Shown piece by piece: positions 1 through 64,000 of a stretch of DNA of 64,000 nucleotides (its first letter is position 1; the number at the start of each line of letters is the position of its first letter). Made by a program: the position numbers and the translations under genes. The stretch is from the NCBI GenBank assembly GCA_021324885.1, contig JAJPIF010000023.1, positions 124,001 to 188,000 of the forward strand, written 5' to 3'. The notes under the pieces were generated by a model. That model was not told where the DNA came from. It ran no database searches and saw only the letters and a program-made list of their open reading frames with translations. Source of the DNA: Pseudomonadota bacterium (GTDB lineage Bacteria; Desulfobacterota; Binatia; Binatales; Binataceae).

Positions 1-104
1 TGCGCACCCGCACCATCGAGGCACTTAACCGCATCCGCGGCCAGTTGGGCGCGCCCGGAGCTGCGGCGCGCGTCGCCCGGATGGCCTTGGCTATGATGGC
101 ATGA
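1..104 (+). CDS. lpxB: Lipid-A-disaccharide synthase, C-terminal end only
   Basis: Only the last 33 or so codons are present, reading in the frame that starts at base 3 and stops with TGA at 102-104. The tail (LGAPGAAARVA then a hydrophobic end) matches the usual C-terminus of LpxB, which joins two acylated glucosamines to form the lipid A disaccharide at the inner membrane. The stop overlaps the ATG of msbA (ATGA), and msbA, waaA and lpxK follow, so the context supports the call. With so little protein visible, the identification leans on that context. Confidence 0.6.
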   Translation, partial: RTRTIEALNRIRGQLGAPGAAARVARMALAMMA

Positions 105-1885
105 GCTGGGTATTGAGCCCCACTTACCTGCGGCTGCTCAAGTATCTGCGCCGCTACCTGTTCCCTTACGTGGCGCTGGCCGTGCTCTCGATGCTGGTGC
201 TGAGCGCGACCCAGGGCGCTATCCCGTTTCTGGCCAAGGACCTGGTCAACCAGATTTCGAGCCTCAGGAATCCCGCCGGATTACATCTGCTGCTGATCGC
301 GATCCTGGCGCTGTTCACGGTGCGGGCGCTGGCCAGCTTCGGCAACAATTATCTCGACGACTATGTGGGCCAGAAAGTAACGCTGGATCTGCGCTCCGAA
401 TTGAACGAGCATCTGCAGTCACTGCCGCTGTCGTTCTTCAATCAGACCTCGACCGGGGCGATGACGGCGCGTGTGATCGTCGACGTAACGCTGATCGCGT
501 CGGCCACCACCGACGGGATTTTTTCCCTGATCGGCGACAGCATTTCTTTGGTGACGGTGCTGGCCGCCGCGTTTTATATCGACTGGTCGCTGACGCTGAT
601 CGCCGCCGTGGTATTCCCGGCCGCCGTGCTGCCGTTGATCCAGTTCTCCAAGCAGATGCGGCGGATGACCCGGCGCACGCAGAAGCAACTGGGCGGACTG
701 GCCACGCTGCTCCAGGAGACCATCCAGGGCAATCGCGTGGTCAAGGCCTTCGGCATGGAGAGCTACGAGCGCCATCGCTTCAACGCCGAATTGCGCCGGC
801 TGTTTCGCCTGTACATGAAGGTTTCGGCGATCAAATCCTTCACCACGCCGATGATCGAATTGATGGCGGCGTGGGCGGTGGTGGGTGCCGCCTGGTATGG
901 AGCGTCGTCGGTGCTTTCGGGCCAGCGCACGCCCGGCGTTTTCGCGGCCTTTTTCGCCGCCCTGCTGCTGGTTTACGAACCGTTCAAGCGGCTGTCGCGC
1001 ACCAACAACTCGATTCAGCAGGGATTGGCCGCCGCCGAGCGCGTTTTCGAGGTGCTCGACCTGCGCACCGACGTGCCGGAACCCGCCGATCCTCATCCGA
1101 TGGTGGCGGGAAATCACAGTATCAGCTTTGTCGGCGTCAGTTTCCGTTACGGCGAGCAATGGGCGCTGCGCAACATCAACCTCGAGATCCGCGCCGGTGA
1201 GGTGGTGGCGCTGGTCGGGATGAGCGGCGGCGGCAAATCGACGCTGGCGGACCTGATTGCGCGTTTCTATGATCCGCAGGAGGGGCAAATCCTGATCGAC
1301 GGCATCGATATCCGGCGCTTCTCGCTTCACGATTTGCGCTCGCAGATAGGACTGGTCACCCAGCACACGTTCCTGTTCAACGATACCGTGCGCGCCAACA
1401 TCGCCTACGGCAGCATCGAAAAAAGCCTCGACGAAATAGTCACCGCAGCTCAGCAGGCCAACGCGCACAACTTCATTACCCGCCTGCCCAATGGATACGA
1501 TACGGTCGTCGGTGAAATGGGCGTCCGGCTTTCCGGCGGCGAGCGCCAGCGCCTGGCCATCGCGCGCGCCCTGCTCAAGAACGCGCCCATCTTGCTCCTG
1601 GACGAGGCGACCTCGGCGCTGGATTCGGAGGGTGAGCGGCTGGTCCAGGAGGCGCTGGAGCGGCTGATGGAGAACCGGACCACGCTGGTGATCGCGCATC
1701 GCCTGTCGACCATCCGCCACGCCGATAAAATCGCCGTGATGGTGCGCGGGCGTATCGTCGAAGAAGGCACACACGAGGAGTTGCTCGCGCTTGGGCGCGA
1801 ATATCGCAAACTTTACGACCTCCAGTTCCATGACGCCGACCCTCCCTCCGGCGCGGTCCGGAAAGCTGCCGGCCAGGTCGCCTGA
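101..1885 (+). CDS. msbA: Lipid A export ABC transporter, fused permease and ATPase (MsbA)
   Basis: This 594-residue half-transporter flips lipid A-core across the inner membrane using ATP. Residues about 1-320 form a six-helix ABC transporter membrane domain. The C-terminal ATPase shows Walker A (GMSGGGKST, about 373-381), a Q-loop (LVTQH, about 416), the signature LSGGERQRLAIA (about 476), Walker B with catalytic Glu (LLLDEA, about 498-503) and the H-loop His near 533. Length is normal for MsbA. Sequence alone does not separate MsbA from other lipid or drug exporters of this class, but its place between lpxB and waaA makes lipid A the likely substrate. The start ATG overlaps the lpxB stop by four bases. 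Confidence 0.92.
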   Translation: MSWVLSPTYLRLLKYLRRYLFPYVALAVLSMLVLSATQGAIPFLAKDLVNQISSLRNPAGLHLLLIAILALFTVRALASFGNNYLDDYVGQKVTLDLRSELNEHLQSLPLSFFNQTSTGAMTARVIVDVTLIASATTDGIFSLIGDSISLVTVLAAAFYIDWSLTLIAAVVFPAAVLPLIQFSKQMRRMTRRTQKQLGGLATLLQETIQGNRVVKAFGMESYERHRFNAELRRLFRLYMKVSAIKSFTTPMIELMAAWAVVGAAWYGASSVLSGQRTPGVFAAFFAALLLVYEPFKRLSRTNNSIQQGLAAAERVFEVLDLRTDVPEPADPHPMVAGNHSISFVGVSFRYGEQWALRNINLEIRAGEVVALVGMSGGGKSTLADLIARFYDPQEGQILIDGIDIRRFSLHDLRSQIGLVTQHTFLFNDTVRANIAYGSIEKSLDEIVTAAQQANAHNFITRLPNGYDTVVGEMGVRLSGGERQRLAIARALLKNAPILLLDEATSALDSEGERLVQEALERLMENRTTLVIAHRLSTIRHADKIAVMVRGRIVEEGTHEELLALGREYRKLYDLQFHDADPPSGAVRKAAGQVA

Positions 1886-3158
1886 TCCGCGGCCGGCGGC
1901 CGGATGGATCTGCAGGCGGCTGTATAATCTGGCGTGGTATCCAGCCCTTCCATTAGCCCTGGCGGTCACTGACAGCGGCGCACCGTGCCTGGCGGAGCGG
2001 CTGGGCAAAGCCGATTGCCGCATGCCGTCGGAGGCTTCGCCCCGCATCTGGCTGCATGCCTCTTCGGTCGGAGAGATCGAAGCGGCGCGGCCAATCGCGA
2101 TCGGCCTGCTGGAGCAATATCCCGGGGCGGCGCTGATGGTCACCACGATGACCGCCAGCGGCCGCGACGCGGCGACGCGGCGAATCCCGGCTGCAGTCTG
2201 CCGGCTTGCTCCCCTGGATCATCCGCTGGCCGTGCGCAGATTCCTGAAGTCGGCCGCACCTGATGTTGTGCTGATTACGGAAGCCGAACTATGGCCCAAC
2301 TATTTCATTGAATCGCGCCGGCGCGGAGCGCGGCTTGCCATCGTCAACGGCAGACTGTCCGCTCGCTCGCTCAAGCGCTACAAGCTGCTTGGACCGTTGT
2401 GGCGCGCCGTCGTGAATTGCGCCGACCTGGTGATGGTGCAAAGCGGGGCTGACGCGGAACACTACCAGGCGCTGGGCGCTGGCGCGGATCGGATCGTCGT
2501 CACCGGCAACACCAAGTTCACTTCGTCGGCTATGGAAGCGGAGTTGCATGGCGCGCTGGCGAAGTTCGCGGCCGACGGCCCAACCTTAATCGCCGGTTCG
2601 ACCGCTCCCGGCGAGGAAGTGCAGATTCTGACCGCCTATACGCAGCTTCGTGCGGAATTTCCGGCCTTGCGCCTGGTGCTGGCGCCGCGTCACCTGGAAC
2701 GGACGCTTGAAATCCAGCAACTGCTCAACCGCCAGGGTCTGGATTATCTTCAGGCCAGCGAGTTGAAACGGGGCGCCAACACCGGTCAGGGCAGCGTCCT
2801 GCTGCTGGATACTTTGGGCGACCTGGGTCCGCTCTATCGCTGCGGCACGCTCGCTTTTGTCGGCGGAAGTTTGTTCGAGGGGCGCGGTGGCCAGAATCTG
2901 GGTGAGCCCGCCGCGGCCGGCGTTGCGGTGTTCTTCGGTCCGTTCCATCAAAAACAGCAGGAAACCGCCCAGGCGCTGTTGGCGCATGGAGGGGGCGCGA
3001 TCGTGCGCGATGCGCAGGAGCTGGTTTGTGCTGCCGCCCGCCTCCTGCGCGATCCAGTGGCGAGGCGCGAACAGGCGGCCCGCGCGCGCCAAGCCTATGA
3101 AGGTCTTGCCGGGGGAGCGGCGCGTACCTTGACCGGGTTGCGCGCGCTAATCGGCTGA
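1830..3158 (+). CDS. waaA: 3-deoxy-D-manno-octulosonic acid (Kdo) transferase
   Basis: This GT30 enzyme transfers Kdo from CMP-Kdo to lipid IVA at the inner membrane. A short hydrophobic N-terminal anchor (YNLAWYPALPLAL) is followed by the conserved HASSVGEIEAA segment with the presumed catalytic Glu, then NGRLSARSLKRY and GGSLFEGRGGQNLGEPA, all typical of KdtA/WaaA. The reading frame opens upstream of the msbA stop. ATG 1830 is preferred, giving 442 residues. TTG 1791, ten bases after a GAGGAG, is an alternative that would add 13 residues. Both overlap msbA, so translational coupling is likely. lpxK begins two bases after the stop. Confidence 0.93.
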   Translation: MTPTLPPARSGKLPARSPDPRPAAGWICRRLYNLAWYPALPLALAVTDSGAPCLAERLGKADCRMPSEASPRIWLHASSVGEIEAARPIAIGLLEQYPGAALMVTTMTASGRDAATRRIPAAVCRLAPLDHPLAVRRFLKSAAPDVVLITEAELWPNYFIESRRRGARLAIVNGRLSARSLKRYKLLGPLWRAVVNCADLVMVQSGADAEHYQALGAGADRIVVTGNTKFTSSAMEAELHGALAKFAADGPTLIAGSTAPGEEVQILTAYTQLRAEFPALRLVLAPRHLERTLEIQQLLNRQGLDYLQASELKRGANTGQGSVLLLDTLGDLGPLYRCGTLAFVGGSLFEGRGGQNLGEPAAAGVAVFFGPFHQKQQETAQALLAHGGGAIVRDAQELVCAAARLLRDPVARREQAARARQAYEGLAGGAARTLTGLRALIG

Positions 3159-3159
3159 A

Positions 3160-4296
3160 ATGAAGCCGCGCACAATCGGCCGTCGTCCGCGCCTGGAACG
3201 CTACTGGCGTTCGGATTTGTCCGCCATCGAAAAACTGGTCTGGTCCGCGATGGTTCCGGCCGCCGTCGCCTACAAGACTGCGATGGCATTGCGGGCGGGC
3301 TTCTGGCGGCTGCCGGGATTGCGCCAGACCGCGGACGTGCGCGTGATCAGCGTCGGCAATCTGACGGTCGGCGGCAATGCGAAGACCCCCTTTTGTTTGT
3401 ACCTTGCCCGCAAACTGGTCGAGCGCGGTGTCCGGACCGCGATTGTGAGCCGTGGCTATGGCGGCAGCCGCGGCAGCGGCGCGCCCGTCATCGTGTCCGA
3501 CGGGCGCACCGTCCGCCTGTCAGTGGAAGAGGCCGGGGACGAAGCCGTGATGACGGCGCGGGCGTTCGCCGGGCCGGTGGCAATCGCACGCCATCGCCTC
3601 GACGCGATCAACCTGCTCAAAGAGCAGCTTGGAGAGTTGGACGTCGTGATTCTTGATGACGGCTTTCAGCATCTGCGGCTGGCCCGCGACCTCGATTTGC
3701 TGCTGATTGGCGCCGAGCGCGGTTTTGGCAACGGATGGGCGTTGCCCGCCGGTCCGATGCGTGAGGGCATCGGTGCCGCTGCACGCGCCAGCGCCGTCGT
3801 GACGTTGGCGTCGGGAGCGGAGATGGAGCCGCGGCTCAGCGCCGCGCAAAAACGGTTTGAGCGAAGCGCCACCATGCTGCGCGGGGTGATCCAGCCGAGC
3901 CTGCTGGTGTTTCCGGAAACCGGGCGATGGCGTGAAGCTCCGGCCCAGAGCCTGGGCGGAAAGCGCGTTTTGGCAGTCAGCGGACTGGCCGACCCAGGCT
4001 CGTTTTATGCGATGCTTCGCGCCCTTGAAGCGGATCTGGTGGGCGTGCTTGAGTATCCCGACCATTATCGATACACGGCATCGGATTGGCAGAATATCCG
4101 GCGCGCGGCGGCGGCCGCGGAATTGGTCGTGACCACGGAAAAAGACCTGGTCAAGCTCGAACGCTTTCCATTTTCGCGTGACTCGATCGCAGCCTTGCGC
4201 CTGAAGATCTCGATGGGTGCGGATGAAGAGCGTCTGCTGCGGATGGCAATTGGCGGGCGGCCGCCCTGTCGGGAAACATTAAAAGAGGTGCGTTAA
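3160..4296 (+). CDS. lpxK: Tetraacyldisaccharide 4'-kinase
   Basis: LpxK phosphorylates the 4' position of the lipid A disaccharide to give lipid IVA, at the inner membrane. The 378-residue protein has an N-terminal membrane-associated helix, the conserved SVGNLTVGG lead-in to the P-loop near residue 70, and DDGFQHLRL near 166, a hallmark of the family. The P-loop reads GGNAKTP, with Ala where most LpxK proteins have Gly directly before the catalytic Lys. The gene sits between waaA and a Trm112-like gene with almost no spacing, so it is one transcription unit with them. Confidence 0.93.
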   Translation: MKPRTIGRRPRLERYWRSDLSAIEKLVWSAMVPAAVAYKTAMALRAGFWRLPGLRQTADVRVISVGNLTVGGNAKTPFCLYLARKLVERGVRTAIVSRGYGGSRGSGAPVIVSDGRTVRLSVEEAGDEAVMTARAFAGPVAIARHRLDAINLLKEQLGELDVVILDDGFQHLRLARDLDLLLIGAERGFGNGWALPAGPMREGIGAAARASAVVTLASGAEMEPRLSAAQKRFERSATMLRGVIQPSLLVFPETGRWREAPAQSLGGKRVLAVSGLADPGSFYAMLRALEADLVGVLEYPDHYRYTASDWQNIRRAAAAAELVVTTEKDLVKLERFPFSRDSIAALRLKISMGADEERLLRMAIGGRPPCRETLKEVR

Positions 4297-4467
4297 ATGG
4301 CAGTTAGTCAGGATTTGCTCGATATCCTTGCCTGTCCCAAGTGCAAAGGGCCGATCAGACTGACCCAAGCGCGGGACGGCCTGGTTTGTGAAACATGCAA
4401 GCTGCTCTATCCGATCAAGGATGACATACCGATCATGCTGATCGACGAGGCTAAGCCGATCGGATGA
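4297..4467 (+). CDS. Trm112-like small zinc-ribbon protein (YcaR type)
   Basis: This 56-residue protein starts immediately after the lpxK stop. It has the Trm112 fold signature: LLDILACPKCKGP, a central CETCKLLYPI and the closing IPIMLIDEA. Four Cys in two CxxC pairs (about 13/16 and 31/34) could bind zinc. Bacterial Trm112-like proteins are often encoded right after lpxK, as here. Their molecular role is unsettled; eukaryotic and archaeal Trm112 activates methyltransferases. The preceding lpxK end contains AAAAGAGGTG, a usable ribosome binding site. Confidence 0.88.
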   Translation: MAVSQDLLDILACPKCKGPIRLTQARDGLVCETCKLLYPIKDDIPIMLIDEAKPIG

Positions 4468-4576
4468 TCTCACAATATTGGCCGCGAGTGGCTGACCCCC
4501 CGCTTCAGAGGAGGGAAGCGGAAAATAATTCCATTCGGGGGGACGACGATGCCGTTGTAGCCAATGGCATTGCTCA

Positions 4577-5332
4577 GTGGGCCGCACTCCTGTGACGATT
4601 AAGGCGCTGCGCGCCGAACTCGAGAGTCTGGGATTTGCACCAACGAGCATCGGCCGCAACACCATGTACCTGCATCGATCGATCTCCAATCACGCTGAAG
4701 CGATCAGCCGCCATCCGCTCTTAACTGGCCGCGCCAAGGGAACCGGGAATCGGCGCAGCGCGGTCCGTCTCGATATTGCCGGACTGCCGCCGATGTTCGC
4801 CCGGCGCTCGCGCCGCGGCGGGCTTATGCGCTTCGTGGTTTCCGACCTTTATGCCGGTGTGATGCCGCGTCCGTTCAATGAACTCATGGTTACGGCTGGC
4901 GCCCATCAGCAGGGACTTCCGGTGGTCGAGCCGATGGGAGCGAGCGTGGAAAAGGCTGGTCCGATGCTTTATCGCGGATGGTTTCTGACCCGCGCCATGG
5001 AGGGGAGGACCTTGTGGAATCTGCTGCTGTCCAGCGGCGCACAGCGGATTCGCCGCAGCGCGCTTGAGCAAGCTCGCGCCGCAATCGACCGTATGCACGA
5101 CGGCGGGCTTTATCATGCCGATCTTAATTTTCATAATCTGTTTTTGTGCGAGGGCGAGCAGCCGCCCCGGGTGATTGTGCTCGATCTCGACCGGGCGCGT
5201 CTTTACCCGGCGGCGTTGACTGCGTCACTGAGGCGCGCGAATTTCCGCCGGCTGGCGCGTTCGGCGCGAAGACTGGCGCGAGCGGGCGCTGCGTTGACGC
5301 CGGCAGAGTGCGCAATTTTGGGACTGTCCTGA
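4577..5332 (+). CDS. Lipopolysaccharide (Kdo/WaaP-type) kinase family protein
   Basis: The 251-residue protein has a degenerate protein-kinase fold like Kdo kinase (KdkA) and WaaP. The catalytic loop is HADLNFHNLF near residue 180, with Asp and Asn in the usual HxDxNxxN pattern, followed by the metal-binding VLDLDRAR near 202. The N-terminal half contains FARRSRRGGLMR, resembling the glycine-containing nucleotide loop. It probably phosphorylates Kdo or a core sugar of the LPS made by the upstream genes; which one is inference. The start is GTG 4577, without a strong ribosome binding site. It is 109 bases after the Trm112-like gene and on the same strand. Confidence 0.82.
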   Translation: MGRTPVTIKALRAELESLGFAPTSIGRNTMYLHRSISNHAEAISRHPLLTGRAKGTGNRRSAVRLDIAGLPPMFARRSRRGGLMRFVVSDLYAGVMPRPFNELMVTAGAHQQGLPVVEPMGASVEKAGPMLYRGWFLTRAMEGRTLWNLLLSSGAQRIRRSALEQARAAIDRMHDGGLYHADLNFHNLFLCEGEQPPRVIVLDLDRARLYPAALTASLRRANFRRLARSARRLARAGAALTPAECAILGLS

Positions 5333-5397
5333 CGCGTTTTGCTGGAGAGGGAAATTGGGTATAACCGTTTAAGATCTGGACGATTCGTACAATATCA

Positions 5398-5946
5398 GTG
5401 GCACCTTACCGCGCAGTTTCAGACATCGATATTATCGCGGGCGAGTTGCGCGCAAGTCTCCGCAGATGGCGAATTGCGGGCAGCCGGACGGCGCGCGCAA
5501 CGGTCCTGACAGATGCCGATGGTGAGGGCTCGATCGAGTCCGATCTGATCCTGCTGCGCTCAAATTATGACGTCGCGCGGGCGCCTTTCAGCTCCCACCG
5601 AAGGCGGATCGGCCGCCTGATCATCCTGATTAAAAACGCCGCGCGCGAGCTGCTGGTGCAGTTGTTGGATCGTCAGACTTCCTACAATGCCGCCGCGGCG
5701 CGCGTCTTAAGCCATCTCGATCGCAAGCTCGACGCCATCGTCCAGGAACAGCGGCGAATTGAACGCCGCCTGGAAGCGCTCGAATCCCGGGTTGCCGAAA
5801 TCGCTCCGTCTCAAACGGGGCTTGCGCCCGCGCACAGCGCGATTGAGTCTCCCGACGCGATGGATTCGCGCCGGCTCAACCGCCGCGTTGATGCGATCGA
5901 GAAGGCCATCGACGGCGCCCCGCGTGGTCTTCACCAGCGCGCCTGA
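5398..5946 (+). CDS. Coiled-coil protein of a glycosyltransferase cluster, function unknown
   Basis: The 182-residue basic protein starts at GTG 5398. After about 60 residues of variable sequence comes the segment SHRRRIGRLIILIKNAARELL, then NAAAARVLSHLDRKLDAI and a charged heptad-like region (about 115-145) predicted to coil. I recognise this hydrophobic helix plus FNAAVVRAL-like motif as a module often found at the N-terminus of, or beside, polysaccharide-cluster methyltransferases and glycosyltransferases. Here it stands alone, with no catalytic domain fused. It ends six bases before a glycosyltransferase and may scaffold it at the membrane. That role is inference. Confidence 0.6.
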   Translation: MAPYRAVSDIDIIAGELRASLRRWRIAGSRTARATVLTDADGEGSIESDLILLRSNYDVARAPFSSHRRRIGRLIILIKNAARELLVQLLDRQTSYNAAAARVLSHLDRKLDAIVQEQRRIERRLEALESRVAEIAPSQTGLAPAHSAIESPDAMDSRRLNRRVDAIEKAIDGAPRGLHQRA

Positions 5947-5952
5947 ACCGCC

Positions 5953-6990
5953 GTGCGTATCCTGATCTGCACGACCCAGGTGCCATTTACCAGCGGCGGC
6001 GCCGAAGCGCACGTGGCCAATCTCAGGGCCGCGCTAATCGAGCATGGACATGAGGCGGAGATAGTTGCGATGCCGTTTCAATGGAATCCGCCCGCCCAGA
6101 TCGTCACCAGCATGCTGGCATGGCGGATGCTCGACTTCACGCAGTGCAACGGCCGTACTATCGATCTGGTTGTGGGAATGAAGTTCCCGGCCTACCTGGT
6201 CAGACACCCGAACAAGGTGCTTTGGGTGCTGCATCAGCATAAGCAGGCATATGAGCTGCTGGGGACGGAGTTCGGCGATCTGCGCGATGACGAGGAGTCG
6301 CAACGGGTGAAAGACATCATCGTGGACGCGGACACCCGGCTGATTCCCGAAGCCAGGCGCGTTTTTGCGAACTCGCGGACGGTGGCCGAGCGGATGTACA
6401 AATACAACGGCATCCGCGCCGAACCGCTCTACCATCCGCCTCCCCGCGCCGCCTCCTTGCGCTGCGACGGTTATGGCGATTATATCCTTTACCCGAGCCG
6501 CTTGGATCGGCTTAAGCGCCAGGAAATCCTGATCCAGGCGATGGCGCAGGTCAAAAGCGCGGCCCAATGCGTGCTGGCGGGCACCGGTCCGGAAGAGGAC
6601 AGGCTGCGCGGTCTGGTGGCGCGGCTGGGTTTGCAGGAGCGGGTCAAAATCCTCGGTTTCGTCAGCGACCGGCAGCTGGAGCAGCTTTACGCCGGCGCGC
6701 TCGCGGTCTATTTCGGCCCCTTCGCCGAAGACTACGGATACGTGACCCTGGAGGCGTTCCAGGCCAAAAAGCCGGTATTGACGCTTGAGGATAGCGGCGG
6801 TCCGACCGAGTTCGTGCACGGGGACGACAACGGATTCATTCTGAGCGCGGATCCGGCGGCGATTGCGGACAGGATCGACCTGCTGTTCGCCAACCGCAAG
6901 CTGGCCGCCAGGATGGGTGAGCGCGGTTTCGAAACAATCGCGAGCCTGAAACTGAGTTGGGACAACGTGGTCAGCAAGCTGCTGTCATGA
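5953..6990 (+). CDS. Glycosyltransferase family 4 (GT-B fold)
   Basis: The 345-residue protein begins at GTG 5953 with MRILICTTQVPFTSGGAEAH, the N-terminal Rossmann strand and glycine loop of GT4 retaining transferases. The C-terminal Glycos_transf_1 domain shows YPSRLDRLKRQEILIQA, VLAGTGPEEDRL and the donor-binding stretch YVTLEAFQAKKPVLTLEDSGG with the two Glu residues spaced as in E-x7-E. It transfers an activated sugar to a lipid-linked or envelope glycan, but donor and acceptor cannot be read from sequence. Its stop overlaps the ATG of the next glycosyltransferase (ATGA), so the two are translationally coupled. Confidence 0.88.
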   Translation: MRILICTTQVPFTSGGAEAHVANLRAALIEHGHEAEIVAMPFQWNPPAQIVTSMLAWRMLDFTQCNGRTIDLVVGMKFPAYLVRHPNKVLWVLHQHKQAYELLGTEFGDLRDDEESQRVKDIIVDADTRLIPEARRVFANSRTVAERMYKYNGIRAEPLYHPPPRAASLRCDGYGDYILYPSRLDRLKRQEILIQAMAQVKSAAQCVLAGTGPEEDRLRGLVARLGLQERVKILGFVSDRQLEQLYAGALAVYFGPFAEDYGYVTLEAFQAKKPVLTLEDSGGPTEFVHGDDNGFILSADPAAIADRIDLLFANRKLAARMGERGFETIASLKLSWDNVVSKLLS

Positions 6991-8300
6991 GAGTTGCTTA
7001 CTTCAGCCCGTTGCCGCCGCAGCGCACCGGCGTCGCCGATTACAGCCGCGAACTGCTGCCCGAGCTGAATCGGCTCGCTGAGGTGGATATCTGGGCCGAT
7101 GGGCCGGTCGCAAGCCAGACGCTGCCTGCCTCCAGAATCGTCAATTACACTGGCAGCCCGGACCTGCGCGAGACGCTGCTCGGCTACGACGCCGCCATCT
7201 ATCATATGGGCAACTCCTCTGCCCATCGTAACATTTACGAGATGATGCTGAGGGTGCCCGGGATTGTGGTGATGCACGATTTCGTGCTGCACCATTTTTT
7301 TGCCAGCTATTATCTCGAAGCGAAATCGTCGCCCGAGTCGTATATAGAGGAGATGGCCTATAATTACGGCGAGCGCGGCGGGGAGCTGGCGCGCGAAGCG
7401 CTGCGGCGGCGGCGCCAGATTTGGGAGGATGACCCGCTGCGCTATCCGCTCAATTACCGCGTTCTCGACGCGGCGCGCGGCGTGATTGTGCATTCAGATT
7501 TCGCGCGCAAGCTGATCGTGCGATCTCATCCGCAACTGCCGGTGGCCAAAATCAATCTCGCCGTGACCGTTGCCGATCCGCCGCCGGATCCGGCCGTTTT
7601 GAGGCGGCGCTACGGAATTCCGGCTGACCGCTTCGTGGTCGGATCGCTGGGCTTTGGCAGTCCGGCAAAACGTCTGGAGATGGTGCTGGAGGCGATCCGC
7701 GCCGTCGGCCGCGACGATATCATTTACCTCGTGGTCGGTGAGATGGGCGAAAGGTTGCGCCAGCAAATTCGCGGCAGCGGGCTGGAAAACGTCGTGCGCA
7801 CGACCGGCTACGTTGATTTCGAAGTGTTTTGCGATTATTGCAACCTGATCGATTTGGGTGTGGATCTGCGTTATCCGACAATGGGCGAAAGCTCCGCGAG
7901 TATCTGCCGGATAATGGGCGCCGGCAAACCATGCGTGGTCTCAAATGTGGGATGGTTTGCGGAAATACCCGACGGCTGCGCGGTGAAGCTCCCGCCCGCG
8001 CCGGAGCAGAGCCTGGCCCGATGCTTGTCGGATCTGATCGCGAATGAATCCCGGCGGCGCAGCATCGGAGAGAACGCGCGAAAATATATCCGCGAAAATC
8101 ACAGCCCGCAGCAGTCCGCCGCCGCCTATATTCGATTTGTGCAAGACGTTCGAACCGCCGAGCGCAGGTCAGGCATCAGGCGCACGATCATTGATGGTTT
8201 AGGCAAAGCGATGGCGGAAATCGGCATCGAAGCCGGAGATGAGCATCTGGTTGCGGGCGTATCCGAGCAAATAGCGGTATTACTCAGACACCTCAATTAG
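6987..8300 (+). CDS. Glycosyltransferase family 4 (GT-B fold), second of the pair
   Basis: The 437-residue protein starts at the ATG overlapping the upstream stop; MRVAYFSPLPPQRTGVADYS is the classic N-terminus of GT4 enzymes that act on envelope glycans. GFGSPAKRLEMVLEA and GESSASICRIMGAGKPCVV mark the C-terminal nucleotide-sugar domain. The last 40 residues form a short extra helix region beyond the catalytic fold. The frame is open further upstream, but the overlapping ATG with family-like N-terminus is the better start. With its partner it probably extends an LPS or exopolysaccharide chain. It converges on the membrane protein at 8320, 19 bases away. Confidence 0.88.
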   Translation: MRVAYFSPLPPQRTGVADYSRELLPELNRLAEVDIWADGPVASQTLPASRIVNYTGSPDLRETLLGYDAAIYHMGNSSAHRNIYEMMLRVPGIVVMHDFVLHHFFASYYLEAKSSPESYIEEMAYNYGERGGELAREALRRRRQIWEDDPLRYPLNYRVLDAARGVIVHSDFARKLIVRSHPQLPVAKINLAVTVADPPPDPAVLRRRYGIPADRFVVGSLGFGSPAKRLEMVLEAIRAVGRDDIIYLVVGEMGERLRQQIRGSGLENVVRTTGYVDFEVFCDYCNLIDLGVDLRYPTMGESSASICRIMGAGKPCVVSNVGWFAEIPDGCAVKLPPAPEQSLARCLSDLIANESRRRSIGENARKYIRENHSPQQSAAAYIRFVQDVRTAERRSGIRRTIIDGLGKAMAEIGIEAGDEHLVAGVSEQIAVLLRHLN

Positions 8301-8319
8301 CCACAGGCTTGTTTGGTAT

Positions 8320-10509
8320 CTACATATCGTTGCGTTTGCGCGCTGAAATACGATTCGGAGCAGACGCCGCGACTGCCTGTTCGAGACCCTTCCGATCAAA
8401 CGTCATGACCAATTGGCCAGTCGGATTTGTGGTAATTGAACCGCCTAGCTTGTCGGGATACGGAAAGAAAACCTCCTTCGCCGCTGGCCGGTAGCGCCGG
8501 ATCAACTTGCTCAAAGCGCGATAATCGCCAATGATTCCGACGGCGACCGTCGGTCCGTACTTGCCCAGCCACAGGTCCCCGCACCATTGAGGATTGTTTG
8601 GATCGAACCGGCCACATTTTGCAGGCAGCGGTAAAAGGCCCAGCCGCGAGGCTTCCCATGGGTTCAATTCAGCCAGGGGCAAACCGCGGGCCCAATAAGC
8701 ATTGGCGGCCTTCACCATCGCGGTGAAGTCCTCCATCGCTATAGCGGCACTTGCGTCATCAGCAGTAATTCCCGCGTATTTCTCAAGCACCGCGGGTGGG
8801 ACTTGGTAAAGCGTCACATCCTCAACCGCCAGGCCGGTCAGGTTCAAACCGGAAAGCAACGCAGGCCAGATGCGCCGCGCCTGATGAGCGAGGATAATCG
8901 TCTTGACATGATGGGCAGCAAGAAAATATTCGAGTTGAAGCGGGGAGTCCTTCGTCCATAGCTGTTCGTCATACAGGGTCTTGAGGACGGGCCAGCGCTC
9001 AAATTCGGGGGGATTTACACCTACATATCCACCAGCCATCCTGAAATACATACCGCTTTGCGCCTGCCACAGCATGCTGTAATCGAGCCTGCCGTAAGGG
9101 AGGATCAATGTAATTTCGCCTTTACTCAGATACTTCCTGAATATGCCATTGGCAAAGAATCGTGGAGTCCGGAGGCGTGCGAACCACCATCCAGTGGGCA
9201 GATCCGGGATCAGCGAGACCACTACCAAAAATGCGAGTAGCCATTTCAACAGCCGCTGTGGCGCCGTGGTGAGGTACAGCGCGACGATCAGCCCGGCAGC
9301 AAGAAATGCAAACATCATAAAACGGCCGGGCATCGCCTTGTCGAGCAGCGGCAATTTTGTAGCAATTATCCAGGGCAGGGGAATTGTGGCAGTCTCGCGG
9401 ATTTTAAGGCGAGGGCCAAGCGATGCGACTGCAATCAGACCGAGCATGATAAGCAGGATTTTCCCCTGGACGGTGCGCCATTTTACCCGGCCGTAATCGG
9501 CAATTATGATTAGAAGTGGAATTCCGATATAGGCGGTGTCCTCCGCCCATCCGCTGCCACTGGGATGGGCAATGGATGCGATCGTCGACGACCATCCAAT
9601 CAGCAGAACGGGCGACGGTATCAAAAATGATAGAAGGCTGGATTCGTAGTTCAGCGGCGGATACGGCGGCTGGCGGGGGAACCCGCGAAAAAACTCGTAA
9701 AACAAAAAAGGACTGAGCATTATTCCCGTCGCAACGAGGGCAATCGCCGTCAAAGCGCATACTTCCACGATTTTGTGTCGATCGGCAGAGTGCTCTAAAA
9801 GCGTAGCGAGCGCCATCGCACACGCTCCGAACACGACCGTCATCGCGAATACTTCCTCGGAGCAAAGAAAAAGAGTTGTACCTGCAAGCGCCAGCCAGAT
9901 CACGAACCAAATTCGGCTTATTCGCCGTTCCATCCGAAGAAGAACCAGGTATACAGCCAATGGAACGGGGAAAACGAGAATAAGACAGAGGTGTCCCATC
10001 AGCTGAGCGAGCATGTACGGCGAGAACCCGAACACGTATCCGCCAATAATCGCAGGCAGCGACGACTTGCACACATGGCGGATCAGGATGAAGGCGCACC
10101 ATGCCGCAAGCGCCGGTGCCAGCAGCGTAAGAACGTTCAAAGAGACGACAAGCCCCCATACTCGCGTGATCGGATAAGCAACTAAAGCAGGTAAGGGGAT
10201 AGACGTCGCCCAGGTGAGATTGTATCCCGACGGCGCCCAGACCATTTTGGTTATGAATGGATTAATATGATGAGAAAGCGCATACGGCCACCACGACAGG
10301 AACCACATATGGGCACCAGGGTCCGGAGTTTCCGGTTGGCCGATGTATGTATGAGAGAAATCGGAGACCAGCGGAAGGCCGAACCATGCAATCGCCAGCG
10401 CTTGATAAAGCGCAAACACCAGAGCCGTTGCGACCCATGATTGGGCCGCGCCTGATTGGCAACTCGTGGCAGAACCTGTCGAGGATCCTGATGAGCCCGA
10501 CTCAACCAT
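8320..10509 (-). CDS. Polytopic membrane protein, GT-C-like, substrate unknown
   Basis: The 729-residue protein has a short Ser-rich N-terminus, then roughly ten or eleven hydrophobic helices to about residue 440, and a soluble C-terminal domain of about 290 residues. The early lumenal loop (PDPGAHMWFLSWWPYALSHH) carries an acidic/His pattern like the first loop of GT-C fold lipid-linked sugar transferases. Proteins of this shape are commonly annotated as hypothetical or as DUF6311-like. It stands alone on the minus strand, convergent with two glycosyltransferases, so a role in envelope glycan decoration is plausible. No catalytic residue can be assigned with confidence. Confidence 0.6.
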   Translation of the reverse strand: MVESGSSGSSTGSATSCQSGAAQSWVATALVFALYQALAIAWFGLPLVSDFSHTYIGQPETPDPGAHMWFLSWWPYALSHHINPFITKMVWAPSGYNLTWATSIPLPALVAYPITRVWGLVVSLNVLTLLAPALAAWCAFILIRHVCKSSLPAIIGGYVFGFSPYMLAQLMGHLCLILVFPVPLAVYLVLLRMERRISRIWFVIWLALAGTTLFLCSEEVFAMTVVFGACAMALATLLEHSADRHKIVEVCALTAIALVATGIMLSPFLFYEFFRGFPRQPPYPPLNYESSLLSFLIPSPVLLIGWSSTIASIAHPSGSGWAEDTAYIGIPLLIIIADYGRVKWRTVQGKILLIMLGLIAVASLGPRLKIRETATIPLPWIIATKLPLLDKAMPGRFMMFAFLAAGLIVALYLTTAPQRLLKWLLAFLVVVSLIPDLPTGWWFARLRTPRFFANGIFRKYLSKGEITLILPYGRLDYSMLWQAQSGMYFRMAGGYVGVNPPEFERWPVLKTLYDEQLWTKDSPLQLEYFLAAHHVKTIILAHQARRIWPALLSGLNLTGLAVEDVTLYQVPPAVLEKYAGITADDASAAIAMEDFTAMVKAANAYWARGLPLAELNPWEASRLGLLPLPAKCGRFDPNNPQWCGDLWLGKYGPTVAVGIIGDYRALSKLIRRYRPAAKEVFFPYPDKLGGSITTNPTGQLVMTFDRKGLEQAVAASAPNRISARKRNDM

Positions 10510-10615
10510 TTACTGGCGCCCCCGGACGGGTTTCATTCTTCGCATGCTTTGAAGTGTTCTGCTGGAATTTTCAGTGTATGGCAAGATTTCTGATCGCATC
10601 GGGAGCCGACCAGCC

Positions 10616-11347
10616 GTGAGGACGCGGCTCGATCTCGAACTGGCGCGACGGGGGCTGGCGCAAAGCCGGGAGCGCGCGCAGCGCCTGATTCTGGCCGGAC
10701 ATGTGCGCGTCGATTCGCGGCCGGCTGACAAGCCCGACCTCAAGGTCGATGAAAGCTCGCGAATCGAGCTGGTCGGCATTAAAGATCATTACGCCAGCCG
10801 CGGCGCGTATAAGCTTGGCGCCGCGCTTGATGCTTTCCCGATTGAAGTGGAGGGAAAACTCGCGCTGGACGTCGGCGCGTCAACCGGCGGCTTCACCGAC
10901 GTATTGTTGCAAAGGGGCGCGGCGAAGGTGGTCGCGCTGGACGTGGGGTATGGGCAATTGGTCCTGCGTCTGCGCGACGATCCCCGCGTCATCGTGATGG
11001 ACCGCACAAATATACGGCATGTCGGTCCCAACGATCTTCCTTATCGCCCGGAACTGGTCGTGATCGACGTCAGCTTCATCTCGCTCAAGCTGGTGCTACC
11101 GGCGGTAATCGCGCTGGCCGCCGATTGTTGCGACATAATCGCGCTGATCAAGCCGCAGTTCGAGGTGGGCAGGGGTAAACTGGGAAAAGGCGGGGTGGTC
11201 CGCGACCCTGCACAACGCGATCAGGCGGTGCGCGACATTGCGCAATTCGCCGCGGGTCTGGGCCTCTCCGTCCGGGGCGTCATTACGTCACCGGTTGCCG
11301 GTCCGGCGGGAAACCGGGAATATCTGGCCTGGCTGGTCAAAGCCTAG
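10616..11347 (+). CDS. tlyA: TlyA-family 2'-O-methyltransferase (S4 plus FtsJ-like)
   Basis: The 243-residue protein joins an N-terminal S4 RNA-binding domain (about 1-60, ARRGLAQSRERAQRLILAG) to a Rossmann methyltransferase domain. SAM motif I is LDVGASTGGFTDVLL near 83-97, and the K-D-K residues lie in SRGAYKL, VVIDVSF and IKPQFE. TlyA proteins methylate ribose in 16S and 23S rRNA; the haemolysin name is historical. GTG 10616, ten bases after GGGAG, gives the normal N-terminus. An upstream GTG at 10574 would add 14 unlike residues. It is divergent from the membrane gene at 10509. Confidence 0.88.
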   Translation: MRTRLDLELARRGLAQSRERAQRLILAGHVRVDSRPADKPDLKVDESSRIELVGIKDHYASRGAYKLGAALDAFPIEVEGKLALDVGASTGGFTDVLLQRGAAKVVALDVGYGQLVLRLRDDPRVIVMDRTNIRHVGPNDLPYRPELVVIDVSFISLKLVLPAVIALAADCCDIIALIKPQFEVGRGKLGKGGVVRDPAQRDQAVRDIAQFAAGLGLSVRGVITSPVAGPAGNREYLAWLVKA

Positions 11348-11509
11348 CAGCAAAAGGATCGCCGTATTTTTCAAACGTCGTACTAGAATAATGCAGCGAA
11401 TGGAGTCAATGGTCGTTCCGACTGACTGTGGCCGGCTTAGCGGCAGAAATTTCTCGACGCAGTCACCGCAGCTTTGCATCCCGACCCCAATCTATTTAGG
11501 CTATAGCGC

Positions 11510-12571
11510 ATGGGCTTTACTATCGGCCCCGCGAGTGCTCGAAGTCTGACCTCAGCGATACTGGCCTTGGCCGCGGTAGTCGTCGTTGGTGCCCTGTCCT
11601 TTGCGGCCCCCGCGGATTTCAGCGAACGCGACCTTTCCGCGCCGCAAAGCGCCCGCACCGCGGCTCACCTGAAACCGGTGCAACCGGCCGCCTACTCCGC
11701 CGAGGAGACCAGGGCCGCCCAGCAGGACACGCAGGATACCGACGAGGACACCAGCGACGAGGGCCAGAGCGACGAAGGCGTGCCGCAGGCCGCGGCCTCG
11801 AGCATCGCCGCGGCGCAGAATGCGGCGGCAGCCAACGGCGACCTTTCCTACATTGTTCACGAAGGCGATTCGGTCGGCGCGGTCGCGTCGATGTTTCATA
11901 TTCCAGCGGAGGAGATTCTTCGCCACAATCATCTGAGCGAGCAATCCACCCTTCATATTGGGCAGATTTTGCGCATCCCCAATCCTTATGCCGCACAGGT
12001 GCGCGATTTACAGCACCAGATCACGGTGCTGACCACGCGCAACCAGCAGCAGGAGCAACAGCTTGCGGCGAGCAGTTCCAGGGAGCGGGCCTTCATCGCG
12101 CGCATCGACGAACTGCGCGGGCTGAACCGCTCGCTGGAGCATGACTTGACGATGCTGCCGTGGTGGCGGCGCGCGACCACCGGGGCGGTGACGCTGGCGC
12201 TGGTGATGTTGGGTATCGCGCTGGTTTCGCTGATCCAGTGGCTGCTGATTCGATGGCGCTTCGTGGCCGTCGCCCAGGCCAATGAGAAGCTGACCCGGCT
12301 CGATCGCCACTATCGGATTATGCTGGCCCGGGCCGAGTTGCGCCTGCAGCAGCTTTACGGCAGGCGGCGCGCGGTTACACAAACATCGCCGGCGGCCAGA
12401 ACTCCAGAGGAATTTGAACTCGAACGCCTGGGACGGGAACTCAAGGAAGTGCTCGAACAGGAACTCGCCAAACTGGGCGTCCAGCCCCAGCCTCCCGCCC
12501 GCCGATCGCGGTTTCGCGAATGGCTGACCAGTGGCAGCTCGCCTGTGCCCGTACGTTCGGATCGGCGCTGA
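11510..12571 (+). CDS. LysM-domain membrane protein with coiled coils
   Basis: The 353-residue protein has an N-terminal signal anchor (about 12-33), an acidic Asp/Glu/Ala-rich linker, and one LysM repeat at about 113-157 (SYIVHEGDSVGAVASMFH to LHIGQILRIP). A Gln-rich coiled coil follows (about 163-205), then a second membrane helix (about 224-248) and a charged helical cytoplasmic tail. LysM binds peptidoglycan, so this probably links the inner membrane to the wall. The domain order loosely recalls FimV-type polar proteins but it is much shorter. No catalytic domain is present. The next gene, a lipoprotein, follows 34 bases later on the same strand. Confidence 0.65.
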   Translation: MGFTIGPASARSLTSAILALAAVVVVGALSFAAPADFSERDLSAPQSARTAAHLKPVQPAAYSAEETRAAQQDTQDTDEDTSDEGQSDEGVPQAAASSIAAAQNAAAANGDLSYIVHEGDSVGAVASMFHIPAEEILRHNHLSEQSTLHIGQILRIPNPYAAQVRDLQHQITVLTTRNQQQEQQLAASSSRERAFIARIDELRGLNRSLEHDLTMLPWWRRATTGAVTLALVMLGIALVSLIQWLLIRWRFVAVAQANEKLTRLDRHYRIMLARAELRLQQLYGRRRAVTQTSPAARTPEEFELERLGRELKEVLEQELAKLGVQPQPPARRSRFREWLTSGSSPVPVRSDRR

Positions 12572-12605
12572 CAGCGGCGGTGCAAGAACTCGAAAGATCT
12601 GCAAA

Positions 12606-13415
12606 GTGCCGCCGATTCCCGCTTTCTCTTCCGCCTCTGGCGGCGTGGGCGAAACGCCTGCCGAAATCGATGCTCCGGTGACCAGCCGCACGTCTATCAA
12701 ATGGTTCACAGCGTTGCCCCGCCGATGGTGGGCGATTGCGGCCTTGGCTGTGGCGCTGTTTTTGTTCTCCGGATGCTGGTTGCGCAAGCAGGCCAATGAG
12801 AAAAATGCCGCGGCCCAGACCAAAAGCGCTCAACACGCGGCCGACGACGACCAGACGGCGCAGGAGCCGTCTGCTGAGCCGACTCCCACCCCGCCCTCGG
12901 TCACCGTGCATCTGGCTTACGCCCACCGCGACGATTACCTGCAGTCAATTTCGGTCGCCAAGTTCGCCTCCGCGACATTGTTGCCGGCGCAGGGTGAAGA
13001 GGCCGGGACGACCATCGTGCGCTTTGAGGGTGGCGAACCGGTGTGGGCGATTTCCGCCGACCGCGGCGTAAGCGGCTCCCTGTTGGGGCACATGCCTGGA
13101 GTGGAGGAGAACAAAAAGTACGCGGTGACCGCCGTCACCTATGGTGTCGTGCCCAAACATTTCATCCGGGAGGAACCGGAGAACAGCGATCCGGAGCCGC
13201 TTGAGGTTGGCAAATATTATATTTTCACGGTCACGCGCGGGTCCGGCCTGGTAGATTATCAGGCCGTCCACATCAGCGATGACGGGACTGTCGAAGCTTA
13301 CGACGCTCAGCCCCGGGTCGGCACCAGCTATCAACTGTGTTGCAACATCGCCCCCGATTTTGCCAGCTCCGCTCCGCAGGGAAATGATCAAGGTGAAGGG
13401 GGAAGCAATCCGTGA
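12606..13415 (+). CDS. Predicted lipoprotein of unknown function
   Basis: This protein of about 269 residues has a hydrophobic signal segment (WWAIAALAVALFLFSGC) ending in a lipobox, so Cys is probably lipidated. A Thr/Pro-rich linker leads to a soluble domain of about 170 residues with no domain I recognise. GTG 12606 is used here; GTG 12678 would give a more usual 32-residue signal peptide, and neither has a clear ribosome binding site. The frame is open back to 12531, overlapping the LysM gene. Adjacent and co-oriented with that gene, it may act with it at the envelope; this is inference. Confidence 0.55.
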   Translation: MPPIPAFSSASGGVGETPAEIDAPVTSRTSIKWFTALPRRWWAIAALAVALFLFSGCWLRKQANEKNAAAQTKSAQHAADDDQTAQEPSAEPTPTPPSVTVHLAYAHRDDYLQSISVAKFASATLLPAQGEEAGTTIVRFEGGEPVWAISADRGVSGSLLGHMPGVEENKKYAVTAVTYGVVPKHFIREEPENSDPEPLEVGKYYIFTVTRGSGLVDYQAVHISDDGTVEAYDAQPRVGTSYQLCCNIAPDFASSAPQGNDQGEGGSNP

Positions 13416-13573
13416 GCGCCAGGCCGGGGAAAACGACCTGACCTGCCAGGATCGGTTGTCTGTCCTCGCTTTATTCCGTGCGCCGTTGAATCATTTTGCT
13501 GCCGTCGACAGCTAACTAACGTGACTGCTGCTGCCCAGTCCGCATAAATGAAAAGTGCCGTCACGCTGGATTG

Positions 13574-14260
13574 ATGGCGAAAAACTGTAGAAGGGCCGCA
13601 GTACAGGTGGTCAACAATCGGGCTGGCGCCTGCCAGTTACAGCTCTTGCCGTCAGGTCAATGCGGACAGAAACTGGGGCGCGATTTCTATGCCCGCCCGG
13701 TGCTGGCGGTTGCGCGCGATTGTATCGGCAAGGTGCTGGTTCACGTCACGCCCGAAGGCGAAACCGCCGGTCGCATCGTCGAAGCCGAAGCCTACCGCGG
13801 TCCGCTCGATTTGGCCGCGCACAGCGCGCGCGGGCTGACCAGGCGCACCGCCGCGATGTTCGGTCCGCCCGGACATGCCTACGTCTTCCGTCTGTACGGT
13901 ACGAGTTGGGCGATGAACCTGGTGACGACCGCGGAGGGCGAACCCCACGCCGTACTCATCAGGGCGCTGGAGCCGTTGCGAGGGCTCGATTTGATGGCTG
14001 CGCGGCGCCATAAATCGCCCGCTTCGCGCGAACTTACCAACGGGCCCGGTAAGCTGACGCAGGCGATGGGGATCACGGGCGAGGATTACGGCCGCGACCT
14101 CTGCGGCGGCGAACTCTACCTGGAAGACGGTGGTCCGCGGCGGGGAAAAATCGGCCGCTCCCCTCGAATCAACGTGGAATACGCCGGGTCATGGGCCGCT
14201 CGGAAGTGGCGGTTTTATGAACGAGGCAATAGATACGTGTCGGTCCCGCCGAGGTTGTAA
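13574..14260 (+). CDS. DNA-3-methyladenine glycosylase (AAG/MPG family)
   Basis: The enzyme excises alkylated purines in base-excision repair. LGRDFYARPVLAVARDCIGK and VEAEAYRGP are family hallmarks. The residues matching human AAG Glu125, Tyr127, His136, Asn169 and Arg182 are visible in VEAEAY, AAHS, MNLVT and IRALEP. NGPGKLTQAMGI is also conserved. The 228-residue length is usual once the variable first 30 residues are discounted. ATG 13574 is taken as start; an adjacent TTG at 13571 is possible. It stands alone between the lipoprotein and the LLM gene, which faces it. Confidence 0.9.
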   Translation: MAKNCRRAAVQVVNNRAGACQLQLLPSGQCGQKLGRDFYARPVLAVARDCIGKVLVHVTPEGETAGRIVEAEAYRGPLDLAAHSARGLTRRTAAMFGPPGHAYVFRLYGTSWAMNLVTTAEGEPHAVLIRALEPLRGLDLMAARRHKSPASRELTNGPGKLTQAMGITGEDYGRDLCGGELYLEDGGPRRGKIGRSPRINVEYAGSWAARKWRFYERGNRYVSVPPRL

Positions 14261-14262
14261 TC

Positions 14263-14333
14263 CACTTCTCTGCGCAGCTTGCCTTTTTGAGAAGCCAGGC
14301 AAGAGAAGTAGTGAGAGCAGGAAGAATCAACAG
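14263..14333. repeat. Short repeat, copy A, with imperfect hairpin
   Basis: CACTTCTCT (14263-14271) and TTGCC (14279-14283) pair with GGCAA (14298-14302) and AGAGAAGTAGTG (14302-14313), giving an imperfect stem. The right half, GCCAGG..AGAAG..TGAGAGCAG..CAACAG, is closely matched in order and sequence at 16150-16180 on the other side of the LLM/yqeY block. The convergent stops of the glycosylase and LLM genes bracket this copy, so it could also work as a bidirectional terminator. Confidence 0.4.
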
Positions 14334-14347
14334 TGAGGGAGGAGTAG

Positions 14348-15577
14348 TTACGCCAGCGCCGCCGGCCTTGCCCTCTCTGCTATCGGATGGGGCGACCATC
14401 GGTCTTCGTATTCGCCCCACAGGCCGCGAACATGCGGGATTACTTCGCGGGCGAAGAGGTCGGTGCTCCTGCGCACCAAATCCGGCGGCATCGAACCGAT
14501 CTGCAGCAGGCACATCAGATGACCGCAGCGCAGCGTCTGGACCGCTTCGATTAGACGTTCGCGGACGGTTTTGGGCGACCCGGCGATGATATAGCCCTGA
14601 TCGACCAGATCCTTCCAGCTCTTTTTCGCGCCGGCGTCGAAGCCGGCGGACTGATTTCCGATCTGGCCCAGAAAACCCGATTTGATACTGTCGAGCGTGC
14701 GATAACCGGGCGCTTCGGCAAACCCTGGATAGACGTGGAGGCAGCGGTTGAAGAAATAGTCGACATGCGGGCCGTACACGCGCTCCGCCTCGTCGTCGGT
14801 ATCGGCAACCGCAAGGATCTGCGCGAAGCCCAGACTGTAGGGATTGGGTTCCTTACCCAGCCGATCCAGTGCGCGCCAGTAGCCGTCGGTGACTCGGCGT
14901 CCGTGCCGATATCCAAAAAATGACAGGTACGAGTACTGGTATCCGTTGCGGCCGCAGAAGTCCCAGGTTTCGATCGATCCGCCGCCGGGAATCCAGATCG
15001 GTGGATGGGGCTGTTGCAGCGGTCTGGGCCACAGGTTCACATAACGCAGCTTCGTGTACTTGCCGTTGAAGGAGAAGATTTCGTTGGCCGTCCACGCTTT
15101 GACGATCAGGTCGTGGGCCTCGTAGTAGCGTTCGCGCAAAGTGGCTGGCGGCTCGCCATAGCAGAAGTTCGTATCCATCGAGGTGCCCACCGGAAACCCG
15201 GCGACCAGCCGCCCGCCGCTGAGCACGTCGAGCATCGCGAATTCCTCCGCCACCCGAATCGGCGGATTGTACAGCGCGATCGAATTACCCAGCACCACCA
15301 GATTGGCCCTGCTCGTGCGCCGCGCCAGCGCCGCCGCCATGATGTTGGGCGACGGCATCATCCCGTAGGCGTTCTGATGGTGTTCGTTGACGCCGAGGCC
15401 GTCGAAGCCGGCGCGGTCGGCAAATTCCAACGCGTCGAGGTATTCGTTGTAGAGCTGATGGCCGAGCTTCGGATCGTAGAGTTGGCGCGGGATGTCCACC
15501 CATACGCTGCGGTACCTGCGCTTGAAGTCGTCGGGCAGGAATCGATACGGCATCAAATGGAACCAGGTGAACTTCAT
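14348..15577 (-). CDS. LLM-class flavin-dependent oxidoreductase (luciferase-like)
   Basis: The 409-residue protein is a luciferase-like monooxygenase-fold enzyme using reduced FMN or F420. It opens with MKFTWFHLMPYRFLPDDFK and shows GVNEHHQNAYGMMPSPN, LVVLGNSIALYNPP, the loop EFAMLDVLSGGRLVAGFPVG, and IAGSPKTVRERL near the C-terminus, all class features. Its substrate is unknown; relatives oxidise alkanes, terpenes, alkanesulfonates or aromatics. The frame runs open far upstream, but ATG 15577 is preceded by GAGGTAA and begins where the family begins. It diverges from a YqeY gene and lies near epoxide hydrolase, SDR and isomerase genes, suggesting catabolism. Confidence 0.88.
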   Translation of the reverse strand: MKFTWFHLMPYRFLPDDFKRRYRSVWVDIPRQLYDPKLGHQLYNEYLDALEFADRAGFDGLGVNEHHQNAYGMMPSPNIMAAALARRTSRANLVVLGNSIALYNPPIRVAEEFAMLDVLSGGRLVAGFPVGTSMDTNFCYGEPPATLRERYYEAHDLIVKAWTANEIFSFNGKYTKLRYVNLWPRPLQQPHPPIWIPGGGSIETWDFCGRNGYQYSYLSFFGYRHGRRVTDGYWRALDRLGKEPNPYSLGFAQILAVADTDDEAERVYGPHVDYFFNRCLHVYPGFAEAPGYRTLDSIKSGFLGQIGNQSAGFDAGAKKSWKDLVDQGYIIAGSPKTVRERLIEAVQTLRCGHLMCLLQIGSMPPDLVRRSTDLFAREVIPHVRGLWGEYEDRWSPHPIAERARPAALA

Positions 15578-15706
15578 CGGCTTACCTCGATTTGCGTGGC
15601 GTCGCGCTCGCAAGCTGCCAGCCAAGTATGGCCCAGCCGTCCGCGTCCGTCCATTGCTGGGCGCGGCGCTTTTGCCTGGAGGCGGGGAAGCGGTATCGTT
15701 AGGAAC

Positions 15707-16141
15707 ATGAAGGCGCAACTGCAAAACGACCTCAAGACCGCGATGAAGGCCCATGACACGGCCCGCGTGATGACCATCCGCGGTGTGTTGACCGAAATCA
15801 CGCGGCTGGAAAAGGATGTTCGCCGCGACGCCGACGAAGCCGAAATCGTGCAGATCCTCAAGCGCGAACGCGCGCGCCGCGACGAGGCCCTCGGATTTGC
15901 CCGTCAGGCCAACCGATCGGATTTGGTTGCGCAGGCTGAAGCCGAGGCGCGCGTGCTCGACGCCTATATCCCGGCGGGCGTCGGCGCCGACGATATTCGC
16001 GCTGCGATCGATTCCAAAATAGCGGCCGGCATGACCCAGATCGGTCCGCTGATGAAGGCGCTCAAAGAGGAGTTCGGCGCTCGTCTGGACGGCAAACTGG
16101 CCAGCGAATTGGTCAAGCAAGCGCTTGCGCATAAAGGATAG
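15707..16141 (+). CDS. GatB/YqeY-domain protein
   Basis: The 144-residue protein (MKAQLQNDLKTAMKAHD, then VMTIRGVLTEI, RDEALGFARQANR, LDAYIPAGVG) is a full-length YqeY family member. The fold equals the tRNA-binding tail domain of GatB, the aspartyl/glutamyl-tRNA amidotransferase subunit. Free-standing YqeY proteins are thought to touch tRNA, but their role is not settled. The frame is open upstream across the antisense of the LLM gene; ATG 15707 gives the family N-terminus. In many bacteria yqeY follows rpsU or precedes dnaG; neither is present here. Confidence 0.88.
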   Translation: MKAQLQNDLKTAMKAHDTARVMTIRGVLTEITRLEKDVRRDADEAEIVQILKRERARRDEALGFARQANRSDLVAQAEAEARVLDAYIPAGVGADDIRAAIDSKIAAGMTQIGPLMKALKEEFGARLDGKLASELVKQALAHKG

Positions 16142-16149
16142 GGGAGTGA

Positions 16150-16225
16150 GCCAGGAGAAGTGAGAGCAGAAACAACAGAGCATGATGCGGCTTTGCGTTC
16201 TCCCTCTCACCACTGACTTCTTCTC
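16150..16225. repeat. Short repeat, copy B, with inverted ends
   Basis: GCCAGG-AGAAG-TGAGAGCAG-AAACAACAG (16150-16178) matches copy A at 14294-14333 with small gaps. Inside this copy, GAGAAG and TGAGAG on the left (16155-16166) are mirrored by CTCTCA (16204-16209) and CTTCTTCTC (16217-16225) on the right, so the element is roughly palindromic over 76 bases. It lies between yqeY and the epoxide hydrolase. Confidence 0.4.
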
Positions 16226-16268
16226 GATCTTCGCGACTCCACGCCCGGCACAAAAAAGGAGATGCACC

Positions 16269-17432
16269 ATGGCACACGGCCCGGCAGAGAAATTCACCAT
16301 CGCGGTTCCTGATGAGGTGCTGGCGGATCTGCGCGAGCGCCTGGCGCGCACCCGGCTGCCAGGCGAGGTGCGGGACTGCGGATGGGATTACGGCACCAAC
16401 CTGGCCTATCTCAAGGAACTGATCGAGTACTGGCGCACGAGTTATGACTGGCGCAAACACGAGCGCGAGCTCAACGCGTTGAGCCATTACAAGGTGCGGA
16501 TCAACGATTGCGCGATCCACTTTATCCATCAGCCAGGTGCCGGTCCCAATCCGACGCCGCTGCTGCTGCTCCACGGATGGCCGGGATCGATCGCCGAATT
16601 CCAGCGGATTATCCCGATGCTGACCGATCCGGCGCGCCACGGCGGCAACGCGCGCGACTCGTTTACCGTGGTCGCGCCTTCGCTGCCCGGTTATGGCTTT
16701 TCCGACGATCCGCAGGTGCGCGGGATGAAGGTTGAGCCAATCGCGGACCTCTTCCACGAGCTGATGGTCCAGGTGCTGGGCTACCGGCGCTTCGGCGTGC
16801 AAGGCGGCGATTGGGGAGCAATCATCGCGTCACGCATCGGCCATGCTCATACCCGCGACGTGATCGGCGTCCATCTGAACATGGTTGCGCTGGGACCGGC
16901 CGAGGGTCGCAAAGCGCTGGGCAACGATGCGGAATCCAGGAGATTCCTTGAGGAGATGGCCAGGTTTCGCGCCGAAGAAACCGGCTATCAGCAGATCCAG
17001 GGCACCAAGCCCCAGACCCTGGCTTACGGCCTTAATGACTCACCGGCGGGCCTGGCGGCATGGATCGTGGAAAAGTTCCGGACCTGGAGCGATTGCGGTG
17101 GCGATGTCGAGAGCCGCTTCACCAAAGATCAACTGCTGACCAACATCACCATCTACTGGGTAACCCAGAGTATCAACTCCTCGATGCGCCTGTATTACGA
17201 AGTCAGGCACAGTCCGTATCGCCTGGGCCCGGGGGAACGGGTCGAAGCGCCTACCGGTATCGCGTTGTTCCCCAGGGAACTGATAAAACCTCCGCGCGCA
17301 TACGCGGAGAAGGCCTACAACATCAGGCGCTGGACCGAGATGCCGCGCGGCGGCCATTTCGCGGCAATGGAAGAACCGGCGCTGCTGGCCGACGAAATCC
17401 GCGCCTTCTTCAGGGAAGTCAGGCCGGATTGA
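16269..17432 (+). CDS. Epoxide hydrolase, EHN-type alpha/beta hydrolase
   Basis: The 387-residue protein has the N-terminal EHN lid region (KFTIAVPDEVLADLRERLARTR, about 8-30, and DWRKHERELN) seen in microsomal-type epoxide hydrolases, then the alpha/beta core. The oxyanion-side HGWPG is at 102-106, the nucleophile Asp at about 181 in GGDWGA, and the catalytic His at about 363 in RGGHFAAMEEP. These open epoxides to diols through an ester intermediate. ATG 16269 follows AAGGAG; longer in-frame starts lack a site. The substrate is unknown, but the neighbouring LLM, SDR and isomerase genes hint at a lipid, terpenoid or steroid. Confidence 0.9.
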   Translation: MAHGPAEKFTIAVPDEVLADLRERLARTRLPGEVRDCGWDYGTNLAYLKELIEYWRTSYDWRKHERELNALSHYKVRINDCAIHFIHQPGAGPNPTPLLLLHGWPGSIAEFQRIIPMLTDPARHGGNARDSFTVVAPSLPGYGFSDDPQVRGMKVEPIADLFHELMVQVLGYRRFGVQGGDWGAIIASRIGHAHTRDVIGVHLNMVALGPAEGRKALGNDAESRRFLEEMARFRAEETGYQQIQGTKPQTLAYGLNDSPAGLAAWIVEKFRTWSDCGGDVESRFTKDQLLTNITIYWVTQSINSSMRLYYEVRHSPYRLGPGERVEAPTGIALFPRELIKPPRAYAEKAYNIRRWTEMPRGGHFAAMEEPALLADEIRAFFREVRPD

Positions 17433-17528
17433 AATCTATCGATCTGAACTTCCCTGGCTGAAGATACGGATTCCCGGCGCGGATCAGCCGCAAGCCGCTG
17501 ACGTTTTGATTTTCGCCGACCGGCGCCC

Positions 17529-17906
17529 TTATTTCTTGAAGCCGTGCCTGTTGCCGGGGCCCCAGTAGGCGCGCATCTCGAGCACCTTACCCTGATCGTC
17601 GAAGCGGAAAATATCGATAACCTCGATCCTTTTTTCGCCGGCCGGATCGAAGCAGGCCGAAAACGCGAACGCCGCGTAGTTGGCGGCCGAGCGGATCTCG
17701 CCTTGCAGCCGCAGCTTCGCTCCCGTCCTCATCACCTGCGTATAGAAGTCCCGGATCGCCGCGCTTCCCCTGATCGGCGGTGTTCCCACCGGATCCTCCA
17801 CGGTGGCGTTGTCGGCGTAAAGCGCAACGGCCAATTCCGGATCCCTTTTGTCGAATGCGGCGATGTAATCGTGAACCGCACGAACCATTTGTTCCTCGCT
17901 CGCCAT
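17529..17906 (-). CDS. Ketosteroid-isomerase-like protein (NTF2/SnoaL fold)
   Basis: This 125-residue protein resembles bacterial delta5-3-ketosteroid isomerase along its whole length: YADNATVEDPVGTPPIRG, VIDIFRFDDQGKV and MRAYWGP. Tyr14, Asp38 and Asp98 fall where Pseudomonas putida isomerase has Tyr16, Asp40 and Asp103, so the oxyanion hole and base look intact. Such enzymes shift the double bond of 3-keto-5-ene steroids to the conjugated 4-ene. Start ATG 17906 is preceded by GAGGTGA; a TTG 18 bases upstream is less likely. The gene follows an SDR dehydrogenase by 31 bases on the same strand. Another NTF2-like function remains possible. Confidence 0.8.
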   Translation of the reverse strand: MASEEQMVRAVHDYIAAFDKRDPELAVALYADNATVEDPVGTPPIRGSAAIRDFYTQVMRTGAKLRLQGEIRSAANYAAFAFSACFDPAGEKRIEVIDIFRFDDQGKVLEMRAYWGPGNRHGFKK

Positions 17907-17937
17907 CGCGATCACCTCAACCAACCAGGGAATTGTT

Positions 17938-18708
17938 TCAGGACGCCCGGCCTACGATGGGGCGCGAAGGCATCGCCTGCGGTCCCGAGGGGCGCACTTC
18001 GACCACCTGTCCCGCCAGCCGATCGTCGTGAATGAAATTGAGCACCACGTCCGCGATCCTCTCCGGCGAAATAAGGCTCCCCGGCTTTACCGACTTGAGC
18101 TCCGCCCTTTTGCGGCCCTCGATCATCCGCGACACCATGGGCGTGTCCGTGATGCCGGGGCACACGGAATTAACGCGGATCCCGTCCTTGTGCCAGTTCA
18201 CCAGCGAGTAGGTCAGGTGGACGACGCCGGCCTTGGCGGCCGCATACACCGGGTCCAGCGGCATTGGATAAAGCCCGGCCATCGAAGCGGTGTTGACGAT
18301 TACCCCGCCGCCGCGCTGCTTCATCAGGGGATACGCCAGGTGGCATCCGAGGATTACCGCCTGGAGATCGACGTCGAGCACGCGGCGCCAGACCTCCAGC
18401 GCGACTTTGGGGAAACCCGGCGGCGGCAGGGCGATGCCGGCGTTGTTGTACAAAATGTCGAAGCGGCCGAGGCGGGAAATCGTGGCCTCCATCGCCGCGC
18501 CCATCTGTTCAGCATTGGTAACGTCGGCCCGCGTGAATGCCGCGCGCACGCCCTTGTGTTCAATCAATCTGACGCTTTCCTCACCCATCGGGACGTCGAG
18601 ATCGACTACCATGATCGAGGCGCCCTCCGCCGCCAGCCGCAGCGCCGTGGTGCGTCCGATCCCCGAACCGCCCCCGGTGATGAGTGCAACTTTACCTGCT
18701 GGATCCAT
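17938..18708 (-). CDS. Short-chain dehydrogenase/reductase (classical SDR)
   Basis: The 256-residue protein is a classical SDR. The cofactor loop TGGGSGIG is at 11-18, NNAG at 87-90, and the catalytic Ser141, Tyr154 and Lys158 are in NTASMAG and YAAAK. Asp35 after the second strand (VVDLD) favours NAD over NADP. The C-terminal substrate region is typical (CPGITDTPM). It oxidises or reduces a secondary alcohol or ketone. It is transcribed together with the isomerase-like gene downstream, so a 3-hydroxysteroid or similar alcohol is an attractive but unproven substrate. Confidence 0.9.
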   Translation of the reverse strand: MDPAGKVALITGGGSGIGRTTALRLAAEGASIMVVDLDVPMGEESVRLIEHKGVRAAFTRADVTNAEQMGAAMEATISRLGRFDILYNNAGIALPPPGFPKVALEVWRRVLDVDLQAVILGCHLAYPLMKQRGGGVIVNTASMAGLYPMPLDPVYAAAKAGVVHLTYSLVNWHKDGIRVNSVCPGITDTPMVSRMIEGRKRAELKSVKPGSLISPERIADVVLNFIHDDRLAGQVVEVRPSGPQAMPSRPIVGRAS

Positions 18709-18916
18709 ATTCCTGCTCCTGCCCTTTGTTCCGATCGTTATATTCCATCGTCAGCACCCAACACCGTCGCTGGCGGTGCCGCGGCCCATCATGTCCGATC
18801 GGTGCGGATTCATTCCAGCGTTCGCGACCCCGCTTTTGATATGTAGAAGCAGAAATATGTATGGATAATCGGTGCCGGCGTTTACCAAGGCGGCCTGTAC
18901 GCCGCCGAGGCAGGCT

Positions 18917-20854
18917 TCATTGAGGGTTGTCGAGCTTCAAAAGATCGTTGTACAGCGCCTCGATTTCGCGGCCGAGGGATTCGTAGCGGGCGATCAGTTG
19001 GTTGGCGTCTTTGCGGGCGAGGTAGAAGTTGGGGTCATTCATTTCCTGGCCCAGGGTGGCGCGCTGCGTCTCCATCGCTTCGATACGCTCTTCCAAATCA
19101 CGCCGGCGCTTTTTGTTGCGATCGGCGCGGCGCCGGGCTTCGCGGTCGATTGATGGGCGGCCTTTGCCGTTGAGGTTTTGGGCGGGCGGCTGCCAATCGC
19201 GCCTGGGCGGGGGCGGCAGCGGGCGCGCTGTCGTTTCGGCGGCGGCCTGTTCCTGCTCTTTTTTGGCCAGGTAGTCGTCATAATTACCCAGATAAAGCGT
19301 CGCGTGGCCGTGGCCCACTTCATAGACCTGGGTGACCAGTTCGTTGAGTACGTGGCGATCGTGGCTGACGATCACGACGGTGCCCTCGTAGCGTTGCAGG
19401 GCGTCGAGCAGGCTGTCCTTGGCGACGATATCGAGGTTGTTGGTTGGCTCGTCCAACAGCAGGAGGTTGCTGCGCCGGGCCAGGACTTTGGCCAGGGCCA
19501 GACGCGATCGCTCGCCGCCCGATAGCACCCCGGTGCGTTTGTTGACATCGTCGCCGGAAAACAGCATTGCGGCGAGCAGATTGCGTATCTCCAGCGTGTT
19601 CATCCCCTGGCAATTGTCGTAGAGTTCGTCGAATACGCTTTTGCTGTAATCCAGCGATTCGCTCAAATCCTGTGCGAAATAGGACAGACTGACGTTATGC
19701 CCCAGGATGCGCTCGCCCGCGGTCAGCGGCTCGATCCCCGCCATCAGCTTCATCAGGGTGGATTTGCCGGCGCCGTTGGGTCCGACCAGCGCGATTTTGG
19801 CGCCGCGCTCGATCGCCAGGTCGATACCGTCATACACCGTCAGACTGCCGTAGCGTTTGACCGCGCCGCGCAATTCGATCACGCGGCGGCCGCTGCGCGG
19901 GGCGGTGGGGAAATTGATCGCGGGCGGCTTTTCGGCCCCGGCCGGCGGCTCCAGCCGTTCGATCTTTTCGAGCTGTTTGATGCGGCTTTGGACCAGCTTG
20001 GCCTTGCTGGCCTGATAGCGGAAGCGGCTGATGAACGCCTCCATGTGCTCGATTTCTTCGCGCTGGTTCTGGTATGCGGCCATCTCCGCCGCGAAGCGCT
20101 CTTCGCGCTTGACCAGGTAAGCCGAATAATTGCCGGCGTACTCGATCAGTTTGCCGCGCGCGACTTCGAGCGTGCGGCGCGTCACCCGATCCAGGAAATA
20201 ACGGTCGTGTGAGACCACGATCAGACCGCCGGGATAAGCGCTGAGGTAATCCTCCAGCCAGTTGCGGGCTTCGATATCCAGGTGGTTGGTGGGCTCGTCG
20301 AGCATCATGAATTCGGGCTTTTGCAGCAGCAGCTTGGCCAGCGCGATACGCATCCGGATACCGCCGGAGAACTCCGCGACGTCGCGGGTCAGGTCGGCGG
20401 GTCGGAAGCCCAGGCCGAACAGCACCGCTTCGGCGCGGCTTTCGGCGGTGTAAAAGTCGTGGCGTTCTAGCTCGCTTAGAATTTCGCCCAATTCGGCCAA
20501 GGCAGCGTCATGGCGGGGACCGCAACTATCTTCGGCCAGGACATGCTCGAGTTCGATGCGGCGCTGGTTGGCCGCGCTGATTTCGCTCAAGGCCGACAGG
20601 GTTTCGTCAATCAGCGAACGCCCGCCGATTTCCGGCGAGTCCTGCGCAAGGTAACCGACTCGGGTGCGCTGGGGGCGGCTGATCCGGCCCGAATCCGGCT
20701 CGATCACGCCGGCGATCATGCGCAGTAGCGTGGTCTTGCCGGCGCCGTTGAGACCGACGAGTCCAACCCGGCCGTCGTCAGGCATCGACCAGCTCACGTG
20801 ATCGAATACCGCCCGATCGCCGTAATATTTGCAGACCTCTTCGAGACTAAGCAC
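18917..20854 (-). CDS. ABC-F family ATPase (Uup/YheS/EttA-like)
   Basis: The 645-residue protein has two ABC ATPase domains and no membrane domain. First Walker A GLNGAGKTT (34-42), first signature FSGGIRMRIALAK, Walker B MMLDEPTNHLD; second Walker A GPNGAGKST, signature LSGGERSRLALAK and LLLDEPTNNLD. Between them lies the charged ABC-F linker (about 240-320), and a Lys/Arg/Glu-rich coiled C-terminal arm ends the protein. ABC-F proteins act at the ribosome E site, relieving stalls; some give antibiotic resistance. GTG 20854 gives the usual MLSLEEV N-terminus; TTG 20905 would add 17 residues. A small hairpin (GGCGGC/GCCGCC, 18889-18906) follows the stop. Confidence 0.9.
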   Translation of the reverse strand: MLSLEEVCKYYGDRAVFDHVSWSMPDDGRVGLVGLNGAGKTTLLRMIAGVIEPDSGRISRPQRTRVGYLAQDSPEIGGRSLIDETLSALSEISAANQRRIELEHVLAEDSCGPRHDAALAELGEILSELERHDFYTAESRAEAVLFGLGFRPADLTRDVAEFSGGIRMRIALAKLLLQKPEFMMLDEPTNHLDIEARNWLEDYLSAYPGGLIVVSHDRYFLDRVTRRTLEVARGKLIEYAGNYSAYLVKREERFAAEMAAYQNQREEIEHMEAFISRFRYQASKAKLVQSRIKQLEKIERLEPPAGAEKPPAINFPTAPRSGRRVIELRGAVKRYGSLTVYDGIDLAIERGAKIALVGPNGAGKSTLMKLMAGIEPLTAGERILGHNVSLSYFAQDLSESLDYSKSVFDELYDNCQGMNTLEIRNLLAAMLFSGDDVNKRTGVLSGGERSRLALAKVLARRSNLLLLDEPTNNLDIVAKDSLLDALQRYEGTVVIVSHDRHVLNELVTQVYEVGHGHATLYLGNYDDYLAKKEQEQAAAETTARPLPPPPRRDWQPPAQNLNGKGRPSIDREARRRADRNKKRRRDLEERIEAMETQRATLGQEMNDPNFYLARKDANQLIARYESLGREIEALYNDLLKLDNPQ

Positions 20855-21073
20855 TTGGAATTGTTCTTTCGCGCCTGCCTCATCCGGGTCGCTGGACGAG
20901 AACAACCAGCCTCAGTCCGGCGCGCGCGGATGCGGGCAGTGGCTTCAATTGTAGCGGGAGCGTACCGCCGGTGAAAGTTGTGGCGCCAACCCGAATCCGC
21001 CAGGTTCGAACTGATGACGCTTATCGCGCCGCACCGATTTATGGCAAACTAAAAGAATTGCGGAGAGGCTAAG

Positions 21074-21415
21074 ATGGCGGCGGTTCATTGCAACGATCGG
21101 GTGCTGGTGATTGACCGGAAGCACTTCCGCGACGACGTGACCAACATGTTCGTCGGTGTGGTTGAGGATTACGAAGAAGGGTTTCTGCGCGTGCGCGGCT
21201 ACGCCTACCATATTCATCCTTATGAGATGGGCACTGAGCGGCGCGCCGAGGAGCGGGTGCGGCTGGTGACCCTGTACTCCGGCGATGTTGTTTACGTGCT
21301 GCCCGGCGAGCTCAATGTTTCTCAAATCCAGATTCGGCGCTCTCCCAAGTCACTGGTTTTGACCGACGGCCAGACCTTTACCATGGACCTCACCGATTGC
21401 CTCGCGCGCGTGTGA
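21074..21415 (+). CDS. Small conserved-looking protein of unknown function
   Basis: The 113-residue protein starts at ATG 21074 behind a good GGAGAGG site. It has no membrane segment or signal. Alternating hydrophobic stretches (NMFVGVVEDY, GFLRVRGYAYHIH, RVRLVTLYSGDVVYVLP, QTFTMDL) suggest an all-beta protein. GYAYHI followed by SGDVVYVLP loosely resembles a small Sm-like or other barrel fold, but I cannot name a family. It is isolated, with 168 bases upstream to the ABC-F start and a convergent hydrolase downstream. Codon use looks like its neighbours, so it is probably native. Confidence 0.6.
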   Translation: MAAVHCNDRVLVIDRKHFRDDVTNMFVGVVEDYEEGFLRVRGYAYHIHPYEMGTERRAEERVRLVTLYSGDVVYVLPGELNVSQIQIRRSPKSLVLTDGQTFTMDLTDCLARV

Positions 21416-21549
21416 TTGAGTCTGCCTTGTGCCGTTGGCGAGGAGCGAACAGCCCCTGATCCGGCCCGCTTCCTGGTCAGGAAGAGCGTGGGCAAGGCGC
21501 TTTGCATCTCGCCGCACTCGGGGGACAGCGCTGGAAACCTGTCCGATAT

Positions 21550-22440
21550 TCAATTCGACGAAGGGTCGGCGGCCGGCAGGGATTCGATGAACCGCAGGAT
21601 CGCGCGGGCGGTGTCCTGAGGATTGTCCAGCGGCACGTGATGGTAGGCGCGGGGAATTTCTTCGAGCACCGAGCCCTTGATCTTCCATCGCAGCCATCTT
21701 GCGCGCCAGCGGCTCAGCAACTTGCTTTGAGCGCCGCGCAGGATCAGCGTTGGCGTCCTGACCTTGCCGATCGCGGGCAGGTTGGCGCGCGCGCTGCGGC
21801 GCCATCCGCGGGTCTGCGGATCGAAACAGAACGCCCATCGCCCGTTGGGCAATTGGACGGCGCTCTTCAGCGCGAGGTCAGCCAGGCCCTGCTCGGTGAG
21901 ATAAGTGCCTTCGGGATGGAGTCGGAATTTGCGGATGATGTCCTGGGCAGAGGGCAGTTCGGGCCGCGGTCGTCCCTGCGCGCGATGGCGCCATCGCCAC
22001 TGCAGCCGGCGCCATAACGGCGGTGGACCACCGTGGCTGTCCACCACGACCAACCCCTTGAGCAGTCCGGGATGCAGCGCCGCGACCCACATGGCCACCG
22101 AACCGCCCATCGAATGCGCGACCAGTAAGACTGGTGAGCCGATAAATCTGAGAAAGGATTCAACGTCCTTTATATAGCCGGCCGGTCCGTATTGCGGTGG
22201 CGAGACCCATTCGCTCATTCCATGGCCGCGAAAGTCCAGCGCCAGGACGCGTCCGCCCGAAGTGAGCAGCGGAGCGGCAAGATCCCACCAGTGGACATTG
22301 GCGGAGCCGCCGTGCAGGAGAACGATGGTTCCTTTGGAGTCGTCGCCGCCCCAATCCAGGTAATGCAGCCTGATTCCGTTGAGGGTTACGAATTTGCTAG
22401 TCGGCTCTGATAGTGCAGTCGCCGCTACATGTGATGCCAT
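21550..22440 (-). CDS. Alpha/beta-fold hydrolase
   Basis: The 296-residue protein has the core alpha/beta hydrolase layout: HGGSANVHWWD oxyanion segment near 43, DFRGHGMSE near 69, nucleophile Ser110 in AHSMGGS, and a late His in YHHVPLDNP. The acid is probably in the TLILRGAQSKLL strand-loop but cannot be fixed by eye. A Trp/Arg-rich cap (LWRRLQWRWRHRAQ) is unusual. ATG 22440 is the start chosen; an in-frame TTG 27 bases upstream is less likely. No neighbours share a pathway, so substrate (ester, lactone or C-C bond) is open. Confidence 0.85.
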   Translation of the reverse strand: MASHVAATALSEPTSKFVTLNGIRLHYLDWGGDDSKGTIVLLHGGSANVHWWDLAAPLLTSGGRVLALDFRGHGMSEWVSPPQYGPAGYIKDVESFLRFIGSPVLLVAHSMGGSVAMWVAALHPGLLKGLVVVDSHGGPPPLWRRLQWRWRHRAQGRPRPELPSAQDIIRKFRLHPEGTYLTEQGLADLALKSAVQLPNGRWAFCFDPQTRGWRRSARANLPAIGKVRTPTLILRGAQSKLLSRWRARWLRWKIKGSVLEEIPRAYHHVPLDNPQDTARAILRFIESLPAADPSSN

Positions 22441-22578
22441 CGGGGAAATTTTAACCGGGCATCTCAAACGAGACTACCGGTGCCTTGGCTTCGCTGAAGA
22501 GCGGATCCCTGAAAGCTGCGGTTCACGCATGAGCGGCGTTGTCTGAACCTCCTGCGCCGCTATATTTGGATATGAGGT

Positions 22579-23046
22579 GTGAGCAAAAAGATGGTTTTTG
22601 GCCGAAGCCGACCGCTCTGCCCTAGCTTCAAAGGCTGCGCGCCGCCTCTGATGGTGCCGCTGGCGGCGATGCTGATGTTATTGATGATGCCTGCGCATTT
22701 GTCCGCACAGGACAATATGTCCGCGACGCCGATGAGCACTCCGGAGGCGATGCTCCTGCCGGCCGTCGCCCTTTTTCCTTATCCGTCCTATGGCACGGCT
22801 CCGATGACGGTGGGATTTGTTCCGGAGATCCACGATCCGTCAGGTCAGGAGGTCGTCTCCTACAAGTGGAATTTCGGCGACGGCAATGTCGCCACCACTC
22901 CGCCGTTGGTTACCTACAACACCTACAAAACCCCGGGCGTGTACGTCGCCTCGCTGACGATCGAGACCGCCGACGGCCGTTCCGCCACCGGTTTTGCCAG
23001 CGTGACGGTCAAGGCACCGGAAGGCGGCGGGGGCGAAGGCGGTTAG
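22579..23046 (+). CDS. Exported PKD-domain protein
   Basis: The 155-residue protein has a hydrophobic signal peptide (about 24-43, cleaved near LSAQD) and one PKD/Ig-like domain (about 62-147). The domain contains the signature YKWNFGDGNVATTPP and the closing GVYVASLTIETADGRSATG. PKD domains mediate binding to proteins or polysaccharides at the cell surface. The protein is little more than signal plus domain, with a Gly-rich end. The start is GTG 22579 or ATG 22591. A lipoprotein gene follows closely on the same strand. Confidence 0.75.
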   Translation: MSKKMVFGRSRPLCPSFKGCAPPLMVPLAAMLMLLMMPAHLSAQDNMSATPMSTPEAMLLPAVALFPYPSYGTAPMTVGFVPEIHDPSGQEVVSYKWNFGDGNVATTPPLVTYNTYKTPGVYVASLTIETADGRSATGFASVTVKAPEGGGGEGG

Positions 23047-23079
23047 CGGTTGCCTGGCCAAACCATCGCGCGACGTACG

Positions 23080-23550
23080 ATGGGTATCAATTGCGTACTG
23101 CTGATTTTATTGCTGATAGCGCCGCTTGCCGGATGTATGACCTCCGAGCTTCAGGAGATGCGCCAGCAGGTCGGACAGCAGGAGTTGCAGATTCAGCGTC
23201 AACAGCGTGAACTTGATGAACTGCGCGCGCAGCAACAACAGCAGGTGGTCAACGCGACTCTGCCGCCCCCAGGCAGCTGCGATCCGGCGGTGATGAGCGA
23301 GGCGCTGCGCCTGGGCGATGCGCAGTACGCTCGCGGTAAATACCAACTGGCGCTCGGCTATTATCAGGACGCGGCCAAGGCGTGCCCGGGCAAGACGCAG
23401 GTTGAACTGAGTCTGGCGCGGGATTACGAAGCGTTGGGTCGCAGCGGCGATGCTTTGCACCACTATGAACTTGCGCTTGACGCGGCGGAGACGGACAGCG
23501 CGGCGGCTCGTCAGGCGCGGGCAGGGATGGCGCGGCTCGGACACCAATAG
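23080..23550 (+). CDS. Lipoprotein with coiled coil and TPR-like helices
   Basis: About 156 residues. The signal MGINCVLLILLLIAPLAGC ends in a clear lipobox with Cys19. A Gln-rich coiled coil (about 22-60) follows, then two TPR-like units (ALRLGDAQYARGKYQLALGY and ARDYEALGRSGDALHHYELA). It resembles the layout of CpoB/YbgF, which sits near the Tol-Pal system, but is shorter and has no tol or pal genes beside it. A longer version from TTG 23050 is possible, only three bases after the PKD gene. It is likely an outer-membrane-anchored scaffold. Confidence 0.7.
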   Translation: MGINCVLLILLLIAPLAGCMTSELQEMRQQVGQQELQIQRQQRELDELRAQQQQQVVNATLPPPGSCDPAVMSEALRLGDAQYARGKYQLALGYYQDAAKACPGKTQVELSLARDYEALGRSGDALHHYELALDAAETDSAAARQARAGMARLGHQ

Positions 23551-23639
23551 CCGGACGCGCCGGCGCGGCTTGTCCAAAATGCGTTGCGCGTGCTAATCCG
23601 AACAACACAGTTCCAAGCCTCTAGAGGAAGGTCAGGCAG

Positions 23640-24770
23640 ATGGATTTTGGTTTCAGCAAAGAGCAGGAGATGCTGCGTGAAAGCGCGCGATCCCTGCTGG
23701 AAAAGGAATGCCCGTCAACGGTGGTGCGCAGGTTGATGGAGGACGAAACCGGCTATTCACCCGAGTTCTGGAAAAAAATGGCGGAACTCGGCTGGATAGG
23801 GCTGATCGTTCCCGAGGCTTACGGCGGCGCCGGACTGAATTACATCGACCTGGTCGTGATTCTCGAGGAGATGGGCAAGGTGGTGCTGCCCTCGCCCTTC
23901 GTATGGACCGTTTTGTTCGGCGAAGCCATCAATCGCGCCGGCAGCGAAGCGCTCAAGCAGAAGCTCCTGCCCAAACTCGCGGCCGGTGATTTGATTGGCA
24001 CGCTGGCTTACCTGGAACCGTCAGGCGACTGGGATTTGGGCGCGATCTCGATGCCGGCGAGGAAAAACGGCAAGGATTTCGTGCTCGACGGCACCAAGCT
24101 TTACGTCAACGACGGCCATGTCGCCGATTGGATGCTGGTCGCCGCGCGCACCGGCGGCCAGGGACTCGACGGTATCACGCTGTTCGCAATCGATCGCGCG
24201 CGTGCCGGGATTACCGTCAACAAGCTGAAAACGATGGACCAGACGCGCAAACTGGCCGAGGTCGTGTTTTCCAACGTAAAAGCGGGCGCCGACGACGTAG
24301 TGGGAGAAGTCGGACAGGGCGCCAAACCGCTGGGCGAGGTGATCGATCGCGGCAAGGTTGCGCTCTCGGCGGAGATGGTCGGCGGAGCGCAGAAAGTACT
24401 GGACATGTCGGTCGATTACGCTAAGGTACGCGAGCAGTTCGGACGTCCGATCGGCAGTTTCCAGGCGATCCAGCATAAATGCGCCAACATGCTGATCGAC
24501 GTGGAGAATGCCCGCTCGGTCGCCTATTACGCAGCTTGGGCGGTCAGCAACGAAGTCCCCGACGCGTCGTTGGCCGCGGCGACCGCCAAGGCGGCCGCCT
24601 CTGACAGCTATCGGCGTGTGGCTGGCGAAGGAATCCAGGTGCATGGCGGAATCGGGTTCACCTGGGAGCACGACATGCATCTGTATTTCAAGCGAGCGAA
24701 ATCGACTGAATTCACTTTTGGTGACGCGACTTACAATCGGGAACTCGTAGCCCAGCTCTTCGGACTATAA
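23640..24770 (+). CDS. Acyl-CoA dehydrogenase family protein
   Basis: The 376-residue flavoprotein opens MDFGFSKEQEMLRESARS and ends with the family segment GIQVHGGIGFTWEHDMHLYF. The middle (LAYLEPSGDWD, TLFAIDR) matches the FAD/substrate-binding beta domain, and YAKVREQFGRPIGSFQAIQH is the usual C-domain helix. The Glu of WEHD is the likely catalytic base, as in the FadE/ChsE-type enzymes that act on steroid side chains or branched acyl groups. It introduces the alpha-beta double bond in an acyl-CoA. RBS is AGAGGAAGG. Such enzymes often form heterodimers, but no partner is adjacent. Confidence 0.9.
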   Translation: MDFGFSKEQEMLRESARSLLEKECPSTVVRRLMEDETGYSPEFWKKMAELGWIGLIVPEAYGGAGLNYIDLVVILEEMGKVVLPSPFVWTVLFGEAINRAGSEALKQKLLPKLAAGDLIGTLAYLEPSGDWDLGAISMPARKNGKDFVLDGTKLYVNDGHVADWMLVAARTGGQGLDGITLFAIDRARAGITVNKLKTMDQTRKLAEVVFSNVKAGADDVVGEVGQGAKPLGEVIDRGKVALSAEMVGGAQKVLDMSVDYAKVREQFGRPIGSFQAIQHKCANMLIDVENARSVAYYAAWAVSNEVPDASLAAATAKAAASDSYRRVAGEGIQVHGGIGFTWEHDMHLYFKRAKSTEFTFGDATYNRELVAQLFGL

Positions 24771-24837
24771 GAATGCGGACTTCCACAGGTGGTCAACCGA
24801 AGCTTTATCGCGCGGGTGGTGATTCAAAACGACTGAG

Positions 24838-26292
24838 ATGACAGGAGAGAACAAGCGTTACGTTATAATTCACGGTCATTTCTACCAGCCGCCAAGGGAG
24901 AGTCCATGGACCGGACTGGTGGCGCCAGAACCCAGTGCCGCCCCTTTCCCCAACTGGAATGAACGCATCCTCAGCGAATGTTACGGGGCCAATGCGCGTG
25001 CCCACACGATGGATGGGCCGCTGGTCCGGATCACCAACAACTATCAATGGCTCAGTTTTGATTTCGGACCCACCTTGATGGCCTGGCTGTCGCGTCACGG
25101 TCAGGCGGCCTACAGGTCGGTGATTCGCGCGGACGCCGCCAGTATCGAGCGCACCGGACACGGCAATGCGATTGCGCAGTCCTATAACCATTCGATCCTC
25201 CCTTTATTATCTGCCGCCGACAAGGACATCCAGATTTCCTGGGGAATCGAGGATTTCAAATTCCGTTTCGCCAGACCTCCCGAAGCAATCTGGCTGCCCG
25301 AATGCGCCGCCGACGCCAGCACGCTGGAAGAGGTCGCACGGGCCGGGCTCAAGAGCGTTATCCTCGCGCCCTGGCAAGGCGAGTTCCGAGCAGCCGACAA
25401 CCCCAATTCGTCGGGGCCGTTTATCTGGCGCCGCGGCGACCTGAGCCTTAATGTGTTTCGCTTCGATTCCGAGCTGGGCGGCTTCGTTTCATTCGGCGAC
25501 GGGCTCAGTGATGGCGCCCGGCTGGCCGCGAGGATCGCGGAGCGCGCGCTTTCGCAGCCGCCCGGCTCGGTGGTATTGCTCGCCACCGACGGCGAAACCT
25601 TCGGCCATCATAAAAAGGCCGGCGCGGCTGAACTGGCGCGAGCGCTGATGATCCTGTCGGAAAACCGGGAGCTGGAAATCACCAACTGCGCGCGGGTGCT
25701 CAGCCTTGGCCTGCAGGCCGGCAGCTTTGAAATCAACGCGGCCAGCGCGTGGAGCTGCCAGCATGGTGTGGAGCGCTGGCGTTCGGATTGCGGATGCCGC
25801 TTGACCCACGGCACCAGCCAGCATTGGCGCTATCCCCTGCGGGAAGCCGTCGATTTCGTCAAACGGCACGCCGATACGTTGTACGATTCGATCGCAGGAG
25901 AGTTGCTGGCCGATCCGCGCCAGGCTCTGCGAGAATCGATCCGGCTGGCGATTGACCGCGACCCCGCCGCCGGCGAGGAGATGTTCAAGCGTCACGCGGT
26001 GAGCGAAGAGAAGGATCGCAACCGCCTGATGACCTTGTTTGAGATGCAGCGCGCTGCGCATGCGGCTTTGACCAGTTGTGGATGGTTCTTCGACGACTTT
26101 GCCGGGTTGGAAGGCCGCATCGTGCTGCGCTGGGCGGCGCGCGCAGTCGAGCTGGCGGCGTGGTATGCTCCCAGTATCGAGCCGGAACTGCTCGACCGGT
26201 TGCGATCGATTACGTCCAACCGGCGCGAGATTGCCGATGCCGCAACACTTTATCTGAGCCTCAAGACGCGCGAGGCGCGCGGAAGGATCTAG
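24838..26292 (+). CDS. Glycoside hydrolase family 57-like protein, short form
   Basis: The 484-residue protein has GH57 motifs: [10 protein letters not shown] near residue 12, WLPECAAD near 151 with the candidate nucleophile Glu, TDGETFGHH near 250 with the candidate acid Asp, and [10 protein letters not shown] near 305. GH57 enzymes cleave or transfer alpha-1,4-glucans. The last 80 residues ([21 protein letters not shown]) match the start of the DUF3536 region, which in relatives I recall continues for about 300 residues. Here the chain stops and the acetyl-CoA synthetase gene begins three bases later. So it is either a natural short form or has lost its tail. Confidence 0.8.
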
Positions 26293-26294
26293 CA

Positions 26295-28253
26295 ATGCCT
26301 GACCATCCAGCAATCGATATCGAATCGGTGCTCAAGGAAGACCGCAAGTTTCCACCCGCCGCGGAGTTCAGCCGCCGCGCTTTGATCAAGAGCATGGCGG
26401 AGCTTGAGGCGCTGTCCCGGCGCGCGGCCGAAGATCCTGAGGGCTTCTGGAAGGAGTGTGCCGGCGAACTGTTCTGGTTCAAGCCCTTCACCAAGGTCCT
26501 GGATTGGAACTTTCCGTGGGTGAAATGGTTTGTCGGCGGCGAACTCAACGCCTCCTACAACTGCATCGATCGCCATCTGGCCGGTCCGCGGCGAAACAAG
26601 GCCGCTTTGATCTGGGAGGGGGAGCCCGGCGATTCGCGGATATTGACCTACCAGATGCTGGCCAGCGAAGTTGCGCGATGCGCCAACGGCTTGCGCTCAC
26701 TGGGCGTTAAGGCCGGCGATCTGGTTGCCATTTACATGCCGATGGTGCCCGAGGCGGTAATTGCGATGCTGGCGTGCGCGCGCATCGGCGCCACCCATTC
26801 AGTGGTGTTCGGCGGATTTTCGGCCGACGCCCTGCGCGATCGGATCAATGACGCCGAAGCCAAGGTCTGCATCACGGCGGACGGCGGATGGCGCCGCGGT
26901 CAAATCGTCGAACTCAAGCGCAATGTCGACGAAGCGCTCAAGGAGGCTCCCTCCGTGCACAAGTGCGTGGTCCTCAAACGCTGCGGCAATCACGTCGAGA
27001 TGCGCGCCGGCCGCGACGTCTGGTGGGACGAGTTGATGGATGCGCAAAAGGCCGTCTGCGAGCCGGTCTCAGTCGATTCCGAGCATCCGCTCTACACCCT
27101 GTACACGTCGGGCACGACTGGGAAACCCAAGGGCGTCGTCCATTCGACCGCCGGCTACCTGCTCCACGTTCTGATGACGATGAAGTGGGTCTTCGATATC
27201 AAGGACGAAGACATCTTCTGGTGCACTGCCGATATTGGCTGGGTCACCGGACATAGCTATACCGTGTACGGTCCGTTGGCGGCGGGGGCGACGGTGGTGA
27301 TGTACGAAGGGGCGCCCAATGCTCCCGCCAACGACCGCTTCTGGCAGATAATCGAAAAGTACCGGGTAAACATTTTTTACACCGCGCCCACCGCGATTCG
27401 AACCTTTATCAAATGGGGCGACGAGTGGGTCCACAAGCATGATCTTTCCAGCCTGCGACTGCTGGGTACCGTGGGTGAGCCGATCAACCCGGAAGCATGG
27501 ATGTGGTACCACAAGGTGATCGGGCGGGAGAAATGTCCGATCGTCGATACCTGGTGGCAAACCGAAACCGGCGCAATTCTAATCAGCCCGGTCCCCGGCG
27601 CGACGCCGACCAAACCCGGATCGGCCACGCGTCCGCTGCCCGGTATCGCCGCCGATGTCGTAACCCGGGAGGGCACCTCGGTCGGGCCCAATCAGGGCGG
27701 CTTTTTGGTGATTAAGCGTCCCTGGCCCGGAATGCTGCGTACGATCTTCCACGACCCCGATCGCTACAAGAAACAATACTTCGAGCAAATCCCGGGCGTT
27801 TACACCACCGGCGATGGCGCCCGCTGCGACGAGGACGGCTACTTCTGGATCATGGGCCGCGTTGACGACGTGATTAACGTCTCCGGCCACCGGCTGGGAA
27901 CGATGGAGGTCGAGAGCGCGTTGGTGTCCCATCCGGCGGTGGCAGAAGCGGCCGCGGTCGGCCGGCCCGACGATCTCAAAGGCCAGGCCCTGGTGTGCTT
28001 TGTGACCCTGGAGGGACGGCGTAAAGGCGATGATCGCCTGCGCGAGGAACTGCGCAATCACGTGGGCAAGGAGATTGGCGCTTTTGCCAGGCCCGACACG
28101 ATCCGTTTCACCGACGCGCTGCCCAAGACCCGCAGCGGCAAGATCATGCGCCGCCTGCTGCGTCAAATCGCGGCCGGCGATCAAGCCCTGGGCGATACCA
28201 CGACGCTGGAGGATCTGTCGGTTCTGGCGCGGCTGCGCGAAGACGAAGAATAA
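26295..28253 (+). CDS. acs: Acetyl-CoA synthetase (acetate-CoA ligase, AMP-forming)
   Basis: The 652-residue enzyme makes acetyl-CoA from acetate, ATP and CoA through acetyl-AMP. It is full length with the ATP loop [11 protein letters not shown] near 270, [13 protein letters not shown] near 419 (whose Trp shapes the small acetyl pocket), and RSGKIMRR with the acetylatable Lys at about 616. The reading frame opens earlier inside the GH57 gene, but ATG 26295, preceded by GGAAGGAT, gives the usual N-terminus. Being three bases from the GH57 stop, the two are probably co-transcribed. Confidence 0.94.
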
Positions 28254-28330
28254 ATCAGACTGCGTGGCAGGCGGCAACCCGTCCTGCTCCGAGCGCAGGC
28301 TGATTCAGTCGTCCTGGTCCCAGGGTTCGC

Positions 28331-28615
28331 CTATCGCACCCGGCTGCCCGGAGACGAAGGCGCGTCGTCATCGCCGGATGCCGGCTGGTGGTTCGGGATC
28401 AGATGGTGCGGTCCGGAGGACTTGCTCAGCGACAACGCGAGGACCTGCTGCTCTTGCGATAGTTTCCAATAAACAATGCCGTTGATCAGGGCCGAGACAA
28501 TGAGGAACAGGACTGCCGCGCCAACCCCGGCAATCCACCATATTCTCTCGGTCCGTTCGTCTCGCGCGTGAGGGTCGTGATGGCGCGGTGCAACTCCGTT
28601 CAGTCGTGCTGTCAT
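28331..28615 (-). CDS. Small single-helix membrane protein, hypothetical
   Basis: The 94-residue candidate starts at ATG 28615 with a weak GGAACA site. It has a charged N-terminus (HDPHARDERTERI), one hydrophobic helix at about 25-47 (IAGVGAAVLFLIVSALINGIVYW) and a polar, Pro/Ser-rich tail. I do not recognise it. It is convergent with acs. The strong helix with flanking charges argues for a real gene, but its small size and lack of a family keep confidence moderate. Confidence 0.45.
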   Translation of the reverse strand: MTARLNGVAPRHHDPHARDERTERIWWIAGVGAAVLFLIVSALINGIVYWKLSQEQQVLALSLSKSSGPHHLIPNHQPASGDDDAPSSPGSRVR

Positions 28616-29048
28616 TTGTTCCAAAGCCCCGTTTGCTGCTCCGAAAGGACCAGGACACTCTGACCACAAAGACCGTCACCAGGGGAAGACGACGAGGGTT
28701 GTGGGCCGGTTGACATTTTACGTTGCAACTCACCATCGCCTCAATCGCGAACGCGGACTAACCGTTATAGTCGTCACTCACGATGCTGACGCAGCCTCAT
28801 ATACGGACCCCATTCTTACTTTTCGCCACGGCGAAAATCCGATCGGAAAAGACAGTCAGAGTTAACACCCCGCTGCGCCTGGGCGCCAGCAATCCCCGCC
28901 ACCCGTCGGATGGTATCCGGCGCGCCAGGCCGCCCGACTGGACTCGATCGAAGCCCTGCGCTACGAATAAGCCCTCTCGCTCGTCAGCTCCAAAAACTTC
29001 CCACCGCCTTGAGGCAGGTTGCCCGAAGTGTTATGTTGACTGATGTGG
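28616..29048. other. Gene-poor stretch before rimP
   Basis: About 430 bases with no convincing gene on either strand. A TTGACA lies at 28710-28715 but no good -10 follows at the right distance. A short in-frame segment ending at TAA 28968-28970 (ARQAARLDSIEALRYE) reads like a protein tail, though it is preceded by a nearby stop and is too short to assign. No tRNA was found, although metY often precedes rimP in other bacteria. Confidence 0.35.
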
Positions 29049-29073
29049 AAGTGGGCTCGTGGCCCACTTTTTT
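29049..29073 (+). terminator. Hairpin with T-tract in the rimP leader
   Basis: AAGTGGGC (29049-29056) pairs perfectly with GCCCACTT (29062-29069) around a five-base loop and is followed by a run of T to 29073. This is an intrinsic terminator by form. Its place about 45 bases before the rimP start matches the rimP leader attenuator known from proteobacteria, so it may set expression of the whole rimP-nusA-infB operon. Confidence 0.75.
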
Positions 29074-29115
29074 ATTGGCGTGCGCCTGAACGGGGGCGCC
29101 GTTCGGGTCTCTGAT

Positions 29116-29592
29116 ATGGTCGTACAGCTTCATCCGGTAGCCAGCAAAGTGATGGAATTGCTGGAACCGCATATCGAACGGCAGGGGTTCGAATTGGTTT
29201 CGGTGGAGTACAAGGGCGGCGCGCGCGGCGGATTGTTGCGGCTGTTCATTGATCGGCCCCAGGGCGGCATCGGTCTGGATGAGCTTGAAGGTTTAAGCCG
29301 CGTCATCGGCGATTTGCTCGACGTGTACGATCCGGTGGCGGGACGCTATACGCTGGAAGTTTCGTCGCCAGGGATAAACCGCCCGCTGACCAAGCTGACT
29401 CATTTCGAGCAGTATCGTGGACGCCGGGTGCGGGTCCGTACCCATCATGCCCATGAGGGGCAGAAGTCGTTCGTTGGCGTGCTCGCCGGGGTCAGCGAGT
29501 CGGGGATCGAACTGGACGATGAGATAAGCCGGCGCCGATGGTCGCTGGGCTTTGAGGAAATAAAGGAGGCCAACTACGAGCATCAGTTTTGA
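29116..29592 (+). CDS. rimP: Ribosome maturation factor RimP
   Basis: The 158-residue protein helps mature the 30S subunit. The N-terminal RimP domain shows VEYKGGARGGLLRLFIDRP and GIGLDELEGLSRVIGDLLD, followed by YTLEVSSPGINRPLTK, the family hallmark, and a C-terminal Sm-like domain. ATG 29116 gives the standard N-terminus. A longer GTG start at 29059 would fall within the leader hairpin and is unlikely. It heads the nusA-infB operon and ends 187 bases before nusA. Confidence 0.93.
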   Translation: MVVQLHPVASKVMELLEPHIERQGFELVSVEYKGGARGGLLRLFIDRPQGGIGLDELEGLSRVIGDLLDVYDPVAGRYTLEVSSPGINRPLTKLTHFEQYRGRRVRVRTHHAHEGQKSFVGVLAGVSESGIELDDEISRRRWSLGFEEIKEANYEHQF

Positions 29593-29617
29593 GCTCCGCC
29601 GTTTGTGTCAAGCCAAC

Positions 29618-29741
29618 TCGGCGTGAGCCGAAACTCCCTGGCAGGCTGCGATAATCCGGACAGCCTGAAGGAAGTTACAGTTAAGACGTGAGGCGCTGAA
29701 GCGGAATCACCGCTGAAGTTTGGGCGTGGGCAATCAGCGCC
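29618..29741 (+). promoter_or_regulatory. Three-hairpin leader before nusA
   Basis: Three consecutive stems fill the gap between rimP and nusA. First, TCGGC-GTGA-GCCGA (29618-29631) has a GNRA-type loop. Second, CAGGCTG (29642-29648) pairs with CAGCCTG (29661-29667). Third, GGCGCTGA (29692-29699) pairs with TCAGCGCC (29734-29741) and encloses AGCGG/CCGCT (29700-29714). None is followed by a T-tract. The nusA ribosome binding site AGGAGG is free at 29770-29775. A structured mRNA or binding site is likely; its ligand is unknown. Confidence 0.5.
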
Positions 29742-29779
29742 TTGCGCGACGCGTCAATTGCCGCGCACCAGGAGGCCAA

Positions 29780-31138
29780 ATGCAGCTCGATCTTAACCGG
29801 GTCATTGAGCAGGTATCCAAAGAAAAAGGGATTGATAAAAGTATCGTCATCAAAGCGGTCGAGGAGATGATGCACTCGGCCGCCAAGCGGACCTTTGGAC
29901 CTGATCGCAGAATTGAATCGCGCTTTAACCAGGAAATCGGCGAAATCGAGCTGTTTGAAATCAAAACCGTGGTCGAAAATCCCGCCAACATGGGCGAAGT
30001 GTCGCTGTCGGAGGCGCACTCCAAGTACGACCCGGACGCCGAGATTGGCGATGAGATCCTGCTCAAACTCGATACGGCCACGATGGGCCGGATTGCCGCA
30101 CAGGCCGCCAAGCAGAACCTGATCCAGCATATCCGCGACGCCGAACGCAAACAGATTTACAGCGAGTTCAAGGATCGCAAAAACGAGATCGTCTCGGGTA
30201 TCGTGCAGCGCTTCGAGCGCAAAAATATGATCGTCAACCTGGGACGCACCGAGGCGATCCTGCCGGAAAAGGAGCAGATCCCCCACGAGCGCTATCGCCA
30301 GGGCGACCGTATCCGCGCCCTGATTGCCGAAGTGGACCTCTCGGACAAGGGCCTTGCGATCATACTGTCGCGCACCTCCAACGATTTTCTGCGCAAACTG
30401 TTCGAGCAGGAGGTCCCCGAAATCTACGAGGGCATCGTTGAAATTCGCCAATGCGCGCGCGAACCCGGCGGCCGCGCCAAAGTGGCGGTTTATTCCAACG
30501 ATTCCGACGTCGATCCGGTCGGCGCCTGTGTCGGCATGAAGGGAACGCGCGTGCAGTCGGTGGTCCAGGAACTGCGCGGTGAAAAAATCGACATCGTCCC
30601 CTGGACCGAAGATCAGGCCGAGTTGGTGTGCCGCGCGCTGGCCCCGGCCAAGGTGTCCAAGGTAATCATCGACGAGGATGAGCATTCCATGGAGGTGATC
30701 GTCCCCGACGATCAGCTCTCGCTTGCGATCGGCAAACGCGGCCAGAACGTGCGTCTGGCCCATCGCCTGACCGGATGGAAACTTGACGTGCGCAGCGAAG
30801 CCGAGGCCGAGGAAGAGGCCAGAGCGGCGCGGGCTTCGCTCAATGCTATTCCGGGGGTCGGTGACATCAATGCCGAACTGCTCTATCAATGGGGTTTTCG
30901 CTCCGCCGAGCAGCTGGCCGAAACTGAGGAGGGCGCGCTGGAGATTGACGGGATCAGTCCGGAACGGGCGCGCCAGTTGATCGCGGCGGCCCAGGCTCAT
31001 GTGGCAAACAAAAAACGCCTTGCCCAGGAGGCGGCTGCGGCGGCGCAGTCAGTCGTCGCCGAAGACCAGACGGAAAAGCGCGATACGGTGGCGAGCCAAA
31101 GTGGGGAAGCAGAAAAAGGGCGCCCGGCCCAATCATAA
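29780..31138 (+). CDS. nusA: Transcription termination/antitermination factor NusA
   Basis: The 452-residue protein binds RNA polymerase and nascent RNA and controls pausing, termination and antitermination. It has the NusA N-terminal domain (MQLDLNRVIEQVSKEKGIDK), an S1 domain (about 135-200, VSGIVQRFERKNMIVNLG), two KH domains (VGACVGMKGTRVQSVVQEL and LAIGKRGQNVRLAHRLTGW), and a C-terminal helix-hairpin-helix tail (IPGVGDINAELLYQWG). ATG 29780 follows AGGAGG. The last 38 bases overlap ylxR. Length is close to the single-tail type rather than the longer E. coli form with two acidic repeats. Confidence 0.95.
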   Translation: MQLDLNRVIEQVSKEKGIDKSIVIKAVEEMMHSAAKRTFGPDRRIESRFNQEIGEIELFEIKTVVENPANMGEVSLSEAHSKYDPDAEIGDEILLKLDTATMGRIAAQAAKQNLIQHIRDAERKQIYSEFKDRKNEIVSGIVQRFERKNMIVNLGRTEAILPEKEQIPHERYRQGDRIRALIAEVDLSDKGLAIILSRTSNDFLRKLFEQEVPEIYEGIVEIRQCAREPGGRAKVAVYSNDSDVDPVGACVGMKGTRVQSVVQELRGEKIDIVPWTEDQAELVCRALAPAKVSKVIIDEDEHSMEVIVPDDQLSLAIGKRGQNVRLAHRLTGWKLDVRSEAEAEEEARAARASLNAIPGVGDINAELLYQWGFRSAEQLAETEEGALEIDGISPERARQLIAAAQAHVANKKRLAQEAAAAAQSVVAEDQTEKRDTVASQSGEAEKGRPAQS

Positions 31139-31412
31139 GCCGCGGCGCACGTGTCTTGGATGCCGAGAAGTGGACTGGCAGCAGGCGCTGGTCAGGTTGG
31201 CAGCGCTGCCTGAAGGCGTGGTCGTTGACCCAACCGGGAAATTGGGTGGCCGCGGTGCCTATTTGCATCCGCGCCGCCAATGCCTGCAGCGGTTTGTACG
31301 GACGAAAATCAATCGGTTCCAGTCTTTGCGACGCTCCCTGGATCGCTCGGAACGCGTCAATCTGGTAAACATGGTGGCAGGACTGCTGGCTCCAAACTCT
31401 GGCCTTTTATAA
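31101..31412 (+). CDS. ylxR: YlxR family RNA-binding protein (DUF448)
   Basis: The 103-residue basic protein shows the YlxR signature RRTCLGCRE near its N-terminus, then [26 protein letters not shown] with the conserved GRGAY turn. YlxR/RnpM is a small nucleic-acid binding protein; in Bacillus it has been linked to RNase P and to gene regulation. It is always placed between nusA and infB, as here. The start is GTG 31101 inside the nusA end; longer versions read through nusA in another frame. Confidence 0.88.
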
Positions 31413-31422
31413 AATACTACGG

Positions 31423-34482
<3,060 letters not shown>

Positions 34483-34502
34483 CGCCGACTTGGAAAACAA
34501 AC

Positions 34503-34544
34503 GCGCAGCCGTGCGCCGCGCCCGCGTGCGGCCCCTGGCTGCGC
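34503..34544 (+). other. Strong hairpin between infB and ylxP
   Basis: GCGCAGCC (34503-34510) pairs with GGCTGCGC (34537-34544), enclosing a second GC-rich stem. No T-tract follows (CTGTTGTATCG), so a classical terminator is not supported. It may be an mRNA-stabilising or partial attenuating structure in the operon. It lies directly before the ylxP start. Confidence 0.5.
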
Positions 34545-34557
34545 CTGTTGTATCGTT

Positions 34558-34845
34558 ATGGTCGTTGGTGTGCTGAGGCTTACGCTTTACCTGCCGGACA
34601 ACCACTCGCTTAAGGGGAAAAGGCAGGTTTTGCGCGCAATCAAGGATCGCGTGCGCAACAAGTTCAACGTCTCGATCGCCGAATCCGACGCCCATGATCT
34701 GTGGCAGCGGGCGGAGCTGGGAATCTGCCAGGTGGGCAGCGACCGCGCCTTTGTCGACCGCGCCCTGCGCGAGGTTGTGAACTTCATTGAAGCGTTGGGA
34801 CTGGCTCCACTGGGTGAGGAGAATCTGGAAATCCTGCATTACTGA
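34558..34845 (+). CDS. ylxP: DUF503 family protein YlxP
   Basis: The 95-residue protein is a full-length DUF503 member: MVVGVLRLTLYLPDNHSLKG, KRQVLRAIKDRVRNKFNVSIAE, and a final EILHY. YlxP is encoded between infB and rbfA in many Firmicutes and deltaproteobacteria. Its function is unknown, though its place among ribosome and RNA genes suggests a role there. The start codon ATG 34558 sits just after a strong hairpin and has no clear ribosome binding site. Confidence 0.9.
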   Translation: MVVGVLRLTLYLPDNHSLKGKRQVLRAIKDRVRNKFNVSIAESDAHDLWQRAELGICQVGSDRAFVDRALREVVNFIEALGLAPLGEENLEILHY

Positions 34846-34895
34846 CATGGGGATGAGCGCTGTCCCGCTTCAAGCATCGGTAACGGCGGGTTAAC

Positions 34896-35258
34896 ATGAA
34901 AGACATGCAAAGCGACGGCCGACGGCCCGAGCGGGTGGCCGAAGCGCTGCTGCGCGAACTTTCGGCACTGCTCTACCGCGATTTGAAAGATCCCCGGCTG
35001 CGGGGAGTGACGCTGACGGACGTGAGACTGACCCCGGACCTGCGCCATGCGCGCGTGTACTTCTCCCATCTGCAAGGCGCCCAGCGCGGCCAGGAAGCAG
35101 TGGAGGGATTTCACAGCGCAACGGGTTTTATCCGGCAAAAAATCGGTCGCGGGCTCGGCCTGCGTTACGCGCCCGCGCTGCATTTCGAGTACGACCCGGG
35201 TATCGAACGCGCCGCCCGGATCGATGCCCTGCTGCGCAAGGACCATTTCAAGGATTGA
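34896..35258 (+). CDS. rbfA: 30S ribosome-binding factor RbfA
   Basis: The 120-residue KH-fold protein binds the 30S subunit and helps 16S rRNA 5'-end maturation and cold adaptation. RPERVAEALLRELSALLYRDLKDPRL and VTLTDVRLTPDLRHARVYFS are typical, as is FEYDPGIERAARIDALLRK near the C-terminus. ATG 34896 is followed by a second Met after two codons. It lies 50 bases after ylxP and 33 before truB. Confidence 0.93.
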   Translation: MKDMQSDGRRPERVAEALLRELSALLYRDLKDPRLRGVTLTDVRLTPDLRHARVYFSHLQGAQRGQEAVEGFHSATGFIRQKIGRGLGLRYAPALHFEYDPGIERAARIDALLRKDHFKD

Positions 35259-35291
35259 CCGGCATTCGGAGTCTGTACCATCCCTTCCACC

Positions 35292-36173
35292 GTGAACGGA
35301 GTGCTGCTGATCGACAAGCCCGCCGGCTTGGGGTCCGCTGAGGTCGTGCGCCGGGTCAAGAGATTGCTCAAACCGGCCAAGGTCGGGCATCTCGGCACAC
35401 TCGATCCGTTTGCGACCGGACTGCTGCCGATCCTGATTGGAGAGGCGACCAAGATCGCGCAATTCCTGGAGCATCGCGACAAGCGTTATGAGGGCGTGAT
35501 CGCACTGGGAACGCAGACCGACACGCTGGATCCAACCGGCGAGATAATCGATACGGCGGCGCTACCGCCGTTGGACGGGGGTATCCTGGATGAAATTGCG
35601 CAGCGCTTCACCGGCGAGTTCGAGCAAGTCCCGCCCGTCTATTCCGCGATCAAGCGGGCAGGAGTGCCGCTCTACAAACTGGCGCGCCAAGGGATGGAAC
35701 CTCCGCCGCCGGCGCCCCGCAAGGTCGTGGTGCACCGCCTTCAACTGCTTCCGCAATGCGCCAGCCGCGTCCGCTTCTGGCTTGAGTGCGCCACCGGAAT
35801 GTATGTACGCGCGCTGGCGCGCGATATCGGTACCGCGTTGGGGACGGTAGCGCATCTGGCGCAACTGCGGCGCGTCGGCACCGGCGGTTTTTCGATCGAG
35901 CAGGCCGTCGCCCTGGATGCGGCGCTGGCTGGTTTGGAAAAGGGATTACCGCCGGCGCTGGTCGATCTCAACCGGGCTTTGGCGGATATGAGCCCGGTGG
36001 AGGTGGATCAAACGGTGGCCCGCCGCGTCCGCAACGGCGACGCGTCGGCGCTGCTGTCAATGGTCAAGCTCGGCCGCGGACCGTTCAAGGTGCTGTGCCG
36101 CGGTGGCCTGGTGGCAATCGCCCAATTCAGCCCCGAAGGCAGACTGAGCCTGGCGCGAGTCTTTGGCGAATGA
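35292..36173 (+). CDS. truB: tRNA pseudouridine-55 synthase TruB
   Basis: The 293-residue enzyme converts U55 of tRNAs to pseudouridine. The catalytic Asp38 is in GHLGTLDPFATGLLP. Other family segments are NGVLLIDKPAGL at the start, KRYEGVIALGTQTDTLDPTG, PPVYSAIKRAG and the PUA-like C-terminal region (VRNGDASALLS, FKVLCRGGLVAIAQ). The start is GTG 35292. It is followed by rpsO as in most bacteria. Confidence 0.95.
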   Translation: MNGVLLIDKPAGLGSAEVVRRVKRLLKPAKVGHLGTLDPFATGLLPILIGEATKIAQFLEHRDKRYEGVIALGTQTDTLDPTGEIIDTAALPPLDGGILDEIAQRFTGEFEQVPPVYSAIKRAGVPLYKLARQGMEPPPPAPRKVVVHRLQLLPQCASRVRFWLECATGMYVRALARDIGTALGTVAHLAQLRRVGTGGFSIEQAVALDAALAGLEKGLPPALVDLNRALADMSPVEVDQTVARRVRNGDASALLSMVKLGRGPFKVLCRGGLVAIAQFSPEGRLSLARVFGE

Positions 36174-36269
36174 ATCACCGGCGAAACAGGGCGGCGGCTT
36201 GTGGGAACGGCGCGGCTATGGTACGTTATCCGCTTAAGGAAAGGATAAAGGGAAAGTAAGAGTCTTCTG

Positions 36270-36539
36270 ATGCCCCTCGTTGCGGCCCGTAAGCGGGAAA
36301 TCATTGGTTCCTATGCTCGCAGCAAAAACGACAGCGGCTCGCCCGAAGTGCAAATCGCGCTTTTGACAGCCCGCATCGAGAGCCTCAGCGAGCATTTCAA
36401 ATCGCATGTCAAAGATCATCATTCCCGGGTCGGTCTGTTGCGCCTGGTGGGCAAGCGCCGCCGCCTGCTCGACTACTTGCGGGGATGCGATTTTGGCCGC
36501 TACCGCGCGCTGATCGAGAAACTGGGTATCCGAAGATAA
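36270..36539 (+). CDS. rpsO: 30S ribosomal protein S15
   Basis: This is an 89-residue S15: [39 protein letters not shown] and [12 protein letters not shown] are conserved. It binds 16S rRNA helices 20-22. In many bacteria it represses its own mRNA. The upstream 96 bases include a GGAAAGGATAAAGGGAAAG purine-rich stretch with a usable ribosome binding site and a weak promoter-like TTGTGG-17-TACGTT. The rpsO-pnp order is conserved. Confidence 0.96.
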
Positions 36540-36598
36540 GGCTGGTCGCCTGAAAACCGGCTCTGTACAAGCCGCATCGCCTGTAGTGCGGCCCAGCC
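36540..36598 (+). promoter_or_regulatory. Nested stem-loop in the rpsO-pnp leader
   Basis: GGCTGG (36540-36545) pairs with CCAGCC (36593-36598), and inside it GCCGCA (36571-36576) pairs with TGCGGC (36587-36592). It starts right at the rpsO stop. In E. coli a comparable stem-loop before pnp is cut by RNase III and lets PNPase control its own mRNA; the same role here is inference. There is no T-tract. Confidence 0.5.
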
Positions 36599-36679
36599 AA
36601 TGGAGCCGCTGACAGACTGACCCCGCGCTCTGTCTTGTTGGGGCAGCCGCCTCGACCTCCCTGAGGTACAACTCTATCT

Positions 36680-38794
36680 ATGTTTAGGAAGCTTGAAATC
36701 GACTTCCATGGCCGCAAACTCTCGCTTGAAACCGGGCGTCTGGCCAGGCAGGCGCATGGCGCGGTGCTCGCCCAGTACGGTGAAACGGTTGTATTGGCCA
36801 CCGTTGTTTCCGCCTATGACAGTCGTGAGAAGGTGGATTTTCTGCCGCTGACGGTCGATTATCTGGAGAAGACTTTCGCTGCGGGAAAAATCCCCGGTGG
36901 ATTTTTCAAACGGGAGGGCCGCCCCTCCGAAAAGGAAATCCTCACCTCGCGCCTGATCGACCGCGCGATGCGGCCGCTGTTCCCCAAGGGCTACGACAAG
37001 GAAACCCAGCTGATTGTAACCGTGCTCTCGGTCGATCGTGAGAACGATCCCGATGTGTTGTCCTTGATCGCCGCCTCGACCGCCCTGGAAATTTCGGACA
37101 TACCGCATGACGGTCCCGTGGCTGCGGTCAGGATGGGGCGGATCGACGGCAAATTGGTGGTCAATCCGTTGCGCAGCCAGATGGACCGCACGGACATCTC
37201 GATGGTGGTGGCGGCGAAGCCGGACTCGATTGTGATGCTGGAGGGCGGCGCCAATATCGTTGATGAGGAAAGCGTGCTGGAGGCGCTGTTTACCGCCCAC
37301 GAGGAACTCCATTCGATTTTCGAGATTCAGCGTGAACTGCGCCGGATGGTTGGCAAACCCAAACGCGAGTTCAAGCGCAAGGAACTTGACCAGGCGATGG
37401 TCGAGGCAATGCGCCAGCGTATCGGCGACGGCCTCGATGTGGCCCTGAGCACGCCCGGCAAGAAGGAGCGCTCGGCCGCGGTGAACGACCTCGAAGAGCG
37501 CGTCGTTGCGGAGCTCTCCCAACGGTTTCCTGATGCCGGAAACGAACTGGCTGCGGTCTTCGAGTATTTGATGCGCCAGCGGGTCCGTCAGGTCATTCTC
37601 GACGAAGATCGCCGGATCGATGATCGACGCTCGACCGATATCCGCCCGCTCAGCGCCACGGTTCAAGCTCTGCCCAGAACTCATGGTTCGGCGCTTTTCA
37701 CTCGCGGCGAGACCCAGGTACTGGCGACCGTCACGCTGGGCACCTCCTCCGATGAGCAGAAGATCGACGCGCTGCTGGGCGAGCATTACAAGAAGTTCAT
37801 GCTTCACTATAATTTCCCGCCGTTTTCCACCGGCGAGGTGAAGTTCCTGCGTGGTCCCTCGCGCCGCGAAATTGGCCATGGCGCGCTGGCCGAACGCGCG
37901 TTGCAGGCGGTCCTGCCTCCCGAAGATCAGTTCCCCTACACGATCCGGGTTGTATCCGAAGTGCTCGAATCCAACGGCAGTTCCTCGATGGCCACGGTAT
38001 GCGGCGGCAGCCTGGCTCTGATGGATGCGGGAGTGCCAGTCAAGGCGGCGGTGGCCGGAATCGCGATGGGTCTGGTCAAGGAGGGCGACAAGGTCCGCGT
38101 CCTGACCGATATCCTGGGCGACGAAGACCATCTGGGCGACATGGATTTCAAGGTTGCCGGAACTTCGCAGGGGGTGACCGCGATCCAGATGGACAACAAG
38201 GTCGGCGGCATCACCCGTGATGTGATGCGGCAGGCGCTGCATCAGGCCCGCGACGCGCGGTTGTTCGTGCTGGACGTGATGCAGCGGGCGCTGGAGGCGC
38301 CGCGCAAGGAGGTCTCGCTTTACGCCCCGCGGATCACCACGCTGCATATCAAACCCGACAAGATTCGCGACGTAATCGGTCCGGGCGGCAAGGTAATTCG
38401 TGGCATCGTGGAAGACACCGGATGCAAGATTGATATAGAAGACGACGGCACGGTGCGGATTGCTTCCGCGGACAGCGCGGCGATGGAAAAAGCGATCAAC
38501 ACTATCCAGTCGATTACAGAGGAGCCGGAAATCGGGAAAATCTATAAGGGCAAAGTTCGCAAGGTGGTGGATTTTGGCGCCTTTGTCGAAATCCTGCCGG
38601 GGACTGATGGTCTGGTCCACATCTCGCAACTGTCGGATAAACGAGTCAGGCGCGTTGAAGACGTTCTTAACGAGGGCGACGAAGTAATGGTGAAGGTGCT
38701 CGACATCGACCGCAGTGGAAAAATCCGCCTTTCGGTCCGCGAAGCCCAGCAGGAATCGCAATCGGCAGGAGCGGAGGCAAAACCCCTGGCATGA
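36680..38794 (+). CDS. pnp: Polyribonucleotide nucleotidyltransferase (PNPase)
   Basis: The 704-residue exoribonuclease degrades RNA 3' to 5' with phosphate. Two RNase PH domains are visible (first: [20 protein letters not shown]; second: [19 protein letters not shown] with [16 protein letters not shown], holding the catalytic acids). An all-alpha linker lies between them. A KH domain ([15 protein letters not shown]) and an S1 domain ([20 protein letters not shown]) end the protein. Length is standard. The final ATGA overlaps the start of the M16 peptidase gene. Confidence 0.96.
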
Positions 38795-40050
38795 CCCAGA
38801 AATCCCTGTTGTCCAACGGCGTGCGGGTCCTCACCGAGGCGATGCCGCATTCTTTATCGGCCACGATCGGAATTTGGGTGGAAAATGGATCGCGCTACGA
38901 GCAGCCGCATGAAAACGGCGTCTCCCACCTGATCGAGCATCTGCTGTTCAAGGGCACCCGCAAGCGCACCGCAGCGCAGATCGCCGAGGAAATCGACGCG
39001 GTCGGCGGCGTGCTCAACGCGTTTACGGGCAAGGAATACACCTGCTACTACGCCAAGGTGCTCGGCACCGATCTCGAAATGGCGACCGATCTTCTCGCCG
39101 ACCTGTTCCTCAATTCGCTGTTTGATGCCGAGGAGATCAAGCGCGAACAGCAGGTCGTGCTGCAGGAGATTTCCCAGGCCGAAGATACGCCCGATGACTT
39201 TATTCATGATCTGTTCAACCTGAAATTCTGGTCGGGCCATCCGCTGGCTCTGCCGATCGCTGGCACCGTTGCCACCGTGACCTCGCTAGATCGAGATTTG
39301 ATGACCTCCTTCATGGACCAGCGCTATCGCGCCGAGCGGGTGTTTATCGCCGCGGCCGGGAAGGTCGATCACGATGCGCTGGTGGCCCAATGCGAGCGGC
39401 TCTTCAGCGGCATTGCCGGTGACGGCAGGGTCGACCAGCTCAGACCGCCCAAAGTCCATTCGGTGGTCCTCAATCACGAAAAGCAGCTTGAACAGGCGCA
39501 CCTCTGTCTGGGCGGTCCGGGCATCAGCCAGACCCATCAATCACGCTATGCCGGCTACGTGCTGAACACCGCGCTGGGCGGCGGGATGTCCTCGCGGCTG
39601 TTTCAGGAAGTGCGGGAGAAGCGCGGCAAGGTTTACAGCATCTATTCCTTCCTCTCTTCGCATCTGGATTGCGGCTATTTCGCGATTTATGCCGGCACCA
39701 ACCCCGAGTGGGTGGACGAGGTTCTCGACATCACGCTGGCCGAACTCAGGCAGGTCGCCAGGGAAGGGCTGAGGCCGGCCGAGCTGGAGCGCGCCAAGAG
39801 CCAGCTTAAGGGCAATCTGCTCCTGGGACTGGAATCCACCGACGCCCGCATGAACCGGCTGGCCCGCAACGAGATCTATTTCCGCCGCGACATCCCGGTC
39901 GAAGAACTGGCCCGCGACATCGAAGCGGTCACCCGCGACCAGGTTGTCGAACTGGCCAACACGTTTTTCGATCCCCACCAGATGGCGCTGGTTGTGCTCG
40001 GCGATCTAAAGGGCCGCGAGCTGCCCGCCAATATCTTTTCGGCGTTGTAA
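38791..40050 (+). CDS. M16 family zinc peptidase (YmxG/PqqL type)
   Basis: The 419-residue protein has the inverted zinc motif HLIEH at residues 46-50 and the third-ligand region [17 protein letters not shown] about 75 residues on. The second, inactive half contains [22 protein letters not shown], the R/Y pair of the family. Such peptidases degrade small peptides and resemble mitochondrial processing peptidase beta. The gene overlaps pnp by four bases and precedes dut, an order also seen in deltaproteobacteria. No second M16 gene is adjacent. Confidence 0.92.
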
Positions 40051-40143
40051 TCGCTCGCCTTCTCTAGTGAACGCGATGGCTTCCAACGTGCGTGAGTTTG
40101 AGCCCGTTGGCAGCCTTACAATCGAGAACTGGCGTCATTAATC

Positions 40144-40590
40144 ATGGTGACCACGGTTGTAAAAATAAAGCGTCTGCGGAGCGGCCGTTTGCCATTACCC
40201 CAGTACCATAGCGACGGGGCGGCAGGAATCGATCTGCGGGCAGCTCTCGAGCAGGCGCTGACGCTGGGTCCACTGGAGCGATGCGCGGTGCCTGCTGGAG
40301 TTGCAATCGAGATTCCGCCCGGATTCGAGGGGCAGGTGCGCCCGCGCAGCGGACGGGCATTGCGCGAGGGACTTACCCTGGTCAACACCCCGGGGACGAT
40401 TGATTCGGATTACCGGGGCGAAATCGAGGTAATTGTGGTCAATCTGGGCCGCGATCCGGTCACGATTGAACCTGGCGACCGTATCGCCCAACTGATAATA
40501 GCACCCGTCGCGCGCGCCACGGTAGTCGAAGTCGAGGAACTGACCGATACCCCTCGAGGCGGCGGCGGGTTCGGCCACACCGGTCGCTGA
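40144..40590 (+). CDS. dut: Deoxyuridine 5'-triphosphate nucleotidohydrolase (dUTPase)
   Basis: The 148-residue trimeric dUTPase shows all five motifs: [30 protein letters not shown] with the catalytic Asp, GDRIAQLI and the Gly/Phe-rich GGGGFGHTG at the C-terminus. It removes dUTP and supplies dUMP. Motif 2 is PRSGRA rather than the commoner PRSGLA. ATG 40144 is 93 bases after the M16 gene; a TACAAT lies about 20 bases upstream but without a good -35. Confidence 0.95.
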
Positions 40591-40735
40591 GCCGGCGAAG
40601 CTGCCGGTAAGGCGCGCCGCCGGGATTGGATGCTCAGCTATCGATCAACAAACTCACAAGATGAACGGGCTGACCCTCGTGCGCTAAAAGTCGAACGGCG
40701 GCCTGCCCCCTGCTTGGGAACGGGAAGAAAATCGC

Positions 40736-42145
40736 ATGACGCAAGAGGTTCGCGACAACGATGCGGCGTTGCTTGAGGTGAGCCCGATTGATGGGCGCTA
40801 CAGGGCGCGAACGCGGGTTCTCGAAGCCTATTTCAGCGAATTTGCCCTGATTCGCTATCGTGTGCGCGCGATGGTCGAATGGTACCTTTCGCTCGCCGCC
40901 AATCCCGCAATCGATGCGCTGCCCACACTCGAACTCGCGATCATAAAACGTCTTCGTGACATCTACCAGCGCTTCTCGATGGAGGACGCCCGCAAGGTCA
41001 AGCAACTCGAGCGTTCGCTCAACCATGACGTCAAGGCAGTGGAGTATTTCCTCAAGCAGCGGATCGTTGAGATCGCACCCGGCCTGCCGCCGGAGATGGT
41101 GCACTTCGCCTGCACCTCGGAGGACGTCAACAGTATCGCTTACGCGCTGATCCTGAAGGAGTTTGTTGGCGCTGAGCTCCAGCCGCGCTTGGACAAGGTT
41201 ACGGCCACGCTTGGCGCGATGGCCCATCAGCTGCGCGACGTGGCGATGCTCAGTCTCACCCACGGTCAGGCCGCCACTCCAACCACTGCCGGCAAGGAGC
41301 TGGCGATCTTCGCCGCGCGCCTTAAGCGTCAATTATGTCAGTTGCAGAAGCAGGAATACCTGGCCAAGGCCAGCGGCGCAGTGGGCAACTTCAACGCGCA
41401 TCAGTTCGCCTGCCCCGAAGTGGACTGGATCGAACATTCGAAGAAATTCGTGGAATCGCTCGGACTGACCTGGAATCCGCTCACCACGCAAATCGAACCC
41501 CATGATTACATGGCCGAGTTGTTCGATACCGTGGTGCGCATCGACACTATCCTGATCGACCTGGCGCGCGACATGTGGGGCTACATCTCGCGCCATTACT
41601 TCACCCAGCATCCGGTAGCAGGCGAGGTCGGTTCCTCGACGATGCCGCATAAAATCAACCCGATCGATTTTGAAAACTGCGAGGGCAATCTCGGAGTTGC
41701 CACTGCCCTGTTTCAACATCTGGCAATCAAGCTGCCAATTTCCCGCTTCCAGCGTGATTTGAGCGACAGCACCGCGTTGCGCAGCATCGGTTCGGCTTTC
41801 GGCCATGTGGTGATTGCCCTCGCCGCACTGGATCGCGGTCTCGGGCTGGTGGAAATCAACCGCGCGCGAATCGCCGAGGAGCTCGGCGAGGAGCAATCGT
41901 GGGAGGTGGTAAGCGAGGCGATTCAGACCTTGATGCGCCGCTACGGCCTGTCCAATCCATACGAAACGCTCAAGGAACTGACGCGCGGACGTGCGATGTC
42001 GCGCCAGGTAATCGAGGACTTCATCGCGGGTTTGCCGCTCGACGAGGCGGCCAAAGAACGCCTGCGCCAGCTCACTCCCGAAACTTACCTGGGACTTGCC
42101 TCCCAACTGGTTGACCGCTTTACGCCTGGCGGCAAGCCGAGCTGA
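40736..42145 (+). CDS. purB: Adenylosuccinate lyase
   Basis: The 469-residue enzyme acts twice in purine synthesis: splitting SAICAR to AICAR and adenylosuccinate to AMP. It resembles the longer E. coli type. SPIDGRYRARTRVLEAYFSE opens the protein, LTHGQAATPTTAGKE contains the catalytic His region, and GSSTMPHKINPIDFENCEGN is the flexible signature loop with the catalytic Ser. ATG 40736 follows GGGAAGAAA. It precedes the purCSQLF cluster but is separated from it by about 410 bases holding a decayed gene fragment. Confidence 0.95.
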   Translation: MTQEVRDNDAALLEVSPIDGRYRARTRVLEAYFSEFALIRYRVRAMVEWYLSLAANPAIDALPTLELAIIKRLRDIYQRFSMEDARKVKQLERSLNHDVKAVEYFLKQRIVEIAPGLPPEMVHFACTSEDVNSIAYALILKEFVGAELQPRLDKVTATLGAMAHQLRDVAMLSLTHGQAATPTTAGKELAIFAARLKRQLCQLQKQEYLAKASGAVGNFNAHQFACPEVDWIEHSKKFVESLGLTWNPLTTQIEPHDYMAELFDTVVRIDTILIDLARDMWGYISRHYFTQHPVAGEVGSSTMPHKINPIDFENCEGNLGVATALFQHLAIKLPISRFQRDLSDSTALRSIGSAFGHVVIALAALDRGLGLVEINRARIAEELGEEQSWEVVSEAIQTLMRRYGLSNPYETLKELTRGRAMSRQVIEDFIAGLPLDEAAKERLRQLTPETYLGLASQLVDRFTPGGKPS

Positions 42146-42161
42146 CCTCGCCGGCGGGCGG

Positions 42162-42307
42162 GAGTTGCCGAGAAACGAAATTGGTCTGCTCAAGGCGATC
42201 CATCGGGTGCGGGCGAGCGGACGCTTGCAGCCGACCCGGTTCCCAATGAATTGATTGCCCGGATTGTGGATGCCGCGATTCAAGCGCCGTTGGCCGAAAC
42301 AATTTGA
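42162..42307 (+). pseudogene. Possible decayed N-terminus of a nitroreductase-family gene
   Basis: Two short frames read end to end like the start of a nitroreductase. Frame one (from 42162) gives KAIHRVRASGRLQP; frame two (about 42230-42304) gives DPVPNELIARIVDAAIQAP and then stops at 42305. Intact nitroreductases have just this run (a Val/Ile-rich helix, ..RRFKPDPVPDEL, ..ILDAAIRAPSG). A one-base frameshift between the two and an early stop imply a broken remnant. No downstream part of the gene remains. Confidence 0.42.
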
Positions 42308-42557
42308 CAGACGTCGCCCCCGCTGACCGCTTCGGCAATCCCGGGTCGGGATCAGGTCCGGATCGACGGTATCGTTTGAAGCTTCGGCGGACGCTACAAT
42401 CAGGGCGACGGTTTCTGTTGATAATCGGCTGATGCGCGGAGCGCTGGTTGTTTATCCGTCCGCGGCAGTCGATTATCTAAATTCTATGCCGCCCCTGACG
42501 AGATCCAGCGGCTGCCATGCAGGGTGCGCTAAGCCCGGTGCGGCAACGGAGTATATC
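42308..42557. other. Leader region of the purC operon
   Basis: About 250 bases without a gene. ATCCCG-GGT-CGGGAT (42338-42352) forms a small stem. TACAAT occurs around 42396 and TTATCT around 42473, either of which could be a -10 element, but neither has a convincing -35 at 16-18 bases. No purine riboswitch core could be recognised by eye. The reading frame of purC is open here from 42432, without family similarity. Confidence 0.3.
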
Positions 42558-43274
42558 ATGGAGCAAACACCAACCAAGCTCGAAATGTTTTACGAGGGTA
42601 AGGCGAAAAAGCTGTACTCGACCCCGGACCCCGATCTGGTGATCGCCTATTTCAAGGACGACGCCACGGCCTTTAATGCCAAGAAGCGCGGGACTATCGA
42701 GCACAAAGGCGTCATCAACAACCAGATGTCCGAGCTTTTTTTCACCCTGCTCGAAAGAAGCGGTATTCCCACCCATTTCGTGCGCCGCCTTAACGACCGC
42801 GACATGCTCTGCAAGCGGCTGCAAATAGTTCCGGTCGAAACTGTCGTGCGCAACGTGGTGGCGGGCTCGATGGCCAAGCGGCTGGGGCGCGAGGAAGGCG
42901 AGAATCTGCCCTTCCCGATAGTCGAGTATTATTACAAATCCGACCCTCTGGACGACCCGCTGATACTGCCTGAGCACGCGCTGGCTTTCGGATGGGCCAC
43001 GCAGGAGGAGTTGGACCAGATCAAGTCGATGGCGCTGCGGGTCAACGAAGTCCTGAGCCGGTTCCTGGATGAGCGCGGCGTGCTGCTGGTCGATTTCAAG
43101 CTCGAATTCGGGCGCCATCATGGAAAGATTCTGCTGGGCGACGAGATCTGTCCCGACACCTGCCGATTCTGGGACAAGGCCACGCGTCAGAAACTGGACA
43201 AGGATCGTTTCCGCCGCGACCTGGGCGGGGTCGAGGAAGCTTACCAGGAGATGCTGCGGCGGGTCTCGAATTAG
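42558..43274 (+). CDS. purC: SAICAR synthetase (phosphoribosylaminoimidazole-succinocarboxamide synthase)
   Basis: The 238-residue ATP-dependent ligase joins CAIR and aspartate. FYEGKAKKLYSTPDPDLVI opens the family domain; IPTHFVRRLNDRDMLCKRL, VPVETVVRNVVAGSMAKRLG and LLVDFKLEFG with its acidic residues are conserved. ATG 42558 follows CGGAG at a good distance and gives the standard N-terminus. It leads a tight run: purS begins eight bases after its stop. Confidence 0.95.
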   Translation: MEQTPTKLEMFYEGKAKKLYSTPDPDLVIAYFKDDATAFNAKKRGTIEHKGVINNQMSELFFTLLERSGIPTHFVRRLNDRDMLCKRLQIVPVETVVRNVVAGSMAKRLGREEGENLPFPIVEYYYKSDPLDDPLILPEHALAFGWATQEELDQIKSMALRVNEVLSRFLDERGVLLVDFKLEFGRHHGKILLGDEICPDTCRFWDKATRQKLDKDRFRRDLGGVEEAYQEMLRRVSN

Positions 43275-43282
43275 AGGAAACT

Positions 43283-43528
43283 TTGCTGGTCAAAGTTTTC
43301 ATTACCCCAAAACGGGGAGTGCTGGATCCCCAGGGTCGCGCGATCGAACATTCGCTTAAAAGCCTCGGCTTCAACAACGTCGGCCAGGTTCGGATGGGCA
43401 AGTACATCGAGCTTGAAGTCGCTGCGGCTTCCTCTGAAGAAGCCGCCAGCGAGGTCAAACGCATGTGCGACCAGTTGCTGGCCAACAGTGTGATCGAGGA
43501 TTACCGGCTCGAGGTGGAACGCGCGTGA
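43283..43528 (+). CDS. purS: FGAM synthase subunit PurS
   Basis: The 81-residue PurS bridges PurL and PurQ in the three-part FGAM synthase. MLVKVFITPKRGVLDPQGRA and SLGFNNVGQVRMGKYIEL are typical. The start is TTG 43283, supported by GAGGAAAC seven bases upstream. Its stop overlaps the GTG of purQ (GTGA). Presence of purS with small PurL and PurQ shows the Bacillus-type split enzyme rather than the large single-chain form of enterobacteria. Confidence 0.93.
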   Translation: MLVKVFITPKRGVLDPQGRAIEHSLKSLGFNNVGQVRMGKYIELEVAAASSEEAASEVKRMCDQLLANSVIEDYRLEVERA

Positions 43529-44210
43529 AATGGGGAGTCGTCACTTTTCCAGGCTCGCTTGACGACCGCGACGCACTCTTCGCCTTGCGCGATGTTCTGG
43601 AACAGGACGCCGAGCTGCTCTGGCACAAGGACCGCGACCTCAGAAATGCCGACTGCGTGGTGCTGCCGGGCGGATTCAGCTACGGCGATTACCTGCGATG
43701 CGGCGCGATGGCGCGGTTCTCGCCCGTGATGGAAAGCGTGGTCGACTTCGCCCGGCGCGGCGGCCTGGTGCTGGGCATCTGCAATGGTTTTCAGATCCTT
43801 TGCGAGGCCCATCTACTGCCGGGCGCGCTCACGCGCAATCGTTCGCTGTCATTTATCTGCGAGCGGATCATTGTGAAGGTTGAAAACTCGCAAACGCCTT
43901 TTACCTGTGCAGCTGATTCAGGCGAGCTGCTGCGCTTGCCGATCAAGCATGGCGAGGGGCGGTACGTTGCGCCCGCGGACGAATTGCGCCGGATGGAGGA
44001 TCGCGGGCAAATTCTGCTGCGCTACGTTGACCAGAATGGCGAGGCGACCGACTCCGCGAATCCCAACGGATCGACCCATTGCATTGCCGGCGTGGCCAAT
44101 GACACCTTCAACGTCTTCGGCCTGATGCCCCATCCCGAGCACGCCGTCGAACCGATGCTTGGCGGGGACGACGGTATCCGAATTTTTCGCTCGATTATTC
44201 AGAGTCTGGG

Positions 44211-44214
<4 letters not shown>
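43525..44214 (+). CDS. purQ: FGAM synthase glutaminase subunit PurQ
   Basis: The 229-residue class I glutamine amidotransferase supplies ammonia to PurL. Catalytic Cys86 is in GICNGFQIL, and the His/Glu pair is in MPHPEHA near the end. [19 protein letters not shown] is the oxyanion strand. The start is GTG 43525, overlapping the purS stop; a longer frame is open through purS but gives no homologous sequence. Its end overlaps purL by four bases. Confidence 0.95.
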
Positions 44215-46434
<2,220 letters not shown>

Positions 46435-46442
<8 letters not shown>

Positions 46443-47910
46443 TTTGCCGCCAGAGCAACCTTCGGCCGAGATCGAGATTGAAGAATCCAACCTCGATCAA
46501 TTCCATGAGGAGTGTGGGGTCTTCGGCGTTTATGGCCATCCCGAGGCCGCCAACCTCGTTTACCTGGGACTGTACGGCCTGCAGCATCGCGGGCAGGAAT
46601 CCGCCGGGATCGTCTCCTCCAACGGCAAGACCCTGATCAGTCATCGCGGGATGGGTCTGGTCGCGGACATCTTCAACAGCGAAGTGATCCAGCGCCTGGA
46701 AGGGACGCTTGCGATCGGCCATAACCGTTATTCCACCACGGGCTCGACCACGCTGAAGAATTGCCAGCCCCTGGTGGTCGAGTACGCTCGGGGTGGTCTG
46801 GCCGTGGCCCACAACGGCAACCTGGTTAACTTTGCCGAACTGCGGCAGCGGCTGGAGCGGGGCGGCGCGATTTTCCAATCATCTTCGGACAGCGAGGTAA
46901 TTATCCATCTGGTCGCAGCCTCCGGTGCGGCAACGCTGTTGGAGGGGGTGGTTGATGCGTTGTCGCAAATTCGTGGAGCCTACTCTTTGCTGTTCCTGAC
47001 CGAGCGCCAGATGATTGCGGCGCGCGATCCGTATGGCTTTCGACCACTGGTGATCGGCAAATTGAAAAACGCCTCGATTTTGGCCTCCGAGACCTGCGCG
47101 CTGGATTTGGTGCGCGCCGAGTATATCCGCGAGGTCGATCCCGGCGAGGTTGTGATCATCGACGAAGACGGCATCCGATCAATACGGCCGTTCCCGGCGA
47201 TGCCGGCGAGGCGCTGTATTTTCGAATACGTATATTTTTCCCGTCCTGATTCCACCGTGTTCGGGCGCAACGTTTACCAGGTGCGCAAACAGCAGGGGCG
47301 CGCGCTGGCCCGCGAATGTCCAGCCGACGCGGACGTGGTCGTGCCGGTGCCCGACTCGGGCGTCCCCGCCGCCCTGGGTTACGCGGAAGAGGCCGGGCTG
47401 CCCTTCGAATTCGGACTTATCCGCAGCCACTACGTGGGCCGCACGTTTATCGAGCCGGCGCAGGCGATCCGCCATTTCGGCGTCAAGATCAAGTTCAACC
47501 CGGTGCCTGCGGTGCTGGACGGCAAGCGTATCGTGCTGGTCGAGGACTCGTTGGTGCGCGGCACCACGCTCAAGAAGGTAATTCCGATGTTGCGGCAGGC
47601 GGGGGCGCGCCAGATCCATATGCGGATCGCGGCGCCGCCGACGACTCATTCATGTTTTTACGGGATCGACACGCCCACCCGCGAGGAACTGCTCGCGTCC
47701 CATCAATCGGTCGAGGAAATCCGCCGCTTCATCGGCGCCGATTCGCTGGGCTATCTGAGTTGGGAAGGTTTGTACTCGTTCGACGGTCGGCCCACTGAAG
47801 GTTTTTGCGACGCCTGCTTCACCGGCAAGTACCCGGTGGATGTAACCGGCACACGGCAGCCGCGGCAGTTGCCGCTGCCGCTGTTCGACGGCGCCGAAAC
47901 CCGCGACTGA
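46435..47910 (+). CDS. purF: Amidophosphoribosyltransferase
   Basis: The 491-residue enzyme performs the first committed step of purine synthesis. Cys27 (EECGVFG) is the likely N-terminal nucleophile after removal of a 26-residue propeptide. The PRPP loop is [13 protein letters not shown]. Cysteines in [18 protein letters not shown] and FCDACFTG match the four ligands of the Bacillus-type 4Fe-4S cluster, suggesting an oxygen-sensitive form. The start overlaps purL by eight bases. The last gene of the purine run; an unrelated cysteine-cluster gene follows after 107 bases. Confidence 0.95.
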
Positions 47911-48017
47911 AGACGATCAAATATCTGCTGTGGACTGATTTCCGCCCTCCGTCTTCGCCGTATCCGGAAGGCCATGCTAGATTGGCCCCCAATCAATTCA
48001 GCATTGGTGATGGTCCG

Positions 48018-48767
48018 ATGAGCGCTCGTATCGAAACCAACCCCGCTTTGATCGAATGGCTGCGCGACTATGAGGAGCAACCGTGGCGGCGCTTCGTGCG
48101 CGGTCTGCAGGAGCGCGGCGAACTGGTCGATGTGGCCGGGGTGATGGTCGATGCGCGGGCGCTGTTTGCCACGCGCTTTCGCTGCGACAGCAAGACCTGC
48201 GCGATGGTCGATCGGCCCGACGGCGTCGAATCATGCTGCGAGGAATACTACGTCGAAGTGACTGTGGCCGAACGCGATCGTATCGCCCGGCGCGGCGCCG
48301 AGGTGGTCGAGTTCCTCAGTCGCAAAGATCCGGCCCGCGTGAAGCCCGACCGCGACATCGCAACCTTCTTCGACGACCGCAACACTATCGAGCTGCGCAA
48401 GGAGGATAACCGCTGCGTGTTCTCCTACCGCGACGAGGCCGGCCAGCTCTGGTGCGGGCTCCATTCCTTGGCGCTGGAAAAAGGATGGCCGATCGAATCG
48501 ATCAAGCCGACCACCTGTATTCTGTTTCCGCTGGTGGTTTTCCGCTTCGAGAACGGCGACCTCCTGCTGACCGCGACTTCGGAAGAAGTCGAACGGATGT
48601 TCGCCAATCCGAAGGAATCGCTCAAGCTGCCCTGCCTGTTGAAGCAGGCCGGAGATCCAATGTACGTCGAATGCCGCGGCGCAATCGAAACCGCGTTCGG
48701 CAAACCTTTTTACGCCCGCCTGGCAGAAGCTGCTTCGGAATTCAGGAAAAACGGCTCGGGCACATAG
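48018..48767 (+). CDS. Cysteine-cluster protein (DUF3109/YkgJ-like)
   Basis: The 249-residue protein has Cys-rich motifs: FRCDSKTC, ESCCEEYY, NRCVFSYRDEAGQLWCGLHSLA and KPTTCILFPL. The pattern, with the C-terminal CxxHxxAxxxG and KPxxCxLFP, is that of the zinc/iron-chelating CxxCxxCC-type families such as DUF3109. Function is unknown; a metal or Fe-S site is likely. ATG 48018 is used, though the frame opens inside purF at 47805. It stands alone after purF and converges on dacA. Confidence 0.7.
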   Translation: MSARIETNPALIEWLRDYEEQPWRRFVRGLQERGELVDVAGVMVDARALFATRFRCDSKTCAMVDRPDGVESCCEEYYVEVTVAERDRIARRGAEVVEFLSRKDPARVKPDRDIATFFDDRNTIELRKEDNRCVFSYRDEAGQLWCGLHSLALEKGWPIESIKPTTCILFPLVVFRFENGDLLLTATSEEVERMFANPKESLKLPCLLKQAGDPMYVECRGAIETAFGKPFYARLAEAASEFRKNGSGT

Positions 48768-48818
48768 CTCCGCTCTGCCATCGTTCTTCTGCGCGAGCGT
48801 TGCGCCGGGATTTACTCG

Positions 48819-50033
48819 TCACAATCGGCTAATCAGGCGTGAGATAATTCCGCCCTGAGGGATATCTGCTGGTGCGACCAGCGGCGCGCTGCCGGCCGGT
48901 TGACCGTCCACGCTAACCACGCCCTTGCCGATGTTCTGTCCGGCTTTGATCGGCGCCTGAACTTTGGCGGGGAGCTCGAAGGCGATCTTCACCGCCTTCT
49001 TTTCCTCGCCATGTTTCATGAAGACGGAGAGATCGGCGCCCCACACCGGTTTGAAGCGGGATGATGCTCCTCCGCTGACGGAGACTTCCTGGTCGATTGG
49101 CGCACCTTGTTTGGCCACCCGGTCGAGGTAGTAATCCATGAATCCTTGCGACATCAGGGTGGCGGCAGCGGCGAAATTTTCCTGTTTGTGCGGCGATCCC
49201 ATTACCACGGCAATCAGGCGCATCCCGTTGCGATGCGCCGTGGCGGCGACGTTGAAACCGGCCTGCGCGTAGAACCCGGTTTTCAATCCGTCGCAGCCTC
49301 TGTAGGTCCTCACCAGGTGATTGGTGTTGCGCAATTCGAAGGTGTTGTTGCGAAAGCCGGTGGTGTCGATCGACGACCAGCGCAGAACGTCGGGATACTT
49401 GATCAGTTCGCGCGCGAGAATCGCGGTGTCGTACGCGCTGCTGATGTCGGGCTGTTGGCCGGGCGCTGGAGGCAGTCCGTGCGGCGAGTAGTAATGCGTG
49501 TCCTTCATGCCCAATTCCCGCGCGCGCTGGTTCATCACGACGAAGGCGGGACCCGAACCGGCGACAAATTCGGCCACGGCCAATGAGGCGTCATTGGCTG
49601 AATGGACCACGACCGCCTTCATCATGTCGTCCAGCGAAAAGGTCTCGCCCTCCTTCAGATAGACCTGCGAGCCGCCCATCTTCGAGGCCAGCGCCGAGGT
49701 TGTCACCTGGTCGCTCAGCTTGAGACTGCCGTCGTGCAGTTTTTCCGCGACAATCAGCATCAGCATCATCTTGGTCATCGACGCCAACGGCCACGGTTTG
49801 TGCATGTCCTTCTCAAAAATGATCTGGCCGCTGACAGGTTCCATCACGCAGGCGCTGACATAAGGGGTGGCGGGTCCGGTGTGGGATACGGCTTCGACGC
49901 CCCCTTCGGAGGCCGCCTTGCGCACGCGAGTGCGGCGGCGGGCCATCACCGTCGCGGGAATTGTGAGCACGGCTGCCACCGCCACTAAACAAACGATCCA
50001 GACAATGCCCGATTGCCGACTCCGCGGGCTCAT
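48819..50033 (-). CDS. D-alanyl-D-alanine carboxypeptidase (PBP5/6 type)
   Basis: The 404-residue penicillin-binding protein trims the terminal D-Ala from peptidoglycan stem peptides in the periplasm. An N-terminal signal anchor (VWIVCLVAVAAVLTIP) precedes the S11 peptidase domain: SMTK with Ser85 and Lys88, SAN (in VVHSANDAS) and KTG (in CDGLKTGFY). A beta-rich C-terminal domain follows, as in DacA. ATG 50033 has GGAGG ten bases upstream; a GTG nine bases earlier is less likely. It is 150 bases downstream of gspC on the same strand. Confidence 0.93.
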   Translation of the reverse strand: MSPRSRQSGIVWIVCLVAVAAVLTIPATVMARRRTRVRKAASEGGVEAVSHTGPATPYVSACVMEPVSGQIIFEKDMHKPWPLASMTKMMLMLIVAEKLHDGSLKLSDQVTTSALASKMGGSQVYLKEGETFSLDDMMKAVVVHSANDASLAVAEFVAGSGPAFVVMNQRARELGMKDTHYYSPHGLPPAPGQQPDISSAYDTAILARELIKYPDVLRWSSIDTTGFRNNTFELRNTNHLVRTYRGCDGLKTGFYAQAGFNVAATAHRNGMRLIAVVMGSPHKQENFAAAATLMSQGFMDYYLDRVAKQGAPIDQEVSVSGGASSRFKPVWGADLSVFMKHGEEKKAVKIAFELPAKVQAPIKAGQNIGKGVVSVDGQPAGSAPLVAPADIPQGGIISRLISRL

Positions 50034-50183
50034 CTCTTCCACCTCCGCGCCATTTGATCCGGGCAGGTTGGCGTAGCTGAATTATCAACGCGATTTCGGC
50101 GGTGCTGCAATAGAAGCTGCACGATTTAAATCAACAAAGTCCGAAGATGGTTGTGGAAATCCGTTACGCGGAAACTGCGGCGT

Positions 50184-51080
50184 TTATTGGATACTGTAAT
50201 TGAGCTCCACCGGGCTCCCACCGCGCATAACCGTGATGGACAGAGAGCTGGCATTGCGCAGGCTGTTGAGTAAGGTGATCGCCTGCGTCGGGTCATTGAT
50301 CTGTTGACCCCCAACCGAGGTGACCACGTCGCCGTCCTGCAGGCCCATCTGTGAGAAAAGAGAGCCCGGCACAATTTCGGAAAGCCTGAAACCGTCGGTT
50401 TTACCGTTCTGCACGTCCGGTATGGCGCGCATCTCCGTGAACAACTGGCCCATGTTCTGGAGATTGCGATCCACTGAGCTGCGTTGAACCACGAATTGAT
50501 TGGGCCCAACTTTTTCAACGTCGCGGCGGAAAGCGGCCGATTGCGGCGGCATCGCTGCCACGATCGGCGCCGCCGTGGGCATTGCCGGCCCCGGTCCGGA
50601 TTCAGCCTGGTCGGTCGGCATCTCCAGCGTGATCAGAGTGCCGTTGTGATTGATAACGGCCTTGGTCTTTGCCACCGAAACCAGCTCCCCCGCATCGGGA
50701 ATCTGATCTCCCTGCCGGTAGATCGACTGCTCGTGGCTGTTATTGTCTTCAAACACCGCGAACGGTGTCGTCCAGCTCAAAAGTGTGGTCCCGATCAGCT
50801 TGATATGCAGATCGGCGGGAGTTGGCTGCGGCGGCGGTGGCACGACGGCGGCCTGCGGCTTGACGGCGTTGAAGATGTCGCGTTGAACGATGATGTCGTA
50901 GGCGGCGCGTGAAAGTTCCTGCCGCGGAGGGCCGATGCTGGTGATTTCCGGAGCCGGCGGGATGACGGTCAGGCGCCGCGCGATCAGATCGTTGAAAGAG
51001 CGCGCGGCGAAATAGGCGCATCCCGCGATCAACAGGAAATTGAGAGCCACCACGTACCGCTCAGAAAAAGTCAGCCGCAT
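50184..51080 (-). CDS. gspC: Type II secretion GspC-like protein with PDZ domain
   Basis: The 298-residue protein has one N-terminal membrane helix (about 9-28), a periplasmic HR-like region starting near YDIIVQRDIFNAV (about 61-150; LIGTTLLSWTTPFAVFED), a Pro/Ala linker and a C-terminal PDZ domain (about 215-298; LSEIVPGSLFSQMGLQDGDVV). This is the layout of GspC, which links the inner-membrane platform to the GspD secretin. No other gsp gene is in the window. Its ATG is adjacent to the gshA stop with no spacer, so the two are co-transcribed. Confidence 0.82.
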   Translation of the reverse strand: MRLTFSERYVVALNFLLIAGCAYFAARSFNDLIARRLTVIPPAPEITSIGPPRQELSRAAYDIIVQRDIFNAVKPQAAVVPPPPQPTPADLHIKLIGTTLLSWTTPFAVFEDNNSHEQSIYRQGDQIPDAGELVSVAKTKAVINHNGTLITLEMPTDQAESGPGPAMPTAAPIVAAMPPQSAAFRRDVEKVGPNQFVVQRSSVDRNLQNMGQLFTEMRAIPDVQNGKTDGFRLSEIVPGSLFSQMGLQDGDVVTSVGGQQINDPTQAITLLNSLRNASSLSITVMRGGSPVELNYSIQ

Positions 51081-52445
51081 TCAGACCATGCCCTCGGCTT
51101 CGTATGAGAGACCCGCGACCAGCCGGCTCATGTCGTAGTTCCATGGGCCTTTCCATCGCGCTACCACGATATTGGCATGATTGTAACCGCTGCGGACCTG
51201 GTCGAACAGACGGTACAGATAAATCGTTTCATCCTCGCCCCGGGAGTTGACCGCCTTGTTGCGCGCCAACCCGGTGAACGCGATCTGAAACAGCTCGACC
51301 GCCAAATCCTTGAGTTTGAAACGCCCTACCGGCGTCTCCAGGCCCATCCTGCTGGCCATCTCGCCCAGCTTCAAACGCTCCTTGTAGTTCCATTGCTTGA
51401 CCAGATCCCATGCGGCCAGCGTGCAATCGTCATCATACAGGATGCCTTTGCACAGCGCGGGGAAGGCCAGAATCGTGGAGGGTGGCTGGCTGTCGGCCGA
51501 ACGAATCTCGACGTATTTCTTGAGCCGGACCTCGGTGAAGATGGTGGTGAGATGGTTCCCCCAATCCTCCAGGATGGCGCGTTCCTTCTGGTATCCGCGC
51601 TCGAGGTATTGGCGGAAAGTAAGGCCTGGGGGACGCGTTAGATCGATGTAATGATGGCCGCGAATCAGAAAATACATCGGCACGTCGAGCGCGTACTCAA
51701 CGTAGTCCTCGAATCCGGCCCCATCGTTGAAGACGAATGCCGGAATGCCGCAACGGTCGGGGTCGGTGTCGGTCCAGACGTGTGCGCGATAGCTCAGGTA
51801 GCCGTTGAGGTCGCCGTCAGTCAGCGGTGAGTTGCCGAAAATCGCATAAAACAGCGGGGTCAGCCCGAAACTCACCCTTAGCTTGCGCATCGCGTCCGCC
51901 TCGTCGCCGTAATCGATATTGGCCTGGACGCCCGCCGTCTGCTTCATCATCCGCTGGCCCAGCCGACCCTTGCGCGCCATGTACGGAAACATGATTCGAT
52001 AACGCGCCTTGGGCAGCAGTTCGATCTGGTCCAGCGGGCTCGCCGGCTGCATCCCAAGACCGAGGATTGCAATTCCCATCTCGCGCGTCACTTCGACCAA
52101 TTCCGAGACGTGGCGCGTAAATTCGCTGTATGCGCAGTGGATGTCAGCGCACTGCTCCCCGGACAGTTCGATTTGGCCGCCCGGTTCCAGCGTGATGGAT
52201 GAGGCCTGGCCCTTGAGCGCGATGATGCGTCCCTCTTCGTCCTCCGGTTCGTAGCCGTAGCGATCGGCCAGCGACCGCAAAATAGCCTCGACGCCGCGCG
52301 GACCGGAGAAAGGGATTGCGCGGCCGCTGTGGGCGTCCACCGCGATCTTTTCGTATTCGGTTCCGATCCGCCATCTGTCGCGGGGCTTGGAGCCGCTTCG
52401 AAAGTACTCGAGCAGTTCCTCTTTGCTCCGGATTTCTTCGCTCAT
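51081..52445 (-). CDS. gshA: Glutamate-cysteine ligase (plant/alphaproteobacterial type)
   Basis: The 454-residue enzyme makes gamma-glutamylcysteine, the first step of glutathione synthesis. WRIGTEYEKIAV near 26 is the Glu-rich metal/ATP loop; ITLEPGGQIELSG, GVQANIDYGDEADAMRKLR, RAHVWTDTDPDRCG and YVEIRSADSQPP are all characteristic of the GCS2-like plant family. Length is normal. No glutathione synthetase is seen nearby, so glutathione or a related thiol could be the product. The gene shares its transcript with gspC and diverges from glpK. Confidence 0.9.
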   Translation of the reverse strand: MSEEIRSKEELLEYFRSGSKPRDRWRIGTEYEKIAVDAHSGRAIPFSGPRGVEAILRSLADRYGYEPEDEEGRIIALKGQASSITLEPGGQIELSGEQCADIHCAYSEFTRHVSELVEVTREMGIAILGLGMQPASPLDQIELLPKARYRIMFPYMARKGRLGQRMMKQTAGVQANIDYGDEADAMRKLRVSFGLTPLFYAIFGNSPLTDGDLNGYLSYRAHVWTDTDPDRCGIPAFVFNDGAGFEDYVEYALDVPMYFLIRGHHYIDLTRPPGLTFRQYLERGYQKERAILEDWGNHLTTIFTEVRLKKYVEIRSADSQPPSTILAFPALCKGILYDDDCTLAAWDLVKQWNYKERLKLGEMASRMGLETPVGRFKLKDLAVELFQIAFTGLARNKAVNSRGEDETIYLYRLFDQVRSGYNHANIVVARWKGPWNYDMSRLVAGLSYEAEGMV

Positions 52446-52574
52446 CGCGTCACTACTCTTATCGGGACCGTCCGATGCGGCCTATCATGGCCATGGCCGA
52501 AGCTCAAGGCAAGCTGATGCGCTGCGCGCAACCGGCTGTTGCCCGCTGCCGCGCCGTTCGTCTAAGACAGGGCA

Positions 52575-54083
52575 ATGGCTCAGCTCGTCCTCACCATCGA
52601 TCAGGGTACCACCGGCACGACGGTCCTGATAATCGACCCGGAAGGGCGCATCCGTGGCCGGGCTTACGGCGAGATACGTCAATTTTTTCCGCGTCCGGGA
52701 TGGGTCGAGCATGATGCGGAGGAGATTTTCAGCACGACTGTCGCTTTGAGCAGGCGCGCGATGCGTGCGGCGCGTGTGCGCGACGGTGAAATCGCAGCCA
52801 TCGGGATAGCCAATCAGCGCGAGACCTTTGTCGTGTGGGAGCGCGCCAGCGGACGGCCGGTGGGCAGGGCGATCGTCTGGCAATGCCGGCGCAGCGCCGC
52901 AATCTGCGCCGGGCTGCGCGCGCGCGAACCTGAAATCGCCAAACGCACCGGGCTGATCGTGGACCCGTATTTTTCCGCGTCCAAACTCAAATGGATGCTT
53001 GACCGCGACCCGCGGCTCCGCCGCCGCGCCGGCCGCGGCGAGTTATGCTTCGGCACCGTCGATAGTTGGTTGATTTTTCGCCTGACGCGCGGCCAGTCGC
53101 ACGTGACGGATTTCACCAACGCCTCGCGTACAATGCTGTTCAATCTGCGCACGCGCAAATGGGATCCCGCGATGCTCGAGTTGTTCGGCGTGCCGCCGGA
53201 GATGCTACCCGAGCCGGTCGCTTCGCGCGGCCCGATTGCCGAAGCCGCCAGAGGCACCATTGCCTCGCGTGCGATTGCGATCGGCGCCGTGGTCGGCGAT
53301 CAACAGTCAGCACTATTCGGCCAGGGTGCCGTAAGGCCGGGTCAGGCCAAAGTTACCTACGGAACCGGCGCGTTTCTCTTGATGCACACTGGCGGCAAGT
53401 TCGTGCGCTCGCGCAACCGGCTGCTGAGCACCGCGGCTTTGGACTCGGACGGCGAGCCGGCCTTTGCCCTGGAGGGCGCGATTTTCGTGGCCGGCGCGGT
53501 CGTGCAATGGCTGCGCGACGGGCTCGGGCTCGTTCGCGAGGCCGCGGATACCGCCCGATTGGCGCTCGCTGCAGGCGAGCGCGGCGAGACCTATGTCGTG
53601 CCTGCGATGGTCGGGTTGGGAGCGCCATGGTGGGACGCGAACGCGCGCGGCGCAATCGTCGGGATCACCCGCTCCACTTCCGCGGCCGACCTGGTTCGCG
53701 CGGCGCTGGATAGTATCGCTTACCAGGTCTGGGACGTCTGCCATGCGATGGAGCGCGATGGCGGCCAGCCGATCGGCGATCTCCGAGCCGACGGCGGCGC
53801 TGCCGCCAACGATTACCTGATGCAGTTCCAGGCCGATATTCTCTCCCGCCCGGTACGGCGCGCCGCGATGCTCGAGGTTACGGCCTTGGGCGCGGCGATG
53901 CTGGCGGGTCTGGCCTGCGGTGTATGGCGCTCAGCCGCGGAACTGGAGCAGCTTCGCGCGGCGGGAACCTTGTTCAGGCCCCGTATGCGAGCCGCCGAGC
54001 GGCAAAGGCTGCTCCAGGGATGGCACGAGGCCGTAAGCCGCGTCCTTACTGCCCCTGCCCGCCGCAAAAACCTCCGGCCATGA
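52575..54083 (+). CDS. glpK: Glycerol kinase
   Basis: The 502-residue FGGY kinase phosphorylates glycerol to glycerol-3-phosphate. LTIDQGTTGTTVLIID is the phosphate-1 loop, WVEHDAEEIF and IGIANQRET are conserved, and GAVVGDQQSALFGQGA plus VTYGTGAFLLMHTG mark the second ATPase-fold half. The catalytic Asp lies in the GDQQSAL segment. No glpF or glpD is adjacent. The 129-base gap to gshA must hold both divergent promoters, but no good pair of elements was found. Confidence 0.95.
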   Translation: MAQLVLTIDQGTTGTTVLIIDPEGRIRGRAYGEIRQFFPRPGWVEHDAEEIFSTTVALSRRAMRAARVRDGEIAAIGIANQRETFVVWERASGRPVGRAIVWQCRRSAAICAGLRAREPEIAKRTGLIVDPYFSASKLKWMLDRDPRLRRRAGRGELCFGTVDSWLIFRLTRGQSHVTDFTNASRTMLFNLRTRKWDPAMLELFGVPPEMLPEPVASRGPIAEAARGTIASRAIAIGAVVGDQQSALFGQGAVRPGQAKVTYGTGAFLLMHTGGKFVRSRNRLLSTAALDSDGEPAFALEGAIFVAGAVVQWLRDGLGLVREAADTARLALAAGERGETYVVPAMVGLGAPWWDANARGAIVGITRSTSAADLVRAALDSIAYQVWDVCHAMERDGGQPIGDLRADGGAAANDYLMQFQADILSRPVRRAAMLEVTALGAAMLAGLACGVWRSAAELEQLRAAGTLFRPRMRAAERQRLLQGWHEAVSRVLTAPARRKNLRP

Positions 54084-54186
54084 AAACGTGCCGAACATGC
54101 GTCACTCACCTTTTCTCGGGTCTAACGAGGGGGGGAGAAAGCGCGTCCATTTTCGTGCCGGCGCCGTCGCAGGCTGGGGCTGAATG

Positions 54187-54453
54187 CTACAGCGGCTTGA
54201 TCTTGGTGGCGACCAGCCCCTTTGAGCTCCAGCCGACGTCGAAACCGACCCGCGCGCCCACGTGCAACAGGTCGATACCGGGCGCGCGTCCACCCAAAGG
54301 CGCGCCGACCACGCTGACGAACGGGAATTGAAAAGGTATTTCGCGGCCGCTGTCGGAGCGGAGCCGGCCTTTGAGCGTCGCTCGGTTCAGGCTGACGATA
54401 ATGCCGCGATAGAAATTGTCCGGGAAGCGTTGGTCGAAAACATCGTCACTCAT
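54187..54453 (-). CDS. Small protein, OB or cold-shock-like fold, hypothetical
   Basis: The 88-residue protein has no signal or membrane helix. NFYRGIIVSLNRATLKGRL, EIPFQFPFVSVVG and LHVGARVGFDVGWSSKGLVATKIKPL suggest five beta strands with the Gly and Val/Phe pattern of a cold-shock or OB fold, but the RNP motifs of true CspA proteins are missing. ATG 54453 has no clear ribosome binding site. It is separated from the upstream CMD gene by 215 bases containing a terminator, and converges with glpK. Confidence 0.5.
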   Translation of the reverse strand: MSDDVFDQRFPDNFYRGIIVSLNRATLKGRLRSDSGREIPFQFPFVSVVGAPLGGRAPGIDLLHVGARVGFDVGWSSKGLVATKIKPL

Positions 54454-54600
54454 TGCAGCATTCGCGATGGGACCTCGATATTGCGGGGCAGAGCGAGGCC
54501 GGAAAAAACGGCCAATCCTTGCCTCAAGTAATCTTAACGGCAGCGGTGGGCGCCCGCCAACTGCCCTGTCGTTTGGTTTGCGGTTTTCAATCGCGAAAAT

Positions 54601-54631
54601 GGCCCGGCGAACCTTGACCGCTCGCCGGGCC
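54601..54631 (-). terminator. Intrinsic terminator of the VOC-CMD pair
   Basis: GGCCCGGCGA (54601-54610) and TCGCCGGGCC (54622-54631) form a perfect 10-bp stem with an 11-base loop. Reading the minus strand, the stem is followed by ATTTTCG, a short T-tract. It lies 38 bases past the CMD stop, so it would end transcription of that gene and shield the small downstream gene. Confidence 0.75.
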
Positions 54632-54668
54632 GCAATCCGTAAGAATCCGCAATCCGACCTGGAAGCGC

Positions 54669-55220
54669 TCAGCCCCCTCTCTGACTGGCTTTGAACACGT
54701 CGACCTTGCCCGCGAAATCGTCGGGTTCGACCTCCGTTGTTTCAAGCAGCCGCGCCAGGCCGGTATAAAAACCGCAGACCATTATGAGCTCGACCAGGGT
54801 TGACGGTCCCAGCTTCTTGTTCAGGGCCAGCACGGCTTCGCGGCTTCCCTTCACGTTTTTGGCCATCTCACCCGCCAGCCGCACGACCAAACCTTCGGTT
54901 TCATCGAAGCATTTGGCGCCGGGATTCTCGATATTGTCGATCTGCTCCTGCGTGACGCCGACGCCCTTGCCGACCACCACATGATGCAGCCATTCGTAAT
55001 TGGAGCCGCACGCCTTGGCGGTCCGCAGGATTGCCAGTTCGCGCAGCTTGGGGTCGAGGTCGCCCCTCATGATCATGTCGCCGAATCCGGCCAGCGCTTT
55101 TTGCGCCTTGTGCGAATTGGCAATCATTCGGGTCACGTTCAGCGTGATCGGGGCCCGTTTAAGCGCGTCGAGCAGCGCCTGCGAGGGGTTGTTCTGGTCA
55201 GCAAAGGGAATCAGAGCCAT
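54669..55220 (-). CDS. Carboxymuconolactone decarboxylase family protein
   Basis: The 183-residue protein is an AhpD-like all-helical CMD member. The core ELAILRTAKACGSNYEWLHHVVVGKGVG holds the conserved Cys/Glu/His; the second Cys of the redox CxxC of AhpD is absent (CGSNYEW), so it is nearer the decarboxylase or unknown subgroup than to a peroxidase. It may act on a lactone or act as an antioxidant. The start follows GGAGGAAC. It is 62 bases downstream of the VOC gene on the same strand, likely one unit. Confidence 0.85.
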   Translation of the reverse strand: MALIPFADQNNPSQALLDALKRAPITLNVTRMIANSHKAQKALAGFGDMIMRGDLDPKLRELAILRTAKACGSNYEWLHHVVVGKGVGVTQEQIDNIENPGAKCFDETEGLVVRLAGEMAKNVKGSREAVLALNKKLGPSTLVELIMVCGFYTGLARLLETTEVEPDDFAGKVDVFKASQRGG

Positions 55221-55282
55221 CGTTGTTCCTCCTGTTCAGCGGCTTTGAGATGGACGCCGGCCAGCCGGTTGCGCCGCGGCGC

Positions 55283-56161
55283 TTATTCGTGGTGCGCCAT
55301 GCCCCAGTTCCAGGCGTCATGGCCGGGTTCGTAGTGCATGATGTTCTGATTGGGGTTGCGGTTGACCAGCGGCCGCATGAACATCGGCGAGGTCATGCTG
55401 CGCACCTCGTGTTCGATCGTAAAGAGCGGCTGATTGCTTTGCGGGTCGACGATTTCCTTGAAGCGATATTGCCAGCGGTTGCTTTCCTCGAAGATCAATC
55501 CGCGCTGGAGCAGGCGCTGGTAGGGCCCCGAGAAATCCGCGATATAGATTGCGATATGATGGCCGTCGTACTCGGGCAACGGCCGGTCGGTTTCGCGAAA
55601 CAGCAGGTGCTGGCCGACGCCTGAGTTCACCCGCGCGCATCGCCCGGTCCGATCCTCGATTACCTCGGCGCGCGTCCCCATGATTTCGGTGTAAAAGCGG
55701 GCGATACCCTCCGCCGTTTTCTGCGGCACCTCGAATTCCACATAAGGCATCCCGAGCGAGACGGGACCGAAACGCGGGGCCGGTTCGTGGCATCGGATCC
55801 GGTTGCCCCACGGACAGACGGCTTCGACAAAGGTCTCGTCTTCGTGAAAGTCGAAGGCGGTGTTATCCAGATTTTTGCGCACCTTGTTCAGCCGCTTCAA
55901 CAGTGCGGCGCGGTCGGGGATGACCAGTCCGGTAATCCCGCGCAGCACCTGGGGCTTGTTGGTCGGCAGATGGAATTGGCAGCGCCCGACGTTGACCCAC
56001 ATGTTGCGCGGCCCGGTCATCAGGTAGGGATCACGCGTCAAACCCAGACCACTGACGTAAAACACGGTGGCGAGTTGCGGATCAGGAACGGTTACATTGA
56101 CGTGCTCCAGCGCAACGATGTTGCCAACGTCTTCAGCGCGGCGATCATAGGAAGTATCCAT
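55283..56161 (-). CDS. VOC-fold (glyoxalase/extradiol dioxygenase-like) protein
   Basis: The 292-residue protein has two vicinal-oxygen-chelate modules. First: VALEHVNVTVPDPQLATVFY with His in the metal-ligand position, and FVEAVCPWGNRIRCHEP. Second: MPYVEFEVPQKTAEGIARFYTEI and HHIAIYIADFSGPYQRLLQRG. The metal ligands cannot be confirmed; extradiol dioxygenases use His-His-Glu. The C-terminal YRFKEIVDPQ, FTIEHEVRSMTSPMF is unlike glyoxalase I. Start follows GGAGGTCGC. It is co-oriented with the CMD gene and may belong to a catabolic step. Confidence 0.8.
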   Translation of the reverse strand: MDTSYDRRAEDVGNIVALEHVNVTVPDPQLATVFYVSGLGLTRDPYLMTGPRNMWVNVGRCQFHLPTNKPQVLRGITGLVIPDRAALLKRLNKVRKNLDNTAFDFHEDETFVEAVCPWGNRIRCHEPAPRFGPVSLGMPYVEFEVPQKTAEGIARFYTEIMGTRAEVIEDRTGRCARVNSGVGQHLLFRETDRPLPEYDGHHIAIYIADFSGPYQRLLQRGLIFEESNRWQYRFKEIVDPQSNQPLFTIEHEVRSMTSPMFMRPLVNRNPNQNIMHYEPGHDAWNWGMAHHE

Positions 56162-56252
56162 AGCGACCTCCCTGCTTAATCCTGCACATTTCGGTTGCGT
56201 CCGACTGTAAGCTGCAACCTAGCAGGGTCGGGCGAAGGAAAACAACGCCGTC

Positions 56253-56299
56253 GCGCCTGCGCGGCGCGGTGTTCGCGCTCAACTGCGCCGCGCAGGCGC
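56253..56299 (-). terminator. 15-bp perfect stem after katG
   Basis: GCGCCTGCGCGGCGC (56253-56267) and its exact reverse complement (56285-56299) flank a 17-base loop. It is 35 bases past the katG stop. On the minus strand the stem is followed seven bases later by TTGTTTTCC, a weak T-tract. The stem is unusually long and GC-only, so it should halt or strongly protect the katG transcript. Confidence 0.65.
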
Positions 56300-56333
56300 A
56301 CCAACGGCTGCCATCGTGACCGCTTCGGTTAAC

Positions 56334-58577
<2,244 letters not shown>

Positions 58578-58597
58578 TTAGATTTGCCCTTTGTTTA

Positions 58598-58630
58598 GAC
58601 TTAATTAAAAGAAAGACGGCTTTAAGTCAA
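58598..58630 (-). promoter_or_regulatory. katG promoter overlapped by a 7-bp dyad
   Basis: On the minus strand TTGACT (58625-58630 on the plus) and TAATTA (58602-58607) are 17 bases apart, a good sigma70-type promoter for katG. GACTTAA (58598-58604) and TTAAGTC (58622-58628) are a perfect inverted repeat, 17 bases apart, each arm covering one promoter element. The AT-rich stretch is a sharp drop in GC. It is the likely operator of the divergent Fur/PerR-family regulator. Confidence 0.6.
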
Positions 58631-58682
58631 GTGCCGATTCTGCTATGGTTGATTGGAGCAGGCGATTGGCGGTGCCAACACC

Positions 58683-59165
58683 GTGAGAAGGGCGCGAAGA
58701 CAAATTGCAGCAACCGGTACTGCGCCGTTATTGGAGCGGTTGCGCCGGCGCGGTTTGCGTTTGACGGCCCAGCGCCGGGTGATCGCCGAGGCTCTGGACG
58801 GAGCGCATGTGCACATTACTGCCGACGAAGTGTTCGAGCGGGCGTCCGCGCGCCTGCCCGAGATCAGCCGGGCCACCGTCTACAATACGCTCAACCAGTT
58901 CCACGCGCTCGGCGAGTTGCGTGAAATCACGCTCGATGCCGGTCCGAAGCGCTATGACCCCAACGCCGCAGCTCGCCATCAGCATCTGGTCTGCGATCGA
59001 TGCGGGACCATCCGCGACGTGGTGCCGCAGGGCGATGTCAGGCTTCCCGACGACCAGCTCTACGGTTTTGCGATCAACGATATCGAGATGATCTTTCGCG
59101 GCCTGTGTCCGGCCTGTGCGGGGCCGCGCTCGGGGTCGGCGGCGAGTCCGAAGCGACCGCGCTGA
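58683..59165 (+). CDS. Fur-family regulator, PerR-like
   Basis: The 160-residue protein has a winged-helix domain (about 14-80, RRGLRLTAQRRVIAEAL, ISRATVYNTLNQF) and a metal-binding C-terminal domain. Counting from GTG 58683, His44, Asp92, His99, His101 and Asp112 fall at the PerR manganese/iron positions (Bacillus His37, Asp85, His91, His93, Asp104); Asp rather than Glu at the last favours PerR over Fur. Cys104/107 and 142/145 are the structural zinc pairs. An in-frame TTG at 58653 is another start. Divergent from katG, it probably represses it until peroxide oxidises the metal site. Confidence 0.88.
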   Translation: MRRARRQIAATGTAPLLERLRRRGLRLTAQRRVIAEALDGAHVHITADEVFERASARLPEISRATVYNTLNQFHALGELREITLDAGPKRYDPNAAARHQHLVCDRCGTIRDVVPQGDVRLPDDQLYGFAINDIEMIFRGLCPACAGPRSGSAASPKRPR

Positions 59166-59292
59166 CGGGGCGCTTTATTGCGCTATCGCTGGAGCGGCGG
59201 CAACTCGAACAGCAAACCTGGACCGAGATTTCCTGGGATGATTCGGGGCCGGTCAAATCTGAATCGGGCTCGCCGACCCCAAAGTGGGACGG

Positions 59293-61494
59293 TCAATCAG
59301 GTTCGTCCGGGACCAATTTCAGCCGGCCCTGGCGATTGGCAGTTCGCGCGGCCTGGCGCTCTTTGCCTTTGACACCCCTGGCGCCGGCCCGGGTTTGGCC
59401 GCGCGCGGACCTGGAGCGGGTCGCGGAAGCGCCGTTGGCGGGCGGTCGCGCTGCACCGTTGCTGTCCGTTTCGATGCCCAGCGCGCGCATCTCCAGGCGC
59501 TTGATCTGATCGCGCAACTGGGCGGCCCGTTCGTACTCCAGTTCGTCCGCCGCCGCTCTCATCTCGCGGCGCAGTTCGCTGATGCGTTGCGACAGTTCGT
59601 GGGGCGGCGCGTACTCCAGGGCGTCCTCCGCTGACGGGTTCACATCCGGGACCACTTCCCATTCCGGCGAGTACATCTCCACCAGCGAGGCGTCGATTGC
59701 CTTGATGATGGTTTGCGGCGTGATGCCGTTTTCACGGTTGAATTGCAATTGCCTGGCGCGGCGCCGGTTGGTTTCATCGATCGCCTTGCGCATCGACTCG
59801 GTGACGTGGTCGGCGTACATCAGCACCCGGCCGTTGACGTTGCGCGCGGCCCGCCCGATGGTCTGAATCAGCGAGCGCTCCGATCGCAGGTAGCCTTCCT
59901 TGTCGGCGTCCAGAATCGCCACCAGCGAGACTTCCGGCAGGTCCAGTCCCTCGCGCAGCAGGTTGATTCCGACCAGCACGTCGAAGTCGCCCTTGCGCAG
60001 GCTGCGGATGATCTCGACGCGTTCGATGGTGTCGATGTCCGAATGCAGATAGCGCACGCGCACGCCGAGTTCCTGGTAATAGTCGGTCAAATCCTCGGCC
60101 ATCTTTTTGGTCAGACAGGTGACCAATACGCGCTCGTTGCGTTCGACCCGGCGGCGAATTTCCTCGAGTAAATCATCGACCTGGGTGCCGGCTTTGCGCA
60201 CCTCGATTTCGGGATCGACCAGACCGGTGGGGCGGATCAGCTGCTCCACGATCAGGCCTTGGGAGCGGCGCAATTCATAATCGCCCGGGGTGGCCGAAAC
60301 ATAGATCGCCTGGTTGATGAAGGATTCGAATTCCTCGAAATTCAGGGGGCGGTTGTCCAGCGCCGAGGGCAGCCGGAAACCGTAATCGACCAGCGTTTGT
60401 TTGCGCGATCGATCGCCGCGGTACATTCCGCCGATTTGCGGCACCGTAACATGGCTTTCGTCGATGAACAGCAGATAATTTTTGGGAAAGTAATCCAGCA
60501 GCACCGGCGGCGGCTGTCCGGGACGGCGGCCGGTCAGATGGCGCGAGTAGTTCTCGATTCCCGGACAGATGCCCATTTCGGAGAGCAGTTCGAGGTCGTA
60601 CATCGTGCGCTGCTCCAGGCGCTGCGCTTCGAGCAGTTTGTTCTGTTGACGCAACTCCTCCAGGCGCTCGCGCAGCTCCTGGCGGATATTTCGTACCGCC
60701 ACCTCCAGCCGGTCCGAGGTCGTTACGTAATGCGACGCCGGATAGATTGCGACGCTGGCCAGGCGCCGAATCACCTGTCCGCGCAGGGGATCGATTTCAT
60801 ACAGCCCTTCCACTTCGTCGCCGAAGAACTCGATGCGCACGGCGCGGCTTTCCTCGTATGCCGGAAAGACCTCGACGGTGTCGCCGCGCACCCGGAAAGT
60901 GCCGCGATGGAAGTCGTAGTCGTTGCGTTGGTACTGGATATCCACAAGCTTGCGCAGTACGCGGTCGCGCTCGACCCGCTGTCCCTCCTCGAGGAACACC
61001 AGCATCTCGAAGTAAACTTCGGGTTCGCCCAGGCCGTAGATGCAGGAAACGGAGGCGACGATCAGGACGTCATTGCGCTCCAGCAGGGCTTTGGTCGCGG
61101 AATGGCGCAGCTTGTCGATTTCGTCATTTATGCTGGAATCCTTCTCGATGTACGTATCAGTGGAGGGGACGTAGGCTTCGGGCTGATAGTAATCATAATA
61201 GGAGACGAAGTAGCGGACTGCGTTTTCGGGAAACAGGCTTTTGAATTCATTATAAAGCTGCGCCGCCAGGGTTTTATTGGGCGCCATGACCAGCGTGGGC
61301 CGGTTAACCCGCGCGATCACATTGGCCATCGTGAAGGTTTTGCCCGAGCCGGTGACGCCCAGCAGCACCTGGCTGGGAACCCCATCGAGCAGGTTGCGGG
61401 TCAACGCTTCGATTGCCGCGGGTTGATCGCCCTGCGGCTGGTAATTGGATACCAGCTTGAAGGAACCTTCCTTGCCACGCGCCAAAGACAACAT
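59293..61494 (-). CDS. uvrB: Excinuclease ABC subunit UvrB
   Basis: The 733-residue helicase-like protein verifies damage in nucleotide excision repair. GVTGSGKT is at 46-53; the beta-hairpin [59 protein letters not shown] and the helicase motif [13 protein letters not shown] follow. A UVR domain ([23 protein letters not shown]-like, about 655-690) and a basic Ala/Arg-rich tail end the protein. ATG 61494 gives the usual N-terminus; a GTG 72 bases upstream would add 24 unlike residues. It is convergent with the PerR-like gene. Confidence 0.95.
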
Positions 61495-61680
61495 CGCACC
61501 GCAAATCGTAGCACTGACGGGGTGAGCGGATAAATCGGGGCGAAAGCGCGAGGAGAAATTGTCCACAGCCCCGTTTCGTGAAAATTCAGCTCATGTTAAA
61601 AGCTCTTGGCATCGCGATGAAGGTTCAGCTATTTATTGAGGCCGAATGCGACTTGGTGATGGGTGTGGCGCTGTTGGACC

Positions 61681-61757
61681 GCGCCTGGGGAAAGGCGAGC
61701 CAGCGCTCTGGCGGGCATGGCAGTCTTCGCAGAGATTGGGTGGGTCTCTTTTTTTTT
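61681..61757 (+). ncRNA. Candidate small RNA 3' region ending in a T-tract
   Basis: In a 413-base gap between uvrB and the OmpA gene, three hairpins stand in a row: CGCCT/AGGCG (61681-61696), GCCAG-CGCT-CTGGC (61698-61711) and AGAGA/TCTCT (61730-61749), the last followed by nine T (61749-61757). This has the form of a small RNA ending in an intrinsic terminator. The 5' end and promoter are unknown, and there is no protein gene here that needs terminating. The rest of the gap (61495-61680) shows nothing else clear. Confidence 0.35.
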
Positions 61758-61770
61758 ATGCCAGTAGGAC

Positions 61771-61798
61771 TTGAAAAATCCGCAAATTTTTGTATTTA
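61771..61798 (+). promoter_or_regulatory. Promoter of the OmpA-like lipoprotein gene
   Basis: TTGAAA (61771-61776) and TATTTA (61793-61798) are 16 bases apart and close to sigma70 consensus, in an AT-rich patch. Start would be near 61805, giving a leader of about 100 bases to the ATG at 61908, which has GGAGG at 61899. Confidence 0.55.
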
Positions 61799-61907
61799 GG
61801 ATGCGGCGGTTTCGTTGAAGCCGAATGAACTATCAGTAAAATTGCCCGCAAGCATTGAGGGCACTTGGGTGGAAGCCTGGCTAATAGGAACCAGATGGAG
61901 GAGGTTA

Positions 61908-62636
61908 ATGGGCACTAAACACCGATTGTTCGTCAAAACCGCAGCGCTGGCCGGCGTGATGTTTCTGATGGCTGGGTGCGCACAAATCTCGTCGTGGCAA
62001 AGCTCGCTGCAGGAGCCACGCGAATGGGACGGTTGCGCTCTGGGAGGCGCTCTGGCTGGCGCCGCCGCCGGTGGCATCGGCTCCTATTTCGTGGCTCATT
62101 ACACCGGCCACGGAACTGACCGCAGCAATGTCGAAGCCGTATATGTGCCGATCTTCACGATTATTGGCGGCGGTCTCGGCACTATCGCTGGACACTACCT
62201 GTGCGATCCAATAATTCCGCCGCCGCCGCCCGCTCCGGTTACGGCCGAAGCTCCGCCGCCGCCCCCGCCTCCTCCGCCGGCTCCAGCCCCGCAGGAGCGT
62301 ATCGTTTTGCGCGGCGTGCACTTCGATTTCAACCGCTACAACATCCGGCCTGACGCACGGCCCATCCTGGATGAAGCGGCTGAGATTCTCAGCAAACATC
62401 CCGATGTTACGGTGGACGTCAACGGATACTGCGATGCGATCGGCAGCTATCGCTACAACCTGAAGCTGTCGCAGCGTCGCGCCGCCGCAGTCGCCCGTTA
62501 CCTCGAAGCTCACGGGATTGCCGCCAGCCGCCTGGTTACTCACGGATACGGCAAGACCCATTTCGTGGCGACCAACCGGACGGCTGAAGGACGTGCGCAA
62601 AACCGGCGCGTTGAACTGGTGCCGGTCGGCTCGTGA
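61908..62636 (+). CDS. OmpA-family lipoprotein
   Basis: The 242-residue protein has a lipoprotein signal (AALAGVMFLMAGC, lipobox Cys at about 22), a Gly/Ala-rich segment with glycine-zipper character (GGALAGAAAGGIGSYF), a Pro-rich hinge (about 101-120) and an OmpA peptidoglycan-binding domain (about 125-242; VHFDFNRYNIRPDA, NGYCDAIGSYRYNLKLSQRRA, NRTAEGRAQNRRVEL). It would anchor the outer membrane to the wall in the manner of Pal. GYCDAIGS has Cys in the usual GHTD/GYTD position. RBS GGAGG precedes ATG 61908. Confidence 0.88.
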   Translation: MGTKHRLFVKTAALAGVMFLMAGCAQISSWQSSLQEPREWDGCALGGALAGAAAGGIGSYFVAHYTGHGTDRSNVEAVYVPIFTIIGGGLGTIAGHYLCDPIIPPPPPAPVTAEAPPPPPPPPPAPAPQERIVLRGVHFDFNRYNIRPDARPILDEAAEILSKHPDVTVDVNGYCDAIGSYRYNLKLSQRRAAAVARYLEAHGIAASRLVTHGYGKTHFVATNRTAEGRAQNRRVELVPVGS

Positions 62637-62650
62637 GGGACTGACGCTTA

Positions 62651-62679
62651 AGGCCGCAGCTCCGATGGGGCTGCGGCCT
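62651..62679 (+). terminator. Hairpin after the OmpA-family gene
   Basis: AGGCCGCAGCTCC (62651-62663) pairs with GGGGCTGCGGCCT (62667-62679) as a 13-bp stem with one T-G wobble and a three-base loop. It lies 14 bases past the stop. Only CTCGCGCG follows, without a T-tract, so termination would be of the hairpin-only type. Confidence 0.6.
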
Positions 62680-62777
62680 CTCGCGCGTCCGACTTTCTGC
62701 TTGCATCCAAACCGTCCTACGGGTGATATTTCGGACTTGGGTCAGCCAAATTTTTACGTGGAGGAGTTGGTGGAACG

Positions 62778-63440
62778 ATGGCCACCTTGTCTGGAATGGC
62801 GTTGCGTATCGCAGCCAGTGGGTTTTTGGTTTTAGCTCTCGCCGGGCCGGGAGTTACGACTGGGGCCGCCCAAACCACGCAGTCGGCTTCGGCGCAGCAT
62901 CCTGAGGTCGTTGGGGCATCGGCCAGCGCGACTGGTACCGGGTCAGTAAATGCGGTCAGCGCAAATCCGGCCAGCCACAATTCCGCGTCGACGGCGGTTT
63001 CCGATTCCGCGTCAAGCCAGACCGCTTCATCCGGATCAGGCGCCTATGAGATCCATGCCGCGTTGAAGAGTTTCAACACGCCGCCGCGCAGCGGTGACAT
63101 GGTTTTCGACCGCGCCTCCGAACTGTTCCCCGCTTTCTGCAAGGATTGGGAGCGCAGGCTCCATGATCGCGAACTGAACAATCTGGAGAATATAACCTGG
63201 AAAGACCAGAACGGTTGGAAGACCGGTACTTACCTGGCCTACAGTCCTGTCAAGACCTGCACCTGCAAGCGCTCCACCGGCGGCGTTCCCATCGGTGAAC
63301 TGACCTATCAGGAGACCGAGGAATACCTTGCCGGCAGGACGGTGGAAGAGGCCCGTCATGCGCAGCCCAAAGCGGTGGGCATAACCAACACCACGGAAAT
63401 TTTCCGTTGGGACCGGACCAAGTGGGACGACGGCCGCTAG
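62778..63440 (+). CDS. Secreted protein of unknown function
   Basis: The 220-residue protein has a cleavable signal (about 1-31, ending GVTTGAAQ), a Ser/Ala/Thr-rich linker (about 32-88), and a soluble C-terminal domain of about 130 residues. That domain has Cys in PAFCKDW and in KTCTCKR, repeated charged helices (DWERRLHDRELNNLENITW) and Trp-rich ends (EIFRWDRTKWDD). I do not recognise it. RBS GGAGGAG is 17 bases upstream. It follows the OmpA-like gene after a hairpin and might share its envelope role. Confidence 0.6.
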   Translation: MATLSGMALRIAASGFLVLALAGPGVTTGAAQTTQSASAQHPEVVGASASATGTGSVNAVSANPASHNSASTAVSDSASSQTASSGSGAYEIHAALKSFNTPPRSGDMVFDRASELFPAFCKDWERRLHDRELNNLENITWKDQNGWKTGTYLAYSPVKTCTCKRSTGGVPIGELTYQETEEYLAGRTVEEARHAQPKAVGITNTTEIFRWDRTKWDDGR

Positions 63441-63615
63441 CCCGCGCCGGCGACTTCTTCGTGGCAGATTTTTAGTTGGCACCTCGGACGGGCTGCGAAC
63501 CTTTTTGTCCAGCCCACCGAGAGTGCCGGGGTTCTCTCCGCGTTTTCTTTCCTCGCCTGATCCCTCGACACAATGCCGCCAGCCGTGCCAGCCTCACCTC
63601 AGAGGAGACCCGACG

Positions 63616-64000
63616 ATGCAGGCGCCCGAAGGAGAATTCCGCTTCACTCAACTCGAAACGGTCGTCTATGGACCCGGCAAACTCAATGCGATTGGGCACG
63701 AGTTGGAGCGCCACGGGCTCAAACGCGCGCTGGTTATTACGGGTAGGACGCTTGGCTCATCGCCGTTGATCGAGCGAGTCAAGGCGGCGCTCGAAGGGCG
63801 GCTGGTGGGAGTCTATTCGGGTATCAGCCAGCATGTTCCGTCCAAAACGCTGACGGGTGCGATCGAAGAAGCCAAACGGACGCAGGCTGATTGCCTGATC
63901 GGGTTTGGCGGCGGCAGTCCGATTGATGCGGCGAAGCTGGTTGCGATGGCGCTGATGACCGGCGATGCGGCTGCGCGGCCGCTCGATTTCCGCCGCGCTG
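63616..64000 (+). CDS. Iron-containing alcohol dehydrogenase family protein, N-terminal part
   Basis: The first 128 residues of a group III (iron-containing) alcohol dehydrogenase or related maleylacetate reductase; the window edge cuts it. ETVVYGPGKLNAIGHELERHG is the N-terminal strand region, and GFGGGSPIDAAKLVAMAL is the family NAD(P)-binding signature. The metal-binding His/Asp residues would lie downstream. ATG 63616 has AGAGGAG six bases or so upstream. Which substrate it takes cannot be said. Confidence 0.88.
   Translation, partial: MQAPEGEFRFTQLETVVYGPGKLNAIGHELERHGLKRALVITGRTLGSSPLIERVKAALEGRLVGVYSGISQHVPSKTLTGAIEEAKRTQADCLIGFGGGSPIDAAKLVAMALMTGDAAARPLDFRRA

Follow-up and report, generated by a model that had tools for sequence, protein, structure and literature searches.

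A candidate SDR-ketosteroid isomerase module in an uncultivated member of the Binataceae

The genome of an uncultivated Binataceae bacterium (designated G000) encodes an isomerase whose sequence, predicted fold, catalytic residues and phylogeny support its assignment as a true member of the delta5-3-ketosteroid isomerase (KSI) family. The gene is located in a 64,000-nucleotide stretch of DNA (the window), immediately downstream of a gene for a classical SDR. Our preferred reading, which we regard as evenly balanced between right and wrong, is that the two genes form a two-gene operon that serves as a stand-alone module for 3-hydroxy-5-ene to 3-oxo-4-ene conversion. This module, probably acquired horizontally, would function outside a complete steroid pathway, and the nearby genes for an epoxide hydrolase (EH), an LLM-type monooxygenase and an acyl-CoA dehydrogenase would be unrelated to it.

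In the proposed scheme, the NAD-type SDR would be the oxidizing partner, acting on a steroid-shaped 5-ene alcohol and turning its 3-hydroxyl group into the ketone of a 5-ene-3-ketone. Asp38 of KSI would then move a proton from C4 to C6, with Tyr14 and Asp98 holding the dienolate oxyanion, and the product would be a 4-ene-3-ketone. Such a module could be used for partial transformation, for detoxification, or to feed sterols into a different route.

Table 1. Features of the SDR-KSI locus and nearby genes in the window
Feature	Position	Strand	Basis
Ketosteroid isomerase (KSI, delta5-3-ketosteroid isomerase family), 125 aa	17529..17906	-	Sequence, AlphaFold2 model, Foldseek, catalytic columns
Classical SDR, 256 aa, upstream of KSI	17938..18708	-	Pfam adh_short 180 bits; residues; G001 ortholog
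SDR-KSI intergenic gap, 31 nt, with Shine-Dalgarno-like GAGGTGA ahead of KSI ATG	17907..17937	-	
Microsomal-type (EHN) epoxide hydrolase (EH), 387 aa	16269..17432	+	EHN Pfam 125 bits; 335 bits to 5f4z
LLM-type monooxygenase, generic, neighbour outside the SDR-KSI module	14348..15616	-	Bac_luciferase 130 bits
Acyl-CoA dehydrogenase, generic	23640..24770	+	Profile and structure-chain scores

The EH, SnoaL/KSI-like and SDR reading frames named in the original prediction are all present (Table 1). SDR and KSI are co-directional, with SDR first and its stop codon 31 nt from the KSI ATG, and plausible ribosome-binding sites precede both starts (GAGGTGA for KSI, GGAG for SDR); the two genes may be co-transcribed. 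A scan of the locus for sigma-70 promoters returned zero sites, and a terminator scan gave a result near chance level. The GC content and third-position GC content of KSI (0.60 and 0.76) and SDR (0.65 and 0.81) are near the values of neighbouring genes, so a compositional sign of recent import is absent.

The best sequence relatives of the window KSI in the PDB are all Comamonas testosteroni KSI (tKSI; 101 bits, E 3e-28), followed by Pseudomonas putida KSI (pKSI) and then by the SnoaL-like protein 6p3l, which appears in the Foldseek listing as Mycobacterium hassiacum KSI. An AlphaFold2 model of the protein (pLDDT 96.4) has a predicted cone/NTF2-type KSI fold that closely matches both tKSI and pKSI. 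In Foldseek, its top matches were all tKSI, with a TM score of 0.92 and 43-46% identity. The window protein shares with tKSI (PDB 8cho, 1qjg, 1ocv) its length, fold and Tyr55, and its Tyr14, Asp38 and Asp98 align with the catalytic Tyr14, Asp38 and Asp99 of that enzyme, as had been claimed from the sequence. It differs from tKSI in being one residue shorter before the Asp98 strand, in having Trp115 and Tyr30, as does the P. putida enzyme, and in being encoded in a genome without a steroid pathway. Relative to pKSI, Tyr14, Tyr30, Asp38, Tyr55, Asp98 and Trp115 correspond to Tyr16, Tyr32, Asp40, Tyr57, Asp103 and Trp120. For these alignments, the P. putida sequence was verified against the database, and the C. 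testosteroni sequence agrees with the PDB-search alignment across residues 3-123.

Tyr14, Asp38 and Asp98 are invariant across 26 aligned sequences. The G000 genome has 26 SnoaL_2 matches, and none of the 25 others keeps the Tyr/Asp/Asp set, with the reservation that the weakest paralogs could be aligned only roughly; the occurrence of the set in the window KSI alone places this observation well above chance. Homology gives strong support to KSI chemistry, and the catalytic residues by themselves fall short of proving isomerase activity on 5-ene-3-ketosteroids. KSI-fold proteins with conserved residues and without demonstrated isomerase activity exist, and on this precedent the window protein might bind a steroid or hopanoid-like ligand and be non-catalytic or weakly active. 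We consider this unlikely, as the three catalytic residues and the supporting Tyr55 are all invariant across a 15-sequence alignment.

The closest relatives of the window KSI (50-57% identity) are encoded on plasmids of Novosphingobium and Sphingobium (e.g., SARO_RS19700 and IM701_RS15520). They are annotated as steroid Delta-isomerase in the two Novosphingobium records inspected and as nuclear transport factor 2 family protein in the Sphingobium record. Their neighbours include MaoC, SDR, thiolase and acyl-CoA dehydrogenase genes, two CoA-transferase (IpdA/IpdB-type) subunits and, in the Novosphingobium records, a FadD3 gene that exceeds the curated cut-off. Gene sets of this FadD3/MaoC/thiolase/acyl-CoA dehydrogenase type serve HIP (C/D-ring) degradation. 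Comparable surroundings are seen for chromosomal KSI relatives from a Sphingomonadales bin, a Hellea bin and an Oceanospirillales strain; in five gammaproteobacterial relatives KstD-type genes occur a few kb from KSI, and in one more relative KSI adjoins a Rieske oxygenase, the one that we took as the KshA query. Expression of a ksi homologue on testosterone has been reported for N. tardaugens (PMC6895838).

In the phylogenetic tree, the window KSI and its 72% identical ortholog from a genome of the same genus (G001) join the KSIs of the sphingomonad HIP clusters in one clade (support 93/95). The latter are set among MaoC, thiolase, acyl-CoA dehydrogenase or FadD3 genes, whereas the window KSI is alone with the SDR. 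KSI was detected in only two of 41 genomes of the family, both of this genus, and in two of 395 across the phylum sample. Given this distribution and the sphingomonad relatives, horizontal acquisition is the simplest reading; the gene was probably acquired in this way, and its kin are the KSIs of steroid-degrading bacteria.

The SDR carries the motif TGGGSGIG, an Asp36 of the NAD type, and Ser142, Tyr155 and Lys159. The Ser/Tyr/Lys triad described in the original prediction is therefore intact, with its numbering (141/154/158) off by one. In place of the Asn of the full Asn-Ser-Tyr-Lys tetrad, the protein has Asp112. This Asp is conserved within the subfamily, and an SDR with Asp112 may still be active. 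Members of the subfamily (52-63% identical) occur in many genomes of the family that lack KSI, in varied neighbourhoods that include LLM genes and, once, an EHN-type epoxide hydrolase (named by eye); with so wide an occurrence apart from KSI, a steroid-specific history is absent. Against the 3beta/17beta-hydroxysteroid dehydrogenase 1hxh, the window SDR scored 104 bits, compared with 144 bits for the best generic SDR. The proposed pair of a dehydrogenase and a delta5-isomerase stands insofar as KSI lies next to an SDR, and does not extend to steroid specificity of the latter, whose subfamily is spread through the family. We also considered the SDR as a recognized hydroxysteroid dehydrogenase and rejected this assignment: generic SDRs score higher, the subfamily is family-wide and the tetrad is altered. 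The family-wide subfamily (window 17938-18708, L031-L040) has a VRPSG-like C-terminus instead of the usual xxGG.

Horinouchi reportedly described in 2010 the genes for 3alpha/3beta-hydroxysteroid dehydrogenase and delta4(5)-isomerase of C. testosteroni TA441. The logic is the same, a 3-hydroxysteroid dehydrogenase with a separate isomerase. The two systems differ in that the window SDR is not specially close to 3beta/17beta-hydroxysteroid dehydrogenase and its surroundings are without a steroid gene region.

Genome G001 provides a view of the pair in a second setting. Its KSI ortholog and an 82% identical SDR ortholog are on the same contig, approximately 10 kb apart, and the gene directly beside its KSI encodes another SDR (37% identical). 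No other strong matches to window genes were found in approximately 67 kb of the contig around KSI. That KSI and this SDR stay near each other in two regions with little else in common points to a functional link without proving it, and the SDR-KSI pairing is plausible. The different SDR beside the G001 KSI counts against the module reading, as do the SDR subfamily members without KSI elsewhere, the Asp at the tetrad Asn position and the absence of KshA, HsaD and IpdA. The surroundings of the G001 KSI (L022, L042; G001:C4:8000-47400) contain amidohydrolase, CaiB CoA-transferase, EthD, LLM and several SDR genes (by eye) and have the look of a catabolic island.

These data bear on a different substrate for the same chemistry. 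KSI might be a real allylic/dienolate isomerase that in nature acts on a beta,gamma-unsaturated ketone other than a steroid, such as a terpenoid or another polycyclic compound, made by the SDR. The absence of ring-degradation genes from the genome, the generality of the SDR subfamily in the family and the position of the G001 orthologs among amidohydrolase, CaiB CoA-transferase, LLM and SDR genes (by eye), away from any steroid cluster, all fit this possibility. We nevertheless find it doubtful, as KSI sides with the enzymes of steroid clusters both in its steroid-binding pocket residues and in its nearest relatives in the tree.

The original prediction had joined EH, LLM and the acyl-CoA dehydrogenase with the pair in a steroid or terpenoid pathway. 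EH has its predicted nucleophile Asp181 in the motif GGDWG and His363, and resembles the bacterial microsomal-type epoxide hydrolases (5f4z, 4i19) in its EHN domain, Asp nucleophile and His; it differs from them in being a neighbour of the SDR-KSI module to which it is unlinked. As a member of the operon, EH was rejected: it is convergent to SDR-KSI, and the 67 kb searched around the G001 KSI gave no EH match. LLM scored far under the cut-off of its best NCBIfam subfamily and is divergent from the pair, with YqeY between them on the other strand. Both genes lie beside the pair in the sense of being within approximately 4 kb, and neither is in the same unit. The acyl-CoA dehydrogenase, which had been called FadE/ChsE-like, proved generic: it scored 218 bits against the IpdE2 model (cut-off 450) and 134 bits against chain 4x28_D, which we take to be a ChsE-type enzyme, versus 188 bits for the best generic match. 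With generic genes in other transcription units and no EH near the G001 KSI, the proposed pathway of these three genes was not upheld, and they look like ordinary neighbours unrelated to the SDR-KSI module.

In genome G002, which lacks KSI, an EHN-type epoxide hydrolase (by eye) adjoins, divergently, a 63% identical SDR relative (L032:166-1362; G002:C19). This arrangement and the presence of all four genes within approximately 4 kb of the window would agree with EH, LLM, SDR and KSI forming a cluster for degradation of a terpenoid (epoxide). The orientations of EH and of LLM, beyond YqeY, run counter to such a cluster, and tblastn searches of 67 kb around the G001 KSI with window reading frames detected no EH relative and, for LLM, nothing beyond weak matches (25-31% identity). 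We therefore regard a terpenoid cluster as highly improbable.

We also searched the G000 genome, whose assembly is 96% complete, for other steroid pathway genes. Searches with the KshA-like query at 1e-20 and with an IpdA-type CoA-transferase subunit at 1e-30 gave no match, and the best HsaD match (62 bits) is alpha/beta hydrolase background. One extradiol dioxygenase is a distant HsaC match (187 bits versus a cut-off of 450). One KstD-like gene (376 bits versus a cut-off of 788) is equally close to 4-oxocyclohexanecarboxylate dehydrogenase and adjoins a lipid-transfer-protein-type thiolase (382 bits versus a cut-off of 469; L054:6241-10764; G000:C14). The same C14 locus contains a small DUF35-like protein (by eye) and an amidohydrolase-like gene. 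As KshA, IpdA and HsaD were not found and the only matches for KstD and HsaC are distant, the data do not support a complete 9,10-seco pathway in this genome, and we rejected it as a candidate.

It is very unlikely, in our estimation, that the locus belongs to a full pathway of steroid catabolism whose genes are dispersed over the genome. The KstD-like gene with its thiolase and DUF35-like neighbours, together with the extradiol dioxygenase, speaks in favour of this arrangement. Against it stand the missing KshA, IpdA and HsaD at this level of completeness and the wider presence of KstD-like genes, which reach similar scores throughout the three genomes of the genus and occur in G002, where KSI is lacking. 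A search for SSU rRNA in the assembly gave no match, and the literature yielded no papers on the degradation of steroids by Binatota.

Steroid-type genes do occur elsewhere in the family. Genome G010, of another genus, has a 12-kb 9,10-seco-type cluster (L055:5812-18082; G010:C18:77811-90081) that comprises KshA, LuxR-type regulator, HsaA, KstD, SDR, FAD enzyme, SDR, HsaC-like, nitronate monooxygenase-like and HsaD-like; the regulator and the nitronate monooxygenase-like gene were named by eye. The KshA-type Rieske oxygenase scored 417 bits, and each of its three solved relatives reaching that threshold is a KshA chain. Scores were 285 bits for the HsaA-like, 600 bits (cut-off 788) for the KstD-like, 288 bits for the HsaC-like and 214 bits for the HsaD-like protein, and the FAD enzyme reached 757 bits to NF005511, a model shared with an N. 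aromaticivorans pNL2 gene. The scores below cut-offs may reflect models built from other lineages. No KSI was found in the G010 genome. In G006, a further genome of the family (assembly 53% complete), a KshA-like gene (53%) adjoins a KstD fragment (G006:C304:7426-9046), and an HsaD-like gene (318 bits) is located at C274:855-1679.

These analyses tell apart a well-supported claim, that of a real KSI-family enzyme that was probably borrowed, from an over-reading, that of a steroid or terpenoid pathway around it. An SDR-paired KSI that belongs to no steroid pathway offers a clean case in which to ask about the natural substrate of such modules, and the G010 cluster makes steroid degradation in the lineage directly testable. 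The complete steroid pathway has been reported only in Actinobacteria and Proteobacteria (PMC5790920). We suggest, as a tentative possibility toward which we remain more sceptical than convinced, that an uncultivated lineage, from beyond the phyla known to degrade steroids, took up a hydroxysteroid dehydrogenase-isomerase module as a free-standing unit for sterol transformation, while sister genera hold a divergent KshA-HsaA-KstD-HsaC-HsaD cluster. If this is true, steroid use would be broader than the two phyla in which the complete pathway was found.
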